The position numbers and the translations under genes are program-made. From Gyrodactylus bullatarudis (lineage: Eukaryota > Platyhelminthes > Monogenea > Gyrodactylidea > Gyrodactylidae): a stretch of 64,000 bases of DNA. Of the stretch, positions 1 to 64,000 are shown piece by piece. Under the pieces are notes generated by a model, which did no database searches, was not told the DNA's origin, and saw only the letters and a program-made list of their open reading frames with translations. Each line of letters opens with the position of its first letter. Positions within the stretch are counted from its first letter, which is position 1. The DNA lies in the NCBI GenBank assembly GCA_012064415.1, contig SSNU01000039.1, positions 20,249-84,248 of the forward strand, in the 5' to 3' direction.

Positions 1-195
1 ATTCTTTTCTCTCATCTGATTGGACAAAACTGATAGGGATGAATTCATGAAAGTATATAAGTAGTATTTTGTTTTTGATAAACTCGTCGTACCACTGAAG
101 AAGGCGTGTGAAGACAATCACCGTCGAAACGTTTGGATGACCATGGCTGAGAATGCTATTATTGACCTAAGTTTTAATAAATTTTATTACAAAAC
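1..195 (+). repeat. Dispersed repeat K, copy 1
   Basis: This stretch matches the two arms of the palindrome at 32130-32745 (same-strand match at about 32560-32745). The shared block runs from a CTCATCTGATTGGAC-like start to a TTTTAATAAATTTTATTA-like end. Around 94-145 it carries CTGAAGA, then a 24-nt spacer, then GAAACG. That layout recalls the 5' half of a hammerhead core, but no stem III or cleavage triplet follows, so no activity is claimed. It is probably a Penelope-type or other retroelement terminus, though this is unproven. The left end lies outside the window. Confidence 0.6.
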
Positions 196-1488
196 CGAAT
201 TTTATTTGTTTTGAGGTATTTTTGCTTTCCTATTGTGAAGTTATCCAGAAATGTTTGTTTGCTTAACCTCATTATTAGTTTCTCTAGAAACATCCTCATT
301 AAAACGTTGTTATGTATCGTAGGAAAAATTGAATTGTACCATTAGAAAGCTTGATTTTCAGAGATTATTTTGGTTTGAGCAGAAATTCGAAAATTTTATT
401 CAGATACTGATATTCATCAAAAAGAAACCTTTCATAATAATGAGGGATAAATAAAGCTGTTCTACATGAATATGGGAATCTCAGCCAAAACCGATAAAAA
501 AATTATTTTGCGTAATACCTCGAATCTTAATGTAATTTTTTTGAGAATGATTGATGTTGGGGTGGTGCATGGGGTTTACGGATTTATGGGATTTAAAAAA
601 TTCAGAATCTCCGCAAAAATAAGGGTATTTTGGAGAAAATAAGGTCTACTCATAATTGGGTGAAACCTTCACATTCGTGTTTGAGATTCAAAATTTCTTT
701 GAATGAGATCTTTTATTAATCATTGTCTGATTCATACGAATACAAAATGACATCCAATATCTTCAGAAATCTGTCTAGCTGAAATACCTCTTGACTTCAA
801 AAGTTTTATTGTGTGATAAAGTTATCTCTCATGCAGAGTCTCATTTTGTCAATCTTCGTGAATTTATGAAATAAGGTTATTTTTTGAAAAAGTAGTTAAA
901 ATAAACGAATTTTTAAAATCTTTTCAAATTTGTTTTTGTCTAAATGTTGCGAGATTTCGGAATTCATTGTTAAATGAAAAAGGTCATGATTGCTAACTCT
1001 ATCAATATTGAACTTTTAGGAAAATTATTGACAGAATAAGTAATAATGAGTTAAATAATATATTTTATAGAAAAATTAATTTGATTGGATATCGTTGGCG
1101 TTTTTCCCATCATATGCTGGTTTTTGCCTAACTATTACAGCCTTATTAAATGCTATTTCACGCAAAATAAGCGTTAGATACTGTTAGATTGCCATATTTA
1201 ATATTGTGGGGGAGATCTTCTTCGCAAAAAATTTATCAGAAAATAATCTGTGACTTTTCCCATATTCATGTAGAACAGCTTTAATTCAATACATTGTGTT
1301 ACATTACAACCCCAAACAAAGAAAAAAGGGGGCCTGTGTTTTTTGGGGGTAGACATGAAAAATTTTTATGAGCTATTCTACACCATTACCGGAAAATCTT
1401 AAGAAAATCAACGTTCACAGGAAAGCTGCTGAGCTTCAACTCTTTTTCACCCTCTTTTTCCACTAAAATAGGATTGGTTTAATCCTTA
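196..1488. other. Intergenic, no gene seen
   Basis: AT-rich sequence with frequent stops on both strands. I see no splice-flanked exon or recognisable domain here. Confidence 0.5.
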
Positions 1489-1806
1489 TTCAACAGATTA
1501 GAAAGAATCGTCTCAGATGAATGCCTTGCAGATGAAAAAGAAAACTTAAAGAAAATCTTCATGGAGAACAAGTATCCAGAAGAGTTTCTTAACAATATAG
1601 TTAGAAGAGAAGAGACAGTTATGAATGAAAAAGAAGTAGACAACAACATGACAGTGTTCTTACCGTTTAAAGGTGACGTCCTGGCTGACTCAACAAAATC
1701 TAGGATCAGACAATGGTGCAACTCAACCTTTCCGAAACTAGATGTAAAATGTGTGTTCAAAACCAAAAGATTATTTTCCAATACTACGAAGGACAGACCG
1801 AGGTAA
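1489..1806 (+). pseudogene. Penelope-like RT relic (C-terminal part)
   Basis: The plus-strand reading frame to the stop at 1804-1806 aligns with the part of the PLE proteins at 9613-11435 and 21559-23117 that lies between the RT and the GIY-YIG domain. Shared landmarks are MENKYPEEFLNNIV (MENGYPNKFVDKFI in the others), the FKGD block, and VKCVFKTKRLFSNTTKD against LKIVFKTQRLFNLIHKD. The frame stops just before the GIY-YIG domain would begin. It is more diverged from the two other copies than they are from each other, so it is a separate old family or an old insertion. No RT catalytic motifs remain. Confidence 0.7.
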
Positions 1807-2194
1807 TCTGTATATTATCACATTGTCAATTGTTTTCTGGATGTCATGTATGTTAATTGATATTCCCACCCTAGGGTGAGAGTACCATTGGAATATACAT
1901 AAAAGGTATTCATACATCTATGATATAAAAGATGTGTATAGCATATGTTCATAGTTACAAATAAATGAGTTCATTTTCATACACTTTGTGGAAAGGTTTC
2001 TCAAAAAAGAAATAATAAATATAAATTGATTTTGAGATAATTTCTTTTTGATTATTGGCTTGAACTGAAGTATTTTGTGATTTTATTATTGTTTGTACTA
2101 ATATCTGAATTTCGATTTCTCTTTCTTGTCTCTACCGGTTGACTGTTTGTTTGTGATTCTCTGCTTCTACTGTTCGTATTTGGTCAAGTAAGTA

Positions 2195-2285
2195 CTAAAG
2201 GTTAACCAGTTTCTTTTGTTTGTCTTCTTTATCAAAAGAGAAAATCCAATTCTTTGCAAACAAAAGAAACTGGTTAAACCTTTAG
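2195..2285. repeat. Hairpin: 28-bp inverted repeat
   Basis: The arms at 2195-2222 and 2257-2285 are reverse complements over about 28 bases with one bulge, and 34 nt lie between them. It sits in an intergenic region downstream of the minus-strand kinase gene. It could be a short foldback element or a hairpin RNA source. No gene overlaps it. Confidence 0.75.
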
Positions 2286-2641
2286 GACAAGAGCCAATCA
2301 GATCAAGTTTTAATTTTTCTTTGTATTTTGTATATATCGGTAAGATGCTGATGAACATGTCTAAAATAAAGCGCTTATTCCCCACACTTTTTGCATCCTT
2401 TTTTACCTATAAAAAATATTTATCACTATTATATACGTCTGTCTTCTCTTACCGTTCTAATGAGTTCAGAAACCAATAATAGAAATATTCTTGATAAAGT
2501 TCGAGAACATTATCTTAAAAGAATATTCATTTTCTGTAGAAAATATTTTATTAAAATATAAACAATATTGATTATTTCTTCAACAAATTATACAGCGGGG
2601 ATGCTATACCATTTTTCTAAGCGGAGAAAATTAATCTATTC

Positions 2642-3658
2642 CTAGCTTACTCTGCTTCGTCTAAAACTTTCAAATTCAAATCCTTTGAGGAACTCATGTT
2701 CAGCTATTTCCTCAATATTTTTATGTCCTAATCTTTGAAATGGATCTAAGTTTGTTAATTTCTCGATAAAACTTCTTAATTTAGAATCAATCTCTTCTGG
2801 AACAAATACTTTCCGTTGAGCCATTTCCTTTATTCTGTACCTCTTCTTGGAGCCTAATCCAGAGAATCTTGATCTTCTCATTATACATGTCAAGAGACAA
2901 CATCCAAAGGAAAAATAATCACAAGAATAGTTGTGTAACTATAAAATAAATAACGCTCATACATACCTCTTTTCTAACAACTTCTGGAGCTGAATATCCA
3001 TAGGTTCCCTTATTTCGACACAAGTTTCCATTGTTGAACTCACTAATACCGAAATCGCATATTTTCAAATATCCATTAATATCTATTAGAATATTTTGAG
3101 GTTTTAAGTCATAATGAACGATATAGTTCAAACGTAGAATTTTCAATCCTTCGTATATTGAAGCTGCAATGAATTTTATTGCATCCAAGCTTTTGCTTAT
3201 AATGATTAAACTAACTCGAATCCCTTATGGGCTAACTTTCGAAGACTTCCATATTTCATGTACTCCATTATCATAAAAATAGTCTTATGACCAGTATTTT
3301 TGTTCGTCTGACAATTAAAATAATTAGTTACATGAAACTCACATATCGGTAAGCTGATTTTAATTTCACAAAATCTTCGTAATTGCTGAGATAAAACTGA
3401 ATTTGTGCTTCCTTGAGAACTTTAGTTTCCTGTATGAATAATACATATTCAATAAAAAAACAAACTCTGAGAGCCTGAAATAAATGATAAAAAATCGCAT
3501 ACATCTGTTTTTATTCTTTTCATTGCATAGAACTTCCTGTTCTGTTTGTTTCTCACTCGATAAATATCACCAAAGTGACCACTGTCTATTTTAGAGAAAA
3601 TTTTGTAGAATTGTCTAATACTTCCTTTGGATGAAAGATGTATCTTGAAAGTTAACAA
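2642..3658 (-). CDS. AGC/GRK-like protein kinase 1, six exons
   Basis: Exons on the minus strand are 3503-3658, 3466-3474, 3343-3429, 3216-3307, 2967-3189 and 2642-2938. They give a 287-aa protein. The introns are 28, 36, 35, 26 and 28 nt, all GT-AG, and exon 2 is only 9 nt. Kinase landmarks follow in order: glycine loop DSGHFGDIY, beta-3 lysine in YAMKRI, alpha-C RETKVLKEAQ, catalytic loop IVHYDLKPQNIL (HYD replaces HRD), CDFGIS, GYSAPEV, the CDYFSFG helix and a C-lobe ending in DPFQRLG. The GTYGYSAPEV...DYFSFG...QRLG pattern resembles the GRK branch of AGC kinases. There is no RGS or PH domain, so it is a bare catalytic domain. The catalytic Lys, Asp and DFG are present, so activity is plausible. 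The exact substrate is unknown. Kinases at 12139-14583 and 20098-34502 are relatives. Confidence 0.88.
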
Positions 3659-4362
3659 TTAAATTTAAATGATATTCAAAATATTGTAATAGTAACCTAA
3701 AATTTATTTTTCGAATTATCTAATTTGTATATAATAAATATCACAAATAATTATTCGAAATAGATGATCATTTCATAAAGTTTCGTATTTATACCTTTGT
3801 CTATTAACAAAAAATAATGAGCATCAATTGCTTATTGATCAATAAGAGTTGAGGTGTTTGTAAAAACGCTTTTCTTTATGTAGTAATAATCAGTTAGAGA
3901 ATAAAAAGGCTAGCAACTTATGAATAAAGTGAGAGCACCCGATGCCTCTATGTGACGTTGAATCACAAGTTACCAATCTATCATGTGTAATTTTGTTTGA
4001 AAAATAATTGAAAATAACACAAGTATTTTAATAGAGGTTCATTTTTATTCAAGATTGGATTTTATGCATTTGATAGATAAAATAACGGAGAGGTATAAAA
4101 TAAACTTGATAAAAATTCAAATCTATCATTTCTGGTATATACACTGTAGACTTGAACGAAATTTCTACGGAAAGCCCTAGGATACATAAAAAAATAGAGA
4201 ATTTCGAAATAATTAAAAATATGTTAAAGATTTCATTGAAAACTTCTCCTAGCTTACAGGATTAGATAAAGTATTAAAATTTTGAAGAATTAAAATTTCA
4301 GGTTTGTTTAAAATAATTATAATTTTAAATATTTCTTCAAGTCAATAAGATAATCCCTAATC
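3659..4362. other. Intergenic, no gene seen
   Basis: AT-rich sequence upstream of the kinase gene on the minus strand and of the small ORF on the plus strand. It presumably contains both promoters, but I recognise no specific site. Confidence 0.4.
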
Positions 4363-4668
4363 ATGGAGTCGAACTTAGTTCAGAGTAATCGCACAACCTT
4401 TAAGCCTGATCAAATGGATGAAACTTTAATTCCACTCAATAAAGACGTCATAAATCATTATTTGTATCTTCGTTATCAGCATAACACTACCTCTGATGTA
4501 AATGACAGAATTGCAACAGCTCAAGTCATTAAGAGGATTTATCAGAAAGCCGATATTCCTATCAAATCTCTCGATCATATTAAGACTTCCGTACTAGACC
4601 TAAAGAATCTTCGTTTGAAAGAAAAAATCTCTAAAAAGATGGATTACAGTATATCTACATACATTTAA
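4363..4668 (+). CDS. Small hypothetical protein, 101 aa
   Basis: The frame opens at an ATG at 4363 and has ordinary-looking composition (MESNLVQSNRTTFKPDQMDE at the N-terminus). An AATAAA signal follows the stop at about 4694. I do not recognise the family. The protein is hydrophilic and probably helical, with no signal peptide or membrane segment. It may be a complete one-exon gene or the first exon of the gene whose later exons lie at 6100-8027. No in-phase GT donor convincingly joins it to the downstream exons, so I keep it separate. Confidence 0.45.
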   Translation: MESNLVQSNRTTFKPDQMDETLIPLNKDVINHYLYLRYQHNTTSDVNDRIATAQVIKRIYQKADIPIKSLDHIKTSVLDLKNLRLKEKISKKMDYSISTYI

Positions 4669-6099
4669 TGATTCTGCAATTTGAAGAACTCACAATAAAA
4701 TGTTTCCGTTGGCAAATCTAAAATAGTCAAAAAATAATATTCTTACTTTTTCGACCATACTATCTTGAATGAATTCATTATTTTCCTAAATTTTCAATAT
4801 TCAATATTGCTTTTGATTAAAACTCACATTATTTAAAGTCTGCACGGGTTTTATTACCCAAGAATCATTTTTTAAATATTATTTTACCTCATAAAATCTC
4901 CTCTGCTAATTATTCATGATGAATGTGAAAACAGGAGAAGAATCATTCAACTTACATTTATCATGGAAGTAAAGTAATAGTTTGATGAAAATTAATTCAT
5001 TCGCAAATTTTTAAAGCATCGATGGGTGTACTTTATGCTGACTTGTTTGAAAAATCCAATTTTGTTTCTAAATTTTTGTTCATAAATTTTTTTCTGTGTC
5101 AAAACTCAGTATACAGTTTCTAATAGGGAATTATCATTTCAGAGAGAAAACTTTATTTAACTTAATTTTTGCCATTGAATCGATACTGCATTTATAGTAA
5201 AAACTTTTTGGCAAATATTCAAGTGAATAGAGAATATAATCAATCAATAGTTTATATCTTCAAAAAACGTAAATTGAGTTTGCTATTAGATATTTTATTT
5301 AGAAGGAATATAGCTGAATAGTTTCAGTTATTAATTCTCAAATCACTAGTTGGTTTATGACTCGTGAACAAAATAAAGTAACACATAACTTTTTTCTTAT
5401 TTACTGAAAACTCAGAGATCACAGAGAGTAATGTCAACTTACGAAACATATTTTGTTGTTCTCATTTATTTTATTTTTAAGAAGAAAAAAGTAAGATTAT
5501 AGTTCCTTCTTAATCTGATTCAGAAGCGAAAAATTCGCCGGAAAGTAGGGTTTTACTTGATCTTATAATAATTTTTTTCAAAGAATGATCCAAAATATAG
5601 AATCAGAGTGGTAAGAAAAAACTTTTCCTGTTTAAAAAACAGCTCAAAAAGCAAAAGTCCAAAAACAAAGTTAGTAGTGTAGATAATCTTTCCTAATTTT
5701 TGTAAAAGAAAATAAAAAAATTACCAAAATCTTCAGTTGAGATAACTGCAAGTTTTATATTCATTTCTTTTTCGATTTCCCATTCCAGATCCAAGAATAT
5801 AATAATGTAAGTAGATATGTTAATTTATTTATACCTTCAAAAGAATGAGAATCTTTTTCAGGAAAATTCTGATTTTGGAGTCGCCAAACAGGAAACTCTA
5901 CCTGCAAGTTAACTATTATATAGAATTCTCTCTAGAATTCTCCAAAGCGATGAGAATAATTCAATTTTATGATTTCAATCCTTTGATCCTACATTGAAAC
6001 AAGTACTTTACAATCAAAACTATCTTTGTATTTACCAGTAGAGACTTATTAGTTCTGAACTATTAATTTTGATTTTTATCTTTTTAAGACTATATTTAG
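4669..6099. other. Intergenic or intronic, possible micro-exons at 5789-5935
   Basis: The only structure I see is a run of splice-like signals. A polypyrimidine-CAG precedes an 18-nt exon at 5789-5806 with a strong GTAAGT donor. A second CAG opens an exon at 5862-5907, and a 28-nt GT-AG segment spans 5908-5935. The reading frame (IQEYNNENSDFGVAKQETLP) is open across the first two. I could not connect these in phase to 4363-4668 or 6100-8027, so they are candidates for 5' exons of the downstream gene, not a model. Confidence 0.25.
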
Positions 6100-8027
6100 G
6101 TCTTGGAGGAGACATTCAGAACACATGATTTTAGGGTATCGAGTCTGTATGAGCCAAATTATATAAAACATATTCGTTTAAATTATATTTGGCTCATTTA
6201 TAAATTTAAGATATTCTATAAGGCTATGCTTCTCAACAGACTTAAAAAAGTAAGGGGATTTACATCAAAGTACGACGTAATGTGCTCACATAGGGATCTG
6301 CTATTCGAAACGTGAAAAATGACATATGATATGACATGTTTTATACCACATCATTAGTATACATTAAATGAAAAAAATTTTGGATTTCATGATATAATTA
6401 TCATTATGTTAATGTTAATTACATAGCATAAAATACTCGAAAAATAAGTCATGAGGGATTTGGAATATACCATGATATATGATATAAAACAACCAATCAG
6501 ATTCAAGCTCATTCTGTGATTCATTACAAGTTTTAATTTACAACTCATTCAGGTAAACAGTATCAAATACCACCACGTCGCAATATCAAATAGACAATAT
6601 CTGTACTCTTTGATGCCTAATACAAAAAGAGAGAAACCCTAATACTTGAGAAACCATTTCAACCAACCCATCGATATTAAGATAAACTTTTTCAAATGTA
6701 CTGAAGCAATAACTAATAGGATATTGACCAGCAACGATAAAGCTTTAGTTCATCTATGAAGAGGAAAAACGATTTAAAAAACGAAAAACTAAAATTTTGC
6801 CAATGAAAAGCAAGCTTACGTGTTAACATTTAAGAACGACAAAAATAAAGCCATCTGATTAGTCAGAATCTTTTTCGATTCTGATCGAGATTACGGCTCA
6901 ACTTAAAGCTAAATCTAAAGATTTTTTTGGCTAAGAACATAGTCTGTGGGGTGATCTACCAGTGGTTAAAATTTCATTAAAATCGGTTGGGTAGTTTAGG
7001 CGTCTATAGGCTCACAAAATCGACTTTTATTTTTTAATTATATAGATGAGAATGATAAAAAATTTAATCGTTTAATAGGAAAAATATATCATGAAATAAT
7101 ATGCATAGTTATATAAATGAGAATATATCATGACAAACTCTGAAAATATATCATGATATATTATATCACTTAATGATATGCTAATCAGGAACATCTCATA
7201 TATCATAAAACTAGTTTTACGGTTCGAATAGGAGAACACTATGCTCACAATACATTTTATAATCTTATTCACAAAACTATGGGAATTAATTGGTCGATAA
7301 AATTGAAGTATTGTTTTGCTAATAGGATAATTTTAGAGTTGTTCTAACATGAACTTTATTAACAGTTTTCTTTTTATAAGGTTGAGGAAGCAAGTTTAAT
7401 TCAATATGACCAAGAGGAAATTCATGAAAAAGATAATGAAGAAATAATCGAAGAAATTCCCGAAGAAATAATTGATGAGGAGAAACAATTATCATTTGTC
7501 ACGGTAGATAAACCAACAACGCCCCTTGATGAGAATGCCCCCTCGAAGCATCTACCCAAGTTAATGAAATCGAATTTTAGCAGGGAGCTCACCCCACCCA
7601 AAGTTATTAATCCTCCCCATCTTCCTAATCGCCCTATTCCTTCTTTCTCTCCTCCTTTTTCTATCCCTCCTCACCCTTGTCTCCCCCTTCCTCCCGTTTT
7701 TCTTCCTTCTCCCATAGCGAATGAAAAGAAGAAATCTGAAAGGGAACCGGAAAAGTCTGAATCATCAGATGATACAGAAACTGAGTCAATTGTTCAAACT
7801 TCTGAAGATGAAGAATTTGTGAGCCAAGAGGAATCTTTATCAAAATCTTCTCTAAAGGTAATTAAGAATCCTGAAGATTTTAGATGGTTGAAATTAAAAG
7901 TGCTCCAGAAACTCCCAAAATAGTGGATTTTGAACGAAAATTGCCAGTTATTCTTATAACCAGTATTACAGATTCTATGCCAGAAGAGGATTTTAAAAGA
8001 GTTGGTTTGATTTTCAATTCACAATAA
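6100..8027 (+). CDS. Acidic, proline-rich protein (3' exons)
   Basis: Three exons are supported: 6100-6135 (36 nt), 7381-7857 (477 nt) and 7884-8027 (144 nt), all joined in phase 0. The last intron, 7858-7883, is 26 nt with GTAATT...TTTTAG. Removing it replaces a nearby stop with 47 further codons. The protein starts acidic (EEIHEKDNEEIIEEIPEEII), passes through a proline-rich stretch (about 7600-7720, PPHLPNRPIPSF) that could bind SH3 or WW domains, then a Glu/Ser-rich segment. I recognise no family. The true 5' end is missing, and exons near 5789-5907 may belong here. The first exon is the least certain. Confidence 0.6.
6148..6200. repeat. Short palindrome in intron
   Basis: TGAGCCAAATTATAT and its near-perfect reverse complement ATTATATTTGGCTCA flank about 18 nt. 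It lies just after the 36-nt exon, inside the 1.2-kb intron. The remainder of 6200-7380 shows no coding signal. Confidence 0.5.
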
Positions 8028-8341
8028 TTTATTTTGATCTGATAAATTTGTATATTCGCCTGAAACAATAGATTGATAGTAATATCTCAGAGTTTTATAC
8101 ATTTCTGGCCTTCTATTCTGTGTAAAAAAGCAGATAATAAAACAGATTTTTCAAAACTTCTATTCAAGTATATATGTTGTGCCGAATTTAGATAATAATA
8201 CATTTAAGGGTAGAGGGGCATTCTTCTATGCAATTGTTTATGCGTTATGTATTTAAACTTTTGTCAATGCACAAACATTAAAAAGCTCAACATTTCTACG
8301 TTAATTTTTTTGAAGAAAATTATTATCTAAACAAATTTCTA

Positions 8342-8704
8342 TTTTCTAATGAGGAAGGTATCTTCATGAGGAACTAGAAGTCGAGCGAATATTTATTGGT
8401 TCAAATAGTTTTTAGGAATATTTAATAGGGGGTAAAGATTGTAAAAGATAGAAAATGTAATAGTCTCCAGGATTTTTCAACCTTTTACAACCCATACCTC
8501 CTATGATTCATCCCTACAAACTATTTGAACCAATAAGAGGAATTTGCTTATCCTCATAAATCCAATACAGTAATTGTATAGAGTAAATGTAAGAATATCA
8601 AGCCGTTGTATTAGTTTGATGTGATCCGGTAAAATATAGGCTCAGTCACTAAATTTTCACTCGACTTCTAATTCCTCATGAAAATACCTTCCTCATCAGA
8701 AAAT
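8342..8704. mobile_element. Foldback/MITE-like element, 363 bp
   Basis: The outer arms are 8342-8385 and 8660-8704, nearly perfect reverse complements built around GAGGAAGGTATCTTCATGAG. A second inner inverted pair, GGTTCAAATAG with its complement, lies at about 8392-8413 and 8514-8536. There is no coding capacity. The family is unknown and no clear target duplication was found. Confidence 0.65.
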
Positions 8705-9612
8705 ATTTTCGAAGAAGCCATTTATGAATTTACAGTTATTTAGAATAAATTTAGTTCTTATTTTCACAGTTTATTGATGACACTTCGAGAACACTGAAAA
8801 TAAACACTGAGAATATAATTATATTTATTATATATAACTGTTAATTTTATAAATAAAAATTTTCTTCTTTATTGAAAAAATTATAATTATAATAATTATT
8901 AATCAATATGTTGAGCCTTTTAATATTCATGCATTGATAAAAGCTGTAATATATATCGCATACACGGTTGCATAGATAGAATCCACCCTGAAATGTATCC
9001 ATATTAGGCGAGGGAATTCTTGGAGATTATCTGGCAATTTATCCAAATTCGGCACGATATATATATATACTCTAGATTAATATCTTGTTGATCCGCATAA
9101 AATTATTCTATCTGTAGAAACTGATAGCAAACTTTTTGATAATATTCAATCATTGCTTTGTATGAAATATATGACTAAATTTAGTTTTTTTTCCACTGAG
9201 AGGGGAGTTATACCAACAATATCCTAGAATTTAAAATGAAAATGTATAATTCTAGATATCAAGTATTCTATCCCTTACCATACACTAGCAAAAAATTAGC
9301 TTTATTAATTAATTCCACCCAATTGATTGGTAAAAATTTCCTAAAAGTTGAATTATATAGATAAGAAAGCAAACTCAGAGGATGCTGAGCAAAGTTAAAG
9401 TGATTTTGAATTAATAATAAAACAGGTGAATAAAAATTTTGACAAGTTGATAGTTGACCGTTCAATTCCAAAGATGAAATTTGAAGATTTTAAAAATGTG
9501 AGACTTTTTTAACTTCTTGAATAAATTTACATTCCCTATATCTATTTTACTGTTTGATGAAGAATTCATTAAGAGGATTAAAAGATTAGTGAATATTTAG
9601 TTATAAAGCTAA
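8705..9612. other. Intergenic, no gene seen
   Basis: Very AT-rich, with TATATA runs near 9060. Nothing recognisable. The Penelope element begins at its right edge. Confidence 0.4.
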
Positions 9613-11435
9613 ACTGAACTGGGTCTATCTAATAATCGCAAGGATGACTCTAATACAGAGAAGTTCAAACTTGATCTTTTGACTATTTATAGAAGTTTTG
9701 ATCGTAAACCATTAAAATCTAGTTTACTTACTAATAAAATTTTTAAAGCACTTAAAGAACTAAAATCTAATGAAAGCAAACCTGACAAGGGAAAAGGTAT
9801 AGTAATTATGTATAAGGATGATTATTTTAAGGCAGGGTTAGATTTCCTTTCGGATGAAAGTAAATTTGAGAATACTGGGAGAGATAGATCTTCATATTAT
9901 AAAGAATTGGAATTCATTTATAGAATTGCTAAGGGGTTATTTGATAGAGATACAATTTCCGATAGAACTAGGGGTTTTATAGCAAAAAACATACCAGGAT
10001 GTGTAGATTATACTTACATCCTAAGACTCATAAAATAGTTGAGAGAGATGTTCCTGAAATTTTCCCGATTCGGCCGATATTGGATATGTCGTCATGTCCA
10101 CAACATAATTTAGCTAAATGGTTGATTGGTATATTGAAACCAATCCATGAACATTATTCTAAATATGTTGTAAGAGATACATTTTCATTTGTTGAAAAAG
10201 TTAAGGATTTAAACATAAGTTCAAAAGAGATGATTTCTTTAGATATTAGTTCTTTATTTCCTAATGTGCCTATAGAAGAAACTTTAACTATCATCAGTTC
10301 TTTTATCGATGAACATAACGGTTTTGAAATGCAGAGTAAGGAAATAACAGACCTTATCAGGATTTGTTGTACAAATGTTCCTCTATCTTTTCAAAACAAA
10401 GTGTTTATCCAAAAGGACGGTATAGCTATGGGTTCACCTTTAAGTCCTCTTTTAGCTGATATCTTTTTAGGTTGGTTAGAACTCAATAAAATGTCTGAAA
10501 CAATTAATTCTTTCACTGATGTGTACATCAGATATGTGGACGACACTTTTATTTTGATGAAACCGAATGTATCATCAGATGACTTTTTCTTAAAGATGAA
10601 TTCGTTTCATTCTAATATTAAATTTACTATGGAAAAAGAATCTAATGATTTTCTGAGTTTCTTAGACGTTAAACTAACTAGAAGAGATGACGGCTCAATT
10701 CAAAGAAACATCTTCAAGAAAAAGACGGACAATGGCAAATATCTGCATTTTGCTAGTTTTAGTCCTATTTCACATAAAGTTGGTCTAGTAATTGGATTGA
10801 GTAAGAGGATAAGAAGGATAGCGAGTCCAGAAGAAATTCCAAAGGAAATAGAGAATTTGAAGTTGTGTTTAATGGAAAATGGGTATCCCAATAAATTTGT
10901 GGACAAATTTATCAACTTACCAGTCGATAGAGATGTCGTTGAAAACACAGATGAAGTTGAGAAGACCACAATTTTCATGAAACTTAATTTCAAAGGAGAT
11001 GGTTTTAGTAACGATTTAAGGAGAAAGTTGACAAATCTCATCGATCAACATTATAACAACATACAATTGAAAATTGTATTTAAAACTCAGAGATTGTTCA
11101 ATTTGATTCACAAAGATTTACTGAGACCTGAAGAGAAGACTCTATTGATTTATAAATTTCAATGTGACTGCGGATCTTCTTATATAGGACGTACAATCAG
11201 AAAGTTGTCAACTAGAGGGAACGATCACCTTAAGAAAGATACAGCGATAACTAGGCATCTTAGACAGGAAGGGCATGAGGCTTCAATTTCGAATTTTTCA
11301 ATTTTATACAAAAACCCGAGTGATGACAGTACAGACGTTTGGGTGAAGGAGAAATTCTTCATAAATTTATATAAACCAGACTTATGTGTTCAAAAGAATT
11401 ATTCCTATAACCTTCAACTACCTTGGCCTATGTAA
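9613..11435 (+). pseudogene. Penelope RT with GIY-YIG endonuclease, one frameshift
   Basis: The PLE polyprotein catalyses target-primed reverse transcription. In order: N-terminal KPDKGKGIVIM (the DKG block typical of PLEs), RT motif A LDISSLFPNVPIEET, GIAMGSPLSPLLADIF, catalytic YVDDTFILM, FLDVKL, then a GIY-YIG module with CDCG, SYIGRT and an Arg-rich helix. Frame 1 runs to about 9990 and frame 3 from there to 11435. Alignment with PLE-2 places a single-base deletion in the A-run at about 9984-9989 (GCAAAAAACAT here, one base longer there). Apart from this the frame is intact, so the insertion is fairly recent. Confidence 0.85.
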
Positions 11436-11705
11436 GCTTTTTCACTTTTCTCTCCACTGTTGCTATTTATTGGAGAGTTTTGGTGTTTTTTCAGCTTACA
11501 TTTATTCTATTTTTCGTCAACTTTTACTATTTCTTTCATAATTTGTAAATTATTATTTTCATTCATCTTTTAACTTTTATCATTATCAAAGAGACACTAC
11601 TGATGAACCTTTGAGAAATGTACATTTGGTGTTAATATATCCTTTTTCTACTTTTCAAATTATGATTTTATGTGGATTTTCGGACGTATTTAAAAATTTA
11701 CGTGA
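9613..11705 (+). mobile_element. Penelope-like retroelement PLE-1
   Basis: An element of about 2.1 kb containing an RT-GIY-YIG protein (9613-11435) and a 3' region. The 3' region shares blocks with the second copy (21271-23117, opposite strand): TCTCCACTGTTGCTATTTATTGG just after the stop, a CACTACTGATGA...GAAATG block at about 11596-11622, and a terminal GGATTTTCGGACGT block near 11680. The reading frame starts abruptly at 9613 after an in-frame stop, so the copy is 5' truncated. The 3' boundary is estimated from where similarity to the other copy stops. I could not find a target-site duplication. Confidence 0.8.
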
Positions 11706-12138
11706 ATATTTTTATCGTAATAAAGCTTTTATTTCACTGGATCCCGTCAGACTCTTACACCGGCTTGATATTTATACAGAAAATTAGTACATTAATGGAA
11801 TCCTATGATTGGCTGATCAGGTTCAACTTTGAATTGATATTGACGAGGAGAGGTAGGGACTGCAATTATCGTTTTGTAAGGAAAGAATCTATTTGTAACT
11901 GTACACTGTATCTTTTCCTTTTAATAAAAGCCTTATAACTAATCCTCTTAATGAATTCCTCATAAAATAGTACATTAAATGTATTCGAAGAATCATTTTC
12001 TGTATCAATCTCTGATATACAACCGAGTATTCTAGCTGAAAAAATTAAGATTTTATGACATTCTGAGAGAATATTTGTAATTCAATTTAAAATGTATAGA
12101 ATTTGAAAATATTAAAAGCAAACGTTTCCTTATTTTAG
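11706..12138. other. Intergenic, no gene seen
   Basis: Flank between PLE-1 and the pseudokinase gene. An ORF at 11672-11938 overlaps the element end and looks like chance. If the kinase has further 5' exons they could lie here, but none is convincing. Confidence 0.35.
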
Positions 12139-14583
12139 ATCAAGGAATTAGATATCGAAGTGAGGTTTTTCAAATTAATCGCTTATTAGATTAATGATCT
12201 AACTGAAGGAGCATTCAAGATCATATCTACCAAAAAAAATTTGGAAAAGTCTCTTGTATTCCGAGATAATAAGATATATTTTGTTAAAACTTACCAGTCT
12301 GAAAATGTTCCCATGGAGGTATATATCTATAAAAAGTTTACATCATATGAAAAAAATATTGTCCGAGTAATCAAGGATGGTTTTAACGGCTCATTAATGT
12401 ACTCTTTATTGCTAGAGTTTATGCCATATAGCAACGCAGAAAGGTTTATTGGTGAGAAGTTGACGTAAGTTTTTGCATTGATATTATTTTCGAAATATTG
12501 GAATTTACTATTAGATTATGTAAAACTATACCTTTTTCATGTAAAGTTGATAAAAAATGAAAACCTTAAACATGAAAAAGAAATCCAAGTTCATATTCTG
12601 TAAAATCAAAGTTATACATCTATAGACTTCAATTAAGAAATCTCGAATGAATTCCAAATTGATTCGAAGTTATATAATGAAGAATTTATAGTCAGAATAT
12701 TGAAATAAAATTAGATAATTTTAATAGCTTGTTTTTCAAGTGATGAAATAGAAACTGTAAAATGTAAATCCAAACGTATACTTGCTAAACTCAAATAGGA
12801 ATAATTAATATTTTCAAAGTTAATTACTCCAAAAACTATTTTTTAAAAAGGAAATGAAACATTTATTGAACAATAGATATGTTCTGCTTTACAACTTCCA
12901 TTTTCATTATTATCTCTATTATTAAGTTATCAATAATAACTTATCATATATGTTACAGTGATTCCGCGATTATTTTAGAAACAGATGAAACATTGAAATT
13001 TTTTTTAATTCATTATTTGAAGAATTAAAAAAAAACAATGAAATGTTTTTCTGATAGACCTTTTATGAAAAACTCATTTTTAATTAATTTAGTGTATCTG
13101 TTTTTATTCCTTCAGAAATATGCCTTGAATTATTTTCAAAAACCTGAAATACTAGAATATATTCTAAGGAATTTAGATAATGTATGCTGAGTCCTATTCC
13201 AATCTATGTCAAAAATATAGATAAATAGTTGGTATCAATTCCATAAACCCAAACATGGAAATTGATCAGATGAAAACACGATTTTTTTGAGCTTATCAAT
13301 ATTGATAACCCTCCTTATTTCTCCAAGTTATACAACCAATGACGGTTTGATCAGTTAATTAAAGATATAAAGGAGTCCCAAAACAGTAATTTATCTGATA
13401 AGAAGTACTATCGAATTTTGACCTGGTATGACTACCAGATGATCGATGGAGGGGAAAGAATTTTCTTAAAACTAGATAAGAATACAAATATATGCGAGTT
13501 CATTCCCCTCAACAAGTACAAGTACACAATCGTCATGGTACATATCAGTCTTGGTCACTGTGGACGAGATTTTATCTCATAAATTCATCATCAAAAAATA
13601 AAATTAATTCAAAATTCTACGGAATTACTTGTGCTTATTAGGAATTACTCAGAATTACTAGTGCTTATCAGGGATTCCTCGGAATAACTAGTGAATTCAA
13701 AAACCGAGTTTACGGAATAACAAGCCTTTTAGTGATTCCGTGGAATAACGGTTATTCCGTGGAATCACTGGAGGACACGGATTCACTGTAACATATACAC
13801 TGATAGTCAATGTGGAAACTCGAGTGTCAACATTTATCGTCATAGCATAGGGATAAGAACGAAACTTTATATAAAATCGATCTGTATTGTTAGTAAATTT
13901 TATACAGCTTAATTGAAATCAATCTCTGATAGATCTCTCATTTCCATTATCCCTGGATAGAACTTTCCAACATGAAAGTATCTCCTTGTTATTTTCTCTA
14001 CAAAATTTTATATAGCTATTTAGATCTTCTCTTCAAAATTGTATCATTAATTTTCATTTTCAGTGATGACATGTTCCGATTCATACTCAAAAGTGTTATG
14101 AAAGGCTTAAAGTATCTACGGGAAAATTTCGTAGTTCATTCGAAAATTCAGCTTTCCTCAATCCTGATCAATTCTCGCGGCCATGTAAAGCTGGGGGATT
14201 TTGAGTTCAGCCAATTTCTCGTATATAAACGACCATGTAAATTCGTCAAGTATAAACTTGCTTCCCCAGAGATGCAAAATGGTACTGAAATCTCATATTC
14301 ATCAGATTACTATTCCTTAGGGATTGTTATGATTATTTTAGCAATAAATGATAATTTTCTAAGTGGAAGGGATGCTGAGCAAATTTTGAACGCAGATAAA
14401 ATAAATATTATCAGGTGTCCCAAAATGAAGGACTTAGTCAAGAAAATGACGAAAAAGAAACCAAATGAACGAATCGGCCACTATGACATTCAAGAGGTAT
14501 TCGATCATGAATGGATTCAAAATTATGGAATCAGTTTTAACTCTCCGCTAATTGGGATTTTGAAAGCAAGTTCTCGAAATTAA
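12139..14583 (+). CDS. Pseudokinase 2 (AGC/GRK-like), at least three exons
   Basis: Supported exons are 12139-12164, 12190-12464 and 14064-14583. Intron 1 is 25 nt (GTTTTT...TTATTAG) and intron 2 is 1599 nt with GTAAGT and TTTCAG. The joins keep the frame open. Kinase-fold landmarks are beta-3 IYFVKTY, alpha-C MEVYIYKKF, hinge LLLEFMPYSNAERF, degraded catalytic loop VVHSKIQLSSIL (HSK in place of HRD), GDFEFSQ in place of DFG, SPEM, and a C-lobe with SSDYYSLGI and NERIGHYDI. Loss of the catalytic Asp and of the DFG Gly argues for a pseudokinase. The C-terminus SPLIGILK resembles SPLIGAVPK in kinase 3. The 5' start is not established because the first small exon has no ATG. Confidence 0.75.
13596..13795. 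repeat. GGAATTAC-type short repeats and palindrome in intron
   Basis: Several spaced copies of GGAATTACT/GGAATAAC-like words occur, ending in an imperfect palindrome at 13731-13769 (AGTGATTCCGTGGAATAAC facing its complement). It lies inside the 1.6-kb intron of the pseudokinase gene and is probably a decayed foldback element. Confidence 0.5.
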
Positions 14584-14968
14584 ACTTGATATTTATTTTT
14601 CATTTTTCAAATTTAAATGCTTTTTTGAAATGTTCACAATTGATAATTTCGTTCAATTTTGTAAAACCTCTCACTATTCTCGAATAGCTTATGAGCAGCA
14701 GTTATCTTACCTTATTCTCAACTACTATATAGTAAAATACTATTTTTATCCTTTCAAGTCCAATTGATCAAACAATGTAATGGAAAACTATCTCAAATTT
14801 TAAGTCTTCTTATACTCCAGTGTTAAGATTTTGAATCATTTTAGAACTACCTTCGAACCCTATTTTTAAATTAACTATTCTTTAAACTCTTTTGTTTTCA
14901 AGAATTCAGAATAAAGCAAGCTGCATAACGTAATAAAATGGCATTATATTCAAAGTATACATTATGAA

Positions 14969-15402
14969 CAGAGCCTCAAAAACGACTATTTTTACTAAAT
15001 TGCACAGGAAGTTGTATGGCTTTAAAAATGATAATATAAGGTTCTAAAGTTGCATAGTACCTTGGGTTCCGAACTTATAACCTTGAAATCTCGACCAATC
15101 AGATTATGCTAGATTAATTGAAACAATCGAAAATTTAGCGTGGTGAATCATTTTTCGATTACTTTACCACGTTTCAAAAAGCTGTAAAGTTCAAAAAGCA
15201 AAACCCTTATGAATTCACTGTAATATGCGATTGCATGTATCACCGATAGATTTAATATGATGTAGATTTTTAATAAAAAATTTCAATAAAATGATTAATT
15301 ATTAATTTTCAAATCCCATTACTTTTGAGTAAATCATATAATATACTAAAAATAGTTTGTGTACTATTATGCGATTTTTAAGCTACTATTTTTGAGGCTC
15401 TG
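14969..15402. mobile_element. hAT-type MITE, 434 bp, 8-bp TSD
   Basis: The element starts CAGAGCCTCAAAAA and ends TTTTTGAGGCTCTG, giving perfect 14-bp inverted ends. It is flanked by exact copies of ATTATGAA at 14961-14968 and 15403-15410. CAG...CTG ends plus an 8-bp duplication are the hAT superfamily signature. It has no coding capacity. Two longer relatives with similar right ends lie at about 41015-41690 and 48190-48690. Confidence 0.88.
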
Positions 15403-15410
15403 ATTATGAA

Positions 15411-16810
15411 TAAATATCACTTATGGATATTTCTTTTGAAATATATATATGAGAAAAAAGATAATCTATGGTTTTATGGTCTAATAACTTTATGTATAAA
15501 ACCTTGAACCCCTATAAATAAACATTAATATATATTTACCCTATTAGTGAAATTCATTGCCAATTCAGAAAGTAAACCTCTTCTAAAGAATAGCCATAAT
15601 AAAAGTTCAGTGAGAAATCTTTATATATTTTATCATTGTGTCAAGACAAGATTCAAAGTCTTCCGCTATGTTAGAGTAAGAATCACGGTAATGATTTTTG
15701 ATACACAACAGGATATGAGTTGTGATGTTAGTTTCAAATTTTGTTTTACTTGTTTTTCTTATTGAGTAATAGATTTTACGAAAGCTGAATTCTTCTGAAG
15801 ATATAGTGAGTTATATATGGTTATAAAAGTAAGGAATGGAATGCATGGTTATTGAAAGATTGATATATCAGGGTCGGTAGATAAACCCTTGAACCCTTGT
15901 TCAAAGGACTTAAACAAGTTCATTCACTGTTTACAGTCAAAATGAACTGGTCTATCGAACACTGAATGGGGTTTGGATCTAAAAACCACTTTTGATCTTT
16001 CTATGATCACATTTTGTTAGAAGGATAAATTTCTAAAAAAACACTGTAATTTATTGAATATTTCAAACTCAAGTAATTTTTTTGGAAATTTGACGTAGTA
16101 TTTTATGATGTACAGTCAATTCAATACATGATGACCAGAGATAGTATTTAATGCCAAACCTTAAACTATTACATTGATTAGCCAATAGAATTCGAGTAGA
16201 TGAAATGAATATTTTTTCTTCCTCTGCCCTAAAATTAAACAAAACAAGAATAGTGTTTTCACAATTGAGACCCCCTCTATTTACCAAGCCAAACAACTAC
16301 GTCATACTCTTTCTCACTGAGTCATCGTATAGCAGACCCCCTTTCTCCTATTTCACGTTGTAAGAATTAACACTTATTTTTTTGTTAGACGAAATATTTA
16401 TTAAAATATTGAATATAGATTTATAAATAACGTATAAAGACTCTGGACCTAATTTCATATAGATGATGAAATTTGTAGTAAGGTATCTGAATAGTTTGGT
16501 AGTGTAAAATTAAAATTATAAAAAAATGAAAACTCGTAAATCTGCAAGAAATTCATTAATCATCTGGTTTATGAAGGTGAGAATTAAGAAGAGATATTGA
16601 ATAATCCAATTTGGATCTTATATGAGACATTATTAATTATAGACTAATAAGGTTCTCACAGTCAACTAATTCAAATTTTGCGTAGATAGAATTAAAAGCA
16701 GACAATATAAAATTAGATTTAAATTTTTCATAACGTAGATTGTAGCTACTATGAGTTGTGGAATAAGTTTCCGTGAATTTTTTCACTAAGAATGCATATC
16801 TGCGAACCCA
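15411..16810. other. Intergenic, no gene seen
   Basis: Short ORFs at 15547-15765 (+) and 16069-16296 (-) have no recognisable content. A block at about 16530-16670 is a diverged copy of the repeat at about 25370-25480 (shared CTGCAAGAAATTC and GAGACAT words). Confidence 0.4.
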
Positions 16811-17251
16811 GAGTGATCCAAATCGATGGGTTCATACTATAGACGACCCCTCTTTTCGAGTTTTAATGTTACCATGAATCAATCCGGGTAGAGAATTCAA
16901 GATCATCGAGGGAATTGAGTTTTTCGGGAATTGACCGTAACTCTGGAAACATTTAATTTCAAAAATTCTCACTTGTGCTGATTGTTCGATATTTGAAGCA
17001 ATTCTTGATAGACAAAAATAACAGTCCTCGTCGTGATTGAAAGGGATTGACTAAGCTTTTATCCTATTCCTGTTTGACGAACAATTTGGATATTTGACTT
17101 TTTTAAGGCAAGATTTGCAGACTGATGAGGGAGAAAATTCTATCTACCCGGATTGATACTTCTTTGTAAGAATCCCTGCTTTCACAGAATTCACGGTAAC
17201 ATTATAACTCGGAAAGACGGGTCTATAGTATTAACCCATCGATTTGGACTC
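16811..17251. repeat. Foldback repeat, 441 bp
   Basis: Inverted blocks are 16811-16842 against 17223-17251 (core CCAAATCGATGGGTT) and 16868-16900 against 17132-17163 (core ATCAATCCGGGTAGA). Both pairs nest properly, so this is one decayed palindromic element. It has no coding capacity. Confidence 0.65.
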
Positions 17252-17375
17252 TATACCTTTTTCAGGTCTAGTTCGTAGAATGAAGAAGTCAATTTTGTAT
17301 TTTTTCATTTTGTATTTGTAAAACTCAATTGTCTATTTAGTATGTAATTAAGGCTGGAAAAAAAACAAAATTGAA

Positions 17376-18353
17376 NNNNNNNNNNNNNNNNNNNNNNNNN
17401 NNNNNNNNNNNNNNNNNNNNNNNNNNNNNNNNNNNNNNNNNNNNNNNNNNNNNNNNNNNNNNNNNNNNNNNNNNNNNNNNNNNNNNNNNNNNNNNNNNNN
17501 NNNNNNNNNNNNNNNNNNNNNNNNNNNNNNNNNNNNNNNNNNNNNNNNNNNNNNNNNNNNNNNNNNNNNNNNNNNNNNNNNNNNNNNNNNNNNNNNNNNN
17601 NNNNNNNNNNNNNNNNNNNNNNNNNNNNNNNNNNNNNNNNNNNNNNNNNNNNNNNNNNNNNNNNNNNNNNNNNNNNNNNNNNNNNNNNNNNNNNNNNNNN
17701 NNNNNNNNNNNNNNNNNNNNNNNNNNNNNNNNNNNNNNNNNNNNNNNNNNNNNNNNNNNNNNNNNNNNNNNNNNNNNNNNNNNNNNNNNNNNNNNNNNNN
17801 NNNNNNNNNNNNNNNNNNNNNNNNNNNNNNNNNNNNNNNNNNNNNNNNNNNNNNNNNNNNNNNNNNNNNNNNNNNNNNNNNNNNNNNNNNNNNNNNNNNN
17901 NNNNNNNNNNNNNNNNNNNNNNNNNNNNNNNNNNNNNNNNNNNNNNNNNNNNNNNNNNNNNNNNNNNNNNNNNNNNNNNNNNNNNNNNNNNNNNNNNNNN
18001 NNNNNNNNNNNNNNNNNNNNNNNNNNNNNNNNNNNNNNNNNNNNNNNNNNNNNNNNNNNNNNNNNNNNNNNNNNNNNNNNNNNNNNNNNNNNNNNNNNNN
18101 NNNNNNNNNNNNNNNNNNNNNNNNNNNNNNNNNNNNNNNNNNNNNNNNNNNNNNNNNNNNNNNNNNNNNNNNNNNNNNNNNNNNNNNNNNNNNNNNNNNN
18201 NNNNNNNNNNNNNNNNNNNNNNNNNNNNNNNNNNNNNNNNNNNNNNNNNNNNNNNNNNNNNNNNNNNNNNNNNNNNNNNNNNNNNNNNNNNNNNNNNNNN
18301 NNNNNNNNNNNNNNNNNNNNNNNNNNNNNNNNNNNNNNNNNNNNNNNNNNNNN
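17376..18353. other. Assembly gap (N run)
   Basis: A run of 978 unresolved bases. Long ORFs crossing it are artefacts. Confidence 1.
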
Positions 18354-20097
18354 AAAAACTCACCTAACTTTTCAGGAATTGGCGATAAATCCAAATGACC
18401 AAGTTCATCTTCTTTAATATTAAAAGACCTTCAAAATGAGGGGCTGGGTGTCTTATAAGAATGTTATTTGCATGATTTATTACTGACTAAAGAATTACTA
18501 TTCTGATTGATCATGAAAATATATGCATTGTATTTCTATGAACGATGTTTTTGTCGAACCTTATCAAGAATGTTCGGAGATTCTAAACTCATATTGAAGT
18601 TTTATTTGGGTTAAAAACTTTATATTTTGTTTTCTCTCTCCAGACTCTACCCTAGTTAACTCAAGACAAATTTTTCTAAGGTTTCTCTGTCATAATTCCA
18701 ACGATAGAATGCATTCGTAAACTTAATGATACACAGATTTAATCTTAATATAATTTAAGTTTATAAGGAAATATCTAAAATCTATTTTTGTTTTATATTT
18801 CGTTCAATGCTGCAATACTTTAAACTTGAGTCTCATTGGTCGAGTTGGTTGGTCATGAAATATTAGCCAATCAGATACGAGTAAAGTTTTCTGCAACTAT
18901 AAGCAACAAATAAACTACTTAGGAAGTTATGAGATTTTCGAGTAGTTTTACCAGTGAGAAGATTCTCAAAAAAATACATTTATGCCCCCACTAAGAGCTA
19001 AGTATAATACATATACTAGAATATATCTGTAGACTATTGTAATAATATTCTTATTTTTGTCGTACAGCAAGAAGATTATATTGTAAGATTTGTGTAATTT
19101 TTGTAATATATTTATTTATTAGTTTCGAGTTGGTACCTTTTCAACTACAAAAGTGTAGGAATATTTGTAAGATTTCCTTAACTCAAATAATCGCTTGATA
19201 AATTACGACTTTCGTTATCTCAAACTTCTACTACCTTCAGCTTTTTTCAGATACTGAAAGATATTAGTTTTGTTTTACATTTCATGAAAATTTTAGCTGA
19301 AATATGTTGTTTACAAGCTCCATTTTATCACCACGAGTATACAGAGTTATTCGTAGAGTTTTAACGAATTTTAACATTTTTATAAATCAAAGTTTTCCGT
19401 GAAATTTCCACATATAATTCTGATAACAATGATGTGTGAGATCTAAATTAACTGAAAATTCGTTTGCAATCCCATGCATAGTCGTGCATTGCCCATTTCC
19501 CCTAAATTCTCTTGTAGGCATATTTGAATAACAAAATTTAACAGAAATGATCCTAACACGATTGTATTACTGTTCTCATTGAAGAAACCCTTGAAGCTTT
19601 ATCAGAAAAATGATATTCAAAATATTTGTGAAAACGTATTAAAAATTCATTCAAAATCTAGCGGCATTTTTAAAAAAAGTCTGATTTTTAAACTTGGATA
19701 TTATCACAGACAAGCATTTTGTCACTTGATCTTATATAAAATAATGTTAATAACTCATCATTTGAGTAGGTTGAAAAATTAGATTGAAAAATTTGTTACG
19801 TCTCTAATGCAGAGCAACAGAGCGCTTATTTATTGATATTATTGCTGTCTCTTTCTGGATTTTTTGAAGTTTGACTTTAGAAAGAGCTGATGGTTCTTCT
19901 GTTTTGTACCTTTGAATATTTTGAGATTGGGTTTAAGGATTTTTCTAAAGGGAAACTCAAACTCTGCTTAATATTTGTAGAGGTTTTTTCTAATTACAGT
20001 CTAGCATGCAACAATTATATTCACATTGTAAATCTGGTCTTGAAATTTGCAAATTAAGTCTATTCCAGATATTTAATAATGTTTTCATTTACTTCAG
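18354..20097. other. Intergenic, no gene seen; may hold 5' exons of kinase 3
   Basis: The next plus-strand exon (20098-20220) begins inside a kinase N-lobe without a start codon, so its first exon should lie in this stretch or in the gap. I could not identify it. A 67-codon frame at 19579-19782 starts at TTG and is not convincing. Confidence 0.35.
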
Positions 20098-23000
20098 AAA
20101 GATTATCCGGTACATGTTTTCAATAAGGAATTCACCTTGATCAAGATTATACAGGAGAATAAAAACTCAAAGGTCGAGATTCATCTTCACAACAATTTTG
20201 TCGTTTGTCTCAAAAGTGCAGTGAGTTATTTATAGATAGTGGTCAAATAGTGTTTTTTATTTAGAATTATATTAACTTAAATCTCGTGTTTATTTCTATA
20301 AATTCATGTTGCTTGAGTGTAATAACAACGTGATAAATTACCTATTTTTATAATAAATTTTAAAATTTTCATTGTGATCATTTCTTATGAGTAGAGACTC
20401 AGTTTAAAATGATTAACTCCTGACTCAATGAATAATACTCAGATCTACTCACTCCGATTTGAAAGATTTAGAGTTTTTCAAGAATGAAATTAATTAACTA
20501 ATAAAAGACCTATTATGTTAGGTAGGGGTATCATGACCTATGATAACACTAAAATTATTATTCAAAACCTTTTGATAATTTTAGGTATTAAATTAGATAA
20601 ACAACATATAAGTAACACGAATTTCGGTAATGCTATATTTCGGGAACGACGCGAAATTTTATCTATGGCCAATGTTAAAAAGGCCTTAGTCTCTTTGTCG
20701 TTTGGAAAAATTACTGCGAAACATGAGGGGGCAAATGTTCTATAGATTTGCCGAAGCATATAGCAAGAAAAGGCTAGTTCTATTCGGAAATTAACTTTTT
20801 CTTGATGAAAAATTATGAAATCTAATAGGAATTTTTCAATTTTCAATTGCAAACTTTTGAAAACCGTTGGAAAACGCTATAGTTTAATATTTATAAACAT
20901 ACTGTTTTAGCTGTAACATCTATACCTAGAATACAAGTGTGAGTAAAAATTTTTATGGAAAAACTCTCATATTAACATTAATAACTACCTCTAGCACAAT
21001 TCTGTCTTATATGAATGATACTAATTGCCGTTTTTATATTCAAGAATAGATTCTTTGATAGCTATTTTGGGTTCGTAGGTCAGCAATAATATAGAGTAAT
21101 TAACTTTTCTGATTAAAGTCAATTTTATCTTTACATGTCTGAAGAAAAAAGTATGCAGAATTCATCGGGTCCAAAGCCAAAGGACTCCTTTATTCAATGT
21201 CTAATCAGAAGAAAATTTTCCCCCTTTCATTTACAGTAAAAATATTTCTATTGAAACATCTTATTTTTATGAATGAGTAATTCACGTTGTTTATCAAAAA
21301 CGTCCGAGTATCCACTTAAATTCATAATTTGGGAATGTGTAAGAAAGAATTATATTTAAAAACCATATACGTATTTCTTAAAGCATCATCAGTGGCATTG
21401 CTTTAAAAATGATAAAAGTTAAAAGATTCATTCAAGATAATATTTTACAAATAATGAAAGAAATAGTAAAAGATGAATAAAATTAGAATAATATGTAAGC
21501 TGAAAAAACACCAAAACTCTCCAATAAATAGCAACAGTGGAGAGAAAAGTGAAAAAGCTCACATAGGCCAGGGGAGTTGAAGGTTATAAGAATAGTTTTT
21601 TTGAACACATAGATTGGGTTTATATAGATTAATTAAGAATTTCTCTTTGACCCATACATCTATGCTGTCATCTCCAGGGTTTTTGTACAAAATGGAAAAA
21701 TTCGAAACTGAAGCAGCATGTTTCTCCTGTTTGATATGTCTAGTTACCGCAGTGTCCTTATTCAGATGGTCACTTGATCTTGTAGACAGCTTCCTAATTG
21801 TTCTACCTATGTAAGAAGCACCACAGTCACATTGGAATTTATAAATTAGTAGAGTCTTCTCCTCCGGCTTGAGTAAATCTTTATGAATCAAACTAAACAA
21901 TCTCTGTGTTTTAAATACAATTTTCAATTGTATATTATTGTAATGTTGATTGATGAGATTGTTAAGTCTTCTTCTAATGTCATTACTAAAACCGTCGCCT
22001 TTGAAGTTGAGTCTCATGAAAATCTTAGTTTTCTCAATTTCATCTGTATTTACATCTTCATCCCTATTATCTGAAATATTGATGAATTTGTCTACAAATT
22101 TCTTAGGATAACCATTCTCCATCAGACACAACTTTGAATTCTCTATTTCATTAGGCCATTCCTCCGGACTGGCTATTCTTCTTATCCTTTTCCCTAGACC
22201 AATCACTAAGCCAACTTTATGCGAAATGGGACTGAAACTGGCATAATGAAGATATTTACCATTGTCAGTCTTCTTCTTGAAAATATTTCTTAGGATTGAT
22301 CCATCATCTTTTCTAGTCAGTTTAACATCTAAAAAACTCAAAGTACCATTAGATTCTTTTTCCATAGTGAACTTAATGTTTTGATGAAACGCGTTCATCT
22401 TTAAGAGAAATTCATCTGTTGATACATTTGGTTTCATCAAAATAAAAGTGTCATCAACATATCTGATGTAAACATCAGTAAAAGAATTGATAGTTTCTGA
22501 CATTTTATTATGTTCTAACCAACCAAGAAAGATATCTGCTAATAAAGGACTAAGAGGTGAACCCATGGCTATCCCATCTTTCTGTATAAAAACTTTGTTC
22601 TGAAAAGATAGAGGAACATCCGTACAGCAAATCCTTATAAGTTCTGCTATTTCCAGGCTTGGTAACTCAAAACCTTCGTGTTCGTCAATGAAAGATTTAA
22701 TGATAGCCAAAGTTTCCTCTATAGGTATACTAGGAAATAAAGAACTTACATCTAATGAGATCATCTCGTTAGAACCTATATTTAAATCCTTAACTTTATC
22801 AACAAATGAAAAAGTATCTTTGACAACATATTTAGCATAATATGTGTGAATAGGTTTTAAGATATCGATTAACCATTTAGCTAAATTATGTTGTGGACAT
22901 GACGACATGTCCAAGATCGGCCGACTCGGAAAAACCTCAGGAATTACATTATCAACTATTTTATGTGTCTTAGGGTGTAGATACAATCTAGACATTCTAG

Positions 23001-26000
23001 TATGTTTCTTAGCTATAAAGCTTCTAGTTTTATCCGAAATGATATTTCTATCAAACAAACCCTTGGCTATTTTATACATGGAACGTTCCATGGATTCCAT
23101 TGTCTTATAATAAGAAGATCTTATTTTTATTGAAACACGAATATTAACCCCCTAATTAAGTATTATTTATCTCGACCTATCTAAATGTATAGAAATCACT
23201 TGCTGCATTCTGATTGGTCGAGATAAATAATACTTAATTAGGGGGTTAATATTCGTGTTTCAATAAAATAAGATAATTCAATAGAAATATTTTTACTGTA
23301 CCTATTTTAAATTTTACTTTTTCATTTTAATTTTTTTACTTCAGTTCCAATATCAAAATACAAAAAAATGTTTATGAATATTTCATTCAAATTTGAAATA
23401 ATATAAAAGGTTGCTTATCCTGCAGGAGTTTTCCCAGATATTGAGTCTCATTTCATTTCTTGTAAGAACTTATTATTCATCCAAATTATACCTAAAGGCT
23501 TGATATAGTCCTGGGAAGTACAATCGTATTACTCATAGAATTAAAATACAACTATGGATCATAAATTTACGGAGAAAACTAAATGTTTCTACCAGCTTTG
23601 GCATATGGGAAAGGGCACACCCTACTTTTTCAAGATAAAATATATTTTTTCTTCTGTCCACATACTTTTTAGAGGGTCTATTAGTTAGTTTGAAGATTTT
23701 TTTACCTAAAATACTCATGCCATTTATGTAGGAAATATTATTCTGATGAGAATGATGTAGAATTTCGGTATCAAATTGTTTATGGTGGTGGTGGAAACTT
23801 CACAAGAAAAGCTTTTCATAATTTTCAACTTAATGCTGAACTTATGAGTTTTTAATTAAGCAAGATAATTACAGGTTAAACGAATCGCTAATTATAATTA
23901 GAGGCCTCGAAAGTTTTTCACATTGTACAACTCAAATTTTATGACGAATTTTCTGAACCCATTGAACCCTTTCAAACGAAAAATCATTTACAGTAAAATA
24001 TTTTTATTGGAACACGAGTAATTACTAATACCCCCCCCCCCTAATTAAGTATTATTTATCTCGACCAATCAGAATGCAGAAAGTGATTTCTATACATTTA
24101 GATAGGAAAATAAGTTAGTTTTTGTGAAAATGGGAAAATTCACTGTTTTCAGGGGAAAATGAGTGCCAAATCCATCTTCAGCACATTTTAAAACCCCTGA
24201 TCATCATTGGAGAGGAAAAGACAACAAATTGGTGAGTATATACGAGAAAATGTATTTGGTAAAATTATGTCAATTACAAAAAGTGAGATAGTTTTTGAAG
24301 GAAGAAAGGACAGGAGAAACTCTTTGAAAATTAGATTGGACACATATAGATATACGATTTGAGCATAAAACCAAAAGCGAATCCCATAAGAATCAACAGA
24401 AATACTCACTGAAACTCCGTCATTGAAACTCGATCAAACGTTGAGCTGCATGGTTATAAAGTCGACAATCAAAGACATCTGTGCTCATTCCTGAAAATTG
24501 TCCTTCTTTTGAGACTAAATTAATCCTCATTTCTTGGCTCAAAGGTGGTAATTGATAAATTCGTTGGACTTATTATTTTTTCATAATATCGACAAATTAT
24601 ATATATTCTAACAAAAAGGAAAGATTATTTGAGCTTTGTTTTAAATTGCATTTTCTTAGTAAAGTTATTTTTCAAAAGTAGGAAATTTTTGGATTTAACC
24701 TTTTTATCAAATTATCATCATACATGTATCTAATTCAATACAACTTTTCACAAAACAGTACTAAACTAAGTCATATGACTTAAATCTTATGTTCAATACA
24801 TCTAAATAAGATGCTAATACTCAATCTTAAGGCATCAAACTTGGGCCTTTTATTCTAAATCAAGAATTTATATCCAAATACATTATTATGCACGATCAAT
24901 TATTAAATAAAATTATTTATTAAAAAATTAAAAATCTTCATTATTCATTTCTCTCTGGACGTATCTCCTCATCGATCGGTAGTATCCCCTCATTGTCAGC
25001 ATCTGATCTTGATTGAGGGGGATACTTACTCTTCTTCTGAGGTCTTCTCTTAACTCTCCAGGTCGTTGTAACTCTCCCCTTGAAACTGCTGAAGTATTCC
25101 TCTATTGAAAATGACTTAGACGAATTGTAAAAAGGGACTTTTACCCTTGGATTTTTTGTAATTAACCTAAAAAATTTTGTTAGAAAAAAAAATCTTATAT
25201 TGAATTGAAAATATAAATAAAAATTATAACGAAATCTGCCTGTACAAATATAAATAAAATACAATAATTAAAATGGATAGATTGATCAGTACAGTTATGA
25301 AATGTTAAAATGTTGAGTCATAAAATAAGGTAAAGGCTCTCGAGTTGTAGAAATTTGAGCAATAGTAGAGCCTGAGAACTAGAGTCTGCAAGAAATTCGA
25401 AAATCAACTGGTTAATGAAGATTAGAATAAAGCAAAGACTTAGAGTAATCGATTTTAAGCCTGATGTGAGACATGACCAATTTAAGATTCGTCAGTACAC
25501 CATAGCCAGGATTCGAACCCAGGTCTTCAACGTTGTGAGGCAACGCTTTAGTCCTAATAAGGACGAAACGCGTCTACATCTGCCAACGTGAGTTGAATAT
25601 TATTTGACTCTCTTATGGAATTGACACTTGTTTATCCGAATTTCTAACATCTAGGTGTGAGAAGACAATCTCCATCAAGTTAGAGTTCATATGGATATAG
25701 TAATTACCAGTGACCACACTCTGCTAGTAGGTTGATTGTCAGAAATCAGAATATTTTTTAATTTTAGAGATTGGAATAATTTTAACTATGAGCCAATCCT
25801 CAGGGATGAAACAATTACTAATACAAAAATTTAAATAATTACATAAATTAATTAGGAAGTTATTGGAAAGGGAATTTAAAAGATTCAAGGAATTAAATTT
25901 AGAATCAATTTTATTGGGATTTTTGCAATATTTCATAATTTTTTTAAAGTCATCAACTGAATTTCAGCATCACCGAAAGAGTTTTCAAAATAAAGATTAA

Positions 26001-29000
26001 TCTCGTTACCGAATTCCAGGTCCGGAAGCGAGGTAAAATTGTTAATGGATGAGGATTTCTTGATATTGAGAAGTTTTCTGAACTTAGACCAACCCCTTTG
26101 GGGATTAGACTTAACTGAGTCTTCGAAAGCTTCGATAGCAACAAAATCGATATTGGTGGAGGAATTGAAAAGGGAACAGTACTTGGAAAGGCTTCATGGA
26201 AAACATTAGAAAAAATAAGATCCAGAATATTGGTGTTGCGAGTGGGTTTAGACACGATTTGAACAAGGTTATGATTTAATAACAGTTCATCGAAAGAGGG
26301 AGGTATCACAGGGAAAATTAAAGTCCCCGAGTATAGATAGATTAATTTAGAGTTGGCTACTATTGAGTAGATATGATTTAAAATTCATCAGGAATATAGT
26401 ATTTACTGGATAAAGGAGGACGATATAATAAAAAGAAATTTAGCTATTCATTATTTATGATTAAGGAAACATTAATGTATCGGAATGGCACTGAATTAGT
26501 GACGAGTGAAATAATTTTAATAGAGGAATGAATATATAACCAACCAACCAACACCACCACCACTAGCATCAAGTCTATCAGCCCTAAGGAGAGAATATTC
26601 AGGAATATTAATGAAAGAATCAGAAATTTCAGGTTTCAACCAGGTTTCAGTAATAAAAATAATGAATGTTTGAACTTATTGATTATGATTTTAATATTTA
26701 TAAATGTATTTTTAGACAAAAGAGCACGAGCACTAAGAAGGAAATAACCAGAATGACTAGCGAAATAACTCATCACTTAATAGTTGATAATGGAATATCA
26801 AGCATTTTATCATTGGAGACGGTTGGATAGGATCCAAGATTCACACTATCGCTAGACGGAGTTAAACTGTAGTTGGAAATGATGGGCAGCTGGGCATCAA
26901 GGTCAATGTTAGATTTGTCATGACCGGATCCATGTTTCACTCGGTCAACTGGAGGTGGTCGGATATAATCAGTCGAGGCATTTTCAGGGATATGAGCAGA
27001 CTCAGAATTTTTCTCCTTGGGGTCAGAACCAATTACAACAGAGGAATTTGACAACGAGAGATTAGCTCTATTATTATTCAATTGACTAGATCAATAAATT
27101 TCTTTCTCCATTTGGGAGGAACTGATTGAATCATTTGGGAAGGAACTGTTAGGATTGATAAGTTCTTGAGAGATCACTAAGCCAGAAGTGGAGGTAGAAT
27201 CAAATTTAGGAGATTTGGCTAAAAGGAGATTCTAAAATAATATAATACCATGCTATAATAAATTATTATTTATCTTCAAAATAACACATTTTAAGACCTT
27301 ATAACTTTGAACCCTGACGAGATTGCAGAAAAATTTATATTGTTTAATGGTTTTTCTGAACAGAGGGAATAGTTGGTTAGAATAAGCATTTTAATACTTT
27401 TTAGTAAAATAGTCAAAAAGATGAAAATGAACCTATCAGAATTAAGATTTTTTTGATGAATCATTTATATCTTTTCTATGATTGGCTTTTAACTTTGAAA
27501 TTACTAGAAAAATATAAATTTGATCAGTCAAAATGCTTAATTTGGCATTGAAGAAAATCAGATACTGTCATGGAAATAGCACCAATCGAAAGATCATAAA
27601 ATAAAGGTCTTACATCTTATGATTCAAAAAATAACACCTGAGGGCGCAAGAGGTACCATTCGACGGAGAATTTTGCGTTCTTTCTTATAATAACACAAAA
27701 TAGTTATAATTCTCCACCAGATGTTAAAGCTGTAATTACTCAGTGTACGCTAACATAGTCTCTGTGGCTTGAGTGTCAATAGTAATTAAAGGTTGTAATT
27801 ATCATAAAAGTCCAAGTTAAGATGAAGAATTAATTTCTCCATTCAGAATTCAGATTTAATTTTGTCAAATGCCCATTTGTTTAATTCACCCAACTCAAGT
27901 TTGAGGATAATTTGAGAAACAAAATCTTCTTATTTTCAGGATCGCACTTGAGCAATTAGACTCCTTCTTGTGGCAGGAAAAATTCCCTTACTACTTTGTC
28001 TTTTAGTTTTATTTCTCTAGATTAAATCATGTTTTATTTTAGAACAAAGCAATCATGACAGAGATTGAAATTAACTACAAAATGGCTAAATACCCTCTGG
28101 TCACAAAAATGTACAAGGCCTTGAATGTCAGTGCAGTAAGTTGACTCTTGTATTCGTATGGTTTGTTATATTAGAAAAGTTTGAAATTGGCCACTCTACT
28201 GATTTCAAATTAATAAAAACTTTTAATTCATTCCAAAAAATCTTGATTCATAGATTCCTAAATTCATATCAATCAACTTTATCTAATTCTCATCAAAGCA
28301 TTGCTGACTAAAAAGTGTTTTATTTCTCTTTTGCGAGTAAAAAGACAAAAAGAAAATTAAGAGCAATGAAATTACTACCGCTGGTCATTGTAGCTTTCGA
28401 TTTCGGGCATTCAACTGTTGGTACGGGAGCCTTGGGAGGTGGAGTAGTAAGATTTGCAAAGTTCCTTGTAAATAAGACATTAGTGTTTTTTTGTAGTGGC
28501 CTGAACATCATTTCCACTGGAGACGCATAACTTCTCAAAAAGTTCATTTGCGATTTTGTTATTTTCACCGGTGTGTAAAATAAATGATAGAACAGGGGAA
28601 GTTTGCATTGTTCCCTAAGCCATCTACCTGTATAGCCATAGTAAAGAGTTGTATTAAAGTATTTTTGAAGACTCTCTAGAATCTTTGTCTTATTGGTGGA
28701 GCCACCCAAAATTTTTCCCTCAACATAATTCAAAGTGGACGGCATGTTGGGGAAGATTTCTGTGAAGAAAGTCGTCTCAGTGTCTTCCACTTCAACCAAG
28801 AAAAAACTATTGAAGTAAGATGGATTTCCATAAAAGGAAATTTCTCCGATAAACTTTTGCTCGTCCAGCGCATGATTCGATCCGAAAACCCTTGGTATCG
28901 TGGAATAAGAAAAATAAAATGCATCAATTGAGTAGACCGAGGAACGATAATGAATTTTGCCGCCAGTACATGCCATGCTAACTAAAATTTTCATAAAAAA

Positions 29001-32000
29001 ATCCAACTTTACCATCTTTCAAGCTGTTCCCAACAATATCAAGGGAGGTACATTCAACACTGGTCCATGGAAAGTTTGGAAAATTTGAATGGTAGATAGA
29101 TTTTTCAGTTATGAAGCTGATCGGACCAATTCTGTCAGCTACCGGACAGTTCCATTGATCTAAATCTTGATAAACTGGAATGCTGTATATCAAACGGGAA
29201 ATATGGCTTAGGATAAGAAATAGGAGAGATATTCTTGAGGAAGAAGACATCGCAATTTGGAGATGATAGATTTTTTAAAATTTATTTATCTTTAAATAGA
29301 CACAAGGCTCATTCAAAAAAACAATTAAAGACTCTTGAAAAATGATGAAATTTTTTGAAGTGAGAAGTGAAAAAAAACACTTTAAAATTATGATGGTGAG
29401 AGAACCGCTTTCACACGCTGAAGCTGGATTAGATATTTTTATAACAACTATACGTAGGGTGTTCGCAATTTTCCAATATAAGAAATACTCCAACCATAGC
29501 AGGCATGTGTTCCGTCTTTATTGAGACTCTTCGGTAAACCGTAGGTTAGAATCATTTTTGGTATTTAATTAAAAAATAATATTCATTTTCCAGCTCACAT
29601 GATGCTTGAGGTCGCTTACAAGTAGACCTACATAAAACAGGTTATTTAGAGTGCCTTTGAAGGAAAAAGTTTATGTTCATATGAAAAAGGATCTTTTCTT
29701 TTATATAAACTGATGCTTTAAGATGCTCTCTGGTCTTTAATTATAATTATTGAACCGGAAAAACATGTTTAACCGGCTAAAGAACACTTGATTTTTTAAG
29801 AAAATGATTTAGGAGTCAGTGAGATTACATTTGAAGTTGACCCCTTGGAAATGAAAAAACATAAGCTTATCTGACAATGATGTAAATGAAAATAAAAATA
29901 TATACAAAGGGGTTCACTATTAATATCTGGGGTAGAGAAGTATTCATATAAACCTAATTGACATGAAGATGAGAATTTCCTATTTTTACAAAAAACTCAA
30001 TATTTTTATCCAGAAAGTCAGGAAAAAATTTATTTTTTGGATTCCACTATGAAATGAGCTGATTAGTTTTGAATACTAAAAAAATTTTATCTGACCAAAA
30101 TTGAGCCGTTTTTTGAATTTCGGAAATGTTTCAAATTTCCACTTTTTCAACTTTCAAGTCCAAAATTTTTATCGATTTCAAAGATTTGAAGCAGTTGAAT
30201 ATTGATATTCATGATCAAAATTAGACGAAGATTTCGAATTTGGCCGTAGAATTTGATAGAAAATTACTCTTTCCAAGAAAAAGTTCAATCTCTATATTTT
30301 GGATCATTTTACCTCGTGATAATCGAAAAATTCAAATGGTTCAATTTCCCACCGTAATGACGAATTTCTGTGAATTCCTGCAGGCGAATTTGAAATCTTC
30401 GTCTAATTTTGATCCTGAATATCAATATTCAACTGCTTCAAATCTTTGAAATCGATAAAAATATTGGATTTGAAAGTTGAAAAAGTGGAAATTTGAAACA
30501 TTTCCGAAATTCAAAAAACGGCTCAATTTTGGTCAGATAAAATTTTTTTAGTATTCAAAACTAATCAGCTCATTTCATAGTGGAATCCAAAAAATAAATT
30601 TTTTCCTGACTTTCTGGATAAAAATATTGAGTTTTTTGTAAAAATAGGAAATTCTCATCTTCATGTCAACTAGCTTTACAATGGGATATACCAATATATA
30701 TGGTAATATATAATAGATCAATCGAAGGTTTAATCTGTATTAATACCTATTTTGTACCAATTTTTCCAAGCTCAATGAGTCAATTCAAAAAAAAGGCAAT
30801 TTAACTTTTCACGTGAATTCTTTAGCTAAAATCCATAGAGTTTTTACAAAGATTTGGCAAAGATCGTAGAAATACAGTATTTAAGTTAGTGAACACTAAA
30901 TCATCTTTAAACGAATCAACTCCCTCTAATAACAAATTTAGCTTTTCAATTATTTGAAGCCCGCAAAGCACTAGATTAAGGATCAAAGTCTGAGTCAAAA
31001 TATTGAGCTAGAAATAAGATACATCATATCACACAAAGTATTATCGAATTCAAGGAAGAACAACTCTTAAATTTCATACATATCTAATTTTCATGTACAT
31101 GTGTAAAACATTTTGAGCTTGGAAAAATTGGTACAAAATAGGTATTAATACAGATTAAACCTTCGATTGATCTATTATATATTACCATATATATTGGTAT
31201 ATCCCATTGTATATGAATACTTCTCTACCCCAGATATTAATAGTGAACATATTCCCATTGTTTTTGGATATACCTCGAATATCTCCTATTATACTTTATC
31301 TGACACCTATTGTTTTTGACCATTTTACTCACCCTACCTATTGTTTTTGTATTTGTTACGTGTAATGTAGAAACTAAAAACAGTGTATACACTGCTCGTT
31401 TGCATGAACAATGTAGAAACTGAGAAAGAGAAAATGTGTGGGCCATGTTTTTTGATGTATTGCAAAGGTTAAATTAGCATACACCAAAAAAATTCTTCCT
31501 AAATTGGTCGACCAAAATAGGAACAGAGTGAAATCTTCCAGAATTGTGTAACTTCCTAAATTACGCACAACATATACACTGTTTTTAGTTTCTACATTGC
31601 ACGTAACATATTTACCCATATTTTAAATTTATTTTTTTGAAAAATTCATTGATTTAGGAAATAATCTTGATCCTTGAATACATGCCGAATGGATCTTTGA
31701 TGAATTTCTTTGAAAAATTCTTCATTGACATACCAATGTTGAAATTTATATCTGCGTCAATTGTCCTCGTCTTGACGTATATGCGCCAGCAAAACTTGAT
31801 TCATCGCGACATTAAGCCTTCGAATGTGCTGATTGATAATAAATTTTATACCAAAGTCTGCGATTTCGGTCTAAGTACCTACTACGTTGAGGGAATTCAA
31901 GAATTTGCCGGAACAAGGAACTTTAAGGCTCCCGAAATTGATGGAAAGGTTAGTTGACCAAACTCAAATAGTTTTTTTACTCGGTTTTTTCTGCCTCTAT

Positions 32001-34502
32001 AATTTCCAAATTAATTACAATTTTCTTTGATTAAGCTGTTTTTTTAAGCTTGATTTTTATTCTTACAACAAATTCATAGACTAGCAACAGCTTTTTACAT
32101 TTCCGAAACAGTGAAAAATGATCTAAAATTAGTTTTATAATAAAATTTATTAAAACTTAGGTCAATATTAGCATTCTCAGCCATGGTCATCCAAACGTTT
32201 CGACGGTGATTGTCTTCACACGCCTTCTTCAGTGGTACGACAAGTTTGACAAAAAACAAATTAATATTTCTATACTTTCATGATCTCATACCTATCAGTT
32301 TTGTCCAACCAGATGAGAGAATAGAATAATACAAGAGGCTGACCTATGATAATAAAGTATAGATAATCAGGACAGAAAAGAGTTATAATTTTTTCATCAG
32401 ATTTGATTTAACTCACTTCAGAAGTGCAGTGTTGGATTCAGCTTTTTGGCAAAAGAAGTAAGTTAAATCAAATCTGATGAAAAAATTATAACTCTTTTCT
32501 GTCCTGATTATCTATACTTTATTATCATAGGTCAGCCTCTTGTATTATTCTATTCTCTCATCTGGTTGGACAAAACTGATAGGTATGAGATCATGAAAGT
32601 ATAGAAATATTAATTTGTTTTTTGTCAAACATGTCGTACCACTGAAGAAGGCGTGTGAAGACAATCACCGTCGAAACGTTTGGATGACCATGACTGAGAA
32701 TTCTAATATTGACCTAAGTTTTAATAAATTTTATTATAAAGCTTTTTACATGGTTACTAGCCATTAAACTTGGAATAAATACATGAAAATAATTGTATTG
32801 ACAACTCTTTATATACTGATCTTAAAAAATATGAATATTTTCAACTGAGTTTATTTCACTAAAATTTATCGAGTTTTTGGAAGTGATCTATTCTTTTCTT
32901 GATAGACCTCTTAAACGTTTAATTTATGAACTGTAAAATTCACTCAGTCATTTACTTGTAGTCATTAAGAATCAATTACAATAAAAATATTTCTATTGAA
33001 ACACAGTGAATTCTCACAAAAACTCACATTTTTCCTATCTAAATGTATAGAAATCACTTGCTGCATTCTGATTGGTCGAGATAAATAATACTTAATTAGG
33101 GGGTTAATATTCGTGTTTCAATAAAATAAGATGTTTCAATAGAAATATTTTTACTGTAACACAAAATTATATTTTGTGAAATTAATTTAACTCTAAATTC
33201 AACCCTTTTTGTCTCGAATTCATCATCCGAATAGCAAAATAAAATGGCCAAATCATAATACATATTCTGGTAGCTTGATAAATTTCCTCTCTAATTAGAA
33301 ATGAGGTAGATTTTTTTTTATTTCCCAATCTTCAACTTGGGTCATATTCTAATCCAGTTCCTTCTGGGAGGATTCTAATGGTGCATCAAACATAATGCCT
33401 TAACCCAATGTTTGATTGAGACCTGATTGATGTAAACAGAACAAAAAATTTCATAATTTTCAATTCTTCAATATTTTTTCCAACCAAAGGTCCTGACCGG
33501 ACCGGACCGTCCTACTACTGTATGTTTTTATATAGTAAGGCGAGTCAAATATATTTTTATTCTGAACAATGTTTCGACTGCAGTGCAAATCTGTTAGATC
33601 TAACTTGGAAAATGCCATTTATGAATTTTAAATTCGATATTTTTAATTCTCTGCTATCCCAAAATCCCAAATTAATCGAAATGTTTTACTAGAGCAGTGC
33701 TGATAAAAAATACCTTACGAACTTATTTCTATTTAAAATTGCATTCAAATGACTCAAAATTTAGATATCAATCGATTGAAGTAAAAAAATTGATTGAGAA
33801 TAGTTAGCGCTAATTCAAAAATTGGCATTTTCAATTGAGATTTGGGGTATTTTTAAGCAAAATTTAACATACATGGTTTAATAGGAACTTTTTTACATTG
33901 AAAAGTTCTCTTTAAAATGAGCTTTGCACATTCGGTAGCAGTATATTGAGTAATTTGTAAGACTATAAATTTGAATTCCTGAAATCATAGAAAAGGATAT
34001 TTTAAATATCTTTTAAATTATCAAGTAAACGTCGTATAAAATGTAAAGATTTTATATTATTTTTATGATTTTTCACTGTTAGAACTGTTACTCTTTTTCC
34101 GTGGACTACTATTCCCTTGGACAGACTCTTCACTTGTTAAGGTATGAGAGATATTATCAGTCCAAGAACTCGGACTCTGAAGATTTCTCCTTCATTGATG
34201 ATGAAGATTTCATCTTCTATGACCTGATAAAAAAGTTGGTCAGAAAGAATCCAGAGCAACGATTGGGAAATCACCGAATAGCAGAAATTTACGATCATGA
34301 ATTCTATCATGAATACATTTTCGAAGAAGTTGAAAATGAAAGTGTAAGCAATCCTAATTTATATTTTCTTGTTCTCAACTGTAACTATTCTAAATTTACG
34401 ATATTTATATTAAGAATTATCAAGCCCTAGAATAAAGCAATTTCCTCTTTTCAGATTCTTTCCCCATTGATTGGAGCCGTGCCAAAGGTTATAAATAAAT
34501 GA
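20098..34502 (+). CDS. AGC/GRK-like protein kinase 3, at least five exons over 14.4 kb
   Basis: Exons 20098-20220, 28043-28135, 31658-31948, 34083-34343 and 34455-34502 are each flanked by AG and GT and join in phase 0 without stops (271 aa; the N-terminal start is missing). Landmarks: FTLIKIIQENKNSKVEI (glycine loop without glycines), beta-3 lysine in FVVCLKSA, alpha-C TEIEINYKM, EYMPNGSL hinge, LIHRDIKPSNVL, KVCDFGLS, FKAPEI, VDYYSLG and NPEQRLG. The catalytic triad is complete, so it is probably active despite the poor glycine loop. The 7.8-kb first intron and 3.5-kb second intron carry a PLE, a LINE relic, MITEs and an entire antisense gene (28320-29250). The C-terminal SPLIGAVPK tail is shared with pseudokinase 2. 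Exons 1 and 2 rest on frame, splice sites and kinase-fold order. Confidence 0.75.
20515..20745 (+). other. Orphan ORF, 76 codons, unrecognised
   Basis: An ATG-started frame inside the first intron of kinase 3, with a fairly complex composition (RERREILSMANVKKALVSLS). It could be a decayed transposase fragment. No family was recognised, and there are no splice or repeat boundaries. Confidence 0.2.
21271..23117 (-). mobile_element. Penelope-like retroelement PLE-2, 5' truncated, 13-bp TSD
   Basis: A minus-strand element whose 3' end is at 21271 and whose 5' end is at 23117. Perfect copies of ATCTTATTTTTAT flank it at 21258-21270 and 23118-23130, and the uninterrupted MITE arm has this word once (one T shorter). 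The 5' truncation falls at the codon matching SSYYK of PLE-1, so the upstream DKG region is missing. The 3' region contains a CACTGATGATG...GAAATACG block (about 21390-21415) and a CGGACGTTTTTG block near the end. Confidence 0.92.
21559..23117 (-). CDS. Penelope RT with GIY-YIG endonuclease, open frame
   Basis: An uninterrupted frame of at least 513 codons. The first ATG (23100) lies only six codons inside the truncated element. Motifs are LDVSSLFPSIPIEET (A), GIAMGSPLSPLLADIF, YVDDTFILM (catalytic aspartates), FLDVKL, and the GIY-YIG part with CDCGASYIGRT and a C-terminal LINLYKPNLCVQKN. It ends in the same LQLPWPM tail as PLE-1, and the two proteins are clearly close. All RT and endonuclease residues I can check are present, but about 100 N-terminal residues are missing, so independent mobility is unlikely. 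Confidence 0.88.
23991..24300. mobile_element. MITE F copy 3, rearranged
   Basis: Left end CAGTAAAATATTTTTATTGG with TA before it (23989-23990). It then shares CTAATTAAGTATTATTTATC and CGACCAATCAGAATGCAG with copies 1 and 2. From about 24110 it continues with a block also seen at about 38750-38910 (TTCACTGTTTTCAGGGG). A run of 13 C at about 24030 replaces the usual CCCCC. No matching right TIR is visible. Confidence 0.7.
24941..25166 (-). CDS. Probable 3'-terminal exon of an unrecognised antisense gene
   Basis: A frame preceded by a TTTTTTAG acceptor (complement of 25167-25174) runs 75 codons to a stop at 24941, with an AATAAA-like signal about 25-30 nt downstream on the minus strand. The sequence is basic then acidic (KRRPQKKSKYPPQSRSDADN) and unlike nearby noncoding DNA. 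I do not recognise it. Upstream exons would lie on the minus strand above 25166, where only repeats and the LINE relic are seen, so it may be a fragment cut off by insertions. Confidence 0.4.
25370..25488. repeat. Diverged dispersed repeat
   Basis: This segment resembles 16530-16670 and, inverted, 45390-45480 next to the KRBA2-like element. Shared words include AAGCCTGATGTGAGACAT-like and GATTAGAATAA-like stretches. It is probably an end fragment of the same transposon family. Confidence 0.45.
25489..25738 (+). mobile_element. tRNA-headed repeat, copy 1, head inverted
   Basis: The tail (about 25551-25738) matches copy 2 (48854-49030) in the same direction: GCCAACGTGAGTTGAATATT, GTGAGAAGACAATCTCCATC and GCTAGTAGGTT. 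The tRNA-like head with its B box (25509-25519, complement) is inverted relative to the tail, and the A box is gone. The tail begins with a hammerhead 3' half: stem II GTCC-TAATAA-GGAC (25551-25564), GAAA (25565-25568), CGCG (25569-25572), then UC and stem I strand UACAUC (25575-25580). The matching 5' half, CTGACGA with stem I strand GGTGTA, sits on the other strand at 25489-25501. The element abuts and interrupts the LINE relic. Confidence 0.75.
25739..27235 (-). pseudogene. Non-LTR retrotransposon relic (endonuclease and RT start)
   Basis: Reading minus-strand, a Ser/Asn-rich ORF1-like segment (27235-26773) is followed by APE endonuclease fragments: a stretch ending LLYRPP (about 26430), then LLLNHNLVQIVSKPTRNTN ILDLIFSN (about 26290-26210). 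It ends with the RT entry region PEDWLIVKIIPISKIKKYSDF, cut at 25739 by the tRNA-headed repeat exactly where FRPIS would be expected. Several stops and frame changes show that it is dead. The order and motifs fit the Jockey/CR1 side of the LINEs. Confidence 0.7.
27236..28042. other. Intronic, no gene seen
   Basis: Part of the first intron of kinase 3. No convincing exon or repeat boundary. AT-rich with frequent stops. Confidence 0.4.
28320..29250 (-). CDS. Carbonic-anhydrase-related protein without zinc ligands, secreted or GPI-anchored
   Basis: Exons 29013-29250 and 28320-28981 with a 31-nt intron (28982-29012) give 299 aa. A hydrophobic signal peptide (ISLLFLILSHISRLIYS) is followed by an alpha-CA fold: IGPISF near the N-terminus, then the block FYFSY where active enzymes have the His94/His96 pair (FHFHW), and GEISFYG where His119 should be. 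Further on come YYGYTGRWLREQC (matching YTGSLTTPPC), FYTPVKITKSQMNFLRS and MMFRPLQ. All three zinc-binding histidines are replaced, so it should be catalytically dead (a CARP), perhaps a binding or adhesion protein. The tail ends in a short hydrophobic stretch after a Ser/Gly patch, consistent with a GPI signal but short. It lies wholly within intron 2 of kinase 3 on the opposite strand. Confidence 0.85.
29251..29911. other. Intronic/upstream of the CA-related gene, no gene seen
   Basis: Presumably holds the promoter of the minus-strand gene. Overlapping short ORFs at 29275-29524 are not supported. Confidence 0.4.
29951..30676. mobile_element. MITE B copy 1, about 285-bp arms, TA TSD
   Basis: A long near-perfect palindrome, with left arm about 29951-30240 and right arm about 30385-30676. 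Ends are AACCTAATTGACATGAAG and the complement of AAGCTAGTTGACATGAAG. It is flanked by TA at 29949-29950 and 30677-30678; the uninterrupted sequence in the right arm of A and at about 46615-46625 reads CATATACAATG with a single TA. The TA duplication suggests Tc1/mariner-type mobilisation. No ORF is credible. Confidence 0.9.
31354..31608. mobile_element. MITE C, 255 bp, TATT TSD
   Basis: Ends TGTTACGTGTAATGTAGAAA and its complement extend about 36 bp inward (CACTGTTTTTAGTTTCTACA). It is flanked by TATT at 31350-31353 and 31609-31612. The relative of A at 46758-46761 has TATT once and no insertion. It has no coding capacity. Confidence 0.85.
31970..32129. other. Intronic, no gene seen
   Basis: Start of the intron after exon 3 of kinase 3. 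Confidence 0.4.
32130..32745. repeat. Palindrome of two repeat-K copies
   Basis: Arms 32130-32411 and 32457-32745 are near-perfect reverse complements with a 45-nt spacer. Each arm ends outward with the same K block found at 1-195 (GTGAAGACAATCACCGTCG). The two K copies are therefore joined tail to tail, plus about 110 bp of extra shared sequence toward the centre. It lies in the intron between exons 3 and 4 of kinase 3. Confidence 0.85.
32979..33156. mobile_element. MITE F copy 2, TA TSD
   Basis: Ends CAATAAAAATATTTC and GAAATATTTTTACTG, flanked by TA (32977-32978 and 33157-33158). The right half matches F copy 1 almost exactly and shows the uninterrupted sequence (CATCTTATTTTATTG, read on the minus strand) at the site where PLE-2 entered copy 1. 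The left half differs and carries a GTGAATTCTCAC hairpin. Confidence 0.85.
33160..34082. other. Intronic, no gene seen
   Basis: The remaining part of the intron before exon 4 of kinase 3. No recognisable repeat or exon. Confidence 0.4.
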
Positions 34503-34678
34503 TTTTTTAAATAGAATTAGTTTATACTTTATATTTTTTTATATAAGGCTAGATTATTTTAAAGTAGTTGTGTAATTTAATTTGTATATAATTTCTCAGT
34601 TCTCAATTTAAGCAGTGTGCTTTACAAAACTGAATTATTATTTTCATTTTTACAAATCAAAACAGATATACAAAAATA

Positions 34679-36144
34679 TCAACGTTTCTTTTTATTGTTA
34701 TTAATCTTTAATACAGCATGATCGTACTTTTTAATATGATCAAAGAGGGCGTTACGTGTCTCAAACTTTTCTGAGCAGACGCCACAGGACAACTGGGGTA
34801 TATCGGAGGGTTTCTCAGCCAGGACTTTTTTCTCTTTCTTGGCCTTTCGTCGTAACCGTTTAAGTTCCCCGTGACTCATTGGCTGTGATTCGTCGCCTTC
34901 TGCTGCTGGATCATCAGAGTCTTCAGCTTGATCTGGTCCAATGACCTCACATTCCTCTTTAGGCTTCTCAGATTTTTCCTTAACAACTTGATTGGTCAGT
35001 TCATGATTGAGGACTGTTGTCTTGTGCTTTCTCGAGTTTTGGTGATTCTTCAACAGGCCAGCAGACCTGAACTCCTTATCACAGAAATGACAATAAAAAA
35101 TCTCCTCATCCAACTCTTCGACAATCTGGTTCACATCAACTTTATCCTCTTCAACTGGTTCAGGATCTGAATCAAGATTAAGTTGACGTTCTAGATTTTC
35201 CAACTGCGCCTCGATATCTTCGGCATTTTCAGCGTACAACTTGGAAGCTTGTTGATCAGCCCACTCTTGAGCTAAAGCTTTTCCTTCATCCATTCGCTTA
35301 CGAATGGCTTTAGACAAGGCCTCTTTGCGATTGTCTTCGGCACGTTGTTTGAGTATTGCATTTTGTTTAATGACCCGAGGATCATGGCGCTTCACGAAAT
35401 CCACAAGATCACGAACATTTTGATTTCTTTCTTTCTTGGCAGTTTGGCGGAGTTTTTTATTCTCTTCTTCAATGTAACGACGTTCCTATGATAGAAATTC
35501 AGTGATTAATAATCACTGATTATGGTATCTTAATTCGATGAATTAAAAAAAAACTAACTTCAGAATTCTTTGCAGTCCTAATATCATATTTGAAAATCCA
35601 ATAGAATTTTTTCTTTGTAAAATATCCCTGCCAAAAGTGATAGAATACTCGGACAACACTGGAATAGTTTGAGTCGGCATCGCCAAAGTCTGGGAAGGAT
35701 TCTTCACTTATTTTTGGCACGATATTGTCCATTTTCATAACGTCAAATTCTTCTTGTCGAATTGTAGCAAAGACATTTGCATAAACGGAATAGAAATTAT
35801 CCTTTTTATCATTGGTAAATCCAGAATAACAAGAGGTTGAGAAAAATCTGTCAAGATTTAAGGAGTCATCAACAAAATCTTCACCATTGACCTGATTCAA
35901 AAGGACTTCACGATTCTTATCATACCATGCTCTCTCATTTGGATCAGATAGAACTCTAACAAGATGATTTATACTTGAGTTACTTGTAAGCTTCTTGAAT
36001 TTCTTGAAAGATTTTGGTGAATTCCTCAAGTTTATCTGGATTTTTATCAGGATGATTAACGAGGGATACTTTATAGTATGCTTTCTTGAGGCTATCGTTA
36101 TCTACATTCTTAGGAACGCCTAAAACTTCGTAATAGCATCTCAT
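34679..36144 (-). CDS. DNAJC21: DNAJC21-type J-domain zinc-finger protein
   Basis: Exons 35984-36144, 35559-35955 and 34679-35485 give 454 aa. The introns are 28 nt (35956-35983) and 73 nt (35486-35558). The J domain opens with YYEVLGVPKN and contains the HPDKN box for Hsp70 stimulation, ending EAYKVLSDPNERAWYDKNR across the first intron. Next comes the family-specific block (CYSGF, YANVFATI, FPDFGDADSNY, VVRVFYHFWQGYFTKK), then ERRYIEEENKK and a charged helix. Two C2H2-type fingers follow: CHFCDKEFRSAGLLKNHQNS RKH and CGVCSEKFETRNALFDHI KKYDH. This is the DNAJC21/Jjj1 layout, a cytosolic co-chaperone in late 60S ribosome maturation. Human DNAJC21 is somewhat longer. Assignment is firm. Confidence 0.95.
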
Positions 36145-36542
36145 TTTTGAAGAAAATTCTAATTAAAACAAGGAAGAACAACAAGTCAGAAGTTTGTTTG
36201 AAACATCATTTGGCAATATTTTACATTTAATTTGAAAGAATCCAGGATTCTGAATCCTAAACTTTTATTTTTGAATGATTTCAACCTTAATTTATTTCTG
36301 AAAGTTAAATAAACGTATCGAGAATGAAATTTTTTTGTGTAATATAAAGAATTTATTCAAAATAAAGACACAGGAATCTGTAGATTCTGATCAAGCTCCG
36401 TCTTATAAAAAAATCACAAAATCAAGATTTTTAACAAATTATATGATATCCTTTGTCTTTTTTCTCAAATTTTTATAAGACTAAAAACAACAATAAATTT
36501 TCCCCGCTCTGTACACTTTACACTAGAAGGTTTATTGACTAT
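36145..36542. other. Intergenic, about 400 bp
   Basis: Separates DNAJC21 (start at 36144) from the 3' end of the KLF gene. It holds the DNAJC21 promoter and the KLF 3' UTR; an AATAAA-like signal lies near 36490 on the minus strand. Confidence 0.4.
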
Positions 36543-52182
<15,640 letters not shown>

Positions 52183-54193
52183 ACTCTGAGCAATGATATC
52201 ACTTGCCTTGACACTAATCCAATTTAATAGTTGACAAATAGTTGAATAGAAGAAGAATCCGTCAAAGAAAAACAAATGGTACAAAAGAGAGTTTAACAGA
52301 TTTACTGACAAGTTTTTTCTTGATTTATCTCTCTTTTTATTCAAAAGACCACAAAGCAAGCACAAACTGCACCACAGAAATCAAGTCACAAAATCTGTGC
52401 AAACACAATCGTTTTGTATAATCTTTTTTGTACAAGTTTAATATTGACGTATAATTCTCGGCCAATGATTTTAAACCAGAGGAACCGACTAAATAAAATT
52501 ATTATTATCAAGTTATAATAATTAATTGTCTTTAATTGTAAGTGTATACGAAGAAGAAGATGAAGAGATGGTATATCTCTAATAAACTTCTTCTTGATGT
52601 AATGTTGTACAATGTACACTGTGACATGATTAAAAACACTCTTTCTGGTATACTGAAAGTAGTGATTAATTGTCAACTTGATGAAACATTTAAAGATGTA
52701 CACTGTACAGTCTGTAATGAATATTGTATCGAGAAAAAAAAACAGATATACAATATGTTCAATTAGATACCTTTGGTTATTTACATTTCTAAGGGGTCTT
52801 TTCGTTCGAGATTACAATGGTTATTCTAAATTATTGATTATTAGAGCATCAAATCAAGTATTAAAATGCTTGTTTTAACCACCTGTATGCCTTCTGTTCC
52901 GAAACCCATCTCAAGACTATAAATTTTTCTATTATAGACTCATTATAGTGTATTTTTTGGAGATGAAGTATTTTAAAATAATAAAGCTTAAAAAATACCT
53001 TGAAGATGTAATAATTCTGAAATTATCTCGACGTTTTAGTTTATTTTTATTCGGTTTACTTATAAGTGGTTCATCTAAGATTTTTTTGGTAAATTTGCGA
53101 TAAAGTATTTAAATAATACCTCGAAATAGAAATGTATTATTTTTCAAAATTTTTAGATCTTAAAAAATGCTTTTTAGGTATTAAATTGATTATTTTTCAA
53201 GGCTCTATTAATTAGTTAATAATAACTTATTTAGGACGATCGAGAATGCAATTTTTGATTTTTCTAGAATTTTCATAAGAATTATAAAATTTGCGTTCTT
53301 TGGCATCAGAGAAATAATTTTGCCATTTTTATGCTATCCAAAATAGAATGCTATATATATGTTACAGTATATTCTTAAAATTAGTTTTTTTCTAAATATC
53401 CTAGTATAATCTTAAAACCAGTACAAAACTAGCATATCCTTAAAATAATTAAAATTTTAAGAATATCCTAATCTCGTACTGGGCTTGTCAAGTTTGTCTT
53501 TTTTCTTATTCAAAAGTTTCAAGATGAGTTTCAAATTTCATAATTTTTGTTTATTTGAGCAAGACAGGGAATGATGGCACTTAGAATTACATAAATATTT
53601 TTAAAACATAAAAAAATTTGATATTATTTTTTTCGAGGCTCCAATAGAAATTTAAAAAATCATTCAATGATATCATATGCAAAATTGTATCAAGAAAACA
53701 TACATTTGAATTGTCATTGGACGCCCATTATGCTAATGGCCTATTAGCTTCTGAATAGTTCTAAAATATTATTTCGTCTCAGCATCTGTTGAGTTTGGAT
53801 TATTTGTGCAACAGGTTTATCATTTATTACTTAACATTTTCTTCTCGACTTTAAATATCTTCTTAATGATGGCGATTATAAGTTTGCCAGGTTTACTAAA
53901 TAAACTTGTATTTTAAAGCACATGTATTATATGAGATGAAAGTATTAGGGACTTCACTGATCATTGTCTCTAGTGATCTATAAATTAATAACATTATATT
54001 TTTCTACGATGTATATTTAATCTACTAGATTTCATGTTATTATAGCACTGTCATGAATTGATAATATTAATAATATTTTTTTCAAAATTATCAATTTTAA
54101 ATTGAATATAATAATTTTGTCACAAAATTTTTGTGTAATTATTCAAACGATGTGTATGTATCACAAGTTTGTTTTGTCAACACTATTTTATAA
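52183..54193. other. Intergenic between divergent KLF and 54.2-kb gene
   Basis: Presumably contains the KLF promoter and, near 54190, the promoter of the plus-strand gene. A diverged copy of the 49.6-kb repeat lies at 52840-53230 and 53580-53640. Overlapping ORFs at 52386-52878 on both strands look like chance. Confidence 0.45.
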
Positions 54194-56264
54194 ATGTTTG
54201 CCAGTTTGGAGGCAAAGTGTAAACAGTTATTTGTAGCGAGAAAATGGGGACTTAGTCACAGCCAAGAGATATTAAGATACATTTCACTCTTCTTCATCAG
54301 ATCCAAATCGTTACAGATATCTAATTTCTTACTTGATGCGATGTAAGTAATATTCATAATTTTAGATTCTAGTTCCAATAAAAAGTTATTTTTCATTTCG
54401 TTTCTTGAAAACTATAAATATGCGGAAAGAAGTGTAATACTTTTTCACAGTTTTCAAAACCTTCTTCCAGTATATGTCAATGATGGTGTTGGAAAATCTC
54501 AGGATATTCTTGAATTTCTTAATAATTTTTACTGTCATCCTGAACTTGAAGAGTTAAAGATTCTAGAAACTATCAGCTTATGCATGAAAAATGCGTAAGT
54601 TGGTTTATTTACTTTAAAGTTCTTTTCGCTCAATTGCTATAGAAGAAGAAAAAAAATGTTTAATTTCACGCATTGTCAAGCCAAAGTTTTCCTCGTCATT
54701 TATTCCCAAATTAAGTGACGATGTATTCCTCATGGAGCTGGCAATTTCTTGTGTTATCATCAAGGATTTGATATTTTTCTCAGATTGCTCATTAGTTCGA
54801 ATACACCAACGATTCAACGAGCCAATATTAGAACGAATCTCGGAGTTTTATCACCAAATTCTCACTAAACGAGACCTGAAAAGATCTAAAAATAACACGA
54901 TTGGACGTGTTCCTACCGAATACTTTCTTGTTATAATGCATATGATTGAAATAGTTGAATTATTTTTAACCAATTCCAGCCTTGAAGTATCACAAAAACG
55001 GGAATATTTTATGAAGTACATGATCAAAATTGCACTAACAAGATTCCCAACATACACAACTAACCCAAAGTTATCAACAGTGACCAAGAGGGCCCTGAAA
55101 TGTCTTTCAACTTGCTCAACAAGAGATCCAATTAAAAGTTGTTTCTTTAATCCCAGTGTGATTTCCTTTGAGAAATTAATTTTATTTGAAGATACAACTG
55201 AACAAACTATCAAATTATATCATATGTTAGCCAAGTATTGTACAGATAATTTTGAATCTCAACCCCTTCCAAGTATTCATTCCAGGGAACGATTTCCCGA
55301 TTACAAGAGGAGAGTTTTGACCTATTTCTATTTTCTCAGATACCTGTTGTCGTTTTCAGTCAAAACTCAAATGACTCTCATGAAGATTGTCCCGATTTGG
55401 GCTCCACTCTTCCTTAGCGAGGGACGTGACATTACTCTAGATACAAATTCTTCTTCTGAGAGGAAACAGTTCAATCGAGTCATCTGGCAATGTCTCTCGA
55501 GTGTGACAACATTTTCGTTGCTTAGTGGAAAATTCAACTTGAGTAAAAACCCTTTTGAAAGAGTTGTATCAAAGCTTTTCAAGACCTCTTTGAGAATAGA
55601 CCTTCTCCATCAGGAAATGATGGTCTTTCTCAGTTCTGAGACTCTTGAATGCTCCGACTTTATTTATGATTCCTCTAAAGAGCTGGCAAATCATTCACCA
55701 GTTCTGGAAAGATCTCACTGCAAGCATTGGACACAATTCCCCAAAAAGATGTTTCATGATGATGAAATTCTTCACAAGGTCCTCATCCACCTCTACACTC
55801 ATCAGGGATTATGTTCCTTCATGAAGGACATCCTGTTAAAGCCAAGCTCAATGTCCCGCAAAGGCTATGGCTTCCTCTATAACCTTCAGACTTTGATTCT
55901 TGGCGCTGAAGAATTACTCCTGAGTCAAGATGAAAGCAAGGCTAAGCTAATTCCACTAGTTATTGTAAAGTCTTTGCATATTGCTTATCCATTCGTTCGC
56001 GAAGTTACAGATCACATCAACAACATTATATACTTGTTGAGACATTCTGTACTGTTGAATCAGCCAATTTTGTTCTGTCTTTTAATCCTCTATGCAAAGG
56101 ATTTGTCCTTGACGTTAAAGTCTAATCGGCCAATAAGGAAGACCATTGAAGCATTATCTTGTCTTAATTTGCCAAAGTATCAGTCCTTTCTATATGGAAC
56201 TCGTCCATCAACAGAATTTCTAACAGACATTTTGAATACATCCATGTATCTACTATTAATATAA
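54194..56264 (+). CDS. Unrecognised alpha-helical protein, 671 aa
   Basis: Exons 54194-54342, 54373-54594 and 54620-56264. The introns are 30 nt (GTAAGT...TTCTAG) and 25 nt (GTAAGT...TTAAAG), and the joins are in frame. The ATG at 54194 begins MFASLEAKCKQLFVARKWGL. The protein is rich in Leu/Ile/Phe helices with short charged loops, as in HEAT/ARM-type scaffolds; examples are KSLHIAYPFVREVTDHINNI and LNQPILFCLLILYAKDLS. I see no catalytic motif, signal peptide or zinc pattern. It could be a subunit of a large conserved complex that has diverged too far to identify by eye. The closely following gene at 56458 is on the same strand. Confidence 0.85.
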
Positions 56265-56457
56265 TATATTTTTGTGTTATTTCTTTGTTTATTCTTTTTA
56301 ATTTTTCAACCATAGAAATGAGTTATTTTTATATTCCAATATTACTTTTAAGTAGGTTTGAATGAATTATTTATTTTTGAATTGCGTAGTAATTCATTGA
56401 ATTTTATTTTTTTTGAGGGACCGCAAATTCAAGAGGGTTCAACTAAACGAAGAAAGA

Positions 56458-57126
56458 ATGTATCATCCATTAAATTCTCCTGATCGCGATAATGCAATAG
56501 TTTTAAATCCATGTAATTATTGTAATAATGGTCGTTTATCACGATACAACAGTTCTTCAGAATTTTCTGATGCTCGATCAAACAGTTCACTTAGTATAAG
56601 GAGTAAAAGATCATTGATAGCTTCACTCAAGAGGCTTGGCGAAAAGACAAGAGCTCACGATAACTCGTTAAAGTCTTCATCGAAATACATGACAATGAAT
56701 TCATGTGCTGAGATAACATCTACCGATAGCAATCGAATAAATTATCTTCAAACAGAGATGAGAAGATTAAATACGGATAAAAGAAATTATCGAAGTGAAA
56801 GCAGAAATCGTACTCAAACTAATTTCATTGAAGTGACTAAGCCAAAAAAGTCTCGAGCTTCGTCAAGTGCTGGGAGAATTTTTCAGATTGGCCATGCGAA
56901 GCAAAATAAAGAGGATGCATTTCGAAATTGTAACATTGGCCAAATTGAAAACTTTTCAAAGCGCAACTCCTACTTTGAGCATGAACAAACGGCAGAGTAT
57001 GAATTCAAATTTAGAAATAAATCTTCCCAGGAGAGTCTCAACCAGGATTCTGAGGAAGAAACCACAGTCTCTCAATATCTATCTAGTGTCGTAAGAAATT
57101 ATTCGAAAAAATTGGGAATTTTATAG
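56458..57126 (+). CDS. Ser/Arg/Asn-rich disordered protein, 222 aa
   Basis: I choose the ATG at 56458 (MYHPLNSPDRDNAIVLNP). The frame is open slightly further up to 56413 without an ATG. Composition is polar and basic with many Ser clusters (SSSEFSDARSNSSLSIRSKR), one CNYC pair, and an acidic C-terminal patch (QDSEEETTVSQYLSS). It is probably intrinsically disordered and phosphorylated. No family is recognised. It lies 194 nt after the 671-aa gene and 254 nt before the acidic repeat gene, all on the plus strand. Confidence 0.65.
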   Translation: MYHPLNSPDRDNAIVLNPCNYCNNGRLSRYNSSSEFSDARSNSSLSIRSKRSLIASLKRLGEKTRAHDNSLKSSSKYMTMNSCAEITSTDSNRINYLQTEMRRLNTDKRNYRSESRNRTQTNFIEVTKPKKSRASSSAGRIFQIGHAKQNKEDAFRNCNIGQIENFSKRNSYFEHEQTAEYEFKFRNKSSQESLNQDSEEETTVSQYLSSVVRNYSKKLGIL

Positions 57127-57379
57127 ACAAAGAGAAATTACCTAAATAACATTATTAATTTATTTATGAATACAGATTTTTTTTCTGAATAATAAAAATA
57201 AAATTTTACCATCGCTGAAGATAAAACTTCTTTATACTCAAATTAATATATAATAATTTACAAAGTTCATTGAAACATTTAAAAATGCTGGCTATCATGC
57301 TGGAGCTTCGTTAGAGGAAAGAAAAAGATTTATCTTCTAAAAGAAATTTTATTTCATTTTATTTTGCTTATGGAACAAG

Positions 57380-60300
57380 ATGGATTCCGAGAAAATGTTC
57401 GAAGAATTCAGGAAAGACAAACGTTCACAGATTGTGGATCGAGAAATGTTTGCAAGGGCATTAAAATATTTTTTATCTGATAAGAACAAAAATAACAATG
57501 AGGATTCTGACCAGGATACGGCTAAACAAATTTCAAATTCAGGCTTTTATATGTCACCAAGTTCATCAACAACAGCCAGTGTGAGAAGGGGTACTTTTTT
57601 ACATTCAAACTCAAACAATGATTCCGATTCTGATAGTAATGAGGACCAAGACAACGAGGAGAACGAAGAAGAGGATCAATCACAGGAGGTGGACGATGCC
57701 AACGAAGACGAAAACATTGAACAAGATGACGAAGAATCTAATGAAGACGAACCGAGCGAGAAGGATGAAGAATCAAATAACGATAATTCGGACGATGAAG
57801 AATCAAATAAAGATAATCCAGATGATGAAGACGAACCGAGTGAGAAAGATGAAGAATCGAATAACGATAATTCGAATGATGAAGAATCAAATAACGATAA
57901 CCAAAATGATGAGGACGAACCGAGTGAGAAAGATGAAGAATCAAATAACGATAATCCAGATGATGAAGACGAACCGAGTGAGAAAGATGAAGAATCAAAT
58001 AACGATAATCCAGATGATGAAGACGAACCGAGTGAGAAAGATGAAGAATCAAATAACGATAATCCAGATGATGAAGACGAACCGAGTGAGAAAGATGAAG
58101 AATCAGAATAACGATGATCCAGATGATGAGGGATCAAAAAATGATGGAGACAATTCCATCGAAGAAGAGGTCCAAAACAATGAAGATGAAAATAACGAAG
58201 ATGACCCAAACGATGGCGATCCAAATGAAGAAGAGGTCCAAAACAATGAAGATGAAAATAACGAAGATGACCCAAACGATGGCGATCCAAATGAAGAAGA
58301 GGTCCAAAACAATGAAGATGAAAATAACGAAGATGACCCAAACGATGGCGATCCAAATGAAGAAGAGGTATCAAAACGATGGAGATGACCCAAACGATGG
58401 CGATCCAAATGAAGAAGAGGTTCAAAACGATGGAGATGACCAAAACGATGGCGATCCAAATGAAGAAGAGGTTCAAAACAATGAAGATGAACCAAATGAC
58501 GATAATCAGAATGAAGAAAATTCGGAAGAAGAACCTGACGGCATTTTAAACAATGAAGAAGATGAACCGAATGGCGCTGATCTAAATGAAGATGAACAAA
58601 ATGATGAAGATGGAAATAACGAAAATGAACCAAAAGACGATTATCAGAATGAAGAAAATCCTGAAGACGAACAGGATGAAAATGGCATCCTAAACAATGA
58701 AGAAGACGGAAATAACGAAGAATTAGATCCAACTGGGGTAGATCAAGACCAGAACGATGAACCAAATCAACAAGAAGAAGAAGAAGATGCCAATCCTAAT
58801 GATAACCCAGAAGAGCCTAACAGCCAAGAAGATCGTATTATAAACGAAGATGCACCTAATGAAGGGGAAAATGAGGCTAATGAACCTGAAGGTACGAATG
58901 CTGAAAGGCAAGATGAAGAAGACAAAAATGGAGATTTGGCCGAAGGAGTTAATCCAGATCAAAATGATGGTCAAGAAAATAAGCCGAATGAGGATAATCC
59001 AGAACAAAACGATGACATACAGGGCACTGCCAATGAAGACCAAAATAATGAAATACAGCCTAATAATGACGATCAGGAAAACAATGATGGAAATACGACA
59101 GAAGCTCCAGAAACTCAAATGCAAAATGAAAACGAAGAATCAAACTTTAAAGGGGCTGGAGCTATTGCAGCTGGTGTTGCAGCTGGGGCAATTGGAGGCT
59201 ATGCGGCAAGTAAAATTTCTAGTTTAATGAAGAGGAAAGCTCCCCCCATTCCAGTAGGTAAACCGATAAACGATGAAACCCTAAAAAATGCAACTCCAAG
59301 CAAGGCTCCAACAAGTTCAGGTAAAGGGAAAGCCCCACCGATACCAGAATCAAAGTCAAAACCAGAAAACGATTCAAAAGGTAAAAAAATACCAGATGAA
59401 AACAACAAAAATGCTGAAAAAAAGAAAGATAAAGGCTCAAAAGATGTCAGTAAAACTAAAAAAGATGATAAAAACGTTAAAAAAGTAATTAAAATCCAAA
59501 AAGTTGAACAAAATAGGTCTCATCGTCGTGGATTTTTTGGTGGAGCTGCCAGTGGAATATTTTCAGGGCCAGGTGGCGGTCACAGAGGCTACGGAAGACA
59601 TCCTCAACCTCCGCGTGGTTATCAGGGTGGCGGTGGACTCACAAATCTTTTTGGTGGTTATAGCTCACCAAAAGTCAATCAAAGACCAGAACCAAAACCA
59701 GTCGTAAAGAAAACTGAGAATGGTTTGGTGAAAAACAGTAGTGATCAGGCAAATAAAAAGGATGAGCAGACTTCTAAGAAGATTGAGAATCCCCAAGAGT
59801 TGAAGTCGAAGGAAAATACTGAAACTAAAGATAGTAATGGAAAAACTAAGCCAAACGAAGAAGGAAAACAGAGTAAATCAGATATTTCTAAGCCCATTGA
59901 CAACAAAAAGAATGAAGATCGAAGTCCAGATACATCGAAAAGACGCTTCGGCTCAGCTAATATTCAGGATAGCTCTTGGATGTTTGACGAAAGTAAAACT
60001 TTTAATAATCTTCAAAAGAGTCGTCAAGAGCAGCCGTCTCAGAAAAAAGAGGCGAACTCAAAGAACAAAAAGAAAATTGTAGCAGATGTTTCAAATTTGT
60101 ACAAACAATTAAAAAAAGATCAACTTCCTGATAGTCTGAAGGAGCAGAAAAAGCCTAATCAATCAGATGAAAGGCGGAGAGAATCAATAAATATGAAGGA
60201 TAGTCCATGGCTGTTCAGAGAAGAGACAAATAGAATTGAGAGAAGAGGATCCATCGATATTCAGGATAGTAAATGGATGTTTGAGGAGAAGCCAGACGTG

Positions 60301-62619
60301 CCTAAGGGAGAAGAAGCCGTTGCCAAAAGTCCATTGGCTGAAGAGAGTCTGATTATAAAGACAAATTCAGAGGTTGATTTGGTCCATTCACATCAATCGG
60401 CTGATAATACCGGGAAATCTATAAGAGGCAAGCCACTAGAAAACTCTGAGAGTACTTGGGAAATGTATGACAATCGATATCCTGATAAAACGGTCGAGTT
60501 GTTAAACGCAGACAAACTGATTGTTGGTCGTGATGAAAATTCTGACCCAGGTCCCGATGAGCCAAATATCAAGGAACCGTTTACTGGACCAACATTAAAA
60601 AAGAGGAGAGCTCCACTACCACCCTCAATGGGACCAATGACTCCAGATTTGCTACAGAAAGAAAGATATGAGAATAAAAATTTAAGTGAACCTAAAGAAC
60701 ACCTAGGAAGACTTGATTCAGGAAGAAACCTAAATGATCCAAGGTTGAAAGAACCGTTAGTTGGGCAAAAAACACAAGAAAGTGGAAATTTAAAACCCCT
60801 TAAGAGACCTGAACCACCAAATCAACCTTTTATATCAGAGAGACCAGGACCCCCAAAAAGAGAAGAATCGCCAAACAAGTATGATTCGAGGATTCTGGAA
60901 AAAATACCAGAGAGACCCGAACCACCAAGAATAGCTAAGAAGCCTTCATTCAATGATTCAATGACGCCTCGATTGAATCAAGAACGAACGGTTTCACAAC
61001 GAGCTGAATTGCCAAACAAGTATGATTCGAGGATTCTGGAAAATATACCTGAGAAACCTGAATCTCCAAAAATACCTGAGAAGCTTAGATTCAATGATCC
61101 AATGACGCCTCAAATAAATCATGATCCAGATGCCCGAACAGATTCACAACGAGCTGAATTGCCAAACAAGTATGATTCGAGGATTCTGGAAAAAATACCA
61201 GAGAGACCCGAACCACCAAGAATAGCTAAGAAGCCTTCATTCAATGATTCAATGACGCCTCGATTGAATCAAGAACGAACGGTTTCACAACGAGCTGAAT
61301 TGCCAAACAAGTATGATTCGAGGATTCTGGAAAAAATACCAGAGAGACCCGAACCACCAAGAATAGCTAAGAAGCCTTCATTCAATGATTCAATGACGCC
61401 TCGATTGAATCAATATCTAGATGCCCGGACAGATCTACAACGTGTTGAACCGACAAATAAACTAGATCTTCTTACTCATAAAGTTTCTGATAAACCTGAT
61501 TTGCCTAGTATTTCACATAAGCAAGTGGATCTAGACTTGGATACCCAAAGATCACATTTTTATAGTCTTGTTGAGAATACAAAGCCTGCAATTTCAGATT
61601 TAAAAGCAAAAAATATTTTAGAAAATTATCTTCTGAAACATGAAACAATTAGATCTCAGACTCCCAAGAGACCTGAATTAGTAGCGCCATCAATAGCCAA
61701 GCCTCCAGAGAATATTAAGCCAAAAAGACCTGAGCCTCCCAGGTTAGACTCGTCGTCCATCAAAAGAAAACATGAAACACCAAAAGTAAACACATCTGAG
61801 AAGAATGTCTCAATAGAAAGATCGATCGTTCCACAAAAACCAAAGTTGTCAAACTCAATAAAAACTAAGCTGCATGTATTACAAACTATGAAAAAGCAAG
61901 CTATTCCAAATGAGCCCAAAAAATATGAAAGCTTGATTTCAACTACAAGTGATTTTACTGAAGCAGATCTTGACCATGGGCCATTGGTTCTCTCACAAGA
62001 AAGCGATCCCAAATTAAACATTTCAATTCCACAAGGCTGGCAACAAAGACAAAAACTAGTGAAAATGAAAGAGAAGCAAACCTTTGAACTTGGTGCTGAC
62101 CAGTTTGATCCTAAATCAGTATCTGAAAGGCCTTCTCAGGTTGATAATGACTCGCTAGCTGAAAGAAATCCTTCTGTTCAGATTAAAAATGAGCCAATAG
62201 AGTCAAGTTCATTGCATCCGCCCCAATCCAGCATCGGTAACGAAGGTTTTGTTTTGAGTTTGTCAAAACCTCACGAGACCCAGAGAAGAATTTCATTCAT
62301 GCTCGATCAAAAGAATGATGAGGAAGATTCGGAATATGTGTCAGACAGTGAGAAAACTTATGCTGACTCTCGGTCTTCCTTTGACTATTCAACTTTTATC
62401 TCAAAAGATGAAATCAATCTCGATAAGTTAACTGGTAATACGGAAAAAGGTGAAAAATTGCAAAGTCGCTTCATATTCTATGGGAGGGACGCGGAAAAAC
62501 TTCAGAGTGACTGGGATTTTATCAGAAAAATAGAGAATATTGTTGACCTTACTCAGAACATTCCTGGACAGGCCTGTTATACAATTTTGAATATTTATCA
62601 AAATCCCAATGAAATTTAG
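57380..62619 (+). CDS. Giant acidic, repeat-rich disordered protein, two 1-nt frame disruptions
   Basis: The ATG at 57380 (MDSEKMFEEFRKDKRSQI) starts frame 2, which continues into frame 3 after an extra G at 58106 and into frame 1 after an extra A at 58370. Removing both bases leaves exactly 1746 codons (1745 aa plus stop at 62619). The N-terminal half is Glu/Asp/Asn repeats: 18-residue units ending SEKDEESNND, then 22-residue units with EEEVQNNEDENNEDDPNDG. Next come an Ala/Gly helix (GAIAAGVAAGAIGGYAASKI, about 59155), proline motifs APPIP/APLPP, a Gly/His-rich patch, three DSxWMF-type motifs (59961, 60187, 60251), and four 47-50-residue repeats (60874-61440) starting NKYDSRILE. The C-terminal 100 residues are mixed and may fold. 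Function unknown; a scaffold or matrix-like role is inference. Confidence 0.75.
57729..58500 (+). repeat. Tandem 54-nt and 66-nt coding repeats
   Basis: The first array (to about 58105) has units of 54 nt encoding NPDDEDEPSEKDEESNND, several nearly identical. The second (58160-58500) has 66-nt units encoding EEEVQNNEDENNEDDPNDGD PN. Near-identity of units shows recent expansion and makes assembly or read errors likely here. Confidence 0.9.
60874..61440 (+). repeat. Four tandem 141-150-nt coding repeats
   Basis: Units start at the codons for PNKYDSRILE and end around QRAEL. Units 1, 3 and 4 are almost identical in DNA. Unit 2 is diverged and carries an extra HDPDARTD segment, also present in unit 4. 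The pattern suggests recent duplication or gene conversion among non-adjacent units. Confidence 0.9.
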
Positions 62620-62694
62620 TTACCGAAAAAAAGGAATAAAATTCTTTTTTGTTTTAAAACCAACAACTTTAATGTTTAAATGCATCCAAACCAA

Positions 62695-63273
62695 CTAAAA
62701 GGTCGTATTTTTTGTACGAAAGTCTCCAATTTTGAGGATCTGTTCCTCTAGAGCCTTGATTCGGTTGTTTAGTATAACCGATTCTTCCTTGTAACGTTTG
62801 AGGCGATATTTATTGCTTCTCTTATTGAGCTCCTTCATTCGGTCGACATTATCGTTAGATTTTGAGAACAACTTTTCCAACATGTGAAACAGGAGGTCAG
62901 CAAATATGGCTTCATTTTGATTTGCATGAGGCAGGAACACCTGGCGCATTGCATTCAAATTTCCAAAGTTTACATTTCTCTCACCAATCTTTGGGGACAT
63001 TTTCCTCTTTTGAAAACTTTTTAACTCATCTTCTCTGCTGAGAGCAATGGATGAAGCAATTGTGGGATCTTCTCTATAGCTCATACTATCACTCTTTGGT
63101 CGGTAGGTTAAATCTTCCTCTACAGCCTTGATCCGAATGTTTGAGTTGTTTCCTTGGCAACTGCATCTCTTTCCAATTCGGAATATATTCCAGAGGTTGA
63201 AGTTTCTCTTCTTCCTAGGTGTTATCTCGTGGATTTCTATTGGTGAGTAAGAGAGATTGATTCTCTTATGCAT
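62695..63273 (-). CDS. Coiled-coil protein, 192 aa, head-to-head paralog
   Basis: ATG at 63273; the frame runs to 62695 with no intron. The N-terminus is basic with a Cys patch (GKRCSCQGN). The C-terminal about 60 residues form a charged helix (DRMKELNKRSNKYRLKRYKE) that ends in KALEEQILKIG. This helix aligns with the C-terminal part of the divergently transcribed gene at 63381: EAIFADLLFHMLEKLF with ESMFSNMMMGLIKQMF, and MKELNKR...RLKRYK with MKELKKR...KLKRYK. It converges with the giant acidic gene (75 nt between stops). No known family. Confidence 0.75.
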   Translation of the reverse strand: MHKRINLSYSPIEIHEITPRKKRNFNLWNIFRIGKRCSCQGNNSNIRIKAVEEDLTYRPKSDSMSYREDPTIASSIALSREDELKSFQKRKMSPKIGERNVNFGNLNAMRQVFLPHANQNEAIFADLLFHMLEKLFSKSNDNVDRMKELNKRSNKYRLKRYKEESVILNNRIKALEEQILKIGDFRTKNTTF

Positions 63274-63380
63274 TTCTATTTCATAGATGAAAATAATACA
63301 AATTCATTCAAGACAATTTTTTTGCTTCCAAAGATTTACTAGAGATGATGACACCCACTTGTTATTGATAAAAAACTTTC
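63274..63380. promoter_or_regulatory. 107-bp gap between divergent start codons
   Basis: The start codons of the two paralogs at 63273 (-) and 63381 (+) face away from each other across 107 bp, which must hold both 5' ends. This is inferred to be a bidirectional promoter. I recognise no TATA or initiator element with confidence. Confidence 0.45.
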
Positions 63381-64000
63381 ATGATAAATATAAAACGCCA
63401 GAACTCTTTGACAAATACAAATATAAGTTGCTCAAGACTATCTACCCGAAAATCATCATCTTTGTCGTCTGTTCGTAGTAGTTATGTTTGCTGTTGTCAG
63501 GCTGAAGAGGATTTTCCCGATATTCCAAAGCAAAGAAATCTAAACTCGAACCTATCCAAGCCGAAATTAAGAGTAAAGTATAATAACTCCCATGTTAGTT
63601 CGAAAAGTTCCCTTCGAAATACATCAGCTCCCGTTCGAAAATCGGAAAGGATCTTTCTCCAATTAAATAACAATGAACTGAGTCAGGAAAAACCACAAGA
63701 AAAGTCTTCTGTTAATAGTAATAAGAAAAGTGAAAAGAAACCTGTTTCCAGTTCATCAAAACCAACAGAAAATCCTAAAAAGACAGAGGCATCATCATCT
63801 GGAGGTGATCTTACATTTGAAGAGTCAATGTTTTCCAATATGATGATGGGTCTGATTAAGCAAATGTTTATGAACAGTACAAAAGACCAAAATAAAATGA
63901 AAGAATTAAAGAAGCGACAATACAAGGAAAAGTTGAAACGTTACAAACGTTGCTATGAGAAACAAACGAAGCGTTTAACATTGCTAGAAGCAAGACTCTA
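63381..64000 (+). CDS. Coiled-coil protein, partial, head-to-head paralog
   Basis: The ATG at 63381 (MINIKRQNSLTNTNISCSRL) opens a frame that is still open at the window end (206 codons seen). A Cys patch SYVCCCQAEED corresponds to the Cys patch of the paralog. A Ser/Lys-rich linker follows, then the helix ESMFSNMMMGLIKQMFMNST followed by MKELKKRQYKEKLKRYKR and TLLEARL. The 3' end is outside the window. The similarity is concentrated in the last 60 residues. Function unknown; dimerisation through the helix is an inference. Confidence 0.75.
   Translation, partial: MINIKRQNSLTNTNISCSRLSTRKSSSLSSVRSSYVCCCQAEEDFPDIPKQRNLNSNLSKPKLRVKYNNSHVSSKSSLRNTSAPVRKSERIFLQLNNNELSQEKPQEKSSVNSNKKSEKKPVSSSSKPTENPKKTEASSSGGDLTFEESMFSNMMMGLIKQMFMNSTKDQNKMKELKKRQYKEKLKRYKRCYEKQTKRLTLLEARL

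Follow-up and report, generated by a model that had tools for sequence, protein, structure and literature searches.

A split hammerhead repeat in the window

The window, the whole analyzed stretch of 64,000 nucleotides of Gyrodactylus bullatarudis DNA, contains two copies of a short repeat with parts of a hammerhead ribozyme as well as two copies of Penelope-like elements (PLEs). Copy 1 of the repeat extends from 25482 to about 25741 and consists of two arms lying back to back; these limits come from comparison with the family described below, and the BLAST ends lie at 25748 and 25757. The left, inverted arm (25482-25548, minus strand; insertion L001) corresponds to positions m83-149 of the repeat unit and holds the head and the 5' half of the hammerhead, with CTGACGA at 25489-25495 and the stem I strand GGTGTA at 25496-25501 (together 25489-25501, minus strand). 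The right arm (25550-25741, plus strand) begins at m142 and carries the 3' half of the hammerhead and the tail; its right end is approximate and lies close to start site 1. The 3' half (25551-25580, plus strand) is composed of stem II GTCC-TAATAA-GGAC (25551-25564), GAAA (25565-25568), CGCGTC (25569-25574), whose C stands immediately after GAAA, and TACATC (25575-25580), and includes the self-complementary stem III and the cleavage triplet GTC. An earlier sequence-only reading had placed the two halves on opposite strands, and all parts were found at these positions. A clear target-site duplication is absent and the left arm begins at m149, outside either start site, so that copy 1 has itself been damaged or is atypical.

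Copy 2 (48720-49053) lies between 10-bp target-site duplications of the sequence ATTAGTTTTT (48710-48719 and 49054-49063) and is built from a short inverted arm (48720-48755, minus strand), which begins at start site 1 (m332), and, beyond a joint of 21 bp, a long direct arm (48777-49053, plus strand) with head, hammerhead and tail, which stops at start site 2 (m361). The head contains an A box (TGGCCTAGTGG, 48779-48789, plus strand) and, 44 nt from it, a B box (GGTTCGAATCC, 48823-48833, plus strand), both identified by the box consensus and the tRNA-type spacing. The hammerhead (48841-48863, plus strand) is broken. The orientation of GGTGTA (48841-48846) and of the first stem II strand is correct, as had been read from the sequence; the core, however, reads CTGACTC instead of CTGANGA, a detail missing from the earlier reading, so that the 5' half is likewise broken. 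Comparison with intact family copies bore out the proposed deletion of 18 nt with the GAAA core: GGAC-GAAA-CGCGTC-TACA is missing after 48863. A whole hammerhead is absent from both window copies, and a scan of the window with Rfam gave no match reaching the cut-off.

One of the PLE copies in the window is 5'-truncated (21271-23117, minus strand); it has a reverse transcriptase (RT) and a GIY-YIG match slightly below the threshold (21.9 bits, cut-off 22.6) and is flanked by 13-bp duplications (21258-21270 and 23118-23130). The second copy (9613-11435, plus strand) has a broken frame. A stretch at 16004-16052 resembles a degraded tail end of the repeat, and no PLE sequence lies alongside it.

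A family of hammerhead elements in the genome

The whole genome (77 Mb, 471 contigs) was searched with the 31-nt hammerhead core, which at up to three mismatches gave 161 forward and 165 reverse matches (326 in total, 70 of them exact); the reversed core pattern gave none on either strand at the same stringency. The two window repeats are relics of a family numbering hundreds of small mobile elements, many of which have an intact hammerhead motif. The sequence-only reading had named a genome in which both halves never share one orientation as the result speaking against it; what we found are 326 core matches with both halves in one orientation, and the predicted intact copies with head, ribozyme and tail all in one orientation are among the family members. 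It had also proposed to search the genome with the tail and with a hammerhead covariance model. The tail gave 906 first-look candidates, 40 of which were scored; the result of the covariance model is given below together with the sister family.

From tandem and single copies we derived a unit of 368 nt, which comprises Pol III-type A and B boxes, a minimal type I hammerhead and a 200-bp tail. In detail, a spacer (m1-65) is followed by the A box (from m68) and the B box (from m112) at a spacing of 44 nt, by the stem I strand GGTGTA (m130-135), CTGACGA, GTCC-TAATAA-GGAC, GAA and ACGCGT, and by C (m166), the second stem I strand TACATC (m167-172) and the tail. Two A-runs mark the sites at which insertions end, site 1 at m333-337 and site 2 at m368-m6. 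The description of the repeat as tRNA-headed holds for the A and B boxes, which stand at tRNA spacing, but not for a tRNA as such: ARAGORN found none in the window, and the Rfam tRNA model was not reported at E ≤ 5 on one intact copy (L034). The unit is free of TTTT, which lends slight support to Pol III transcription, 230 of 2000 shuffles being likewise free of it. A non-coding repeat of 368 nt with a type I hammerhead falls within the 170-400 nt that define retrozymes, and its length rules out an open reading frame with RT and GIY-YIG. The element therefore inserts in the manner of a PLE, as set out below, but is not itself a PLE. As part of the whole explanation, we consider it likely that it is a non-autonomous retroelement which joins a Pol III-type head to a minimal type I hammerhead and to a tail in which RT has two start sites about 34 nt apart.

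The hammerhead motif and a sister family

The family contains the core of the type I hammerhead (RF00163), CUGANGA, GAAA and NUH, together with stems I and II. Intact copies have six stem I pairs, four stem II pairs and a self-complementary stem III, exactly as had been pieced together from the two damaged window copies. Rfam Hammerhead_1 aligned to an intact copy from model position 1 to 45 with 26.6 bits (E 6.5e-5 on 131 nt; cut-off 34); stem III has no loop, and the model otherwise fits this family (family 1) end to end, though below the cut-off. The minimum free energy fold of L034 contains stem II and a stem I that is complete with its six positions, and core bases which hammerheads leave free are paired as well; this fold has a z-score of -2.0, and 8 of 200 shuffles were equally good.

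The whole-genome search with the Rfam hammerhead model yielded 57 listed matches, 29 of which reach the cut-off, and none of 14 control genomes contained such a match. Ten of the 29 were fetched (L103-L112) and all belong to one sister family, with, e.g., 38.3 bits for the hammerhead of L107 (cut-off 34). The box-bearing head is kept in five of them (L103, L105, L106, L107 and L110) and the other five are shortened. Boxes and ribozyme are common to both families and the tail is different, similarity being confined to m68-176. The sister hammerhead has stem I GGCATA/TATGTC, a loop II that is mostly AAAAGA and stem III ACGCGCGT; the fold of L103 is not better than shuffles (z -0.40; 64 of 200). 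Past the end of the sister-family copy in L108 lies sequence that by eye resembles a further diverged PLE coding stretch (reading like ...NGYPDNL...).

Comparison of both families bears on the covariation that had been expected for the stems. Two stem I pairs differ on both sides and still pair, which we regard as modest evidence for covariation, as the 5' strand of family 1 would also form six pairs with the 3' strand of the sister family through G-U. Stem II does not vary between the consensus forms and is uninformative. Stem III differs in length, and each version is its own reverse complement, for which the chance is about 2% for a 6-mer and 0.6% for an 8-mer. Stem I was compared by hand, since MAFFT had aligned the 3' stem I strand of family 1 in the wrong place.

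Tail-selected copies gave no sign of purifying selection acting on the ribozyme inside the family; in them the hammerhead has 3.2% mismatches versus 1.9-2.8% in tail and head and is consequently not better kept; copies selected by their core are unfit for this comparison. The ribozyme of the family may be active. Directly repeated pairs of exact hammerhead parts (no mismatch allowed) occur nowhere in the genome, either at unit spacing or 20-50 nt apart, and at this stringency a source of double cleavage is therefore not seen.

Structure of the insertions and pairing of their ends

We parsed 99 distinct insertions, which were picked by exact or one-mismatch hammerhead cores or by tail identity and are not a random sample; the core places were drawn from the 100 of 326 that were listed, and 24 insertions with 43 arms were tail-selected. 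Head-to-head palindromes account for 59 of the insertions, single copies for 29 and direct partial tandems for 11. Target-site duplications with a score of at least 10 were found for 44 of the 99, compared with 2 of 200 mismatched flank pairs. The duplication of L099 is false (unit sequence), leaving 43 real ones, and the lengths range from 10 to 25 bp, most commonly 13 bp. The 44 comprise 35 palindromes and 9 single-orientation copies. Inverted arm, partial tandem and target-site duplication are hence all present as insertion hallmarks, and the best reading of the split hammerhead in the window is that it marks the inner junction of a two-armed insertion.

Each palindrome with duplications is bounded on either side by a 3' end of the unit. 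In 33 of the 35, one of these ends falls on site 1 (m317-340) and the other on site 2 (m343-30), about 34 nt apart, with modes near m332 and m366. For an even chance of unlike ends, the probability of at least 33 of 35 is 1.8e-8. Of the other two, L049 is borderline (332/343), and L052 has like ends (332/324) despite its duplication. Several site 2 ends at m350-356 and one at m30 lie off the A-run. The distance between the sites agrees with the 30-40 nt that separate the adjacent start sites in the RNA of PLEs. All 35 duplications differ in sequence and T-richness is alike at both target ends; because of this likeness, the target does not dictate which ends are paired. Seven of the nine single-orientation copies with duplications end at site 2, L038 ends at site 1, and the remaining one is the false case L099. 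Of the palindromes, 24 lack a clear duplication; automatic sorting assigned unlike ends to 4 of these, like ends to 8 and an unplaced end to 12. Where a duplication is missing, the arm ends come from BLAST and are accurate to within a few bases; inspection showed some of them to be wrong. After reading the flanks of the eight like cases, L066, L087 and L096 turned out to be unlike, and L002, L006, L010, L021 and L063 stay like.

Since site 2 ends seven of the nine single-orientation copies, we infer that it is the normal start and that the second strand, primed on the same RNA, is left with site 1. The end pairs would also fit a dimer of two RNAs, each of which gave one site.

Template ends and the length of the arms

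The 168 arms have their 5' ends scattered along the unit, most densely at m61-72 beside the A box, where 25 of the 77 ends within m61-135 lie (P 2.7e-4). A smaller cluster of 10 arms lies at m284-294; these arms run past the head (L007, L015, L036, L038, L040, L054, L056, L067, L070 and L073), as if this were a preferred end of the RNA or of reverse transcription. The tail-selected loci were picked without regard to the ribozyme; of their 43 arms, 27 continue across the cleavage site and 2 stop within 3 nt of it. In the full set 114 of 168 arms cross the site, once per arm; this count is biased by core-picked loci, and we rely on the 27 of 43. A linear monomer cleaved by the hammerhead was considered as the main template and rejected, as no accumulation of 5' ends is seen at the cleavage site. 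Of the 168 arms, 24 exceed one unit, with a reference length of up to 553 nt, and 25 arms run unbroken from the head via the spacer into the tail of the preceding unit. Tandem copies with two hammerheads are represented among the 99 insertions by partial tandems only.

Penelope-like elements in the same genome

PLEs, here termed PLE-A and PLE-B, are abundant in the genome. Of 85 scored matches, 78 are places with PLE-A, 3 belong to PLE-B and 4 are second pieces; several PLE-A copies have open frames of 700-820 aa, and PLE-B occurs at further places. The PLE-B copy L101 is built with mixed ends like the element itself: it has a 12-bp duplication, an inverted arm ending at a first site and a direct arm that extends 59 nt further, a gap longer than the published 30-40 nt. 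The terminal repeats of both groups contain hammerhead-like motifs with a palindromic stem III (ATGTACAT or ATACGTAT), 4-5 stem I pairs and hardly any stem II, located at 11595-11631 (plus strand) and 21363-21396 (minus strand) in the window, at 4226-4265 in L079 and at 545-586 (minus strand) in L101. These motifs are RAGATH-1-like at best: Rfam gave 19.5 bits to RAGATH-1-hammerhead for PLE-B (cut-off 56.3) and no hammerhead for PLE-A. The element and the PLE stretches L079, L080, L101, L102 and L113 have no sequence in common beyond chance.

The mode of insertion of PLEs has been described for a purified lizard PLE protein, which cuts AT-rich DNA and extends both top and bottom strands, starting at two adjacent internal RNA sites; the segment that separates these sites makes up the genomic "tail" (Frangieh et al., 2024; PMC11167929). 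In the same account hammerhead mutants still insert, and unprocessed RNA is the main substrate in vitro. For Penelope of A. vaga, a 31-bp tail that is optional on one inverted pLTR and target-site duplications of 8-10 bp were reported in 2013 (PMC3846280).

Probable mobilization by Penelope-like machinery and its alternatives

As the two start sites, the two-strand extension, the tail and the inverted arms match this published signature of PLEs (PMC11167929, PMC3846280), we read PLE machinery as the probable mover. The element is thus most probably a hammerhead SINE or retrozyme which PLE machinery mobilizes, with both target strands primed on one RNA. It would be transcribed, partly from its head and presumably by Pol III, and an autonomous PLE protein with RT and GIY-YIG nuclease would pick RNA that is uncut at the ribozyme. 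After a staggered cut in AT-rich DNA, both target 3' ends could prime on the element RNA, usually around the second A-run (site 2). If the second target strand also primes, it would take the other site, and joining of the two cDNAs head to head would give a palindrome with one end about 34 nt longer.

The main alternative is a classic metazoan retrozyme, in which hammerheads cut tandem transcripts into monomers that are circularized by a ligase, and an RT, from a PLE or another source, copies the 368-nt circle for more than one round. Other metazoan retrozymes have documented circles (PMC7229834), an RT that starts inside the RNA does not need a 3' end, and the arms longer than one unit or running into the tail of the preceding unit are what such copying predicts. 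However, these long arms can also be explained by outside transcripts of partial tandem copies, the genome lacks exact hammerhead pairs at unit spacing or 20-50 nt apart, and the 5' ends peak by the A box with only 2 of 43 arms in the tail-selected loci ending at the cleavage site. We regard copying of a circle as rather unlikely.

PLE machinery also has to be weighed against LINEs. Insertions of LINEs likewise show head-to-head 5' inversions together with target-site duplications of such length, and a SINE mobilized by ordinary L1-style twin priming on linear RNA might at first sight look alike. In L1 twin priming, however, the inverted part is not known to overlap with the direct one. In the present family the overlap can be extensive, as in L003 (m117-332 and m62-367), and the outer ends are 3' ends on both sides, close to two internal sites, which makes this origin very improbable.

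The sequence-only reading had explained the split ribozyme by a later genomic inversion of an intact older element. Copy 1, with its halves on opposite strands, its missing duplication and a left arm that starts off the start sites, would by itself suit this explanation, but it had to be abandoned as a general cause: most parsed insertions are two-armed, the palindromes differ in their inner junctions, and 35 of 59 have clear duplications, so that we give it hardly any credence. An inverted-repeat DNA transposon or fold-back element that acquired a hammerhead would account for inverted terminal arms and duplications, but has a negligible probability given arm lengths and junctions that vary among copies, direct partial tandems and single copies, ends that differ by about 34 nt and duplications of 10 to 25 bp.

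Relation to known hammerhead elements

The kind of element described here is already known; what is added is the record of PLE-type insertion and the mixed-end rule. Short repeats with a hammerhead are found in schistosomes as the SINE-like elements Sm-alpha and Sj-alpha, and Sm-alpha resembles elements that derive from tRNA-Gln-TTG (PMC2770079). The present element is set apart by a head that is not recognized as tRNA and by an insertion structure that has been worked out. It shares with metazoan non-LTR retrozymes the type I hammerhead, a non-coding unit of 170-400 nt, duplications of more than 4 bp and co-existence with PLEs (PMC7229834), but differs from them, as far as they are described there and in a review of 2020, in its A and B boxes, in its mostly palindromic or solitary copies instead of full tandems and in ends that point to PLE-type priming (PMC7229834, PMC7761336). 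With PLEs it has in common a pair of internal start sites that enclose a tail, an inverted arm, partial tandems and AT-rich targets (PMC11167929, PMC3846280), and with the hammerheads of their pLTRs the minimal form and the self-complementary stem III; unlike PLEs it has no RT/nuclease open reading frame, and its stem II has 4 bp versus no proper stem II in the PLE-A and PLE-B motifs.

PLEs were proposed in 2020 as a strong candidate for mobilization on the basis of shared hammerheads, tandem copies and co-existence (PMC7229834), and in the words of the 2020 review hammerhead repeats show no motif that would betray their partner (PMC7761336). PLEs have thus been long suspected but unproven as mobilizers of animal hammerhead elements, and many copies in this genome record insertion ends. 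These ends agree with the two internal start sites and the two-strand extension of one lizard PLE in vitro (PMC11167929). We see about even chances for the general form of this interpretation, in which both target strands are served by a single RNA during PLE-type integration, each strand must take a different one of the adjacent start sites so that two-armed insertions are nearly always mixed, hammerhead SINEs exploit this two-site arrangement, and PLEs are thereby identified as the movers of metazoan hammerhead retroelements. The mixed-pair rule predicts one RNA and two primers and can be tested in any PLE-bearing genome; we did not find it reported as a count in the open-licence PMC literature.

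Other features of the window

Two open reading frames of about 250 aa at 39340-40128 and 41806-42546 (minus strand) are alike by eye and perhaps form a local gene family; the one at 39340-40128 has no Pfam match. The region at about 17375-18367 translates to X only, its letters being N, either withheld or a gap. At 57341-62619 (plus strand) there are low-complexity open reading frames with acidic repeats (EDEPSEKDEESNNDNPDD-like) and proline-rich repeats.
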